From NCBI GenBank assembly GCA_013152295.1, contig JAADGQ010000103.1:2381-49806 (forward strand): a DNA stretch of 47,426 nt. The letters run 5' to 3'. Source of the DNA: Gammaproteobacteria bacterium. Lineage in GTDB: Bacteria; Pseudomonadota; Gammaproteobacteria; JAADGQ01. Positions 1 through 47,426 of the stretch are shown here, one piece after another. Every line of letters begins with the position of its first letter. The stretch's first letter is position 1. The position numbers were made by a program, and so were the translations under genes. The notes below the pieces were generated by a model that saw only the letters and a program-made list of their open reading frames with translations, did not search any database and was not told where the DNA came from.

Positions 1-442
1 CAAGCCAGCCATATTTAATGGGATAGGTCAGTTCATCAAGCACAACGAGGTCAATCGATGCATCCGCCAGCATCGTTTTCACGATGGCCCAACCGCGTTG
101 CGCGGTTTCGATATCGCGAGCGAGGTTTTGGGTCTCCCAGGTAAAGCCTTCGCCGAGCACGTGCCAGATGACGTTGGCTTGCTGGTTAAAAAAAGCCTCT
201 TCGCCGGTGTCTGAACAGCCTTTGATAAACTGCGCCACGCCAACGTGCATGCCGTGGCCCAAAGCACGAGCCACCATACCAAAGGCGGAGCTGGATTTGC
301 CTTTGCCGTTGCCGGTGAGCAGCAAAAACACGCCTTGCTCGCGATCCGCGCGGGCAATCGCATCGTCAACGACTGCTTTTTTGCGCTGCATACGGTCGCG
401 ATGGCGTTGTGCCTTGTCGGTTGTGTCTGCCTGTGTGCCCAA
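1..442 (-). CDS. cobO: Cob(I)yrinic acid a,c-diamide adenosyltransferase, 3' end cut by the window edge
   Basis: This is the CobO/BtuR/CobA-type ATP:corrinoid adenosyltransferase, which puts the adenosyl group on cob(I)alamin or its precursors in the cytoplasm. The visible part reads through the P-loop GNGKGKSSS, the family stretch AFGMVARALGHG, and then LVVLDELTYPIKYG just before the window edge. About 147 codons of a normal ~200 are present. No ATG gives a full N-terminus. I chose the TTG at 442 because it gives the usual short charged leader before RMQRKKAVVDDAI; an internal ATG at 391 would remove it. The TTG lies 8 bases after the btuM stop, so translation is probably coupled to btuM. 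It is the last visible gene of the riboswitch-controlled B12 operon. The family call is firm; the start is inferred. Confidence 0.9.
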   Translation of the reverse strand, partial: MGTQADTTDKAQRHRDRMQRKKAVVDDAIARADREQGVFLLLTGNGKGKSSSAFGMVARALGHGMHVGVAQFIKGCSDTGEEAFFNQQANVIWHVLGEGFTWETQNLARDIETAQRGWAIVKTMLADASIDLVVLDELTYPIKYGWL

Positions 443-449
443 AGCAGAG

Positions 450-1028
450 TTACAGGGCTGCTTTTTGTTGATTGGTTGCCTTGTGTACGACAGTAAATGC
501 GCTGTGCACGATTGCCGCGACACCGACATAGAACGCTAGTGATTGCAGATAGGGTGGGAAATAGGTTAGCTCGCGCACTGTAAATTCGGCCCAGCTCAGC
601 TCGGCGAAACGCCCGGAAAAAAGATAAAAACCACCGCTGGAAAAGAGTTCACAGATCGCCGCGCCGACAACGGTGGCCAAAGTCAGAGGCATCAGCGTGG
701 ACCACTCAAAGCGATAGCGCTGAGCATACCAACAGCCTGCGAGCCAGAGCGCTGCGTAGGCGGGCAGCAAGAGAAGGTAAGCGGGAGAGAAGCAGAAATC
801 ACTCACCCCACCCCACTGGAAAGCGACAAAATCGAGTCCCCATGTCAGTGCGAGCAATCCGGGCAGCACCCAGGCCGGGCGCAGATAGATCCCGGCCAGT
901 AAAAAGACCGCCCAGGAGGCGCCCGGCAGGTTGTGCAGGGTCGATAGGTGATGGCCGCGCGTGACGATCAGTAGCAGGACCAATGCAGCGCCGATGGCGA
1001 CCTGGTTTCGGGTCGAGAGTGTCAACAT
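450..1028 (-). CDS. btuM: BtuM-type solitary cobalamin transporter of the inner membrane
   Basis: A 192-residue, very hydrophobic protein with about six predicted membrane segments. BtuM proteins are S-component relatives of ECF transporters that take up cobalamin without a dedicated ECF module; the characterised one is from Thiobacillus denitrificans. The stretch GGVSDFCFSPAY carries a cysteine at residue 79, which fits the cobalamin-coordinating cysteine near position 80 known for that family. The motif SSGGFYLFSGRFAE is also conserved as far as I recall. The ATG at 1028 has a good ribosome site (AGAGGAAA). The gene sits between btuB and cobO in one operon, the order expected for outer-membrane uptake, inner-membrane uptake and adenosylation. 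No BtuCDF genes are seen. The assignment rests on recalled family features and context. Confidence 0.8.
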   Translation of the reverse strand: MLTLSTRNQVAIGAALVLLLIVTRGHHLSTLHNLPGASWAVFLLAGIYLRPAWVLPGLLALTWGLDFVAFQWGGVSDFCFSPAYLLLLPAYAALWLAGCWYAQRYRFEWSTLMPLTLATVVGAAICELFSSGGFYLFSGRFAELSWAEFTVRELTYFPPYLQSLAFYVGVAAIVHSAFTVVHKATNQQKAAL

Positions 1029-1091
1029 GTTTTGTTTCCTCTATTTTTTGGTTTTGTCTATTCGCCTATTCTACTGAACCGAACAGCGGTT

Positions 1092-2975
1092 TTACGCTTG
1101 AGGTTGATAACGCAATGTTACAAAAAAGCTACGTCCGGGCTGATTGTAAAATGAGGCCGTTTCGTACTCTTTATCAAGCAGGTTTTCGATGCGTGCTTGC
1201 AGCTTCCACGCTTTTGTCAGACGGTATTGTGCACGAAAATCGATGGTACTGTAGCCGCTAATTTTGCGTGTGTTGGCCGAATCGTCGTAACGCTTGCCTT
1301 CTGCGAGTAGTGTCGCACCGATACCGTATTTGCCAAAATCGCGATCAGCATCGAAACGTAGCGACTGTTTCGTGCGTCGCGCCAGCGTGTTGCCTTTATT
1401 CGCCCCGCTTGAACGGTCCTTCGGGTCAAGCAGTGTCAGGTTGGCGCTGAGATTCCACGCGCTGATCTGTGTCGTTAACGTGGTCTCGATACCGCGCATG
1501 CGTGCCTCACCAACATTGACGGGGGCAAACGTAGCGGCATCAAAGGCGATCAGCTTCTTAACGCGCGTTTCGTAGAGGTTAACCGACCAACTGGCCCAAT
1601 CCATGTGGCCTCTCAAGCCCAACTCAGCGCTGCGTGATGTTTCGGGCTCCAGATCGGGGTTGCCAAACCCAGGCCAATACAGCTCATTAAACGTGGGCGC
1701 TTTGAAGGCGGTGCCATAAGCGGCGGTAACACGCAGATTTTTAGCAAATGCCCAGCCCCAGGCAGCGCCGCCTGTCGTGCGTTTACCAAACTGCTCGTTG
1801 TCATCACTGCGCAGGCTGACCTCGATGTCGTGGGCTGCAAACGACCCTTGGTACTGGGTAAACAGCCCCCGGTTATCACGATCGGTCACAACATAAGCGG
1901 TGGCGCTATCAACGCGGTCATCTTGGTAATCAGCACCGATGGTCACCAAGTGATTGTCAGTGATGAAATGATCACTCTGCAACGAAAGAGTGTCGCGCTG
2001 GGTGTTGATGCGACCGATTAAAATACCGTCCTTTAGCGTGTCAGACTCATCCAGACTGCGCCCTCCACTGAGCGTCAGCTGCCAGATGTCCGCCAGTGAG
2101 TAGCGAATTGTTGCGCCAAGCACATCTTGCAGCGATTCGGATTCGTTGCCCGAGAAAGCGCTGCCATCGAACTCGGTTTCGCTGGAAGTGCGTAGCGCAT
2201 GGGCATCCACTTCAAGGCCGAACTGAGTTCGGTAACCAGCGCGTAGCGACCGCGATTGCGTACGGTTGCCATCTTTATCCGGTTCGATTGTAAAACAGCC
2301 CGCGCCGCCTGGAAACGGCTTGCCGTCGCATGCATTAAAACCATCGGTAGACGCACCGCTGGCGCTGGCACTAAACCAGCCGTTTTCACCACGTTCTGAG
2401 ACGCCGATAGAGGCCTCAGCGCTGCCATAGCTACCACCACCGATGGTGAAGAAGGGTTTCGATGCGGCACTGCCTTTACGGGTAAATATCTGGATGACAC
2501 CACCTACCGCCTCAGAGCCATACAGGCTGGAGCGCGGACCACGCACGATCTCAATGCGCTCGATCAGCTCAACGGGCATGTCTTGAAATGCCGCTGTACC
2601 AGCTGTGGCGGAGCCCACCTTGACACCGTCGATCAGCACCAATACGTGATCAGATTCAGTGCCACGCAGAAACAGGGATGTGACTTTACCGGCACCGCCA
2701 TTGTTGCTGATGCTAACGCCGGGTACACCGCGCAAAATATCCTGCACGGATCGCGCTTGCTGGCGTTCAATATCATCGCGATTGATAACGGTCACCGCTG
2801 CAAGGGTTTCATCGGAGGTCTGCGCAGTTCGTGCTGCGGTGACGATAACAGGGTCAAGCTTGGTTGCTGCCAGTACCGCTTGAGAGGTTAATAGCGGAGC
2901 ACTTAACAGCACACCCAGCAGAGGTGTGAAGCGTGTAAGAGATGCAGGTAAAAGAGTTGTGTAACGTTTTTTCAT
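1092..2975 (-). CDS. btuB: TonB-dependent vitamin B12 outer-membrane receptor
   Basis: A 627-residue TonB-dependent transporter. It has a signal peptide (MKKRYTTLL... to AVLA), a TonB box region (LDPVIVTAAR), a plug domain (about residues 50-160 with SVQDILRGVPGV, LVLIDGVKVG and the RGPRSSLYGSEAVGG motif) and a 22-strand-type barrel ending in an aromatic-rich strand (SFFVTLRYQP). The frame is open 44 codons further upstream, but the ATG at 2975 has a good ribosome site (AGGAAG) and a signal peptide directly after it, and the longer version would run into the riboswitch. The B12 riboswitch in the leader and the downstream btuM and cobO identify the substrate as cobalamin rather than iron-siderophore. 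It is expected to be repressed when B12 is plentiful. Confidence 0.93.
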   Translation of the reverse strand: MKKRYTTLLPASLTRFTPLLGVLLSAPLLTSQAVLAATKLDPVIVTAARTAQTSDETLAAVTVINRDDIERQQARSVQDILRGVPGVSISNNGGAGKVTSLFLRGTESDHVLVLIDGVKVGSATAGTAAFQDMPVELIERIEIVRGPRSSLYGSEAVGGVIQIFTRKGSAASKPFFTIGGGSYGSAEASIGVSERGENGWFSASASGASTDGFNACDGKPFPGGAGCFTIEPDKDGNRTQSRSLRAGYRTQFGLEVDAHALRTSSETEFDGSAFSGNESESLQDVLGATIRYSLADIWQLTLSGGRSLDESDTLKDGILIGRINTQRDTLSLQSDHFITDNHLVTIGADYQDDRVDSATAYVVTDRDNRGLFTQYQGSFAAHDIEVSLRSDDNEQFGKRTTGGAAWGWAFAKNLRVTAAYGTAFKAPTFNELYWPGFGNPDLEPETSRSAELGLRGHMDWASWSVNLYETRVKKLIAFDAATFAPVNVGEARMRGIETTLTTQISAWNLSANLTLLDPKDRSSGANKGNTLARRTKQSLRFDADRDFGKYGIGATLLAEGKRYDDSANTRKISGYSTIDFRAQYRLTKAWKLQARIENLLDKEYETASFYNQPGRSFFVTLRYQPQA

Positions 2976-3114
2976 TCTTAACTTCCTATCCACGCACTCG
3001 CCCGTACGTGAGTTGATGGCATGACGACGCATGCGGAGGAGAGTTAAGAACCGAACGGAAACAGGGAGACAACCTGCAAGCCGCAACATTGCCCTCCGCA
3101 ACGCCAACTAATTA

Positions 3115-3318
3115 TTTCAGGCCGGTCTCCGGGCTCGCGAAGGGTATCTCTACCGGGGGGGATCGCCTTCCCACGTAAAAAACGCAGTGGCTGTGTGATC
3201 CGCCTTCATTCGCTTACCGTTGCGGGGGCAGCGCCGGGATTGTGCTGTGGTTAACAGTACGCACCGGCTTCCCGTTTAATCCCTTGGGTGGATACCCTCA
3301 GGACACCTAAAACAAGTT
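3115..3318 (-). promoter_or_regulatory. Cobalamin (AdoCbl-type) riboswitch
   Basis: On the minus strand the leader of btuB contains the conserved parts of the cobalamin riboswitch in order: TAGGTGTCC, then GGGAAGCCGGTGC, then CTGCCCCCGCAACGGTAA, then the B12-box-like GCCACTG, and finally a closing segment GAGCCCGGAGACCGGCC that pairs back near the core. It ends about 140 bases before the btuB start, leaving room for an expression platform that hides the ribosome site or ends transcription. The whole btuB-btuM-cobO operon should fall when adenosylcobalamin is abundant. The edges are estimated by eye. Confidence 0.95.
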
Positions 3319-3322
3319 GCGC

Positions 3323-3351
3323 AAGGTAATGCGGCGCGGACTGGATGTCAA
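3323..3351 (-). promoter_or_regulatory. Likely sigma-70 promoter of the B12 operon
   Basis: On the minus strand a perfect -35 TTGACA (3346-3351) is followed by 17 bases and a poor -10 TACCTT (3323-3328). It lies just upstream of the riboswitch, so transcription would begin at the 5' edge of the aptamer. The -10 matches only half the consensus, which is why confidence is moderate. Confidence 0.5.
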
Positions 3352-3545
3352 GCGATGTGCTGAAGTGCGGTGGAGGGAATCAGTCGCACCAGTGGACAAT
3401 CGTTGGATGAGTGAAAGTGCGCTCTGCGGCTATTAATCAGCGCTTAATTAGAGGGCACAGAAGTGGGACATTATTGCCGGAGACAAGCCGACAGAGAGAT
3501 CAAACAGCTATCGGCCAGGGTGTGACCGACGACACAGTATCAGAA

Positions 3546-3896
3546 TCAGAGGCTGGCGCTCATCGCCTCGACGTGCTGTGCGGTCACAGCCAAAGAGGGT
3601 GTGTGAAGCTCCGCCGCCTGATGATAAAGATCGACTTGCTGGCCATTAAACATCACGCCAACACCTTCGGTGCTGGAGTAGACAACCATCGCCTGAATCT
3701 GGTGTGTGTCACCGTGCAGGGAGAGTGACAAATCCACCAAAGTATAGGGTGGAATCGTCACACCAGGGGTCGATAAAAACATTCCATCTCCAGAGAGATT
3801 ACGTGCCGTTGCCTCAAAAGCACGATGTCCGCGACAGGTAATATAGACCGGCAGGCATGTTGAAAGTCGTTTGCTATGGCGATGCTCTATGCTCAT
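3546..3896 (-). CDS. Stand-alone PilZ-domain protein
   Basis: A 116-residue single-domain PilZ protein, a family that binds cyclic-di-GMP. Both binding motifs are present: RxxxR as RHSKR near residues 6-10, and [D/N]xSxxG as NLSGDG about 25 residues later. After the domain there is a short tail with no recognised motif. I chose the ATG at 3896 because GGAGG lies 8 bases upstream; an upstream ATG at 3911 has no ribosome site. It is transcribed away from the histidine decarboxylase gene, from a shared intergenic region with two inverted repeats. Its target is unknown; the c-di-GMP enzyme at 30-33 kb is a possible source of ligand. Confidence 0.88.
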   Translation of the reverse strand: MSIEHRHSKRLSTCLPVYITCRGHRAFEATARNLSGDGMFLSTPGVTIPPYTLVDLSLSLHGDTHQIQAMVVYSSTEGVGVMFNGQQVDLYHQAAELHTPSLAVTAQHVEAMSASL

Positions 3897-3917
3897 TCCA
3901 TTCTCCTCCATTGTCTG

Positions 3918-3984
3918 ATTGACACAACCAATACTACGCTCCGTTTGTGTCAATGTCGTGTTGTTTAGATGACAATCTTGTCAT
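3918..3984. promoter_or_regulatory. Two inverted repeats between the PilZ and histidine decarboxylase genes
   Basis: The first is a perfect 10-base dyad: ATTGACACAA at 3918-3927 facing TTGTGTCAAT at 3945-3954, with a 17-base spacer. The second is a compact palindrome ATGACAA-TC-TTGTCAT at 3969-3984. Both lie in the divergent promoter region, and the compact one looks like an operator for a dimeric regulator. The 10-mer TTGTGTCAAT also recurs at 5659-5668, just after the ACT gene. No regulator is identified. Confidence 0.45.
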
Positions 3985-4083
3985 GTGATTTAGGCAGTTA
4001 TTGATATGCGTTTTGTCGCCGATAAACTCTTTGAACTCAGTTGTTTTTAGTCACGCCTTTGGGTCATTTTTGGTCACAGCAAA

Positions 4084-5241
4084 ATGAAGCAACTACCGAA
4101 AGAAGACAGCAAAAAGCTCGACAAGTTGATGAATCACCTGCAGGAGGCTGCAGAAACTTTTCTCGGTTATCCCTGTAATCGTACATTCGACTATTCAGCG
4201 CTCTATCCGTTCCTCGGTTTGCCCATCAATAACGTGGGCGACCCCTTTATGCCCAGCGTTTTCGGCCTGAACACCCACGCACTTGAGCGCGAAGTGCTCG
4301 ACATTTTTAAAAGCTATACCCATGCGCCCAGTGACTCCTTTTGGGGCTACATCACCAACGGCGGTACCGAAGGCAATATGTATGGCATTTTTCTGGCTCG
4401 GGAGTTACACCCCGACGGGATGGTCTACTACTCTGAAGACACGCACTACAGCGTCAACAAAATCATGCGCGTGCTACATGCACGCAATATCATGATCAAA
4501 AGTCAGAGTAACGGCGAGATGGATTACGATGATCTGTACGAAACCGTGCGTATCCATCGCGACGTTCCGCCTATTATCTTTGCGAACATCGGCACGACAA
4601 TGAAGGGCGCAGTCGACAATTTAGATAAAATTCGTGGAATCATGAAGAGGTTAGCAATCCCGCGTTACTACATTCATGCCGACGCTGCACTAAGCGGCAT
4701 GATATTGCCATTTGTGGATCACCCTCAGCCGTGTGATTTCAGGGCTGGAATCGACAGCATCTCTATCAGCGGCCATAAAATGATTGGATCGCCCATTCCT
4801 TGCGGGGTCGTGCTTGCAAAAAAAGGTAATGTGGAGCGTATTGCCCGCTCTGTAGAGTATATCGGTACGTTTGATACCACCTTAACCGGGTCGCGCAACG
4901 CGGTGACCCCTCTCTTTTTGTGGTATGCGTTTAAATCCACTGGCCGTGAAGGCTTCCGAAACATCATTGCCGAATGCATCGAAAACGCTGACTATGCCAT
5001 CGACAAAATGTCTCATTTTGGCATCGATGCGTGGCGTAATTACAACTCTATTACAGTCGTTTTCCCCCGACCCGGTGCAGCGTTAGTCAGCAAATGGCAG
5101 TTAGCGGTTCAGCAAAAAATCGCTCATATCATCACCATGCCCCACGTCACACGAAAACAGATCGACAGATTCGTCGCAGAGTTAGCGGCAGACTTGATCG
5201 ACACGGATCATGCGGACCATAAAAAGAGCAACAGACAATGA
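4084..5241 (+). CDS. hdc: Pyridoxal-phosphate-dependent histidine decarboxylase
   Basis: A 385-residue group II decarboxylase that closely resembles the PLP-type bacterial histidine decarboxylases (Morganella type), which turn L-histidine into histamine plus CO2. Visible family motifs are FWGYITNGGTEGNMYG, YYSEDTHYSVNKI, PIIFANIGTTMKGA, YYIHADAALSGMILPF and the PLP-lysine motif SISGHKMIGSPIPCG. The lysine is residue 232, the same number as the PLP lysine of the Morganella enzyme as I recall it. No antiporter or histidyl-tRNA synthetase gene lies beside it, unlike acid-resistance histamine loci. Its last four bases overlap the ACT gene, so the two are co-translated. A ribosome site before the ATG is weak. 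Another amino acid substrate cannot be excluded by sequence alone. Confidence 0.88.
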   Translation: MKQLPKEDSKKLDKLMNHLQEAAETFLGYPCNRTFDYSALYPFLGLPINNVGDPFMPSVFGLNTHALEREVLDIFKSYTHAPSDSFWGYITNGGTEGNMYGIFLARELHPDGMVYYSEDTHYSVNKIMRVLHARNIMIKSQSNGEMDYDDLYETVRIHRDVPPIIFANIGTTMKGAVDNLDKIRGIMKRLAIPRYYIHADAALSGMILPFVDHPQPCDFRAGIDSISISGHKMIGSPIPCGVVLAKKGNVERIARSVEYIGTFDTTLTGSRNAVTPLFLWYAFKSTGREGFRNIIAECIENADYAIDKMSHFGIDAWRNYNSITVVFPRPGAALVSKWQLAVQQKIAHIITMPHVTRKQIDRFVAELAADLIDTDHADHKKSNRQ

Positions 5242-5633
5242 AACAGATCACCATTATCGGTGAAGATCGCAGCGGCATGATGGCGGAGATATCCAGCGCC
5301 CTGGCCGAGGGTGGCATTAACATTGAGACGCTGGATGCTGAAACGATCCAGGAGTGGACCGTCATGATTCTCACTGTGGATCGCTACGATGACGCCATAA
5401 GAGTGCTGCAACAAAACCCGGATCTACGCATCATCACCGACGATGCCATTTTATTGCGCCTCGAAGACCGTCCCGGTGCGCTGGCAAAGATAGCCAAGCG
5501 TTTTAAAGATGCCAATATCAATATGCGCAGCGTGCGCATTATCCGCCGTGACGGGCAGGATGCCCTGGTTGCCATCTCGACTGAGCGCAGCAGCGCAGCG
5601 CTGGAACTGGTTAAAGACAGCCTTGTCTCCTGA
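5238..5633 (+). CDS. Double-ACT-domain protein coupled to histidine decarboxylase
   Basis: A 131-residue protein made only of two ACT domains. The first is about residues 3-62 (starting ITIIGEDRSGMMAEISSALAE), the second about 68-128 (LLRLEDRPGALAKIAKRFKD). ACT domains bind small ligands, usually amino acids, at dimer interfaces. Its ATG overlaps the hdc stop codon (ATGA), which implies translational coupling and probably a physical or regulatory link. By inference it may sense histidine or another amino acid and adjust the decarboxylase. It resembles the stand-alone ACT proteins of the acetolactate-synthase small-subunit and GcvR kinds in layout, but is not either. A mobile REP pair follows the gene. 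Confidence 0.85.
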   Translation: MKQITIIGEDRSGMMAEISSALAEGGINIETLDAETIQEWTVMILTVDRYDDAIRVLQQNPDLRIITDDAILLRLEDRPGALAKIAKRFKDANINMRSVRIIRRDGQDALVAISTERSSAALELVKDSLVS

Positions 5634-5702
5634 CGATGCGGCTTGCAAGTATTAATCGTTGTGTCAATTATTCGCAGTCAAATTTGAAGGCAAAAAACAT
5701 CG

Positions 5703-5789
5703 CCGTAGGCCTGATCAAGCCTTGGCGGATCAGGCGTTGATACTCAGGAAAGCCCTGCCCGTTCCGCCAAAGCTTGAACGGGCCTACGG
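5703..5789. repeat. Inverted pair of REP hairpins (REPIN-like)
   Basis: Two similar units face each other. The left unit begins CCGTAGGCCTGATC and closes with GATCAGG (stem 5710-5716 with 5728-5734). The right unit, read on the minus strand, begins CCCGTAGGCCCGTTC and closes with GAACGGGC (5757-5764 with 5776-5783). Both carry GTAG at the 5' foot of the stem and a similar loop (TTGGCG or its complement), which is the hallmark of REPs moved by RAYT (Y1-type) transposases. No transposase gene lies in the window. The pair may also act as the transcript end for the hdc-ACT operon. Confidence 0.75.
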
Positions 5790-5810
5790 GTGACCTGGAG
5801 GGCAGCAGAG

Positions 5811-7637
5811 TCAGGGGTGCAGCAGCGGGGTTAACGAATAGCGGTGTTCATTGAGTATGAGGTCGAGCTGCTGCAGGTCGTTGCGTGCCGACTGGCTGTA
5901 GGGGTGTTCAGCACCGAAGTAATCAGCAAAGATACGCAGCGCATCTGTTAACAGGTTATGCGCCTCGGTATATTTTTTCTGCATGCTGAGCAGAGTGGCC
6001 AAATTGCCAAGATCTGCGGCAGTTGCAGGGTGGTTGGCGCCAAACAGACGCGTATTGATCGCCAGCGATTCACGGTATGCAGCCTCAGCATCGCCATACC
6101 TGTTTTGATCCTCAAAAACGACAGCCAGATTGCTCAGGTTAGCGGCAACATTCTGATGATTTTCGCCATAGACCTGTTTGTCTATTGCCAATGCCTGTTG
6201 ATAGAGTCGCTCGGCCTCCGGGTAGCGAGTCTGCTCACGCAGTGCTGCACCAAGGTTGGCCAGATCGACCGCAACAGCTGGGTGCATCTCTCCATAGAGA
6301 CGGCGGTCAATCGCCAGGGCACGGCGATAGAGCTGCTCTGCCTCTTCGTAGCGTTGCTGATACTGTACGACGACAGCCAGATTGCCGGTGTCCGTAGCAA
6401 CAACTGCTTGCAGCTCATCGCGCGCTTCATTGATCGACAGCGCCTGCCTGTATAGTTTCTCCGCCTCAGCATAACGCCCCTGGTACTGTTGAACCTGGGC
6501 CAAATCGCTAAGTGCGCCGGCAACGGCGGCATTGTCATCACCATACGCCGCACGGCTCAGCTGCAATGACTCCTGATACAACGCTTCAGCATCAACGTAG
6601 CGACCCTGCTCCTGAATCGCTTTAGCCAAATCACGCAGATTGACCAAGACATAGGGGTGGCTGGCTTTAAAAGTGCTGCGCGCCACCGCCAGCGATTTTA
6701 TCAATACTGCCTCGGCTTCTGCGTACTGCCCCTGCTCCACCAAAGCTGTCGCCAGATTATTGAGGCCCAACAGCAAGGTGCGATGTTTAGGGCCGTAGAG
6801 CTGTTCCAACAGCTCCAGCGACTGCCGGTATAGCGACTCGGCCTCCTCGGGTTTACCCTGATACTGCACTGCCCCAGCTAGATTATGCAGTGCTGCGGCC
6901 TTATCATTTTTGTTTTGCGCAACATCGAGTGCTGACCTCAGCCTCGACTCGGCTTCCCAATATTGCCCGGCATCGTGCAGACTACGCCCCAAACGGTTGA
7001 GTACAGCGAACTGCTGTGGTGCAACCTCAAAGGCTTGGCGACTGCGCTGCAACGCCAGCTCATATAGTCCTACTTCATCGAGTATCTCGGCACTACTCAG
7101 CAACAGCAGGGTAATCTGTTCACTCTGCCACTGCTTCGAATCGGCGCGCCAACCCTCATAAACTGCCTCAACGCTCTTATCCAACCAGAAGATGCGCTTC
7201 TCTTCATCAACGCTGATGGATGCTAGGCGCTCCCCTTGGCGAATAGTGAATTCACCTGCGGCCACCCTGTCTGCCAACAGTTGGCGCAACACCTTCATCT
7301 CATCGAGCAACCAATGAGCATCATTCATCAGCGCGCCACCATCCAGATCGATTGCCTGCAATGCGGCCAAATGATAGGCAGCACCACCAATACGATGAGA
7401 GTATAAGTCCTGCCTAATGGAGGCATCTGCCTCGGTATAAATGACCCGAGCCGAGTCGTTCAATGAACCGTCAGGAAAAGAAGAGGAGGAGTACGAAGCG
7501 AAAGGTGCTGCATGATCACTGATTGGATCCAGCACAATGGCGCTGTCGTGGGCAATAAGAGACCCCTGTCCCACGATTGAAAATGCGGACGGTGATAAAA
7601 CCACCAGCCCCAGACCGAAAATAAATCTCTTTTTCAC
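5811..7637 (-). CDS. Exported tetratricopeptide-repeat protein (kinesin-light-chain-like TPRs)
   Basis: A 608-residue protein with a signal peptide (MKKRFIFGLGLVV to PSAFS) and a long run of TPR units of about 42 residues, the spacing typical of TPR_10/TPR_12 repeats. The repeats recur as YxEAExLYxQSL...YGxxHP across roughly residues 190-590. The frame is open further up to an ATG at 7694, but that start lacks a ribosome site and would bury the signal peptide. The GTG at 7637 has GGGAGAG directly upstream, so I prefer it. The N-terminal 180 residues before the repeats are helical and not recognised. Repeats of this kind form protein-protein scaffolds; the partner is unknown. It stands alone, facing the hdc-ACT operon tail to tail. 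Confidence 0.75.
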   Translation of the reverse strand: MKKRFIFGLGLVVLSPSAFSIVGQGSLIAHDSAIVLDPISDHAAPFASYSSSSFPDGSLNDSARVIYTEADASIRQDLYSHRIGGAAYHLAALQAIDLDGGALMNDAHWLLDEMKVLRQLLADRVAAGEFTIRQGERLASISVDEEKRIFWLDKSVEAVYEGWRADSKQWQSEQITLLLLSSAEILDEVGLYELALQRSRQAFEVAPQQFAVLNRLGRSLHDAGQYWEAESRLRSALDVAQNKNDKAAALHNLAGAVQYQGKPEEAESLYRQSLELLEQLYGPKHRTLLLGLNNLATALVEQGQYAEAEAVLIKSLAVARSTFKASHPYVLVNLRDLAKAIQEQGRYVDAEALYQESLQLSRAAYGDDNAAVAGALSDLAQVQQYQGRYAEAEKLYRQALSINEARDELQAVVATDTGNLAVVVQYQQRYEEAEQLYRRALAIDRRLYGEMHPAVAVDLANLGAALREQTRYPEAERLYQQALAIDKQVYGENHQNVAANLSNLAVVFEDQNRYGDAEAAYRESLAINTRLFGANHPATAADLGNLATLLSMQKKYTEAHNLLTDALRIFADYFGAEHPYSQSARNDLQQLDLILNEHRYSLTPLLHP

Positions 7638-8052
7638 CGAATCTCTCCCAAATAAATAACCCGAAATGGCTAACAGCCATGCTGGGAATAACATCCAAAT
7701 TGTGATTCAGCTAGCTCTAGCTAATAGAAGGGTCGTAAAGAGCACTCAAGTGCTGGACAACCCAGGTTGTAAATAGATAGGGGATTCGCTTGCGCGGACC
7801 AAGATATCCTGCAATCGATCTTTGTCGCTCAGTGCAGGTAACGAAAAAAGGCTAACCAGAGGATGAGCTCCGCCGAACTCAGTTGACGGCAGGCAACCCC
7901 AGCCATTTACCGCTCACATATCAGCTGCGGTACCCATTCTAGCGGACAAAAAGAGAAACACCAAAAAACGCTGTTTAGGATGCGGGGTAAGTGCTGTACA
8001 GATCGGTCACTCGCTAAGCACAAGTGGTCTACACATCTATATAAGGAAACGC
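7638..8052. other. 415-base intergenic region with two small palindromes
   Basis: No convincing gene is present. Two perfect palindromes of the same shape lie almost end to end: AGCACT-CA-AGTGCT at 7741-7754 and ACAACC-CA-GGTTGT at 7757-7770. They lie about 100-130 bases upstream of the TPR gene start and could be operator sites or small hairpins in its leader. Nothing else is recognised up to the aguB stop. Confidence 0.5.
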
Positions 8053-8940
8053 TTAATCGCGATAACGCTTATTGAGGTCGCCATAGGCATCAATGCGCCG
8101 ATCTCGCAAAAAAGGCCAAGTACGCCGCACCTGCTCCGTGCGCTGCAGTTCGAGCTCGTGAACTAATACTGTCGGAGTGCTCGCTGCCATGGCCAGAACC
8201 TCGCCTTGTGCTCCAGCAATAAAACTGTTCCCCCAAAACTGAATACCTGGCCCTTGCTGCGTGTCATCCGCTTCAAAGCCGCTGCGATTGCACGCGACAA
8301 CAGGGATGGCGTTGGCTATCGCATGACTCCTTTGAATCGTCACCCATGCATCCAGTTGTCGCTTCTGTTCTGCGTCTGTGTCGTTGCAATCCCAACCAAT
8401 AGCGGTGGGATAGAGCAGCAGTTCAGCACCGGCTAGAGCCATCAAACGAGCCGCCTCGGGGAACCACTGATCCCAACAGACCAACACGCCAAGGCGGCCC
8501 AGAGTTGTATCGATCGGCGTAAATCCACTGTCGCCGGGTGCAAAATAGAACTTCTCATAAAACCCTGGATCATCCGGGATGTGCATCTTTCGGTAAGTGC
8601 CGGCGATGGAGCCATCAACATCCAGCACCACGGCAGTGTTGTGATAAAGCCCTGCTGCACGTTTCTCAAATAGTGAGGCAACAATGACGACTTGCAGCTC
8701 AGCAGCCAGCAGGCTCAACAGATCTGTGCTGGGACCTGGAATGGGTTCGCTCAGATCAAAATGACGGCACGCTTCGCTTTGGCAGAAATAGCGGGTTGCA
8801 TACAGCTCTTGCAGCAGGATTAGACGTGCACCCCGCCCGGCAGCCTCACGAATACCCGCTATGGTCGCAGCACGATTGTGATCTCGATTCTCGTCACAAT
8901 CATGCTGCACCACAGCAATCGATAAAGATTGGTTTTTCAT
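8053..8940 (-). CDS. aguB: N-carbamoylputrescine amidase
   Basis: A 295-residue nitrilase-superfamily amidohydrolase. It splits N-carbamoylputrescine to putrescine, CO2 and ammonia in the arginine-agmatine route of polyamine synthesis. The catalytic triad is visible: Glu in LLQELYATRYFCQ, Lys in YRKMHIPDDPGFYEK and Cys in VLVCWDQWFPEAAR. The YFCQ and FYEKFYF signatures are typical of plant and bacterial AguB. The length is normal for the family. The usual partner agmatine deiminase (aguA) is not adjacent, so it must be elsewhere or the substrate may differ. The gene follows the small membrane protein gene on the same strand after 157 bases and probably has its own promoter. The ribosome site is poor. 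Confidence 0.88.
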   Translation of the reverse strand: MKNQSLSIAVVQHDCDENRDHNRAATIAGIREAAGRGARLILLQELYATRYFCQSEACRHFDLSEPIPGPSTDLLSLLAAELQVVIVASLFEKRAAGLYHNTAVVLDVDGSIAGTYRKMHIPDDPGFYEKFYFAPGDSGFTPIDTTLGRLGVLVCWDQWFPEAARLMALAGAELLLYPTAIGWDCNDTDAEQKRQLDAWVTIQRSHAIANAIPVVACNRSGFEADDTQQGPGIQFWGNSFIAGAQGEVLAMAASTPTVLVHELELQRTEQVRRTWPFLRDRRIDAYGDLNKRYRD

Positions 8941-9097
8941 CCGATAAAAGTGCTCACTTGTTTATTACGCCCATACCATAGAGACGCGATAGACTAGCAG
9001 CACCCAAGCAAAATATGAAAAACAGCGATGAAGCTCAGCGCCTAACCGGGCGAGCAAAATGAGGGGGGTTGGAAGAGTGTTAAAAAATGAGGACTGA

Positions 9098-9340
9098 CTA
9101 GCGGCTGCGATGGACAGTCGTAGAGTGCTTCCTCGATACCGAACGCTTGCGCTGCGGACGAATATAGTGTGTTGTATACGAACGCTCGGAGCGCCGCCAC
9201 CAATACACAACGACACCCGCTGTACAGAACAGGGCCGCAGAGATATGCGCGACTGATGAATCAAACTTCACGAACGTATAGATTCCGACGACAAAATATA
9301 GAAACGGCAACGCTTCGTATATCGGTTTAGGAAATGACAT
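9098..9340 (-). CDS. Small two-helix membrane protein downstream of cheR
   Basis: An 80-residue protein, recognised by its ribosome site: GGAGGAG sits 6 bases before the ATG at 9340, and the gene begins 20 bases after the cheR stop, so it is read from the same transcript. It has two hydrophobic segments (about residues 9-25 and 30-49), then a strongly basic tail rich in Arg, Ser and His (WWRRSERSY to the end). The basic tail should stay in the cytoplasm. I do not recognise the family. Position suggests a link to chemotaxis or the flagellum, but this is only context. The same frame is open much further upstream inside cheR, which is not used. Confidence 0.6.
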   Translation of the reverse strand: MSFPKPIYEALPFLYFVVGIYTFVKFDSSVAHISAALFCTAGVVVYWWRRSERSYTTHYIRPQRKRSVSRKHSTTVHRSR

Positions 9341-9360
9341 GCGGCTCCTCCTCTCTAAAA

Positions 9361-10239
9361 TCAGGCCGTGTATCCCTTTAATTTCTCTGCGCTGATAGCC
9401 TCCTGATACTGCTCCGTGCGGTAGAGCATCCCTTTGGTACAACGCTCCATGGTCAGGCACGCTGTTTTTGGCGGCACTGATTCTGACGCGCCAAGGAACA
9501 GGCAGCCCCAAGGAGAGAGGTTTTTAGTCATACGGGTAAGGATATCGACCTTGGATTCAGTGGAAAAATAGATCAATAAATTGCGGCAAAAAATAATATC
9601 GAACATCCCCAGAGAGGCAAATGACCCTAGAATGTTGAGCTCCTTATACGTCACCCGGTTACGCACCTCTGGAATAACTTGCCAACCATCGGCCACCTTA
9701 TTGAAGTAGCGTTTTCTTCGCTCTGCCGTCAATCCACGCGATAGTGCCATTTCATCGTAAATTCCAGCCCTGGCTTCGCTCAACATTGTATTTGAGATAT
9801 CGGTACCCACTATCTCTATTTGTTTAGCTAACAACCCAGGGTTGGCAATCATCATCTCCTGAACCAGAATACTGATCGAGTAAGGCTCCTGCCCGGAAGA
9901 ACTGGCCGCACACCAGATACGTATCTTGCCGCGATTCCTTTTGGAAATTTCAGGAAGCACCTTGTTTTTCAGTGTTTCAAAAGGATAAACATCACGAAAC
10001 CAGTTGGTTTCATTGGTCGTCATCGCGTCGATGACACGCTCATTGAAACGACGGTCAGTGCCGCATTTCAGCCGCTTCGTCAAGTCGCCTACATTGTCAA
10101 TTGAGTACTCAGCCATTAACTTTCCAAGACGGCTGGTGACCAAATATTGCTTACCACTGCCCAGAACAATACCGCTAGCATCCGCAAGAAAGCTTTGAAA
10201 AGCGGCATAATCGTGCGATGAAATTTCCTTATTAAGCAC
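9361..10239 (-). CDS. cheR: Chemotaxis protein methyltransferase CheR
   Basis: A 292-residue enzyme that methylates glutamates of chemoreceptors using S-adenosylmethionine. It has the helical N-terminal CheR domain (to about residue 75), the junction motif MTTNETNWFRD, the SAM-binding motif IWCAASSSGQEPYSI, and later FDIIFCRNLLIYFS and LFLGASES, all standard. There is no TPR extension. It lies behind cheV with an 87-base gap, and ahead of a small membrane protein gene. This matches the Pseudomonas order, where cheR and cheV diverge from flgA-flgM-flgN. A sigma-28-type promoter ahead of cheV probably drives both genes. Confidence 0.95.
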   Translation of the reverse strand: MLNKEISSHDYAAFQSFLADASGIVLGSGKQYLVTSRLGKLMAEYSIDNVGDLTKRLKCGTDRRFNERVIDAMTTNETNWFRDVYPFETLKNKVLPEISKRNRGKIRIWCAASSSGQEPYSISILVQEMMIANPGLLAKQIEIVGTDISNTMLSEARAGIYDEMALSRGLTAERRKRYFNKVADGWQVIPEVRNRVTYKELNILGSFASLGMFDIIFCRNLLIYFSTESKVDILTRMTKNLSPWGCLFLGASESVPPKTACLTMERCTKGMLYRTEQYQEAISAEKLKGYTA

Positions 10240-10326
10240 TTTCTTGCTGCCTCATGGTTAATGTTGAGATGGTGTGGGTTTCAAATAACTCAGCAATAGC
10301 ACATTAAAACAGAGAGCATATTGTTA

Positions 10327-11292
10327 TCATGCAGCCCGTTCACCTTGAGCGTTGAGACCATCCAGGCACTCAAGCACTGTCTGGGTCAGGTGGTCGGGAT
10401 GGAACTTCGGAATAAATTTATCTGCACCAACCTTCTTCACCATCGTCTCGTTAAAGACGCCGCTTAACGATGAATGTAGAAGAATATACAGATGCTGAAG
10501 GCGCGGATCTTTTTTGACCTCCATGGTAAGCGTATAACCATCCATCTCAGGCATCTCGATATCAGAGATAATCATATTGATTTTTTGCAGCATCGGGTCA
10601 TCGTTCTTGGCCCAGCCTTGTAACATTTCAAGTGCTTCACGGCCATCGCAAGCACTGACACATTTAATACCCACCGTATCCAGAGTACGTTGCACCTGCT
10701 TGCGTGCCACTCGGGAATCATCAATGACAAAGACCAGGCGCTCTTTCTCATCCTCTTGTGCTTGTTCTTCCGCTTTGCGCCCCATCTCCAGCGTCTCTTC
10801 GGAGGGATCAGTGGGTGTACCGATTACCTCGGCGCGTACTTTCTCGACATCGAGCACTTCCACCAGCTCCTCTTCCACTTGAGTCACCGAGATAACATAG
10901 CACTCCATCCCTGCCCCCTTTGGTGGCGGCATAATCTCTTCCCAATTTTTGTTGATGATACGATCCACTGAATGTACCAGCATACCCAGCAGCGAACGGT
11001 TAAATTCAGTCACGATCACAAAGCTGCCTTCCATCTGAGTTTGCTCCGTACCACCAATGGCCATGGCAAGATCAATCACCGGAATAGTTTTTTTACGAAT
11101 AGTCGCCACGCCGCGAATCACCGCACTAGAGTTGGGTAGATGGGTCAAGTCGGGGCAGCGAATGACCTCTTGAACTTTGAATACATTGATGCCGTAACGT
11201 TGCTTTCCTCCAAGACGAAATAGAAGCAACTCCAGTCGATTGTGCCCGACCAGTTTGGTCCGCTGGTTGACGCCATCTAATATGCTACTCAT
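10327..11292 (-). CDS. cheV: Chemotaxis coupling protein CheV (CheW-REC)
   Basis: A 321-residue two-domain protein. The N-terminal CheW-like domain (about residues 15-160; FRLGGKQRYGINVFKVQEVI) couples receptors to CheA. The C-terminal receiver domain (about 185-315) has the acidic pair in FVIDDSRVARK and the phosphorylation aspartate in MIISDIEMPEMDGYT, so it can be phosphorylated by CheA and tune adaptation. I chose the ATG at 11292 because GAGGTGG lies upstream; four codons earlier another ATG lacks this spacing. It is the first gene of the leftward transcript. Confidence 0.95.
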   Translation of the reverse strand: MSSILDGVNQRTKLVGHNRLELLLFRLGGKQRYGINVFKVQEVIRCPDLTHLPNSSAVIRGVATIRKKTIPVIDLAMAIGGTEQTQMEGSFVIVTEFNRSLLGMLVHSVDRIINKNWEEIMPPPKGAGMECYVISVTQVEEELVEVLDVEKVRAEVIGTPTDPSEETLEMGRKAEEQAQEDEKERLVFVIDDSRVARKQVQRTLDTVGIKCVSACDGREALEMLQGWAKNDDPMLQKINMIISDIEMPEMDGYTLTMEVKKDPRLQHLYILLHSSLSGVFNETMVKKVGADKFIPKFHPDHLTQTVLECLDGLNAQGERAA

Positions 11293-11363
11293 AAAACAAT
11301 CCACCTCGCTCGATTCACTTTTATTCCGCTACCGGGCCACCGTGTCGTCAGGCTGTTAACGGC

Positions 11364-11390
11364 TTATCGGCAAAAATAGACGCTACTTGA
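11364..11390 (-). promoter_or_regulatory. Sigma-28 (FliA) type promoter for cheV-cheR
   Basis: On the minus strand TCAA (11387-11390) is followed by exactly 15 bases and a perfect GCCGATAA (11364-11371). The FliA consensus is TAAA-N15-GCCGATAA, so only one base differs. It lies about 72 bases upstream of the cheV start and places cheV and cheR among the late flagellar genes. Confidence 0.75.
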
Positions 11391-11414
11391 ATCTTTTAAA
11401 ATCGGCGTGATAAT
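11387..11414 (+). promoter_or_regulatory. Sigma-70-like promoter for flgA
   Basis: On the plus strand TTGAAT (11387-11392), a 16-base spacer and GATAAT (11409-11414) make a plausible housekeeping promoter about 60 bases ahead of flgA. Its -35 hexamer overlaps the -35 of the opposite-facing sigma-28 promoter, so the two polymerases could compete. Confidence 0.5.
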
Positions 11415-11472
11415 TGCAGCGTTCCTTTCGTGAGGCTCTATATGCCCTCCCCATAACCTGGAACCCGCTAGA

Positions 11473-12261
11473 ATGGTGCTCACAATAAAAACGATGCATT
11501 GCTACACTGGCAGACACACCATAGACAATCGCAGCAAGTGTAACGGTAACCTTCAACCGATAGCGTTGCGCTACCCATTTATAGTGTTTATAACGCTACT
11601 GTTTTGTTCGACTACATGGGCAACGCAAGGCTACCAATCGCGGCAATCTATCGTCGCCAGCGCGGAAAAATTTGCCGCCCAACAACTGCCAGCCGCGATA
11701 GGAACGGTGGAGGTGAAAGCTGGGCGCATCGATCCGCGCCTTAAGCTCGCCAAGTGCGGCATACCACTAACTACCTTTTTTCCAACCGGCAGTCGACTCA
11801 ACGGCAACACCACCGTCGGCGTTCGCTGCGATGCTCCTAAACCCTGGTCTCTCTATGTTCCCGTACGCATCAAGGCGATGGCAGATGTCGTCGTTGCGGC
11901 ACGTTATTTAGCACGCGGTGAAACATTGAGAGCCGAGGACTTTGTCATTGAGCAGCGGGATATCGCTTCACTGCCACGTGGCTACTTCACCAAAAGCAGC
12001 GCCATAACAGGCAAGTATTTGAAGCGTGCGCTGATGAAAGGCAGCGTTGTCCCCCCTACCGCTATGGCACGGCCCAAATTAATCAAGCGCGGCGAACGCA
12101 TCACGATTATCGCTCAGACTCAAGGTATTGAGGTGCGCATGGCCGGTAGAGCATTAACGGATGGAAGCGCTGGCCAAACTATCCGCGCACGTAATCTTTT
12201 GTCCAAAAAAATTGTTGAAGGAAAGGTGGTGAAAAATGGTGTTTTACGTGTCCCAATGTAA
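11473..12261 (+). CDS. flgA: Flagellar P-ring assembly chaperone FlgA
   Basis: A 262-residue exported protein that helps FlgI assemble into the periplasmic P ring. After a hydrophilic leader of about 30 residues comes the hydrophobic signal segment PFIVFITLLFCSTTWA, then the mature protein. The SAF domain (about residues 140-200; VVAARYLARGETLRAEDFV) and the C-terminal region with RGERITIIAQTQGIEVRM and ARNLLSKKIVEGKVVKNG are typical. The long N-terminal leader suggests the true start may be further in, but no good alternative with a ribosome site is seen; the ATG at 11494 is no better. It heads the flgA-flgM-flgN-ycgR transcript. Confidence 0.93.
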   Translation: MVLTIKTMHCYTGRHTIDNRSKCNGNLQPIALRYPFIVFITLLFCSTTWATQGYQSRQSIVASAEKFAAQQLPAAIGTVEVKAGRIDPRLKLAKCGIPLTTFFPTGSRLNGNTTVGVRCDAPKPWSLYVPVRIKAMADVVVAARYLARGETLRAEDFVIEQRDIASLPRGYFTKSSAITGKYLKRALMKGSVVPPTAMARPKLIKRGERITIIAQTQGIEVRMAGRALTDGSAGQTIRARNLLSKKIVEGKVVKNGVLRVPM

Positions 12262-12272
12262 GGAGTAACATC

Positions 12273-12350
12273 ATGTTAAAAATAAAGTTTTCATCTGTTT
12301 TTGCCGCTAGATTGACAGTATTCATGGAGATCAATTCGCATGCCCATTGA
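12273..12350 (+). CDS. Possible 25-residue leader ORF between flgA and flgM
   Basis: Directly after the flgA stop, AGGAG (12261-12265) sits at ideal distance from an ATG at 12273. The ORF runs 25 codons in another frame and stops at 12348-12350, eleven bases inside flgM. Translation through it would carry ribosomes over the flgM start and could couple flgM to flgA. The peptide begins MLKIKFSSVF and has no known family. The ORF also contains the sigma-28-like promoter, so transcripts begun there would lack its start. It may be chance, but the ribosome site is the best in this stretch. Confidence 0.35.
   Translation: MLKIKFSSVFAARLTVFMEINSHAH
12283..12310 (+). promoter_or_regulatory. Sigma-28-like promoter for flgM-flgN
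   Basis: TAAAGTTT (12283-12290) followed after 12 bases by GCCGCTAG (12303-12310) resembles the FliA consensus, with a spacer one base longer than ideal (16 rather than 15 from TAAA) and two mismatches in the -10. It lies 30 bases upstream of flgM, which in many bacteria is controlled by FliA in a feedback loop. Confidence 0.5.
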
Positions 12351-12660
12351 GATGACTGGACCGCTTTCCGCCCAGCAAAACCGTAACAGTACTGAAGAGG
12401 CCAAAGCAGTCAGCGTTGGCCGCACTCAGCCGACTGCGGCACAACAAGATAACGGCCGCCCATCCAGCGCTGACACTGTTACTGTTACCGATATTGCGAA
12501 CCAACTGTCGGCTTTGGATAAAAAACTGCAAAACGTGCCCGTGGTTGATGTTCAGCGGATCGAACAGATTCGCAACGCGATCGATAGCGGCTCCTATAAA
12601 ATCGATCCCGAACAGACCGCTGACAAATTGGTAGAATTTGAACTGGCGATGGATGGTTAA
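12340..12660 (+). CDS. flgM: Anti-sigma-28 factor FlgM
   Basis: A 106-residue FlgM, which binds and silences sigma-28 (FliA) until it is exported through the finished hook-basal body. The N-terminal half is polar and probably disordered (rich in Ser, Thr, Gln and Ala). The C-terminal half holds the sigma-binding helices with VDVQRIEQIRNAIDSGSYKI and ADKLVEFE, standard for the family. A ribosome site GGAGA precedes the ATG. It lies between flgA and flgN; flgN follows after 4 bases. Confidence 0.93.
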   Translation: MPIEMTGPLSAQQNRNSTEEAKAVSVGRTQPTAAQQDNGRPSSADTVTVTDIANQLSALDKKLQNVPVVDVQRIEQIRNAIDSGSYKIDPEQTADKLVEFELAMDG

Positions 12661-12664
12661 TTCA

Positions 12665-13162
12665 ATGATGACATCGATAGAAAAAACAATTGGTGATCTG
12701 CTATTGCAGCAAAAGCATATGGCCACCACGTTGCTCGCGCTTCTTGACAGTGAGCACACGGCCCTGGCAGAGCGCGATGAGCCTTCTATTACAGCCATCG
12801 CATCGAGCAAGCAGCAAGCGGTCATGCAACTGGAACAGCTCAAAAAACGGTGTGATAACACCCTGAGTCAGCACGGTTTGAGCTCAGGAAAAAACGGCAT
12901 TGAGAGGCTCATACAAAACAGCATGCATACAGCGGCTGAGCGCACCGCGCTCACTCAGCACTGGCAACAGCTCAAGGCGGAGCTGCTGAAATGCCAGCGA
13001 CAGAACCAGATCAATGGCAGTATTATCGCAGCCAATCGCCACCGTACGCGTTGTGCACTGGGCATTCTATCTGCTCAATCGGGCAGTGATGATAACCTGA
13101 TATATGGTGAAAATGGTGAATCATCCATCGCTATGCGTATTACGAACTACCCTAGCGCATAA
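12665..13162 (+). CDS. flgN: Flagellar export chaperone FlgN
   Basis: A 165-residue, largely helical protein of the FlgN family. It keeps the hook-filament junction proteins FlgK and FlgL soluble and brings them to the export gate. Sequence is weakly conserved in this family, so the call rests on length, helical composition, the SSKQQAVMQLEQLKKR stretch, the C-terminal GILSAQ region and position right after flgM. I chose the ATG at 12665, 4 bases past the flgM stop; the frame is open nine codons upstream inside flgM. Confidence 0.88.
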   Translation: MMTSIEKTIGDLLLQQKHMATTLLALLDSEHTALAERDEPSITAIASSKQQAVMQLEQLKKRCDNTLSQHGLSSGKNGIERLIQNSMHTAAERTALTQHWQQLKAELLKCQRQNQINGSIIAANRHRTRCALGILSAQSGSDDNLIYGENGESSIAMRITNYPSA

Positions 13163-13196
13163 TATTCCAGGCAGGGCACTTCAAAAGAGACCGATC

Positions 13197-13913
13197 ATGC
13201 AAGAACCGGAATTTGTCACCACTGCATCTCAAGTCGCCCACCTCCTTACTCAAATTCAGAGCAAAAAGAAACTGCTAACCGCGACACTCGCAGAAAGCAG
13301 TACAAAATATTCTACGGCCCTGCTGGAAGTTAATACCGACGACGGCTATCTGCTGTTGGATGAACTCACCCCAGAAGCCGGGCACAAAAAATTTCTAAAA
13401 ACCAAAAAAATAGTGATTAAAGCGATCTCTCGGGGTGTGCATATTCACTTTTCGACACATCTTGTTAATGTGCTTGATATCTCAGGAATCGCTGCCTACC
13501 AAGTCGCGTTTCCTGAGCAGCTCGACTACTTTCAGCGCCGCCAGTATCATCGCGTCAAGATGCAGATTTACGATCCGCTTCCGGCCCATATCCACACGGT
13601 GGATCGCTCGATACAGCTGAGCGGAGAACTGGTCGACCTCTCGTTGGGAGGGGCCTGTATTCGCTTCAGTGATACAGCACCACCCCTGATTGAAGTCGGC
13701 GATAATTTCAGTTGTCGTTTTCATCTGCCCAACGGTGAAAAAATCAGCGCAAGCATCACCATACGTTCCACCAAAGCCGGAAAAAAAAATGGCCAGCTTG
13801 AAGTCGGTTGCCGCTTCATTCAGCTTGCGTCCTCCACACAACGCGCCATTGGCAAATCCATTATGGTGCGCGAACGTGAGTTGATGAAAAAATCACAGAC
13901 CGCCAAGCGATAG
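13197..13913 (+). CDS. ycgR: Flagellar brake protein YcgR (YcgR-N plus PilZ)
   Basis: A 238-residue protein with an N-terminal YcgR-like domain (about residues 10-110) and a C-terminal PilZ domain (about 112-230). The c-di-GMP motifs are intact: RxxxR within FQRRQYHRVKM, and DLSLGG about 35-40 residues further on. In its family c-di-GMP binding makes the protein dock on the flagellar motor and slow or bias it. It follows flgN after 34 bases. The frame is open to 13104, but that would overlap flgN; the ATG at 13197 gives the usual N-terminus. Confidence 0.9.
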   Translation: MQEPEFVTTASQVAHLLTQIQSKKKLLTATLAESSTKYSTALLEVNTDDGYLLLDELTPEAGHKKFLKTKKIVIKAISRGVHIHFSTHLVNVLDISGIAAYQVAFPEQLDYFQRRQYHRVKMQIYDPLPAHIHTVDRSIQLSGELVDLSLGGACIRFSDTAPPLIEVGDNFSCRFHLPNGEKISASITIRSTKAGKKNGQLEVGCRFIQLASSTQRAIGKSIMVRERELMKKSQTAKR

Positions 13914-14034
13914 ACCTATCCTCATTTTCACCCCATCCATCAGCCGCTCTATTTCAGAATCGGCTAAAGATAACAGTAACCAACCCGATATCCCGTTAGA
14001 CCGCTTACCACAGCCAACCATCTAAAGGTTACTT

Positions 14035-14388
14035 ATGGCTAATATTCCTCTCAATGACATTGCTTCCGGCATGGTTCTGGCTGACGATGTCGCCGATCGC
14101 AACGGGCGAGTGCTATTGCGCAGTGGTGCCGAAATAACAGAAAAGCATATTCGCATCATGAAGACCTGGGGCGTCGTTGAAGCCAACATCGCCGATATCA
14201 GTAAAGAAGATGTTGAAGAAAAAAGTACCGCGCAACTTGATCCGGAGCTATTAAAAGCGGCAGAACAGGAGGCGCAAGAGTTTTTCCGCCACACTGACCT
14301 GGAGCATGAGGTCATTCACGAACTCCATCGGCAGTGGATATTGCGCTACGCTAGTCGCAGCCAACAGCCCACTGAACAACGGCAATAA
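14035..14388 (+). CDS. Small cytoplasmic protein paired with an HDOD protein
   Basis: A 117-residue soluble protein. Its first 60 residues (IPLNDIASGMVLADDV, NGRVLLRSGAEITEKHI, MKTWGVVEANI) match a short conserved module that I know from the N-terminal side of HD-GYP and HDOD signalling proteins. The remainder is acidic and helical. No catalytic residues are visible. The ATG has AAAGG ahead of it. The next gene, an HDOD protein, begins 8 bases after its stop, so the two are co-translated and probably work together. Function is unknown; a regulatory or adaptor role is inferred. Confidence 0.7.
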   Translation: MANIPLNDIASGMVLADDVADRNGRVLLRSGAEITEKHIRIMKTWGVVEANIADISKEDVEEKSTAQLDPELLKAAEQEAQEFFRHTDLEHEVIHELHRQWILRYASRSQQPTEQRQ

Positions 14389-14396
14389 TAACGACA

Positions 14397-15254
14397 ATGA
14401 AACGTGACCCGCTCGCTCTGGTTAAAAGAACGCTAAAAGTTGCATCACTACCGACAGCTTTCATTAAGGTTGACGAAGCGATCAATAATCCCCGTTCATC
14501 CAACAAACATCTGGCTAACATTATCAATGAAGACGCAGCTATCGCAGCCAAGTTGCTGCGTATCGCCAATAGTGGCTTCTATAGTTTTCCGGCCAAAATT
14601 GAGACGGTAACCCACGCCATCACGATTATTGGCACTCAGCAACTTCGTGATCTGGTATTAGCCTGTTCAGTGGTTGAGATGTTTAAAAATATTCCCGAAC
14701 AGCTGGTTAATATGGAGTCGTTCTGGCGTCACAGTATCGCCACCGCTGTCACTGCACGCATCCTCGCCAACTACCGTCGTGACAATAACGTCGAGCGCTT
14801 CTTTGTAGCCGGACTGCTTCATGATATCGGCAGGCTGGTTATCTTTGCCGAAAGGGCTGAGGAGGCAGGCGCCGCGCTAAACAAAGCAGCAACAAGTCAC
14901 CAACTTCTATATCGCGTTGAGTATGAGCTGTTTGGTTTCAACCACGCGACCCTCGGTGGCATGTTGCTCAAAGAGTGGAACCTCCCGCCTATCCTCGTCG
15001 AAACCGTGAAATATCATCACCACCCCAGCCGCGCCAAGCAGTTTCCTATCGAGGCTTCCCTGGTACAACTGGCGGACCTCATTGCCAATGCAACGAAAAA
15101 GGGCAGCAGTGGTGAACAGTTGGCTCCACAGCTGGATGCAGAGGCGTGGGCGCAGACTGGATTAACCGCGAGCATCCTGCCACCAACGCTTGACCAACTT
15201 GATCGGCAATATGCCGATGCTGTCAACTTTGTATTGGGTGCAGCTGCCGCATAA
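14397..15254 (+). CDS. HDOD-domain signalling protein
   Basis: A 285-residue protein with an HDOD domain over most of its length (about residues 15-215). The domain is an HD-fold relative used in bacterial signalling. It retains an HD pair in VAGLLHDIGRLVI, plus KLLRIANSGFYSF, ITIIGTQQLRDLVL and FNHATLGGMLLKEWNLP, typical for HDOD. Most such proteins are not proven phosphohydrolases and act in signal relay, motility or biofilm control. It sits between the short partner gene and a hybrid histidine kinase gene on the same strand. A common signalling operon following the flagellar genes is likely. Confidence 0.88.
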   Translation: MKRDPLALVKRTLKVASLPTAFIKVDEAINNPRSSNKHLANIINEDAAIAAKLLRIANSGFYSFPAKIETVTHAITIIGTQQLRDLVLACSVVEMFKNIPEQLVNMESFWRHSIATAVTARILANYRRDNNVERFFVAGLLHDIGRLVIFAERAEEAGAALNKAATSHQLLYRVEYELFGFNHATLGGMLLKEWNLPPILVETVKYHHHPSRAKQFPIEASLVQLADLIANATKKGSSGEQLAPQLDAEAWAQTGLTASILPPTLDQLDRQYADAVNFVLGAAAA

Positions 15255-15311
15255 AAGACGATAGCAGACAACATAAATAGCAATAATAAAGAGCCAAGAG
15301 ACTCTAACGCA

Positions 15312-18029
15312 GTGAACGTTAAAAACGACAGCGCTTGCCATCAAGACAACCAAAAATGCTCGGCACTCCCGGATTCTGTGCACAGCATTACAACGCTTGA
15401 CAGCTCATCAATCCAAGGCGACAGCGCCTATCGTCAGCTCCTAGATGCGTTGAATAGCGTTGCTTCACCGCTTGATTATAGCGTGGCGACCCCATCAAAC
15501 TCTGGTGAAATGCCCTCTGATGAAACACCTTCTGTCGAAACAATTGTCCAAGCAGCGCTGTGCCGAATAAAAACAGCCATATCACTGGATGCCCATGGGA
15601 TGCTTCAGGTTGACGGTGAGAATCAGGATTTTGTTCTGACCCACTGCAATCCATCACCATACCGAGACACGCTACAGCGCGCTGTTGAGATCTGCATCAA
15701 CGATGGTACCTTTGCCTGGGCCATCAGTCAGAGCCGAGCGATCGTAGTACAAACCAATATTGCCACCATCGTGCTGCATACCGTAGCCACCCGTGACAGA
15801 GTACTCGGCATGTATGCCGGCATCACCAGCAACACTGCCGATGAAATCAACGATGTTTCACTCAATTTGCTATCAGTCGTTTTGCATCAAGCTGCCTATG
15901 CCATCGAGAGCAGCGAACTCAACCAATACCTCGAAGAAAAAATAGCGACACGCACTGAGCAGTTGGAAAAAGCCAAAGAGCAAGCTGAAGCGGCGAACCG
16001 TGCCAAATCAGGGTTTCTATCAACCATGAGCCATGAGATACGCACGCCGCTCAACGGCATGGTTGGTATGCTCTCGCTGCTGCAGACCACACAGCTCAAC
16101 AATAGGCAGCAAGAGTTTCTCGATACTGCACTGAACTCGTGTGACAATTTGCTACTGCTGATTAACGATATTCTCGACTTCTCGAAAATCGAGGCTGGAA
16201 AACTAACGCTGGAACAGGTCAACTTCGATCCGCTCAACACCATTGAATCCAGCGCAATTACGTTGGCAGAGCAGGCCTATCAGAAAGGGCTCGAATTAAT
16301 TTTTGAGCTTCCTGCAAGTGCTTCGCTGGCTTTGATTGGCGATCCAACCCGACTCAATCAGATTATTATTAACCTTGTTGGTAATGCCATAAAGTTTACG
16401 GCAGAAGGTACAATCACCGTCAGTGCAAAATTGATGACGGTGGAAAATGACCACCGTGGGCTCTATGTCGAAGTGCGGGATACAGGCATTGGTATCGACA
16501 CCGATGCTCAACAAAATATTTTCAATTCATTTTCACAGGCTGACGATTCAACAACCCGGCGCTATGGTGGTACCGGTCTTGGTCTGGCTATCTGTAAAAA
16601 ACTTGCCACAGCAATGGGTGGTAAGATCGGCATTAACAGCGAATCTGGCAAAGGCAGCACCTTTTGGTTTACTGCCTATTTTAAGGAAACAAAAAGCAAA
16701 GAGGTAAAAAGTGAAGAGCCAACAAATACAAAGGCTGTCGATGCACTAAACAAAAAAATCAATGACAAACGCCTGCTTGTTGTAGAAGGTCAAAATATCA
16801 GCAGCGCCACCATTCGGCATCAACTCACGGGCTGGGGTATTCGTTACTCGTGCGTTGACAGTGCTGACAACGCTATTGAGGCGATCCGAGATGCAAAAGC
16901 AAGGGATTCCTATAACACCGTTATTGCAGACACCGCACTCACCGGGCTCGACAAACTCATCAGCGCCATTAAAAAGGAGCATACAAGTGATGGTGGCGAT
17001 CATTTACTAAAATTAATACTGCTCGAACCCTTCGGCCACGCCAGTCTGTCCGACGAAACAAAAGGTGCGGCGGTACTGACGCTCAGCAAACCGATTATTC
17101 GTTCAAAGCTTTTTGATCGAATTAACCAGGCAATCGGTACACGTAGCAATAATAGCGTTCACGAATTAAATACAGCAAAAACAGCTCTACACGGCAGCGC
17201 TAAACACGCTCTCGATTTCGGCGCCAACATATTGGTGGTAGAAGATAACGATATCAACCAACGTGTTATTGCCTCGATGCTTGGCAGCATGGATTGCGAG
17301 ATCACTATCGCCAACAACGGACAGGAAGCTGTAGAGCTGTTCACCAATAGTGGCGAGTACTATGACCTGATATTCATGGACTGCCAAATGCCAATTATGG
17401 ATGGCTATGCAGCAACGATAAAAATTCGCAACCTGGAAAGAGCGCAACAAACTTCAAGCAATAAAAAAACACACATACCGATTATTGCACTCACCGCCAA
17501 TGCCCTTAACTCCGATGCCGAGCGATGTTTTAAGGCAGGAATGGATGATTTTGTCACCAAACCCTACACCCCTAAAGATATACAAAATGCGCTGTCGCGT
17601 TGGCAGGGGAAAAATCAAGATACGGCACAGCGCACACGGGTAGAGTCACCAGCAGATCTCGAAACTGCACCAACCGATCACATGGGCATCGACGAGAAAA
17701 AGCTGTTGACCCTCTATCAGTTAATGGGGGATGCAGTATTTTCTGATCTGATAAAAACTTACCTCGAGCGTGCCACGCACCACATTGAGTCGTTGGAGAG
17801 ATGCACCACAACAGATGCACTGCAATCACTTAAAATGACGGCACATACCCTTAAAGGAAGCAGCGCTAATATCGGCGCAGAAAAACTTGCTGAACAGTGT
17901 AGTCAATTAGAAATTGCAGTTGCCCAAAGTAACGATCCCTCCGCTGTCAGTAGTGCTATCGCACAGATCGCGACAACATTCGAACAGACGAAAGAGGCAC
18001 TTGAGGAGTTTGCGGAAGAGCAAACTTGA
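15312..18029 (+). CDS. Hybrid histidine kinase with receiver and phosphotransfer domains (BarA-like layout)
   Basis: A 905-residue soluble hybrid kinase starting at a GTG. Its order is: GAF-like sensor region (about 75-205), coiled coil (205-232), HisKA with the phosphoacceptor His in FLSTMSHEIRTPLNG (about 240), ATPase domain with NLVGNAIKF and GGTGLGLAI (about 345-460), a degenerate receiver (about 490-600), a true receiver with LVVEDNDINQR and the Asp in IFMDCQMPIMDGY (about 635-765), and an Hpt domain with AHTLKGSSANIG (about 844). No membrane segment is seen, so the signal is cytoplasmic. A complete His-Asp-His relay is present. The final output regulator is not in the window. It follows the HDOD gene by 57 bases. 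Confidence 0.92.
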   Translation: MNVKNDSACHQDNQKCSALPDSVHSITTLDSSSIQGDSAYRQLLDALNSVASPLDYSVATPSNSGEMPSDETPSVETIVQAALCRIKTAISLDAHGMLQVDGENQDFVLTHCNPSPYRDTLQRAVEICINDGTFAWAISQSRAIVVQTNIATIVLHTVATRDRVLGMYAGITSNTADEINDVSLNLLSVVLHQAAYAIESSELNQYLEEKIATRTEQLEKAKEQAEAANRAKSGFLSTMSHEIRTPLNGMVGMLSLLQTTQLNNRQQEFLDTALNSCDNLLLLINDILDFSKIEAGKLTLEQVNFDPLNTIESSAITLAEQAYQKGLELIFELPASASLALIGDPTRLNQIIINLVGNAIKFTAEGTITVSAKLMTVENDHRGLYVEVRDTGIGIDTDAQQNIFNSFSQADDSTTRRYGGTGLGLAICKKLATAMGGKIGINSESGKGSTFWFTAYFKETKSKEVKSEEPTNTKAVDALNKKINDKRLLVVEGQNISSATIRHQLTGWGIRYSCVDSADNAIEAIRDAKARDSYNTVIADTALTGLDKLISAIKKEHTSDGGDHLLKLILLEPFGHASLSDETKGAAVLTLSKPIIRSKLFDRINQAIGTRSNNSVHELNTAKTALHGSAKHALDFGANILVVEDNDINQRVIASMLGSMDCEITIANNGQEAVELFTNSGEYYDLIFMDCQMPIMDGYAATIKIRNLERAQQTSSNKKTHIPIIALTANALNSDAERCFKAGMDDFVTKPYTPKDIQNALSRWQGKNQDTAQRTRVESPADLETAPTDHMGIDEKKLLTLYQLMGDAVFSDLIKTYLERATHHIESLERCTTTDALQSLKMTAHTLKGSSANIGAEKLAEQCSQLEIAVAQSNDPSAVSSAIAQIATTFEQTKEALEEFAEEQT

Positions 18030-18069
18030 AAAACCATTTGAAGAACCAAAGGATATACTTAAAACAAGC

Positions 18070-20781
18070 TCAGGCACTTTTCCGCTTAGCAACTTTTTTC
18101 TTTGCCACAGCTCTCTTTTTAGTGGCCTTTTTGGTAACGGCTTTTTTCTTCACTGCACGCTCTTCAATCCACGCGCCATCACGGAAATGGGCTGTCCAGC
18201 CACTGGCTTTGCCCTCTTTTTCCGACATCACATATTGCTCTTTATTTTTACGGCTAAAACGAATGACGGCAGGGTTGCCCTCGTTGTCTTGCAGCGGAGC
18301 ATCACACAGGTAGCGATGTTTTGGGTCGAGTTCGTGGCAGTGGGGGATCAGCTCTTTGACCAACGGTGCCCGTGTCTCACGGGAACGAGGGAATGCGCTG
18401 GATGCGAGAAAGATTCCCGCAGCACCGTCGCGCAGCACAAAATAGCCATCGGATTTTTCACAGGGCAGCTCCTGCATCGGCACAGGGTCCGCCTTGGGCG
18501 GCGCTGCTTCACCGCTTTTCAGTAACTTGCGGGTATTTTTGCACTCTGCGTTAGTACAACCAAAATACTTGCCGAAGCGTCCGGACTTTAGTTGCATATC
18601 TGCGCCACACTTATCGCAGACAATAATCGGACCTTCATAACCTTTGATGTGAAAGCTGCCCTGCTCCACCTCATGGCCTTCACAGTCCGGGCTGTTACCG
18701 CAGATGTGCAGCTTGCGTTTTTCGTCGATCAGATAGCTATCCATCGCCGAACCGCATTTGCTACAGCGGCGTTTGTCGAGCAGTGCTCGCATCTCGCCGG
18801 TATCGTCGTCGCTCACTGCCTCTTCACCAGGGATCAGGTTCAGCGTCGCTTTGCAGCGCTCCTTGGGCGGCAGGCTGTAGCCGGAACAACCCAGAAAAAC
18901 GCCGGTTGACCCAGCACGAATCGTCATCGGACGACCACAGTCGGCGCACTCGATATCTGTCGTAATGGGGTCATTGCCACGCATGCCGCCAGCAGATTTC
19001 TCTTGCTGCGCTTTACTCAGCTTGGCCTTGAAATCTTGGTAGAATTGATCCAGCACCGTCTGCCAGTGACTGCTCCCTTCGGCGATCGCATCGAGCTTCT
19101 CCTCCATGCCTGCGGTAAAGCCGTAATCCATCAGATCATCGAAATTTTCTACCAGGCGGTCGGTGACGATTTCGCCAATTTTTTGTGCGTAAAAACGGCG
19201 CGAACTCAGCGTCACATAACCACGATCCTGAATGGTCGAGATGATGCTTGCATAGGTTGAAGGACGGCCAATGCCACGTTTCTCAAGCTCGCGTACCAGG
19301 CTCGCTTCGCCATAGCGCGGCGGCGGTTTGGTTAAGTGTTGCGAAGGTTCAAGCTTGAGCAGCGTTAACTGATCGCCCTCTTCAATTTCGGGAAGCAACA
19401 CATCGTCGTCGTTTTTGCTTTGTGGCTTCAACACTCGCGTCCAACCATCAAAGCGCAAGATGCGGCCTTTAGCGCGCAACTCAAACTCGCCGGCGTAAAT
19501 GGTCACAACGGTGGAGTCGTAACGGGCAGGCATCATCTGGCAAGCCACAAACTGGCGCCAGATCAACTCATAGAGGCGCTCGCCATCCTTGTCTATCCCG
19601 CTCAGTTGACTCACCATCAACTGAACATCGGAGGGACGAATCGCCTCATGTGCCTCTTGTGCACCAGAGCGACTTGAATAGACTGGCACTTTTTCCGGCA
19701 GGTACTCTTTGCCATATTTCGTCTCGATATGGCCACGACAAGCCGCTACCGCGTCGTTACTCAAGTTGGTTGAGTCCGTACGCATGTAGGTGATGTAACC
19801 CGCCTCGTAGAGACGCTGAGCCAACATCATGGTTTTTTTAACGCCGAAACCGAGACGAGTACTCGCTGCCTGTTGCAACGTTGAGGTGATAAACGGCGCT
19901 CGCGGTTTGCTGCTGGATGGTTTGGTTTCGCGCTTTACAACGCGGTAGTCCGCAGGCTGCAACAGCGCCAGCGCAGCATCGGTCGCCGCCTTGTTCGTTG
20001 GTCTGAAGGTTTTGCCCTGGTACTTACCAACCTGGATGCGCAGCGCATCACCGTCTTTAGCTTCGAGGTTGCAATGCACCTCCCAATACTCTTCCGGGAC
20101 AAACGCGTATATTTCACGTTCACGTTCGCTAATCAGGCGCACCGCAACGGATTGCACACGCCCCGCCGACAAGCCGCGCGCCACTTTGCTCCACAGTAGC
20201 GGCGACAGCATGTAGCCCACCACCCGGTCGAGAAAACGGCGCGTCTGCTGCGCGTTGACGCGGTTGATATCAAGCTCTGCCGGTTTGGCAAATGCTTCAT
20301 TAATCGCCTTACGGGTGATCTCGTTAAAGACAACACGTTTGTAATGGGATTCATCGTCACCAATCGCTTCACGCAGGTGCCAGGCAATCGCCTCCCCTTC
20401 GCGGTCCAAGTCAGTAGCGAGGTAGACCATGTCTGCGTTGCGGGCAAGCTTGCGCAGCTCTTCAACGACCTTCTCTTTGCCCGGCATGATTTCGTAACGA
20501 GGGTTCCAGCCATGCTCCGGATCGATGCCCATGCGCTGAATCAGCGCGCTCTGAGCACGCTTCTGTTTGCGCTTCTCGCGCTCTTCCGGCGGTAATTTGC
20601 GCGCTTCGCTGGCGAGCCGTGCTCGCTCGGTGGGTGTCATTTTTGACACCGATGAACTACCGCTGCTGGGCAGATCACGTATGTGCCCGATGCTGGACTT
20701 CACAATGAAGTCCGAACCCAAGTATTTATTTATCGTTTTCGCCTTCGCTGGCGACTCCACAATAACCAGAGATTTACCCAT
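18070..20781 (-). CDS. topA: DNA topoisomerase I
   Basis: A 903-residue type IA topoisomerase, which relaxes negative supercoils. The Toprim domain opens with [16 protein letters not shown] and later has [13 protein letters not shown]. The active-site tyrosine is in [15 protein letters not shown]. Several C-terminal zinc-ribbon units with CxxC pairs follow (CADCGRP, CSKCGSA, CDKCGA). The last ~35 residues are almost pure Lys, Ala, Val and Thr, a basic tail common in such enzymes and useful for DNA contact. The length is normal. It converges on the hybrid kinase and diverges from rsgA. Confidence 0.97.
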
Positions 20782-20940
20782 ACGTACGACTACACCTAAA
20801 AATTTTCACCCAAAAACAATCCGCAGGCTGGTGTCATCCAGCCCATCTCCTATTATTAGAAATACGATCTCACTCCACCCGCTGTCAAGTTGTTCATTAT
20901 CTGCCTCTTCTAACGGCCAACATAAACTGAACATTGAAAA

Positions 20941-20949
20941 TGGTATGAT
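20941..20949 (+). promoter_or_regulatory. Extended -10 promoter for rsgA
   Basis: TGGTATGAT is an extended -10 element (TGn plus TATGAT) about 67 bases ahead of the rsgA start in the topA-rsgA divergent region. No good -35 lies 17 bases upstream, which is normal for extended -10 promoters. Confidence 0.4.
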
Positions 20950-21015
20950 GCCCCGCAAAATAACCCCACGCATCGATCCAACTCGACCACTCATCCCAGG
21001 CCCTGTATACATCTG

Positions 21016-22044
21016 ATGGCAAAACGCAAGCTGACCCGCAAACAGATCTGGCGCACCCAAAAAATTCAGCAAGAGCGACTGGCGCGAGCACAAAAAAAGG
21101 CGCAGATCAGCACAGAGTCACTACAGCAAGGCGAGCTGGGCACAGAGCAAGAGGGGCTGATTGTTGCCCGTTACGGTGCCGCCGTGGATGTGGAAGACCA
21201 CGCCCAGCAGATCTACCGCTGCATTTTGCGCCAAAACCTTGGCAGCCTAGTCTGTGGTGATCGCGTCGTCTGGCAACAAAACCAGACGCGAGGCGGCGTC
21301 GTCACGGCGCTGATACCGCGCAAATCCGTACTCGCGCGCCCCGATGCTTGCCACACTATGGTGCCCGTCGCCGCAAATATCGATCAGCTATTCATCGTCA
21401 GCGGCATCACGCCCGGCATCGACAACTACCTCATCGATCGTTATCTGGTCGCGGCGGAGCTCACCGACATCAAACCGTGCCTGATCATCAATAAAGTTGA
21501 TCTGTTGATCGCTTCAGCCCGTCACAAATTAGAGAAAAAACTCGCACATTATGAGCGCATCGGTTACCCGATGATCTTCACCTCAACCCAAAAAGATGGC
21601 GGCATGGATGCGCTCAACCAGCTGCTTGAGCACAAAACCAGCGTCTTCGTCGGTGTATCCGGCGCGGGAAAATCTTCGATTACCCAATGGCTACACCCCG
21701 ACCTTGCTATCCGCACCGGCGCATTGTCACGCACCACGGGTCTGGGCCGACACACCACCTCAACAACCCAGCTCTACCACCTGCCCAATGGCGGTGCACT
21801 GATCGACTCGCCGGGCGTCAGAGAGTTCGAACTAAGCAACTACAGCGGCACTGAAGTCGCTGCGGGTTTCAGGGAGTTTCGTGAGCTACTGGGTCATTGC
21901 CGCTTCAACAACTGCGCCCATATGGCCGAGCCGGGCTGCGCGTTGAAAGAGCAAGTTGAAGCGGGTGCAATTTCTGCTGAACGCGTGCAAAATTACCTGC
22001 GCATTGTCGCCTCACTCACAGATAAACCGAGACTGCGGCAGTAG
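21016..22044 (+). CDS. rsgA: Small ribosomal subunit biogenesis GTPase RsgA
   Basis: A 342-residue circularly permuted GTPase that checks late 30S maturation. Its order is an N-terminal OB fold (about 40-115; IVARYGAAVDVED), then the permuted GTPase motifs G4 NKVDLL, G1 GVSGAGKSSITQ and G3 DSPGVREF, then a C-terminal zinc knuckle with CRFNNCAHMAEPGCA. A basic N-terminal tail fits ribosome binding. The next gene, sohB, follows by 47 bases on the same strand. Confidence 0.97.
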   Translation: MAKRKLTRKQIWRTQKIQQERLARAQKKAQISTESLQQGELGTEQEGLIVARYGAAVDVEDHAQQIYRCILRQNLGSLVCGDRVVWQQNQTRGGVVTALIPRKSVLARPDACHTMVPVAANIDQLFIVSGITPGIDNYLIDRYLVAAELTDIKPCLIINKVDLLIASARHKLEKKLAHYERIGYPMIFTSTQKDGGMDALNQLLEHKTSVFVGVSGAGKSSITQWLHPDLAIRTGALSRTTGLGRHTTSTTQLYHLPNGGALIDSPGVREFELSNYSGTEVAAGFREFRELLGHCRFNNCAHMAEPGCALKEQVEAGAISAERVQNYLRIVASLTDKPRLRQ

Positions 22045-22091
22045 CCATTATCCGCGACCGTTACCCACTAAAGAGACCAGGAGCAACTACT

Positions 22092-23123
22092 TTGGAATTC
22101 CTCACTGACTATGGACTATTTCTAGCTAAAGCACTCACCACTGTTATCGCCATCATCGTGGTTGTCGGCGTATTGATCGCCCAGATTAGCCGCGCCAAAC
22201 AGATGCCACGCGAGCAGCTTGAAATCACCAAACTCAATGAGAAATATGATGACCTGGCACAGACCATAAATACACAAGTACTCTCTAAAGACGATCTGAA
22301 AAGTTATTGCAAAGAGAAGAAAAAGCAGAAAAAAGCGCTTAAAAAAGGAAATTCCACGCAAGAAAAACGTTCCAGAGTCTTTGTCTTGACATTCGACGGC
22401 GACATAAAAGCATCGGCCGTCTCTTCGCTGCGTGAAGAGATCACCGCAATATTAACTATCGCAAGCGACAACGACGAAGTTGTGCTACGCCTGCAGAGCC
22501 CAGGCGGGCTCGTGCACGCTTATGGCCTGGCCTCATCGCAACTGATTCGCATCAAGAAAAAGAGCATTCCGCTCACCGTTGCCGTTGACAAAGTCGCTGC
22601 CAGTGGCGGCTATATGATGGCCTGCGTCGCGGACCGCATCATCGCTGCCCCCTTCGCCATACTCGGCTCTATTGGCGTCGTCGCCCAGATCCCTAATTTT
22701 AATCGCTTGATGAAGAAGCACAACGTCGACATGGAGCTTGTTACGGCAGGAAAATACAAGCGTACGTTGACGTTGTTTGGTGAAAACACCAAAGAGGCGC
22801 GTCAGAAGTTCAAAGAGGAGATTGAAGACACTCACCTGCTATTCAAGGAGTTTATCAGCGAAAACCGACCCTCTGTCGATGTAGAGCAGGTCGCGACCGG
22901 TGAGCACTGGTTCGGCACCCGCGCCATGGAGCACAAGCTGGTCGATGCATTGATGACTAGCGACGACTACCTGCTGGAGCTGAGCCAAAAGAGAGATCTC
23001 TATGCGATCAAGTACACCACGCGCAAATCACTGGGAGCGAAAATATCCGCAGCTGCAGAGCAGGCACTGTCGAAAATATCCGGCAATCAGCAATCTATCT
23101 ACGATAACCAGAAGTTCATGTAG
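22092..23123 (+). CDS. sohB: Inner-membrane S49-family protease SohB
   Basis: A 343-residue membrane-anchored serine protease of the SppA/SohB family. It has one N-terminal membrane segment (about residues 12-33), a charged Lys/Glu-rich linker, then the protease domain. The catalytic serine lies in DKVAASGGYMMACVAD and the lysine in TAGKYKRTLTLFGE. The start is a TTG with AGGAGC upstream; no ATG is available before the membrane segment. It lies between rsgA and rmuC on the same strand, though these functions are not linked. Confidence 0.93.
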   Translation: MEFLTDYGLFLAKALTTVIAIIVVVGVLIAQISRAKQMPREQLEITKLNEKYDDLAQTINTQVLSKDDLKSYCKEKKKQKKALKKGNSTQEKRSRVFVLTFDGDIKASAVSSLREEITAILTIASDNDEVVLRLQSPGGLVHAYGLASSQLIRIKKKSIPLTVAVDKVAASGGYMMACVADRIIAAPFAILGSIGVVAQIPNFNRLMKKHNVDMELVTAGKYKRTLTLFGENTKEARQKFKEEIEDTHLLFKEFISENRPSVDVEQVATGEHWFGTRAMEHKLVDALMTSDDYLLELSQKRDLYAIKYTTRKSLGAKISAAAEQALSKISGNQQSIYDNQKFM

Positions 23124-23201
23124 GGCCAAAGCGACTCTTGATAGACGCAATCAACTATTAACTTTCGAATTCAAGACAACCTATTTTGTTGGCTAACCAC
23201 T

Positions 23202-24467
23202 GTGAATGAAGCACTGCTCTATAGCGTTTTTGCACTAACAATTGTGCTCTCCGGTATCTGTGGCTGGTTGATCTGCCAACAGCATCTGCGCAACCAAATG
23301 GCGCGTCTGCAGCAGGAAAACAGCCGCCTCACAACCGAGCTGGCAATCGAAAAACATTCCGGCGAAGAGAAAACAATTGCCTTTGATAATGCACAAAAAC
23401 AGCTCACCGAAACTTTTCACGTGCTCTCCAGCGAAGCGCTGCAGCGTAACAATGAACAGTTTCTCAGGCTCGCCCAAGAGAACTTTAAGCAGCACCAATT
23501 GCAGGCAGGCAGTGAATTGCAACAGAAAGAGAACGCTTTCGCCGCGCTGATCAAACCGATCAACGATGCTCTGCAAAAGACCGAAGCACAAATCCATGCT
23601 ATCGAAAAAGAGCGCAAGGAGTCCTATGGCTCATTAACCCAACACTTGGAGAGCATGGCCCAAACACAGCAGTCGCTACAAAATGAGACACGCAATTTGG
23701 TGCAGGCACTACGCCGCCCGGAGGTGCGTGGTCAATGGGGGGAGATGACGCTGCGGCGACTCGCCGAGCTGGCAGGTATGGTCGATCATTGTGATTTCTA
23801 TGAGCAGGAACACACCGCTACCAGCGAAGGCGCCATGCGTCCTGATATGATTGTGCGCATGCCCGCTGGTCGAGAGATCGTTATCGATGTGAAAACCCCG
23901 CTAGACGCCTATCTCAGCGCGATGGAAGCCAACACTGAAGCAGAGCGCGAGCGACACCTTGCCCGCCACGCACGCAACGTGCGCGAGCGCATCAAAGAGC
24001 TGGCCAGCAAGGGTTACTGGAATCAGTTTGAAAAGAGCCCTGACTTCGTGGTTCTGTTTATCCCTGGCGATCAGTTCCTCAGCGCGGCACTGAATATCGA
24101 TCGAAGTTTGCTGGAGGATGCACTCAAGCAGCAGGTCATTCTGGCAACACCCACCAGCCTGGTTGCACTGCTACGCGCCGTCGCCTATGGCTGGCGTCAG
24201 CAGTCACTGGCGGAAAACGCTGAAATTATCCGCAAGGTTGGCGAAGACCTCTACAAACGCCTGGCCACCTTTTCAGGCCACCTGAACAAGCTGGGGAAAA
24301 ACCTCGGCACCACGCTGGAGCACTACAATAAAGCGGTAGGTTCATTTGATCGCCAGGTCGTACCTGGCGCGCGCAAATTTACAGAGCTGGGGATCAGTTC
24401 AGCTAAACCCATGGAGAGTGTTGAGCCCATCGACAAGCTGATCAAACCGCTCAATCATGATCCATAG
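23202..24467 (+). CDS. rmuC: DNA recombination protein RmuC
   Basis: A 421-residue protein beginning at GTG, with an N-terminal membrane segment (about residues 5-24), a long coiled coil (about 25-165) and the nuclease-like RmuC domain (about 170-380). Family motifs include RGQWGEMTLRRLAELAGM, VIDVKTPLDAYLSAM and DFVVLFIPGDQFL. RmuC limits inversions at short inverted repeats and affects phage and transposon events in E. coli. It ends tail to tail with a TPR lipoprotein gene, with a strong hairpin between. Confidence 0.95.
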   Translation: MNEALLYSVFALTIVLSGICGWLICQQHLRNQMARLQQENSRLTTELAIEKHSGEEKTIAFDNAQKQLTETFHVLSSEALQRNNEQFLRLAQENFKQHQLQAGSELQQKENAFAALIKPINDALQKTEAQIHAIEKERKESYGSLTQHLESMAQTQQSLQNETRNLVQALRRPEVRGQWGEMTLRRLAELAGMVDHCDFYEQEHTATSEGAMRPDMIVRMPAGREIVIDVKTPLDAYLSAMEANTEAERERHLARHARNVRERIKELASKGYWNQFEKSPDFVVLFIPGDQFLSAALNIDRSLLEDALKQQVILATPTSLVALLRAVAYGWRQQSLAENAEIIRKVGEDLYKRLATFSGHLNKLGKNLGTTLEHYNKAVGSFDRQVVPGARKFTELGISSAKPMESVEPIDKLIKPLNHDP

Positions 24468-24483
24468 AGCGACTCAGATATCA

Positions 24484-24504
24484 CCGGTTTGCACGCTGAA
24501 CCGG
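24484..24504. terminator. Hairpin between convergent genes
   Basis: A perfect stem CCGGTT / AACCGG with a 9-base loop lies between the rmuC and TPR lipoprotein stops. It is symmetric for both strands, so it could stop transcripts from either side. A short T-rich run (ATTTT) begins a few bases later on the plus strand only. Confidence 0.4.
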
Positions 24505-24518
24505 CGTTACATTTTCGA

Positions 24519-26897
24519 TTAAATTTTGTTCAGCGTAATGCTGGCTTCTTCAATGCCAGGGAATTTTTCATCGCCTGCCAACGACTTCTGCAAGTGCCTC
24601 TTCGCATCGCTGATTCTACCCTGTTCGTAATAAACCATACCTAGATGGTAGTGATAGGCCGCAACATTTGGCGCGATCTCCAACACCTTTTCAAACAGGC
24701 GAGCAGCCTCTTTCAGGTTGCCACGTTTGTAGTAGACCCAGCCCAGCGTATCCATATAAAGCGGGTTGCCCGAGTTCTCAAAGCCACGAGCCAGATCCAG
24801 CGCCTTATCCAGACTCGCTGCATCACCTTTACGCCCAACGAGTAAAACAGCCAAGTTGTTAGCTGCCAACGCCATATCCGCATCGCTATCGAATAGCCCC
24901 TCGTAGAGCGCGATAGCGGCATCAACATCACCCTGATTTTCATAGACGCCGGCCAACTGCAACACAACCCGGCGATCGCCGGGTAGAGCAACCAGCGCCT
25001 CACGATAGATTCGAATCGCCGCATCAACATCACCACGAGTCAGATAGAGATTCGCTAAGTCGATATAAGCGTCGCGCATCTTCGGATCGACCTTAATCGC
25101 CCCCAATAAAGCTGCTTCTGCTTTGTCATAATGATATTGAAACGCTTCAACCTCGCCCAACAATCCATAGGCGGCGGCCAAATCCGGTGCACGCTCAATC
25201 ACTGCCTGAATCTTTAACACCGCCTCCTCGGCGTTGCCCTGGGTTAAAAAGTCTTTATAGATACGAAACAGCTCGGTCAATGGCTCCTTGCTATCCGGAG
25301 ACTTCTCCAGTGCACCCTCGAACTCCGAAGAGGCTTCGCTATAGCGCTGCTGTAGCTGGTAAATCTGCCCCATACTGTAGAAACCGACGGCTTGATCCGG
25401 GTATGCCACTTTAATCGCTTTGGCGACATTTTCAGCCGCCTTCCAATCGCGGCGGATCGTGTAGGCATCCACCTTGGCCAGCAGTGCATTAAGGTTTTTG
25501 GGCGCAAGTTCGAGCAGTTTATCAGCAGTTTTTAATACCCCGTCGAGATCACCCAAAGAGATCAATACCTTCAGCAGTGACTGCCAGGTAAAAACATCCT
25601 CGCCATCCAACGACAGCACTTTGCTCAGGCTATCGCGCGCGTTGCTGTAATCACCACTGATCACATAAGCCTCTGCCAACAATTTAAGCGCCTCGATGGA
25701 GTTGGGGCGTACCGTCAACACTGCTTGCAGATCGGCAATCGCTTCCCGCGCCTCACTACGCGCCAACGCCAGCTTGCTGCGCGTTAACAGCGCATCGCGG
25801 TCCTTCGGATTCGCTTTCAAAACTTCACTGACCAACGTCGCAGCCTTTTCAGCCTGACCACGCTGCAACAGCATCAATGCCAGCTTGTTGCGCGCGGCCA
25901 AACCATTCGTGCCTTTATCATCCAGCGCGGCAATATCCGAATAGAGCTGCTCGGCCTGCTCCGGCCGCTTGGTTGCCACATAAAGTTCACCCAGCGCCAG
26001 ACGCAGCTGCAACGCTTCGGGCCTGTCCTCAATAGCATTGATCAGCTCCTGCTCGGCGGCATTACTACCTTTGCGAGAGGCCAAAAATTTACTCAAGAGG
26101 ACCACACGTTGAGGGTCGGATGGATCCAGCTTAACCAGCTCGCGCAACGCCTCCTCGGCTTTTTCCAGCTGGTTAGTATTAGAGTAAAAAACGGCCAGGC
26201 GGATTCGATGGCGCAGATCCTCTGGCTCCATGGAGACTACCTGTTGCAGCAGCGCCTCACTCTTTTCCGGCTGATTTTGGTTCACCAAAATTTGCGCCAG
26301 CGAAAGGTGCAGCGCCGCACTGCGCGGGCTCGCCTTAATCGCCCGCCGCAGTATCTCATCCGCTTGGGCAATATCGCCCTCCCGGCCGTAGAGCGTCAGC
26401 AGCAATATGGCAGCCCCTGATTGCGTTGCGTCGGCATCGAACACGGCACGCGCCTCTTTGATCGCACCCGCTATGTCGTTGCTACGCGACATCACAATCG
26501 CGCGCAGCGTTCGTCCCTCCAAATTACTGGGATCTCTCTCCAGCAACGCCTGCAGTGTTCGGGCAGCCCTCTCCACCTTGTTTGCCTGCAGGTAGAGCTT
26601 GCTCAGTTTAATGCTCGCCTGGGCCTGTCCTGGTTCCAACTCCAGCACTTTGTTGTAACTTTTGAAGGCCTGCTGCCACGCTTTCTCATGCTCCGCAATC
26701 CGGCCCAGCAAAAGATAAGCCTCTACAGACTGCGGGTTGCTCTGCAGCTCCAGCGTCAGCTCCGCTTTTGCGGCCTGAAAATCCCGCTTCTCCAGCAAAA
26801 TCTTGCTCTTGTTCAGGTGCGAGGGAAGCGCTGTATTTTGAGTTTCGCAAGCGCTCAGCAATAACCCGAATAAAACTAAAATGACAATATATTTCAT
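24519..26897 (-). CDS. Large TPR lipoprotein, PrsT-like
   Basis: A 792-residue lipoprotein. The ATG at 26897 is followed by a lipoprotein signal (MKYIVILVLFGLLLSAC) with the lipobox cysteine at 17; an upstream ATG at 26930 would displace it. The rest is about twenty TPR units, covering nearly the whole chain, with repeats such as DFQAAKAELTLEL and SVEAYLLLGRIAE. The layout (signal, Cys, wall-to-wall TPRs, a final unit with LGWVYYKRGNLKEAARLFEK) resembles PrsT, the TPR lipoprotein of PEP-CTERM/exosortase systems, and a PEP-CTERM protein is encoded at 42.1 kb. No other exosortase gene is beside it, so the link is only suggestive. It may also be a general assembly scaffold. Confidence 0.75.
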   Translation of the reverse strand: MKYIVILVLFGLLLSACETQNTALPSHLNKSKILLEKRDFQAAKAELTLELQSNPQSVEAYLLLGRIAEHEKAWQQAFKSYNKVLELEPGQAQASIKLSKLYLQANKVERAARTLQALLERDPSNLEGRTLRAIVMSRSNDIAGAIKEARAVFDADATQSGAAILLLTLYGREGDIAQADEILRRAIKASPRSAALHLSLAQILVNQNQPEKSEALLQQVVSMEPEDLRHRIRLAVFYSNTNQLEKAEEALRELVKLDPSDPQRVVLLSKFLASRKGSNAAEQELINAIEDRPEALQLRLALGELYVATKRPEQAEQLYSDIAALDDKGTNGLAARNKLALMLLQRGQAEKAATLVSEVLKANPKDRDALLTRSKLALARSEAREAIADLQAVLTVRPNSIEALKLLAEAYVISGDYSNARDSLSKVLSLDGEDVFTWQSLLKVLISLGDLDGVLKTADKLLELAPKNLNALLAKVDAYTIRRDWKAAENVAKAIKVAYPDQAVGFYSMGQIYQLQQRYSEASSEFEGALEKSPDSKEPLTELFRIYKDFLTQGNAEEAVLKIQAVIERAPDLAAAYGLLGEVEAFQYHYDKAEAALLGAIKVDPKMRDAYIDLANLYLTRGDVDAAIRIYREALVALPGDRRVVLQLAGVYENQGDVDAAIALYEGLFDSDADMALAANNLAVLLVGRKGDAASLDKALDLARGFENSGNPLYMDTLGWVYYKRGNLKEAARLFEKVLEIAPNVAAYHYHLGMVYYEQGRISDAKRHLQKSLAGDEKFPGIEEASITLNKI

Positions 26898-27110
26898 AAA
26901 GTTATCGTTGAAATCCAACATAGAGCTCATAGAAAAAGGCCGTCAAACATCCCGTCTGTTATCGACCGCCGCAACGGTGAAATTCACTGACACAATACGC
27001 CAACCTGCTGCGCAACGTCCAAATCATCTCTGACCTAATTTGCAGTGAACAGGTTCTTTGTAGCAGAGGGGACTATGGTAAGGTGTCGGCAATAATTAGA
27101 TCAAGGCGAA

Positions 27111-28019
27111 ATGGCGCCGAAACACACAAGAACCATGACACCGAACGACTACTGCCAGAACAGAGCTTCAAAAAGCGGCTCCAGCTTTTATTACAGCTTC
27201 CTTTTTCTACCTGCCAAACAGCGCCAGGCGATCATCGCTCTCTATGCCTTTTGCCGCGAAGTCGATGATGTGGTGGACGAATACACGGATGAAAATCTCG
27301 CCCGAATCAAGCTCGCATGGTGGCGCGAAGAGGTCGCACGCACTTTTCAGGGTGAACCTCAACATCCGGTAGGTAAGGCGCTACTCGAGGCCACTGACAA
27401 CTTCAATCTTCCTCAGGAGTACTTTGCAGAGATCATCGACGGCATGGAGATGGATCTGAATGATACCCGCTACGCAACCTTTAAAGAGCTGGCACTCTAC
27501 TGCCATCGCGTAGCCGGCGTCGTCGGCCTCATGGCTGCTGAAATTTTTGGCTATGAAGATCGCCGCACCCTTGATTATGCACAATCACTGGGCATGGCTT
27601 TTCAGCTCACCAATATTCTGCGCGATGTACGTGAAGATTGTGATCGTGGTCGCCTCTACCTTCCTCTCGAAGACCTGCAACGCTTTAATGTCAGTACAGA
27701 GCAGATCGCCTCCTACACGACCACCGATAACATCAGAGCGCTATTGGCTTTTGAAGCACAGCGTGCCCATGACTATTATCAAAAAGCCTTTGATGAACTC
27801 CCTGCATGTGACCGTTACCGACAGCTCAGTGGCTTGATTATGGCTGCAATATATAAGACCACCCTGCAGGAGATTGAGAACGATCACTTTAACGTATTGC
27901 AACATCGTATTCGCCTCACGCCGCTACGCAAATTGTGGATCGCATGGAAGACTGCCCGCCATGAAAAAAAAGCTCACAAGCAGATACAACGACGCACAAA
28001 AGCAGCCGATAGCATCTAG
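27111..28019 (+). CDS. hpnD: Squalene/phytoene synthase family protein, HpnD-like
   Basis: A 302-residue trans-isoprenyl diphosphate synthase. The substrate-binding aspartate motifs are both present: YAFCREVDDVVDE (about 45-57) and NILRDVREDCDRGRLYLP (about 167-184). The opening SGSSFYYSFLFLP and length match HpnD, which makes presqualene diphosphate from two farnesyl diphosphates for squalene and hopanoid synthesis. The usual partners hpnC and hpnE are not adjacent. AAGG lies ahead of the ATG at 27111, but relatives usually begin at the later ATG (27135), so the start is uncertain. Phytoene synthase is the main alternative. Confidence 0.8.
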   Translation: MAPKHTRTMTPNDYCQNRASKSGSSFYYSFLFLPAKQRQAIIALYAFCREVDDVVDEYTDENLARIKLAWWREEVARTFQGEPQHPVGKALLEATDNFNLPQEYFAEIIDGMEMDLNDTRYATFKELALYCHRVAGVVGLMAAEIFGYEDRRTLDYAQSLGMAFQLTNILRDVREDCDRGRLYLPLEDLQRFNVSTEQIASYTTTDNIRALLAFEAQRAHDYYQKAFDELPACDRYRQLSGLIMAAIYKTTLQEIENDHFNVLQHRIRLTPLRKLWIAWKTARHEKKAHKQIQRRTKAADSI

Positions 28020-28403
28020 TTTTTTTATGGCAGAACAAGGCAGCCAAGTGCTGCGTAAATTTTCTTAAACCCACGCTCTCATCTCACCAGTCCGTCCCCC
28101 CAAAGCGCCCTTGCAACAAAGGGTTGCGTCTCACACCCGATACGTATACATTGTGCGTGGTTGATAACCTGCTAATGTAGTTGACGATACGGGTTGCGCA
28201 CGATGATCAAATCAAGAAATATAGATATCCCAAGCCTGACCCTATATTTTTTCAACACAGCAAAATTCGCTATTTATCGCCATGACATAGAGGTGAATAT
28301 GCAAGCAACCAAACAATCCGTTACTTGCTAGCCCAGTCCGAAATGACTACCTCGATTAATGTGATCTTCATCACAAAACGACAAAACCAAGGGCACTAGT
28401 GTC
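28020..28403. other. 384-base intergenic region with CRP-type site
   Basis: Three elements are visible. A small hairpin GCAGC-CAAGT-GCTGC (28040-28054) lies just after hpnD and may help end its transcript. An inverted repeat AAATATAG / CTATATTT (28217-28224 with 28242-28249) encloses a CAAGCCTGACC core that looks like a REP remnant. A CRP-type dyad follows at 28360-28375 (separate entry). A 10-codon ORF at 28299 with a good ribosome site was not accepted as a gene. Confidence 0.5.
28360..28375. promoter_or_regulatory. CRP/Vfr-type operator ahead of the envelope-signalling operon
   Basis: TGTGA-TCTTCA-TCACA is a perfect match to the CRP consensus half-sites TGTGA-N6-TCACA. It ends 28 bases before the first start codon of the four-gene operon. 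No good -35/-10 pair is clear downstream, so the site could activate from close range or repress. Confidence 0.65.
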
Positions 28404-28883
28404 GTGACTTTTAAGCGAGCATACCAAGCAATGGTGCGATCCATAATCGTATTGGTAGCGCTTGGTTTGTTCGCCGTTAATGCGACTGCAGAGACCCACA
28501 ATAAAGCACGCGGTGAAGTGGGTGAAGTGAAAGTCATCGCCTCTCCAGACACACCTGCACGCGAAACCACCGTACCTCAGCTGCGCGCAATCTTTGCCAT
28601 GCGGCTGCATAAATGGGCTGGCAACTTGCCTGTTACCGTTTATGTGCTGAGCGACTACCACCCCACTCACGCCGCGTTCAGCAAAACCATTCTGAATCTC
28701 TTCCCTTACCAAATGCGCAGAACATGGAATCGCTTGGTATTTTCAGGAACGGGTCAAGCACCCGAAGAGGTGCTCTCTGAAGAGGAGATGGTGCGCAAGG
28801 TGGCGTCAACCCCCGGAGCCATTGGCTACATAAGGAGGGTCAAAGCAGATGACAGCGTCCATGTGCTCAAGATCCATCGCTAA
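28404..28883 (+). CDS. Small periplasmic phosphate-binding-protein-like factor
   Basis: A 159-residue exported protein starting at GTG (or at the ATG at 28431). The signal peptide is IIVLVALGLFAVNATAE. The mature ~130 residues resemble half of a PstS-type binding protein (PBP-like family): VKVIASPDTPARETTVPQLRAIF early, PVTVYVLSDYHPTHAAF in the middle, and VASTPGAIGYIRR near the end, the last being the usual GxIGY motif. It is too short for a two-lobe binding protein, so it may be a one-lobe sensor or co-factor rather than a transporter part; no ABC transporter genes are near. It is first in an operon with an outer-membrane barrel, a GGDEF-EAL protein and an acyltransferase. Confidence 0.78.
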   Translation: MTFKRAYQAMVRSIIVLVALGLFAVNATAETHNKARGEVGEVKVIASPDTPARETTVPQLRAIFAMRLHKWAGNLPVTVYVLSDYHPTHAAFSKTILNLFPYQMRRTWNRLVFSGTGQAPEEVLSEEEMVRKVASTPGAIGYIRRVKADDSVHVLKIHR

Positions 28884-28914
28884 CCATGTTAGCTCGCGAC
28901 AGACGAATGGAATC

Positions 28915-30111
28915 ATGACTAAAACCACAGCAGTTATCTTGCTGACACTGTCAGTCGCCTCTCCGTTTGCCAGCAGCCTCGCAGGCAACAGCGCAAGCTC
29001 TGTGCAACTGCATGGCTTCATCAGTCAGAGTTACACACGCACATCCAACAACCGATTCTTCGGGGAGAGCGAAAACAACGGCAGCTTTGACTTCAGAGAG
29101 ATGGGCATCAATATCTCGGCACGACCCTCTCCCGACCTGCAGCTGGCCGCACAGCTCACCTCACGCAAAGCAGGCAAAAGTGACGACGGTGATGTACAGC
29201 TCGACTATGGATTGATGGATTACAGCTTTGCCGCCAATGAAACAGCGCGCTATGGAATGCGTCTTGGTCGCCTTAAAGTACCGCTGGGCCTATACAACGA
29301 GACCCGTGGTGCGCCGATGACCCGTGCTGGTATTTTGCTGGCTCAGTCCATCTACTTCGAGCGCTCGCGTAATGTCGCACTCTCCGCCGATGCGGGCGAG
29401 CTCTACGGCGAATACCGAGGCACCTTTGGGCAACTATCCGCACAAGCTGCGGTGGGCCGACCCAATGTTGTTGACCCAGACATCGAAACCGCACTGTTTA
29501 AACGCAACCAACCTGGAAGGCTGGAGGATGACATCGCCTACTCCGGTCGTATCATGTACGAAAACAGCGCCAGCACCCTGCGCGCGGCACTCAGCCATCT
29601 GCGTTTGTATATCCCCTATAACGCTGCTCCTGGCGATCCACTCGGCAATGGTGAAATTCGTTTTATCCCTTGGGTGCTCTCGATGCAGTACGACAGCGAA
29701 TTTTGGACACTCACGTCGGAATACGCTATCCGTCGCTTTGAATATTCACAGTTTGCCGCTTTTAATGACTTCGACATCAATGGGGAGAGTTACTATATCC
29801 AGGCTCAATATCACATAGCACCACGTTGGCGAGCACTGCTGCGCTACGACGTACTCTACAACGATGCCAAAGATCGCGACGGGCACGCCTTCGCAGCGAA
29901 CCCTGCGAATCGCGGGGTGCCTGCTTACAGCCAATTTGCCAAGGACTGGGCGATTGGCCTGCGCTGGGATGCACACCGACACCTGATGCTTAGAGCTGAA
30001 TACCATGACATCAACGGCACAGGCTGGCTACCCAACAATGACAACCTGATTCCCGCTGCCACACAAAAACATTGGAATCTGTTCTTGCTGTCGGCGACAC
30101 TCTATTTTTAG
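28915..30111 (+). CDS. Outer-membrane beta-barrel, porin-like
   Basis: A 398-residue exported protein. The ATG at 28915 gives a clean signal peptide (MTKTTAVILLTLSVASPFAS); the frame is open further upstream into the preceding gene. The mature chain is rich in alternating strands with aromatic girdles (YYIQAQYHIAPRWRALLRYD, FAKDWAIGLRWDA, LMLRAEYHDIN) and ends in Phe (FLLSATLYF), as outer-membrane barrels do. It begins VQLHGFISQSYTRT, in the style of phosphate- or DcaP-type porins, but I cannot name a substrate. No plug or TonB box is seen. It lies 31 bases after the small binding-protein gene and is probably its partner. Confidence 0.78.
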   Translation: MTKTTAVILLTLSVASPFASSLAGNSASSVQLHGFISQSYTRTSNNRFFGESENNGSFDFREMGINISARPSPDLQLAAQLTSRKAGKSDDGDVQLDYGLMDYSFAANETARYGMRLGRLKVPLGLYNETRGAPMTRAGILLAQSIYFERSRNVALSADAGELYGEYRGTFGQLSAQAAVGRPNVVDPDIETALFKRNQPGRLEDDIAYSGRIMYENSASTLRAALSHLRLYIPYNAAPGDPLGNGEIRFIPWVLSMQYDSEFWTLTSEYAIRRFEYSQFAAFNDFDINGESYYIQAQYHIAPRWRALLRYDVLYNDAKDRDGHAFAANPANRGVPAYSQFAKDWAIGLRWDAHRHLMLRAEYHDINGTGWLPNNDNLIPAATQKHWNLFLLSATLYF

Positions 30112-30170
30112 CCGGTAGCAGGCCGTTGAAAAGCTCACACCACCACGGCTTCACTATATGGCGCGGCAGT

Positions 30171-33071
30171 ATGAAAACGGGCAAAACTTCATCACCAACG
30201 ACACGATTCCTCAGCCTGAAATGGCAGGCAGTATTGTTGGTGAGTATCGTATTGGTTGCGGTGAACGTGGCGATCTCACTTCTCAGCTACCACTCACTGT
30301 CAGACCAGTTCGAGCATGAACGCACGGTCGCCCAGCAACGCCATGCACAACAGCTCAGCGGACTCATCAAGCAATCTGAGCAGAAGCTGCAACAGCTTGG
30401 TGACATGCTACCCACCTTTGATGGCATCAAAGCAGCTCTTGCCAAAGGTGATGCTGATCTGATCAGCAATCAACTCGAAAAACACTGGCCAACACTACAT
30501 ATCGATCTGGGCATTGACAGTGTTGCTTTTTATGGCAACGGCAACCAACTCATCACATACAAAAACACCAAACGACAAACACCGATCAAACAGAGTCTGT
30601 CTGAACTTGTCAAAGCTGCTAACGACCGTGAAACACCAGCGGCACTGCTGAATTGCAATCATGGCTGCCTCCAGTACGTAGCCGTACCACTGCTGATTGA
30701 TGGTAAAAAAGTAGGGGTTGTCACCCTGGGCATCTCTCTTGCCGACCTGCTGCTCGGGTTTCAGCAGATAGCCAATGCCGACATCGCGATCATCAACACC
30801 GTGGCACCGCAACAAGGCAGCCCGGCAGAGGAGCCTGTCGATCGTGCCATTCCCGCTTGGGGCCGCCATGTAGAGGCGCTGACTCACGCCGAAAAAACGC
30901 TGCGAATTATTCGCCTCGCTGCCAAAAAATACCCAGCACTTTCGAGCGCACAGTTTCGCATTCGCGATCCGGCATCGGACCAGCACTATGAGATAGCATT
31001 GATACCACTGGCGGCTTACACGCAATCCCAACCAACTGATATCGCCATCATCGCCAATATCAGCGGCGCGCTAAAACAGATTCATAGCGCCGTTCAGCAG
31101 AGTGTCATTATCGGGATTATCAGCCTAGCGCTGTCCGAGTTGGTGCTACTTGCGCTGCTCTGGGTGCCTATGGCACGCCTGAGAAACATGGCTGAAACCT
31201 TGCCACTGCTGGCACGCAGTGCCTATGCAAAAGCACGACACGCCATTGCCCGACCTGCTGAAAGACAGTGGCTCGCTGACGAGATCGATCTGCTCGGCGA
31301 CAGTACGATCGAACTCTCTCACCAGCTGGAAGATCTGGAAAATCAGGTTGAACACCACACCCACTCATTAGCAGAAAAGATCGGCGAGCTCGCCCACGAA
31401 CGAGACTTCGTGCAGGACCTGCTCAACACCGTGCAGGTCATCATCCTCACCCAAGACAGCGAAGGTCGCATACTGCTGATCAATGACTACGGTCAGCGTT
31501 TAATCGGTTACAGCCAGCAGGAGCTGCATGGGCGCCGTTTCACCGAACTACTCGCTGACGATGGCGCACTCTCCACATGCCGCATCAAAGTAGAAGAGGT
31601 GATTAGCGGACGCCAGACGCAAACCCAGCAGGAGTGCGTCATCACCTGTAAAAACGGCACATGTCGAAATATCGCCTGGTTTCACTCACACCTGACCAGC
31701 GAACAGAAACGGGGGCAGACACTGCTCTCAGCCGGACTGGATATCACCACACGAAAACAGGCCGAGTCACGACTCGCCTGGCTGGCCGACCACGACCCGT
31801 TAACAATGCTGCCCAACCGTCGCCGACTGCAGGAGGAGCTCGCCATCATGTTGACACTGGCCGACCGCCACAAACACACTGGGGCGCTGCTATTTATTGA
31901 CTTGGATCAGTTCAAATATGTAAATGACACCAGCGGCCATCACGCTGGGGATGCACTACTGAGAGAGGTCGCCACTACCCTGAAACAGCTGCTGCGCAGC
32001 TCGGATATCGTTGCTCGACTGGGCGGTGACGAGTTCGCTGTCATCGTCCCGGAGATCAATGAAAAAGGAGCCGTCCAGGTTGCCCAAAAAATTCACGAAG
32101 ACCTCGCGACCATTGAGTTCCCTGTCCATCAGCGCGCCCACAAAGTCACCGCTAGCATCGGCATCGCCATGTTTCCGGCTCACGGTGCCCAACCTCACAC
32201 CCTGCTAGCCAACGCCGACCTAGCCATGTACCACGCAAAAGGGGCAGGCAGGAACCGCTCACACCTATTTTCTCCCGATGAGAAAGCCCGCGAACGCATG
32301 CAGGCTGACATAGATTGGCAGCAACGCATCGAACATGCCTTGAATCACGGTGGCTTCACGCTGCTCTACCAGCCGATCATGGATCTATCCAAGGAAAATA
32401 TCTCTCACTACGAAGTGTTGCTGCGTATGCGTGATAAAAACAGCGCTCTGCTAGCGCCGCAATCGTTCATCGAGGTTGCAGAGCGTAATGGTCAAATACG
32501 CGCTATCGATCATTTTGTATTAAAGCGGGCGATCACCCAGCTTTCAAAAATCACCACCAAACGGAATGATGTCACCCTCTCCATTAATCTCTCCGCCCAT
32601 GCTTTCGATGATCCCGAACTGCTCTCTCTGCTTAAAGGGCTGCTTGAAGAGACCTCCGTCCCCCCCAAGCAACTTGTTTTTGAGATCACTGAAACGGCTG
32701 CTCTCGCCGACATCATCGCGGCTCGTGACCTGATGATTGCCATTCGTAGGCTGGGCTGCCAATTTGCGCTGGATGACTTCGGTGTCGGCTTCTCCTCCTT
32801 CCACTATCTCAAGGAGCTACCCTTTGACTACGTCAAGATTGATGGCTCTTTCATTCGCAATTTGTCACAAAACAGGGATGACCAAATATTGGTAAAAGGT
32901 ATCTGCAGCGTAGCAGAGGGCTTCGGCAAAAAAATCATCGCCGAGTTTGTGGAGAACGAAGAGACGCTGGAACTGCTCAGAGAGTTCCAGGTTGATCTGG
33001 CTCAGGGCTACCACATCGGTGCACCTATCGATACAGTCCCTGATGACAACCGCTACCCAACCATCCATTAA
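30171..33071 (+). CDS. Membrane sensor with PAS, GGDEF and EAL domains (c-di-GMP turnover)
   Basis: A 966-residue protein from the ATG at 30171; the frame is open 33 codons upstream into the porin gene. Its order is: membrane segment 1 (about 17-38), periplasmic sensor (about 40-305), membrane segment 2 (about 310-332), coiled coil, PAS (about 410-530), GGDEF (about 540-705; HDPLTMLPNRRR, LGGDEFAVIV intact, RSSD inhibitory site five residues before it) and EAL (about 720-960). The EAL motif reads EVL, and downstream residues NLSAHAF, EITETAAL, DDFGVGFSSF and KIDGSFI are kept, so both synthesis and breakdown of c-di-GMP are possible. The sensor holds a CNHGC pair that could bind metal or form a disulfide. 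Third gene of the operon. Confidence 0.92.
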   Translation: MKTGKTSSPTTRFLSLKWQAVLLVSIVLVAVNVAISLLSYHSLSDQFEHERTVAQQRHAQQLSGLIKQSEQKLQQLGDMLPTFDGIKAALAKGDADLISNQLEKHWPTLHIDLGIDSVAFYGNGNQLITYKNTKRQTPIKQSLSELVKAANDRETPAALLNCNHGCLQYVAVPLLIDGKKVGVVTLGISLADLLLGFQQIANADIAIINTVAPQQGSPAEEPVDRAIPAWGRHVEALTHAEKTLRIIRLAAKKYPALSSAQFRIRDPASDQHYEIALIPLAAYTQSQPTDIAIIANISGALKQIHSAVQQSVIIGIISLALSELVLLALLWVPMARLRNMAETLPLLARSAYAKARHAIARPAERQWLADEIDLLGDSTIELSHQLEDLENQVEHHTHSLAEKIGELAHERDFVQDLLNTVQVIILTQDSEGRILLINDYGQRLIGYSQQELHGRRFTELLADDGALSTCRIKVEEVISGRQTQTQQECVITCKNGTCRNIAWFHSHLTSEQKRGQTLLSAGLDITTRKQAESRLAWLADHDPLTMLPNRRRLQEELAIMLTLADRHKHTGALLFIDLDQFKYVNDTSGHHAGDALLREVATTLKQLLRSSDIVARLGGDEFAVIVPEINEKGAVQVAQKIHEDLATIEFPVHQRAHKVTASIGIAMFPAHGAQPHTLLANADLAMYHAKGAGRNRSHLFSPDEKARERMQADIDWQQRIEHALNHGGFTLLYQPIMDLSKENISHYEVLLRMRDKNSALLAPQSFIEVAERNGQIRAIDHFVLKRAITQLSKITTKRNDVTLSINLSAHAFDDPELLSLLKGLLEETSVPPKQLVFEITETAALADIIAARDLMIAIRRLGCQFALDDFGVGFSSFHYLKELPFDYVKIDGSFIRNLSQNRDDQILVKGICSVAEGFGKKIIAEFVENEETLELLREFQVDLAQGYHIGAPIDTVPDDNRYPTIH

Positions 33072-33117
33072 TAGCCTGTTAACACAATTGGATTATCACA
33101 GCCAAAGGAGCCGCGCC

Positions 33118-33834
33118 ATGAATGAAAATGTAATAAGCCAGGATCCCTCCTCCTTTCAACCATCCAGCCAATTCGCAACAACACAGGACGAAAGACGGCA
33201 ACGAGAAAACGACAGGCGACAACAAGCGCGCGGTGACCGACGCACCGGCGATGATCGGCGCCTTATCAGTCGCGATGGCCTAGTCGTTCGCACCGTTGAT
33301 GGCGATGATGAGCTGGATCAAGTCTATCGATTGATCCACGATGCTTACGTCGAACAGGGCTACTGTCAGCCGCGTGCCGATGGCAGACTCATCTACCACG
33401 AAACCCTGACTCGCTCTCCACAAACTCACGTCCTGCTGGCAAAAAAAGAGGATGAGGTGGTCGGCACTCTGTCTGCCACCCTAGAAGGCCCACTGGGATT
33501 GCCATTGGACCCAGGCTTCCACACAGCCCATAAACGTATCGCGCGCGAAAAGCGAGCACTGTCGGTTATCTGGAGGCTGGCAACCCACAGGGATTACCGC
33601 CAAAATCAGTTCGTTGTCATGGAGCTCATCAAACTGGCGGTCCTGTCATCAATCCAACATGGCGCTATCACCGCCCTGTGCGTGTTTCACGACCATCATG
33701 AAAAACTCTACCAACGGCTGTTCAAGATGGAGTCGATGGCCCGCTGCAATACCGTGGATGGGTTTAATAACGAAACATTCGTCATGATGCGCTGCGACGC
33801 AGAAAAATGTCCGCCACGCTGGCTGCCCAACTGA
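33118..33834 (+). CDS. FeeM-like N-acyl amino acid synthase (GNAT fold)
   Basis: A 238-residue GNAT-fold protein. The first ~60 residues are polar, rich in Arg, Gln and Asp, and probably flexible. Then come QVYRLIHDAYVEQGYCQP, HVLLAKKEDEVVGTLSATLEGPLGLP, VIWRLATHRDYRQ and ITALCVFHDHHEKLYQRLF, which resemble FeeM-type N-acyl amino acid synthases. These join an acyl chain from acyl-ACP to an amino acid and are known to be linked with PEP-CTERM/exosortase loci. AGGAG lies 7 bases before the ATG at 33118; the longer open frame overlaps the previous gene and is not used. It is last in the operon, 46 bases after the GGDEF-EAL gene. Product and acyl donor are not known here. Confidence 0.7.
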   Translation: MNENVISQDPSSFQPSSQFATTQDERRQRENDRRQQARGDRRTGDDRRLISRDGLVVRTVDGDDELDQVYRLIHDAYVEQGYCQPRADGRLIYHETLTRSPQTHVLLAKKEDEVVGTLSATLEGPLGLPLDPGFHTAHKRIAREKRALSVIWRLATHRDYRQNQFVVMELIKLAVLSSIQHGAITALCVFHDHHEKLYQRLFKMESMARCNTVDGFNNETFVMMRCDAEKCPPRWLPN

Positions 33835-33885
33835 AAGGGGAAATCGAATTACTGACCGACACGCCCACCATCTGCGAACAAAAAG

Positions 33886-33914
33886 TTGTCACACCCCGTG
33901 AACCTACGTAGAAT
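33886..33914 (+). promoter_or_regulatory. Strong sigma-70 promoter of the rpsP operon
   Basis: TTGTCA (33886-33891), a 17-base spacer and TAGAAT (33909-33914) make a near-consensus promoter about 145 bases ahead of rpsP. The transcript would have a leader of about 140 bases, room for feedback control. Confidence 0.7.
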
Positions 33915-34059
33915 GGCGCGATTTTTCCGGGCATGCTCGTTGGGCAACGGTGAAAGTAGTGAAAACGAGAAGGGCCTTGCCCTCAGCCAGCAGCGAAAGC
34001 GCACTTGGCCCTGACTGCAGTTAAACATTAGACATTCTTTATATAGAGGAAGAAAACAC

Positions 34060-34338
34060 ATGGTAATCGTTCGTTTGGCTCGCGGTGGTGCAAAGAAGGC
34101 TCCTTTTTACAGCATCGTCGTTGCCGACAGCCGTTTCCCCCGCGATGGCCGTTATATCGAAAAGATCGGTTTCTTTAATCCTGTCGCCAAAGAAGGGACG
34201 GAGCGCCTGCGTGTCAACCGCGAGCGTGTTGAGCACTGGCTGTCACAGGGCGCTCAACTCTCTGATCGTGTTGCCACGCTGCTGAAAAGCAACGCTGATG
34301 CAAAAAGTGACGAGAGCAGCGAACCTGCGGCGGCTTGA
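34060..34338 (+). CDS. rpsP: 30S ribosomal protein S16
   Basis: A 92-residue S16, a core protein of the small subunit body. The opening [20 protein letters not shown] and later [14 protein letters not shown] are diagnostic. The C-terminal tail (after about residue 75) is Ser, Ala and Asp rich. It starts the rpsP-rimM-trmD-rplS operon, with a good ribosome site (AGAGGAAG). The 5' neighbour is the FeeM-like gene instead of the common ffh. Confidence 0.97.
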
Positions 34339-34880
34339 AGCCATCTGATTTAGCACTGCCAACGACGGCCAAGCCATCCGATCAGCAACGTATTACGGTA
34401 GGACGGCTGGGTGCCCCGTATGGCGTAAAAGGCTGGCTAAAGGTTAGCTCATACACTCAGCCCAACGACAATATTTTCAGCTACTCACCGTGGCAGGTAA
34501 AGTTGCCCGAAGGCTGGCGCACCGTCAACTACAGTGGCGGCAAGCAGCACGGCAAAGGCTTGGTCGTTCAGCTCGATGGTGTCGATGACCGCGATGCGGC
34601 AAGCCGTTATTGCGGCTTGGATATCGTTATATGCAGTGATCAGCTGCCACCGTGCGAAACCGACGACTACTACTGGAGTGAGCTGATTGGTCTGAGTGTC
34701 GTCACTCGCGACGGTGTTGAGCTAGGTACAATCCAGTCACTGCTGGAGACTGGTGCGAACGATGTGATGGTCGTTAAAGGTGAGCGCGAACGCTTGATCC
34801 CTTACCTCTTTGGCGATGTCGTGGTAAAAGTAGAGGTGGATAACGGCGTCATGCAGGTCGATTGGGATGCAGACTTTTGA
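34335..34880 (+). CDS. rimM: 16S rRNA processing protein RimM
   Basis: A 181-residue RimM, which helps mature the 30S head and binds S19. The N-terminal domain has [18 protein letters not shown]; the PRC-barrel domain has [16 protein letters not shown] and later [13 protein letters not shown]. The start is a TTG that overlaps the rpsP stop codon (TTGA), so translation is coupled. No ATG or GTG gives a complete N-terminus. Confidence 0.95.
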
Positions 34881-34885
34881 CGCAG

Positions 34886-35647
34886 ATGCGGATTGATGTC
34901 ATCACGCTGTTTCCGCAGATGTTCGACGCGGTGACAGCGTTCGGCGTCACCGGCAGGGCAGTAAAACAGGGCATTGTGGACGTTGCGCTGTGGAACCCGC
35001 GCAACTTTAGCCATAATCGCCACCGCACGATAGATGATCGTCCGTACGGCGGCGGACCCGGCATGGTGATGATGGCACCGCCGCTGGGTGACGCTATCGA
35101 GGCGGCTAAAGCTGCCTCTGGACAAAAGACTGCGGTGATCTACCTGACGCCGCAGGGCAAACGTCTCAATCAACACGACGTACAGGAGATCGCCTCACGA
35201 CCAGGGATGATTCTGCTGGCAGGTCGCTACGAAGGCATTGATGAGCGGCTGATCAGCTCGCATGTGGATGAAGAGTACTCCATCGGCGACTACGTCTTGA
35301 GTGGCGGTGAACTGGCAGCAATGGTGCTCATCGATGCGGTGAGTCGGCTACTACCAGGGGTGCTGGGGCACGATGAGTCAGCGCAGCAGGACTCGTTCAG
35401 CGACGGCCTGCTCGACCATCCGCACTACACGCGGCCAGAGTCGGTAGCAGGCGTTGCGGTACCGAACGTGCTGACCAGCGGCGATCACCGCGCCATTGCG
35501 CAGTGGCGCAAAAAGCAGGCGGTCGGCCGCACTTGGCAGAAACGCCCTGATCTGCTGAGCAGTGCCGACCTTGATGCTGAGGTCAAACAGCTGTTGGATG
35601 AGTATATTGAAGAATTTGAGGGTCATTTTGAGGGTAACAAGAAGTGA
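34886..35647 (+). CDS. trmD: tRNA (guanine-37-N1)-methyltransferase
   Basis: A 253-residue SPOUT enzyme that makes m1G37 in tRNAs reading CCN, CUN and CGG codons, which prevents frameshifting. It shows [13 protein letters not shown] at the start, the knot motifs [24 protein letters not shown] and [14 protein letters not shown], and [12 protein letters not shown] chose the ATG at 34886, 5 bases after the rimM stop; a TTG overlapping that stop (34877) is an alternative. Part of the rpsP operon. Confidence 0.97.
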
Positions 35648-35828
35648 CCTGATAACTGCTTAACGTGTTGAATTGATCAGCACCAAAACACATTGAGCAA
35701 GCAATAATGGGCAGGTAAAAAAAGGTTGTGTACAAACCCCGCACTTCTGCGCACAACGCGTCACGAAGGCAGTGGTTTCTCTGCACTGCATATAAATCAC
35801 AAACTTGATCGTTACGGGAAAGTAGACC

Positions 35829-36173
35829 ATGAGCAATATCATCGCAAAGATTGAAGCCGAACAGTTAAAGAAGGATATTCCTGAGTTCGCACCTGGGGAC
35901 ACCGTTGTTGTCCAGGTCCGTGTAACAGAGGGCTCACGTGAGCGGCTACAAGCCTTTGAAGGCGTCGTCATTGCCAAGCGTAATCGCGGCTTGAACTCTG
36001 CATTCACGGTGCGCAAAATCTCTCACGGCGAAGGTGTTGAGCGCGTTTTTCAGAGCCACAGCCCAATGATCAGCAGCATCACCGTCAAACGCCGTGGTGA
36101 TGTGCGCCGCGCAAAACTCTACTACCTGCGTGATCTGCGCGGCAGGGCGGCACGCATCAAAGAGAAGCTCTAA
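35829..36173 (+). CDS. rplS: 50S ribosomal protein L19
   Basis: A 114-residue L19, at the interface of the two subunits. It shows [41 protein letters not shown] and the tail [15 protein letters not shown], all standard. It is the last gene of the rpsP operon. The 181-base gap after trmD is longer than usual and may hold a second promoter or a processing site; I could not pick one out. Confidence 0.97.
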
Positions 36174-36220
36174 CGCCCCAGCTTCTCGGGAATACCGAAA
36201 AGCAACAAGGCATGGCATCA

Positions 36221-36246
36221 GCAGGGGTGACAAAACTCACCCCTGC
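36221..36246 (+). terminator. Hairpin after rplS
   Basis: A perfect 10-base stem GCAGGGGTGA / TCACCCCTGC with a 6-base loop lies 48 bases past the rplS stop. No T-run follows, so it could be an attenuator, an RNA-end stabiliser or a weak terminator separating the ribosomal operon from the next gene, which starts 44 bases later. Confidence 0.5.
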
Positions 36247-36289
36247 ACTGCCAACCACTCCGCATTCAAGCCTGTTACTCTTGCGATTT

Positions 36290-38125
36290 ATGCGCTTTAA
36301 CCACCTGCTCCCGCCTCTTGCGCTCACACTGATCTTGGCTGCTGGCCTTGCATCGCACACGAGCCACGCTGAGAATACCCCCCCCACTGAGCAGAACCCA
36401 TCTGCCCTAAACGCTCTCGCTGAAGCAGCTTCATTTGCTCGTAGCGGCGCGATTAATCTTGCACTGGCCCAACTAAACCAACTGCAAGCGGCATCCATCA
36501 GCAGCACTGACACCTGGCTGCAAATTGAACGCACACGCCTGGAGATCTACCAGCAGCAAGGCATGTGGCCAGAGCTGACACGACGTTACCGACAGTTACC
36601 CGATGATCTGCCTACCGACTTTTCGCGCTGGGCAAGCACTGAATACGCTGTCGCGCTGATAGAGCTGGGCGAAGTGAGCGCAGCTCGCGACACCCTGCTG
36701 AGACTCATCTGGTCTGGATCCCAAGGTCTCGATGAAAATCTGTTCAGCCGCTGGCGAGCGCTGCTGATCCAGAGCTATCTGCGTGAAGACAACAGAGAGG
36801 ATGCCCATATCGCGCTACGCCGCTTTGAGCAGGATTACGGTGCAAGTTACCGCGACACTGCGCAGCTTTACACACGCCTGTGGTTAGTGGAAGACAAACC
36901 CAAACAGGCACTGCGCTACCTCGATGGCCCACAGAGCGGCTCTGGCTCCGAACCCAACGCCACAGCGCTCGCGCTATTGGCACAACTGCGCAGCAAACAA
37001 TCTCTGCCCGAGGTCGTTTTGAAACGGGCACTGCAGCAGCTGCAAGATCACAACATTCACGCCCCATCGCAACACGCCGCATTGGCACTGCTGTGGCTCG
37101 TCATCGCCGAGGCGGCGCAATCCAGCGGTGACGATCTCCGTTATCTTGACGCACTGGAGCAGCTGCTTGGCTTGCGCCGCAATGGTCGTCCAACTGACTT
37201 GCTAGTTCACACCACCCCCGAGCAGCTCTGGCAAGCCTATCTGGATAGCGCCCAGCGCGTCAGCAACCAGGCACAACTGCTGATCGGTAGTTATGAACCG
37301 TGGTACGCGTTAGCCGAATCGCTGTTGCATGAAAAACCACAACACGCCCGTGCGCTATTAGTCGAGTTAATTCTTAACAAAGCAGTTAACGAAAATTTAA
37401 TGCGCCGCGCTGAGAAACTGTTTTTCCGCTCACTGGGCAGCGCAGCAAATGGTCGTCAAATTCTCAACGCGCTCTACCTCAACAGTGAGCGCTACCCCAA
37501 CCCTGAGGCACTGCCACCCACTGTCCTCCACGGCCTGATTCAACTCGCTCTGAACAGCGCCGACATAGCGTTGGCATTTCGCCTTGCGGGTGATTTTCAG
37601 CGCACCCCCGAAGATGCCAACATCATCGACTGGAAGATTTTACAAACGCGCCTGCTCATCGTTGCCAAACAGAGCGAGCAGGCTGCCATACTGCTTGATG
37701 CATTGGTACAACAGCAAGAGCAGCTTGACAAAAATCAGCTGAATGACCTCTATGTTGCAATAGGTGACCTGCGCGCCAGCGGCAAGCGCGACGACAGCAT
37801 CGCGCTATACCACACGCTTGTACGCGGCAAACTGCCAGCTACCCTGCGCCACAACTTGCTGTTCGTACTCGGCGAACTGCACGAATCCAAAGCGGACTAC
37901 CGGCAAGCGGCGCGCTTCTACCTGCGTGCCAGCGAGCAAACACCCCCATCAAGCAGTGAACAATATAGCGCCGCCATCCGCCAACGTGCGGCAAAAATGC
38001 TCGGCATGGGCGGCTACAAAAACGACGCCAGAGCCCTCTACCGTGCATTGATGGAAGGGACACACGACGCTCAAGAACGCACGCTGTTGCAGAGTGAGTT
38101 TCAGCAGCTCGGTTACCTGCCCTAA
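36290..38125 (+). CDS. Exported helical-repeat protein of unknown function
   Basis: A 611-residue protein. The ATG at 36290 gives a signal peptide ([21 protein letters not shown]); the frame is open 26 codons upstream through the terminator-like hairpin and is not used. The mature chain is almost all helix, with diverged TPR-like pairs, for example [20 protein letters not shown] near the start and [20 protein letters not shown] near residue 555. No catalytic motif is seen. It could be a periplasmic assembly factor or scaffold. It is not clearly the family of the two other TPR proteins in this window. It lies between rplS and rnhA, read the same way as both. Confidence 0.7.
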
Positions 38126-38156
38126 GCCGCTACAGTACGTTACACAACATTTAATC

Positions 38157-38597
38157 ATGAAAGACAGCGTAGAGATCTATACAGATGGCGCATGCCGTGG
38201 CAACCCTGGCAAGGGTGGCTGGGGAGCGGTGCTGCACTGCGCGGGCAGCGAAAAGCAGCTCTATGGTGCAGAGCAACACACCACCAACAACCGTATGGAG
38301 TTAATGGCCGCCATCATGGCGCTTGAAAGCCTCAAGCGCGCGTGCACAGTCGATCTGACAACGGACTCCCAATACGTCCGCAAAGGGATGACGGAGTGGA
38401 TCGATAACTGGAAAAAACGTGGCTGGAAAACCGCAGCAAAAGCACCTGTAAAAAATGGCGACCTGTGGCGCCGTCTCGACGCTGCTGCAGCTCGCCACCA
38501 GGTTCAATGGCACTGGGTCAAGGGCCACTCTGGCCACCCGCAAAACGAGCTGGCAGACACCCTTGCCAACCGCGCCATTGATGAGATGCAGGCGTAA
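38157..38597 (+). CDS. rnhA: Ribonuclease HI
   Basis: A 146-residue enzyme that cuts the RNA strand of RNA-DNA hybrids. The four catalytic carboxylates fall at the same numbers as in the E. coli enzyme: Asp10 (YTDGAC), Glu48 (NRMELMA), Asp70 (TTDSQYV) and Asp134 (NELADTLA). The histidine of the flexible loop is in [11 protein letters not shown]. The ATG at 38157 was chosen for this numbering; the frame is open 21 codons further upstream, into the previous gene. Confidence 0.97.
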
Positions 38598-38653
38598 TCA
38601 AATCTCTGACTGTCGCAACTTGAAACTCTGTTTTTGACCCCTATATCTGCTCG

Positions 38654-39286
38654 ATGCAACAACAACATGAAATAACATTAGCCCTTGCCGGTGTCTTTCA
38701 GGCCGCCGGCCTGGTGCAGAAAATCGCCCGCGAAGGCAACGCCAGCCAGTCACGCATCGAGACCTGTGTGCAGAGTATTTTTAATACCGACCCGGAGAAC
38801 GTCTCCGACGTTTACGGTGGCACCTGCAAGGTGGTCAATGGCCTTGAGCTGATTCGCGATGTCTTTGGTGCCAAAAAAAGAACCCAGGACTTTGAAGTGA
38901 CCCAATATGTCATTTCACTCCTGCACCTTGAGCGACAACTCGCCAAAAAGCCCGCAATTCTCGATCAAATTGCCGCTGGCGTAGAGAAAGCCAGAGGACA
39001 GGTCGAGCATTTCACGATCACCCACGATGTGGTAATGGCCAGTCTCGGCGAGCTCTACAGCAATACCATCAGCACACTGTCGCCGCGCATCTTGGTCAAT
39101 GGCGATGAAGTTCACCTATCGAACCCCAACAGCGCCAACAAAATTCGCACCCTGCTGCTGGCGGGAGTCCGCTCGGCCGTGCTCTGGAAGCAGTGCGGCG
39201 GCAGCCGCCGACAGCTGCTGTTTCGGCGCAAAAAGGTGATCGGAGATGCCGAGTGCATTCTCCACGAAAGCTGCCACATCCCCTAG
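38654..39286 (+). CDS. hflD: HflD-family protein, high-frequency-lysogenisation homologue
   Basis: A 210-residue, mostly helical protein of the HflD (YcfC) family; in E. coli it binds phage lambda CII at the membrane and lowers lysogeny. It shows ALAGVFQAAGLVQKIAREG at the start, DVYGGTCKVVNGLELIRDVF and GVRSAVLWKQCGGSRRQLL near the end, the family signatures. The order hflD-purB is kept as in E. coli, but the usual upstream mnmA is missing; rnhA is there instead. Its cellular role outside lysogeny is not settled. Confidence 0.92.
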   Translation: MQQQHEITLALAGVFQAAGLVQKIAREGNASQSRIETCVQSIFNTDPENVSDVYGGTCKVVNGLELIRDVFGAKKRTQDFEVTQYVISLLHLERQLAKKPAILDQIAAGVEKARGQVEHFTITHDVVMASLGELYSNTISTLSPRILVNGDEVHLSNPNSANKIRTLLLAGVRSAVLWKQCGGSRRQLLFRRKKVIGDAECILHESCHIP

Positions 39287-39297
39287 CAGGTTGTTAA

Positions 39298-40743
<1,446 letters not shown>

Positions 40744-40817
40744 CAACACAACCGCATATCAGTGCACCCAAAACGGATGCCGATGCAAATCAACTCAGCG
40801 CTAAACATATCCCTCTA

Positions 40818-40846
40818 GCAGCCGATAACCAAGGATGGTTGGCTGC
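40818..40846 (+). terminator. Hairpin after purB
   Basis: GCAGCC pairs with GGCTGC and inside it AACCA pairs with TGGTT, with a three-base bulge and a four-base loop. It lies 75 bases past the purB stop with no T-run, so it is only a possible transcript end. The remaining gap up to 40975 shows nothing. Confidence 0.35.
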
Positions 40847-40975
40847 ATGAATGATTCAGACGCTCAAACAACGACACACCTGGATCACTCCTGTATTTAA
40901 AAATAGCCTTGCATAAGGACAAATAGGGCCGCAGCCAGCAACATTTACCCAAAGCTGATTGCAAGCGAGCTGCCC

Positions 40976-41941
40976 ATGTCCACGCTCTATCCGAAGATCG
41001 TCTGCTACGATCCCGCTGCACCATCAATAACTTCACGATTACGACTCGCCATACTATGCGCGCTGCTATTAACGCAGCCTGCGTTCGCCGCCGGCCCTTT
41101 TGCGCTGAACTTCCAGCCACTCGACGCCACGTTCGGCGACGATAATCGTGCCGACACCAGCTGTAATCGGCCCGATGTTGCTGATCGCGGCTGCTCGGGT
41201 AGCTGGAGCAACTCCGGCGATCCTACTGCATTTTTGCAGGAGTTAATCACCGTAGATGGCTCCTCTTACTACCACGTCATTATCGGTCTGCCAGAAGATG
41301 GCTTCGCTCAAGAGTATGTCGCCCAGGTTGGCGGCCCATCCTGGGAAGGTGCGTCGGGCTCAAACAGTCTGGGCGATGGAATCTGCCGCTCCGGGTTCGG
41401 ACCCGGTAACTTCGTACTAAGCGCATGCAACATCAGCGACCCACTCGGCGTCACACATGACAACGTCTTTACCGGCGTTGGCTCCGGCAACCCCAAAGCC
41501 GTCGTCATGCGCCAAGTCAACGGAGGCACCTGGGACGGCGCCAGCAATAGCTGGAGCTGTGCTGCCAGCGACAATTACTGCTCAGAGTTCAAAAAAGAGA
41601 ACTTTCTCTACAAACCCGTCATCACCCAAACCATCAACGAAGCCAGTGAGTACATGAACGCCAATTTCAGCTTCGATATGAGCGCTATTGACTACGATAC
41701 CAACACAACCGCGGGCACGATGGTTAATACAGTCACCATCAGCGACCCCACTCTCGATGACTACTCAATCGGCGCGGGCGACTTCAACTACGCTACCGAT
41801 GCAGATTCCAACTATTCGACGCTCAGCGGTGGCCGCTATATTTTCACCGGCAGCGGTCCTACTAACGCGAACCTTGAACCCTACGAATATATCGACGGTG
41901 ATTTCGCACTCGATCGAGAATGGTCCGAATTCAAAAATTAA
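40976..41941 (+). CDS. Secreted protein of unrecognised family
   Basis: A 321-residue exported protein. The signal region is LRLAILCALLLTQPAFA, after a charged leader of about 20 residues. The mature ~280 residues are rich in Asn, Asp, Ser, Gly and Thr, low in charge clusters, and hold several cysteines that probably pair (DTSCNRP, DRGCSGSW, GICRSGF, SACNIS, WSCAASDNYCSEF). No enzyme motif, anchor or sorting tail is seen; it ends REWSEFKN. The composition fits a surface or extracellular protein. It precedes a PEP-CTERM protein gene by 207 bases on the same strand, so both may be parts of the same surface layer, which is inference only. Confidence 0.6.
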   Translation: MSTLYPKIVCYDPAAPSITSRLRLAILCALLLTQPAFAAGPFALNFQPLDATFGDDNRADTSCNRPDVADRGCSGSWSNSGDPTAFLQELITVDGSSYYHVIIGLPEDGFAQEYVAQVGGPSWEGASGSNSLGDGICRSGFGPGNFVLSACNISDPLGVTHDNVFTGVGSGNPKAVVMRQVNGGTWDGASNSWSCAASDNYCSEFKKENFLYKPVITQTINEASEYMNANFSFDMSAIDYDTNTTAGTMVNTVTISDPTLDDYSIGAGDFNYATDADSNYSTLSGGRYIFTGSGPTNANLEPYEYIDGDFALDREWSEFKN

Positions 41942-42148
41942 CAGCCGCGCGTACATCCGCCCTCAATAAGTCAGAATATTTTACGGTATTGGAATTTTCA
42001 CTTTCATCCAATTTCTGAAATATCAGAAACATTCAACAAGTTAAAACAGTTAAGCGGGGTCAGGCATAAAAGATGCTGCTAATCATTCATCCACACTAAC
42101 AGATGGACAACCGTTAGGTTTGATGGCAGGAAGCAGCAGGAGACAACC

Positions 42149-42883
42149 ATGAAAAACAGACTATTAACATGTGTATCAGCTGTAATTCTCACTGCAGGGC
42201 TCAACGCTACAGCTCATGCCACACTGATCGACCGTGGCAATGGCATGATCTACGACTCGGCCCAGGACATCACTTGGCTGCAAGACGCCAACTACGCGCT
42301 GACATCAGGTTATGCAGCGGCCAATGTTCGCAGAAACGGGCGCTGGGCAACCGATAATATTTTTGCTAACGGCAAAATGGGTTGGGACGCCGCCATAACC
42401 TGGGCAGATAACCTGGTATACGGCGGTTACTCCGACTGGCGTTTGGCATCTGTTACCGACAGGGGTAACGATGGTTGCAATCGGAGCTTTAATGGCACCG
42501 ACTGCGGCTTCAACGTCGACACATCGGGCTCGGAATTGGCCTATATGTGGTACAACATTTTGGGTAATACGCCCTATTACGACACCAGCGGCAACGGGCC
42601 GCAAAGCGGCTGGGGTCTGACTTCGACCACCGCTGACGGCATTGACCTGCTCAACCTTCGCAGCAGCCGTTACTGGTCGGGAACGCAGTACGCACCCAAT
42701 GCTAACCGTGCATGGCTCTTCAACACCCGTAAAGGCTTTCAGCGCGGCAAACCCAAACGCGCAGAGTCCTTTGCCTGGGCTGTCCGCTCCGGTGATGTCG
42801 CTACCGTAGCTGAACCTGGCACCCTGCTGCTTCTCGCAGCAGGATTGGTCGGGATTGCTGTTACCAGGCGAAAGCGCTGCTAA
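42149..42883 (+). CDS. PEP-CTERM-anchored DUF1566-like protein
   Basis: A 244-residue exported protein with three parts: a signal peptide (CVSAVILTAGLNATAHA), a DUF1566/Lcl-type domain (about 28-210; IYDSAQDITWLQDAN, YGGYSDWRLASV, RYWSGTQYA, FAWAVRSGD), and a C-terminal PEP-CTERM tail (about 218-244): EPG, then a membrane segment TLLLLAAGLVGIAV, then a basic end TRRKRC. The PEP motif reads EPG. Such tails are cut by an exosortase, which is not in this window. AGGAG lies 7 bases before the ATG. The DUF1566 fold is often found in surface adhesins. Confidence 0.85.
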   Translation: MKNRLLTCVSAVILTAGLNATAHATLIDRGNGMIYDSAQDITWLQDANYALTSGYAAANVRRNGRWATDNIFANGKMGWDAAITWADNLVYGGYSDWRLASVTDRGNDGCNRSFNGTDCGFNVDTSGSELAYMWYNILGNTPYYDTSGNGPQSGWGLTSTTADGIDLLNLRSSRYWSGTQYAPNANRAWLFNTRKGFQRGKPKRAESFAWAVRSGDVATVAEPGTLLLLAAGLVGIAVTRRKRC

Positions 42884-42888
42884 ATTAA

Positions 42889-42914
42889 CCTGGCACCTTT
42901 TAAAAGGTGCCAGG
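42889..42914. terminator. Perfect 26-base palindrome after the PEP-CTERM gene
   Basis: CCTGGCACCTTTT followed directly by AAAAGGTGCCAGG, a perfect palindrome without a spacer, starts 5 bases after the stop codon. As RNA the stem would have a T-rich centre, so it may act as a terminator or RNA-end protector. It is followed by a tandem GGACCGTA/GGACCGTA duplication leading into the REP element. Confidence 0.5.
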
Positions 42915-42923
42915 ACCGTAGGA

Positions 42924-43152
42924 CCGTAGGGCGCAATAGCGCAGCGTATTGCGCCGAATAAAATAACAAGCCACAACATACATGCCTGATTATCCATCTC
43001 CCTATTATTTTGGAGGCGCTTTTTTAATGGCCAACAAATTCGAGATTGAATCTGCATGACTAGATGAGATCGGGCTTTTCGAACAAACTTTGAACTTTTT
43101 TGCTACGAGGATTGATATGCGGCGCAATGCGCTACGCTATTGCGCCCTACGT
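42924..43152. repeat. Inverted pair of REP hairpins around a 165-base spacer
   Basis: The left copy has GTAGG then GGCGCAATA / TATTGCGCC (42930-42938 with 42947-42955) around GCGCAGCG. The right copy (43121-43151) reads GGCGCAA...TTGCGCC then CTACG, so it faces left. Both carry GTAG at the foot of the stem, as do the units near 5.7 kb, though the stem sequence is different. The spacer holds no gene. The pair looks like a REPIN with a long spacer, or the remains of a non-autonomous element. Confidence 0.7.
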
Positions 43153-43210
43153 GCTCCCCTCCCCTTTCCATCCTCCTTCACTTTCGCTTCAGCAACCACA
43201 CTTTTGTTCT

Positions 43211-43259
43211 ATTCAGAGGCCCTATTCAGCGGCTATATCTAACGCTGGGCCTCTTGAAT
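43211..43259. repeat. Long imperfect inverted repeat ahead of the DUF3422 gene
   Basis: ATTCAGAGGCCC pairs with GGGCCTCTTGAAT with one bulge, and inside it AGCG pairs with CGCT. It can form a long hairpin of about 49 bases. It lies about 65 bases upstream of the promoter of the DUF3422 gene and may end transcription coming from the left. Confidence 0.4.
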
Positions 43260-43324
43260 AATCAGGAAAGGCATCCATTCTTTAGAGACCTTGACGTACA
43301 GAGTGCAACGACTGGCGAGCCCAA

Positions 43325-43353
43325 TTGTCACACAACGGCAATACGCCTATGAT
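43325..43353 (+). promoter_or_regulatory. Sigma-70 promoter of the DUF3422 gene
   Basis: TTGTCA (43325-43330), a 17-base spacer and TATGAT (43348-43353) make a strong housekeeping promoter 43 bases ahead of the start at 43397. Confidence 0.65.
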
Positions 43354-43396
43354 GAAATCAATTTAATGCTATCGACAAAGAGGAAAACAGCGCATT

Positions 43397-44713
43397 ATGA
43401 ATCGCGAGACAATAAGCCCAATACAAAACAAATTATTGGGTATCACCGAATACCAGCAGCGTTTTAAACTGCATAACGAGCTGCATGTCGGTGCTTGCGA
43501 ACAGATTGAGGCACCAACCCAGATATCACACCTAGTGCTCCTGTGTGGCAACCACCAGGCGGACAATGAACGCCAGCTGATTACCCAACTGTGTGAACGC
43601 TACGGCGTGGCGCCACCCACCCCGCAGGACAACCACTTTAGTGCCATGTTGGGCACTTTCCGCATGATCTGGGAACGCCACACCGAATACTCCACCTACA
43701 CCTTTTTTCATAGTGCGCCCTTTGAAACACCTTTTACTGAGCCCGCCATTGGCCATGTACCCAAAGAGTGGTTGGAACGACTTTCTGGTGAAGTCATTGC
43801 CGCTACCCATATCGCGATAGAGAGCAAAGAGCGCCCGCAACGCAGCTTGAAAGAGCTCTCTGTTCTGTTTGCATCGAACACGGTAATTGGCTCAGAAGTA
43901 GCCGCGGGCAGTGCTATCGTCTGGACCGACAACCAAATTCACGTCGATGGTTTTGGGCGCATTCTGATTCACGACATTAACCTGCGCAGTCGGCAAGCTG
44001 GCCGTCTGGTGCAGCGCCTGCTAGAGATTGAAAGCTACCGCATGTTGGCGATGATTCCTGTGCCAATGATGCGTAATTACATCCCCCAACTGGCCCAATT
44101 TGATGAGCGCCTGGCAACGCTAACAGAAAACAACATCAAGCTTGAGTGTGCGGGAGACGAACAGCAACAGCTGAATGAGCTGACACAGCTTGCAGCAGAG
44201 ATTGAGCGTATTTCGGCGAAAACCAGCCTGCGTTTTAACGCCTCATCCATGTATTACGAGATCGTTAAACTGCGCGTTTCCGAACTGCGTGAAAGTCGCA
44301 TCCAGGGATTACAGATGTTTCAGGAGTTCATGGAGCAACGCCTCTCCTCCGCCATGGACACCTGCTCTCTGGTCAACAATAAACTGGAGACGCTCTCCAC
44401 CCGTGTTCAGCGCGTCTCATCGCTGCTACGCACTCGCGTAGAGATCTCGATGGAGAAACAGAGCCGTGACCTGCTGCGCTCCATGGACAGACGCGCCCAC
44501 CTGCAACTGCGTTTGCAAGAGGCGGTAGAGGGGCTCTCTATTGTGGTACTCAGTTACTACCTGCTTGGCCTGATATCGTACGGACTTAAAGCGGTCAAAG
44601 CGTCAGGGATCAAGTTTGATACAGAGCTCGTCACAGGTATGGCAATCCCCATTGTTGTGGCCATCGTCTACCTTTCAGTGAGGCGACTGCGACACTCGGT
44701 TCATAACGAATAG
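43397..44713 (+). CDS. DUF3422-family inner-membrane protein
   Basis: A 438-residue protein of the DUF3422 family, whose function is not known. The first ~370 residues are cytoplasmic and partly coiled coil (about 255-370), with HNELHVGACEQIEAPTQISH, FGRILIHDINLRSRQAGRLV and LAMIPVPMMRNYIPQL as recognisable family stretches. The C-terminus has two membrane segments (about 375-395 and 410-430) and a short basic tail. It has its own strong promoter, so is probably expressed constitutively. It converges on cca. Confidence 0.82.
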   Translation: MNRETISPIQNKLLGITEYQQRFKLHNELHVGACEQIEAPTQISHLVLLCGNHQADNERQLITQLCERYGVAPPTPQDNHFSAMLGTFRMIWERHTEYSTYTFFHSAPFETPFTEPAIGHVPKEWLERLSGEVIAATHIAIESKERPQRSLKELSVLFASNTVIGSEVAAGSAIVWTDNQIHVDGFGRILIHDINLRSRQAGRLVQRLLEIESYRMLAMIPVPMMRNYIPQLAQFDERLATLTENNIKLECAGDEQQQLNELTQLAAEIERISAKTSLRFNASSMYYEIVKLRVSELRESRIQGLQMFQEFMEQRLSSAMDTCSLVNNKLETLSTRVQRVSSLLRTRVEISMEKQSRDLLRSMDRRAHLQLRLQEAVEGLSIVVLSYYLLGLISYGLKAVKASGIKFDTELVTGMAIPIVVAIVYLSVRRLRHSVHNE

Positions 44714-44782
44714 TTGATACGAAACAGACCCTGGCAGCCTGTTAATCAACTGTGGCGTGAGGCGAAGATTAAGGGGTAAAGA

Positions 44783-46006
44783 TTACAAAGAGCGCCGCTG
44801 CTGTTTAATCGCCAGCAAGCGTTGCTCACGTAGCGCCTGTGCCATCTCACTGCCTTTTAATCCCTGCTTGGCCAGTGCTTTGGCAGAGACAGAATTGGCC
44901 GCTTGCAGCGCGTGGCGAAACAGATCTGCTTGCGGATAAGCGGCCTCTTCAAAGCCGGTTCGGCCCCGCGAATCGGCATGGCAAACCAGCACAAACTGCT
45001 CAAAACGCTGTGGGCGACGAAATGCATCCAGCGCCTGCAACGTATCCAGCACGGTTGTCGCACGCAGCTCTGCAGCGCGGTGACAGTGGGTGTGATAGCG
45101 AGCAGTGAGCAGTGCCAGCTGGCTGTACTCTTTGGGCACCCGCAGGCGCTGACAGATCCCCTTCGCCAATTTAACGCCGCGCTCTTCATGGCCAACATGG
45201 CTCGGCCACTGCTCTGGCGGTGTCTCGCCTTTGCCAAGATCATGCAGCAACGCAGCAAAGCAGACCTGTGGATCAGCACTCAGTCGCGCCGCCTGGTCGA
45301 CCACACTTAATGTGTGTACGCCGGTATCAATTTCCGGGTGGTATTTTTCCGGCTGCGGCACACCGAACAGACGATCAACCTCGGGCAACAGCACCTTGAG
45401 TGCGCCACACTTACGCAGTACTTCAAAAAAATGCGACGGCGTGCGCTCAGCCAACGCCAGGCTCAACTCACGCCACACCCGTTCTGCAACCAGCGCATCA
45501 ACCTCACCCTGCGCCACCATCTGCGCCATTAATGCGTAGGTCTCATCGGCAACAGTGAAACCGTGGCTGGCAAAACGAGCTGCAAAACGGGCGACGCGTA
45601 AAATGCGCACAGGGTCTTCCACAAACGCTGAGGAGACGTGACGCAGTGTGCGTGCATGCAGGTCGGCAGCACCATTAAACGGATCGATCAACTCGCCCGC
45701 TTCCGTTTGCGCCATCGCGTTAATGGTCAGATCACGGCGACGCAGATCATCCTCTAGCGAGACATCCGCAGCTGCATGCACAGCAAACCCTTTGTAACCC
45801 GGCGCAGTTTTACGCTCGGTGCGCGCCAGCGCGTACTCTTCATGCGTCTGCGGATGGAGAAAAACCGGAAAATCTTTGCCCACCGGGCGAAAGTTGAGCG
45901 CCAGCATCTCTTCCGCTGTGGCGCCCACTACAACCCAATCGCGATCTTTAACCGGCAGCCCGAGCAGCTGGTCTCTGACCGCACCGCCAACAGCATAAAT
46001 TTGCAA
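44783..46006 (-). CDS. cca: CCA-adding tRNA nucleotidyltransferase with HD domain
   Basis: A 407-residue enzyme that builds or repairs the CCA end of tRNAs. The nucleotidyltransferase head has VGGAVRDQLLGLPVKDRDW, the metal-binding aspartates in DRDW, the RRRDLTINAMA motif and EDPVRILRVARFAARF. The HD domain (FAALLHDLGKG, HVGHEERG) is that of the gammaproteobacterial multifunctional form, which adds phosphatase and phosphodiesterase activity. Length is normal. It is followed on the same strand by no other gene; the NDUFA9-like gene lies upstream with a 37-base gap. Confidence 0.96.
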   Translation of the reverse strand: MQIYAVGGAVRDQLLGLPVKDRDWVVVGATAEEMLALNFRPVGKDFPVFLHPQTHEEYALARTERKTAPGYKGFAVHAAADVSLEDDLRRRDLTINAMAQTEAGELIDPFNGAADLHARTLRHVSSAFVEDPVRILRVARFAARFASHGFTVADETYALMAQMVAQGEVDALVAERVWRELSLALAERTPSHFFEVLRKCGALKVLLPEVDRLFGVPQPEKYHPEIDTGVHTLSVVDQAARLSADPQVCFAALLHDLGKGETPPEQWPSHVGHEERGVKLAKGICQRLRVPKEYSQLALLTARYHTHCHRAAELRATTVLDTLQALDAFRRPQRFEQFVLVCHADSRGRTGFEEAAYPQADLFRHALQAANSVSAKALAKQGLKGSEMAQALREQRLLAIKQQRRSL

Positions 46007-46043
46007 ACGAGCGCCCTTCCCTATTCAGATTTGAGCGATGCAC

Positions 46044-46991
46044 TCAACGACGTGCCGCCCGACGAAAAAAGTCGAAGCGCGCGCGCACTTCACGCGGCCT
46101 TAGCATATTGGAGACAACGCCTTCCATCGGTGTAGGCTCAATACCCAGCAACAGCAATCCATTGTTATCGCTGACACAGTCTCTCTTCATCGAAAGGTAG
46201 TTATCGCGGGTAAAGGGTTTGCCTGGCACGAACTCCATAATACGCGCCTGCAAGCGCGACAACTTGTCATTCAGGCCGACCACGGCGCAGCCTGAACCAA
46301 TGGCGCGCGCGGTAAATTCAACCAGCTGACTCAACGTATAGACTTTGGGACCGCACAGGTCATAACGCTGGCCGTAGGTCGATCTGTCCTCTAACGCCTT
46401 CATAAAGGCATCGACCACATCCCCCACATAGACGGGTGCAAAACGGGCATCAGGGCACGCTAGCGGCAGTGCCAATGGCGACAGGCTCAGCAACGTAGCA
46501 AAACGGTTGAAAAAATCATCGTTGGGACCAAAGATCACCGCCGGACGAAAACTGGTGACATGCAGACCATCGACACGGTGAACACTATCCTCCCCTTCAC
46601 CTTTGCTGCGCAGATATTCGCTGCTGCCACCCTTGGCATCGGCATTGAGCGAACTCATGTGCAGCAACCGCGAAACACCTGCTGCCGTGCATGCCTGTGC
46701 AACCCGGCGCGGCAGCTCCACATGCAATTTGGTGAAATCACCCGCGCGCTGCTCATTGAGCACTGCGATCAGGTTGATCACCACATCGCAATCGGCGAAC
46801 TGCGCCTGCAACGCCTGTACATCGTTAATATCACACGCCACCATCTCCACGGTGGGCAACACGGTCAGCTCCCGGTGGCGCTCCGGACGACGGGTGATAA
46901 CACGCACCGTGTAGCCCTCATCCACCAAGCGGCGCGTCAAATGCCCGCCGACAAAACCGCTCCCCCCGAGCATACAGATTTTCTGCTTCAT
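46044..46991 (-). CDS. NAD(P)-binding reductase, complex I NDUFA9-like
   Basis: A 315-residue atypical short-chain dehydrogenase. It begins with the nucleotide-binding motif CMLGGSGFVGGHLTRRL, continues with VITRRPERHRELTVLP, VINLIAVLNEQRAGDF, LHMSSLNADAKGGSSEYLRS and ends with a basic tail. The serine and tyrosine of the catalytic triad lie in SSLN and SEYLRSKGE. It matches the NDUFA9 subfamily, which in bacteria has no settled role. It is read in the same direction as cca and may share its transcript (37-base gap). Confidence 0.85.
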   Translation of the reverse strand: MKQKICMLGGSGFVGGHLTRRLVDEGYTVRVITRRPERHRELTVLPTVEMVACDINDVQALQAQFADCDVVINLIAVLNEQRAGDFTKLHVELPRRVAQACTAAGVSRLLHMSSLNADAKGGSSEYLRSKGEGEDSVHRVDGLHVTSFRPAVIFGPNDDFFNRFATLLSLSPLALPLACPDARFAPVYVGDVVDAFMKALEDRSTYGQRYDLCGPKVYTLSQLVEFTARAIGSGCAVVGLNDKLSRLQARIMEFVPGKPFTRDNYLSMKRDCVSDNNGLLLLGIEPTPMEGVVSNMLRPREVRARFDFFRRAARR

Positions 46992-47205
46992 TATTAAATA
47001 ACCCTTTGTTTAAAAAATACTTTATCAATTCCCCACCGTCTGCACAGCAAGCAGTCGCAGGCACACATGCATTAACAGGCGGTGTAAGCTTAAGTCGCTC
47101 TGCAATACTAATGAGTGCAATACTATCTATGGATCTGCGCGACGCGCTGCGCGAGAGTTTAACCTATTTTCGAGCCCTCTTGAGGAGGGCGCGGAGGAGC
47201 AGAGG

Positions 47206-47426
47206 ATGGCTTTTGAATCGATTAATCCGGCAAATGGTCAGTTATTAAAAACTTTCGATGACTGGGACAGTGCCAAACTCGCCTCGGTGCTGACAGAGGT
47301 GCGCGCAGCGACGGCGTCGTGGCAAGCAACAACCCTCGAAACACGCTGCCAACTCATGATCAAAGCGGGAGCGATTATCCGCGAGCGCCAGCACGAGTTG
47401 GCTCACCTCATCACCCTTGAGATGGG
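47206..47426 (+). CDS. Succinate-semialdehyde-type aldehyde dehydrogenase, 3' end cut by the window edge
   Basis: The first 73 codons of an aldehyde dehydrogenase. The N-terminus reads MAFESINPANGQLLKTFDDW, then RAATASWQATTLETRC and IIRERQHELAHLITLEMG, which match GabD-like NAD(P)-dependent succinate-semialdehyde dehydrogenases. The catalytic cysteine region lies outside the window, so substrate and cofactor are not confirmed. GGAGGAGC lies upstream of the ATG. A small hairpin GCCCTC / GAGGGC (47174-47179 with 47185-47190) lies just before the ribosome site. Confidence 0.8.
   Translation, partial: MAFESINPANGQLLKTFDDWDSAKLASVLTEVRAATASWQATTLETRCQLMIKAGAIIRERQHELAHLITLEM

Follow-up and report, generated by a model that had tools for sequence, protein, structure and literature searches.

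A four-gene cluster between hpnD and rpsP

The window, that is the whole stretch of 47,426 bp analysed here, belongs to a 2.46-Mb MAG of 181 contigs and carries on its plus strand a cluster of four intact open reading frames, separated by gaps of exactly 31, 59 and 46 bases. Both the four same-strand genes and their spacing had been proposed in a first-pass annotation of the sequence and are confirmed by the ORF coordinates. The cluster and its upstream region comprise:

28360..28375, plus strand: CRP-like palindrome (TGTGATCTTCATCACA), 28 bases 5' of the first gene, a perfect match to TGTGA-N6-TCACA
28404..28883, plus strand: gene for a PstS-like periplasmic binding protein (PBP), GTG start, 159 aa, PBP_like_2
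28915..30111, plus strand: gene for a porin-like barrel of the outer membrane, 398 aa, Porin_4
30171..33071, plus strand: gene for a membrane receptor with dCache_3-PAS-GGDEF-EAL organization (Pfam), 966 aa
33118..33834, plus strand: gene for a FeeM-family acyl-ACP N-acyltransferase-like protein, 238 aa, PF21926

On the 5' side the cluster is preceded by hpnD (27111-28019) and on the 3' side it is followed by rpsP-rimM-trmD-rplS (34060-36173, named from translations read by eye), so that its borders are sharp and its neighbours unrelated. Further upstream, at 24519-26930 of the minus strand, the window encodes an 803-aa TPR protein that resembles PrsT, a component of the XrtA/PEP-CTERM system, at 302.9 bits for a cut-off of 312.2.

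The CRP-like site, behind which the first-pass annotation had placed a candidate operon, is indeed perfect in the window, where 1.63 matches are expected by chance at up to one mismatch and hence approximately 0.05 perfect ones; however, none of the relatives inspected, more than 30 in number, has it 5' of the PBP gene at zero or one mismatch. Since the relatives do not keep the site, its role is uncertain, and it was rejected as a feature of the module: the conserved upstream site that would mark a CRP-regulated operon was not found.

The first gene product matches PF12849 (PBP_like_2, E 1.5e-7) over profile positions 94-185 of 267, and is therefore described as half-size. Its AlphaFold model (pLDDT 92) finds only PstS proteins as best PDB matches, with a TM-score of approximately 0.6 by query length, which supports the PstS-like half-size fold proposed earlier; a phmmer search against the PDB recovered no convincing relative of this protein, but the predicted fold did. 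The protein is secreted and, according to the model, a single lobe of PstS. It retains R110 and S114-G115-T116 of the RxDxSGT motif of PstS, residues that we take to correspond to R135 and S139-G140-T141 of E. coli PstS, and has Val in place of the Asp. Arg is found at the position of R110 in 18 of 24 relatives, and the S-G pair is nearly invariant. The two lobes with which PstS closes on phosphate are thus reduced to one, without the Asp, and the part of the anion site that is kept is compatible with phosphate as well as with carboxylate.

The second gene product was assigned as a porin from a sub-threshold Pfam match (Porin_4, E 2.6e-4, 21.4 bits, under the 27-bit cut-off) together with homology, a Pseudoalteromonas homologue being annotated as 'porin'; it also matches Porin_O_P weakly (E 0.086).

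The third gene encodes a receptor in which Pfam recognizes dCache_3 (5e-20), PAS_4, GGDEF (1.7e-51) and EAL (7e-72) domains. As in bifunctional GGDEF-EAL proteins, all motifs are intact (RSSD I-site, GGDEF, EVL, DDFG, KID and E-V-E, in the strings RSSDIVARLGGDEF, YEVLLR, DDFGVGFS, VKIDGSF and AEFVEN), and EVL instead of EAL also occurs in the active MbaA (PMC8079147). The large periplasmic sensing domain noticed earlier is borne out by structure prediction: residues 1-340 were modelled (pLDDT 88) as a double Cache domain like those of PctA, Mlp24 and DctB, relatives that the predicted fold did find and phmmer against the PDB did not. The periplasmic part contains a C162-x3-C166 pair (window 30654-30668), invariant across 23/23 aligned receptors, with a disulfide or ligand or metal binding as candidate roles. 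In two single-contig genomes the receptor is divided over two open frames, by a frameshift or a sequencing error (G364, L051:4596-7438; G272, L052:4457-7245).

The fourth gene product belongs to the FeeM family (PF21926, E 5.9e-29, 101 bits for a cut-off of 27), and a profile search recovered FeeM itself from the PDB (2g0b, E 9.9e-14), which phmmer did not. The alignment of the profile with 2g0b is gapless between the G-L-P-x-D motif and the active site and places FeeM Glu95, equivalent to Glu103 of Nas354, opposite Val150. Val occupies this catalytic position in all five receptor-linked FeeM proteins (the window and four relatives), among which a nearby W-R-L-A-T stretch is invariant, while Glu is kept in FeeM-family proteins of four other genomes (G337, G057, G076 and G093). 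In Nas354, mutation of this Glu to Ala abolished the N-acyl amino acid synthase (NAS) phenotypes (PMC4897644). The earlier designation 'N-acyl amino acid synthase' therefore holds as far as family membership goes, but synthesis of N-acyl amino acids by the window copy is uncertain because its catalytic Glu is replaced; judged from its sequence, Val150 may mean that catalysis is lost or that the substrate or the mechanism is altered. An Asp/Arg-rich stretch at the N-terminus of the protein (window 33190-33261, DERRQRENDRRQQARGDRRTGDDRR) was considered as a c-di-GMP site and dropped, as it is missing from relatives.

Conservation of the set and repeated linkage to acyltransferases

The survey covered 369 genomes of the class to which the window belongs, its order being represented by only 3 genomes. 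Relatives of the PBP were found in 63 and the sensory part of the receptor in 30, and approximately 40 of these regions were read gene by gene. The porin gene adjoins the PBP gene, directly on its 3' side, almost everywhere, and the pair mostly lies beside a dCache-PAS-GGDEF-EAL gene. The PBP lobe, the porin and the dCache-PAS-GGDEF-EAL receptor are thus a conserved set in the Gammaproteobacteria. The receptor output can be swapped, for GGDEF only in G367 and G030 and for a hybrid histidine kinase in G193, and the genome of the window itself has a second small PBP-porin pair (G000:C98:22233-22580; L073:2474-5528) 3' of a CtpM-like chemoreceptor. Because it occurs beside such varied receptors, the PBP-porin pair looks like a general ligand-capture unit. 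One locus (G140, L050:6461-9956) shows two tandem PBP-porin pairs 5' of a single GGDEF-EAL receptor.

Adjacency of the four families in related genomes, which had been suggested as a check on the cluster, was found. The order PBP-porin-receptor-FeeM of the window recurs in three genomes (G206, G309 and G381), and a fourth (G192) has porin-receptor-FeeM, its PBP gene missing because the contig ends. A scan of named genomes with the single FeeM protein gave no match, and with a FeeM alignment it gave three MAGs, none of them new. In Halomonas and eleven survey genomes, proteins of the TIGR03694 family stand in FeeM's stead. A class-wide search with a TIGR03694 protein extended the linked set, in which several arrangements occur. 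In Halomonas sp. PA16-9, G364 and G272 the TIGR03694/PF13444 gene, whose product has similarity to LuxI and OlsB, fills the FeeM position; in G304, G322 and G175, as well as in G077 and G197 with contig breaks, it precedes the PBP gene on the same strand; in G038, G286, G368, G180 and G054 it is divergent; and in G249 it lies immediately 5' of the receptor gene. In a further genome (G030, L069:4385-7434) a terpene synthase gene (PF19086) overlaps the end of the GGDEF-only receptor gene by 4 bases and occupies the acyltransferase slot, where it may represent an alternative small-molecule synthase.

Altogether, 15 of the 30 receptor-bearing genomes (14 when that of the window is excluded) have an acyltransferase gene no more than 7 kb from that of the receptor, where genome sizes and copy numbers would predict 0.13 pairs, and the two co-occur over genomes with an odds ratio of 23, the underlying Poisson and Fisher figures ignoring phylogeny. 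The receptor and enzyme trees, in which many forks are weakly supported, require several gains or losses of the linkage. The enzyme family and the arrangement vary while the neighbourhood persists, so that an acyltransferase was recruited into it repeatedly; we take this recruitment as strong evidence that enzyme and set share a function. Some of the loci are broken in draft MAGs. A neighbouring acyltransferase is missing from roughly half of the receptor sets; most FeeM-family genes of the class are located elsewhere, and no receptor set was found near the TIGR03694 genes of Alteromonas and of an Aromatoleum plasmid. Nevertheless, a chance neighbourhood of the FeeM gene and the three-gene set, with which the first two of these three observations agree, is largely refuted by 15 linked genomes, two enzyme families and several arrangements.

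The E-I-S-R motif with the active-site Glu is kept in 13 of the 14 linked TIGR03694 proteins. An acyl product as the general contribution of the enzyme to the module is therefore well founded, with the chemistry of the window copy uncertain.

NAS were linked to PEP-CTERM/exosortase systems by Craig et al. 2011, as cited in PMC4897644. TIGR03694 takes its name from exosortase systems, and the TIGR03694 acyltransferases of these systems share superfamily and presumed chemistry with the enzymes described here and fill the same role in most relatives, but the set-linked copies are not located near exosortase loci, and often their genomes have no exosortase. Within 50 kb, distances being bounded by contig ends in draft genomes, an exosortase gene was found for none of the 17 set-linked acyltransferases, versus 16 of 48 unlinked ones, many at 11-16 kb; 8 of the 17 linked genomes had no exosortase at E 1e-10, and that of the window genome is on another contig (G000:C181). 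Two genomes, G206 and G309, carry both versions, their TIGR03694 gene lying 12 kb from an exosortase gene and their FeeM gene within the receptor set. A contrasting PEP-CTERM context is seen in G337 (L075:5231-7384), where tandem FeeM-type genes with the canonical Glu lie approximately 14-15 kb from an exosortase gene.

A putative acyl signal upstream of c-di-GMP

The module is a kind of PBP-coupled c-di-GMP receptor system, and its components all belong to known families, with no new kind of protein among them. The closest precedent is ScrABC of Vibrio parahaemolyticus, in which ScrA makes a signal, the PBP ScrB binds it and the GGDEF-EAL protein ScrC switches (PMC11315295). As in that system, genes for a synthase, a PBP and a membrane GGDEF-EAL receptor are clustered in one locus; in contrast, the synthase ScrA is an aminotransferase and no porin gene is described in its operon, whereas here an acyltransferase of the FeeM/LuxI/OlsB superfamily is found with a single-lobe PBP and an adjoining porin gene. 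With a FeeM-family protein in the place of ScrA, the window cluster may work like ScrABC, but is not ScrABC. In NspS-MbaA of V. cholerae, it is likewise the ligand-bound PBP that sets the receptor output (PMC8079147, PMC9993111), and the PBP gene is located just 5' of a GGDEF/EVL receptor gene; the ligand there is a polyamine, and no acyltransferase or porin is described in the module. Together these two systems establish that pairs of a PBP and a GGDEF-EAL receptor work, and ScrABC that a signal synthase can share the operon of the receptor.

By analogy with ScrABC, we propose that the module senses a self-made acyl signal, read by the PBP lobe and the dCache receptor with c-di-GMP as output, a reading to which we give a probability of roughly 45%. 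The N-acyltransferase, of FeeM type here and of TIGR03694 type in most relatives, would take a fatty acyl chain from acyl-ACP and attach it to a small amine. This product would exit the cell, re-enter via the dedicated porin and serve as the joint ligand of the one-lobed PstS-like PBP and the dCache domain, through a putative PBP-receptor contact. Ligand binding may then shift the balance between the diguanylate cyclase (GGDEF) and phosphodiesterase (EAL) activities of the receptor, in one direction or the other, and that balance would set a surface or a free-living lifestyle. Since an adjoining acyltransferase is missing from about half of the receptor sets, the enzyme product is not necessarily the ancestral ligand; these sets show that ligand from another source can serve the receptor. 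Somewhat more tentatively, the module may represent a LuxR-free class of quorum sensing, in which a diffusible acyl signal of FeeM or TIGR03694 origin, with a porin of its own, acts on a one-lobe PBP and a dCache-GGDEF-EAL receptor, and which would be spread in the Gammaproteobacteria and would have been assembled independently several times.

The first-pass annotation had viewed the lipid-like signal as an output parallel to c-di-GMP, a view that is weakened, as an input role, i.e. that of ligand, agrees no less well with the repeated recruitment of enzymes resembling signal synthases beside a receptor coupled to a PBP. A related alternative, which we regard as unlikely but as the most serious competitor, makes the acyltransferase an output without feedback on the receptor: a ligand from outside would be sensed, and c-di-GMP or co-expression would drive the production of a surfactant or matrix lipid of the N-acyl amino acid type. 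A NAS-PilZ fusion provides the precedent, N-acyltyrosines are surfactants (PMC4897644), and the many receptor sets without the enzyme indicate that sensing works without it. On the other hand, no PilZ domain was found in the linked acyltransferases scanned, and an output gene need not stay beside one receptor among the many c-di-GMP enzymes that these genomes encode. The window protein itself has the Pfam family in common with FeeM/NAS, of which one member is thus tied to c-di-GMP, but differs in its Val, in having no PilZ domain and in adjoining a complete receptor set.

Less probable still is a phosphate-status module, in which the PstS-like lobe and the porin would capture phosphate, the receptor would relay this to c-di-GMP and the OlsB/FeeM-like enzyme would start a phosphorus-free aminolipid as phosphate falls. 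OlsB-type lipids substitute for phospholipids at low phosphate, and the resemblance of TIGR03694 members to OlsB, the weak Porin_O_P match, the uniform PstS matches of the PBP and its retained R110 and S114-G115-T116 would all agree with such a role. However, the PBP has half of the phosphate site only and has lost the Asp, PBP-porin relatives also occur beside the CtpM-like chemoreceptor and the hybrid kinase, and no OlsA-like partner was present among those neighbours that could be identified. Pho-box-like sites were not found in the upstream region of the window and showed no marked enrichment in the relatives.

We give little credence to a fossil or regulatory acyltransferase, i.e. a FeeM protein that would bind acyl-ACP and tune the receptor or the operon without being an enzyme. 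The replacement of Glu by Val in all five receptor-linked FeeM proteins, beside an invariant W-R-L-A-T, speaks for this, but it would apply to the FeeM clade only, since the Glu is retained in linked TIGR03694 proteins that have the same role, and GNAT-fold enzymes do not all require that residue.

Implications of a proposed acyl signal

No description of the combination of the four families was found in the open-access literature searched, which is weak evidence of absence, and the results suggest that bacteria may sense a self-made molecule by a means not yet described. The physiological role of NAS has been stated to be open (PMC4897644), and the linkage reported here offers a concrete receptor and pathway for these enzymes and for PEP-CTERM-type acyltransferases. 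Halomonas sp. PA16-9, a named isolate with the same four-gene order, provides an experimental entry point. Through the module, self-made acyl signals may reach c-di-GMP without LuxR and, if the LuxR-free class of quorum sensing holds true, cell density would be linked directly to c-di-GMP.
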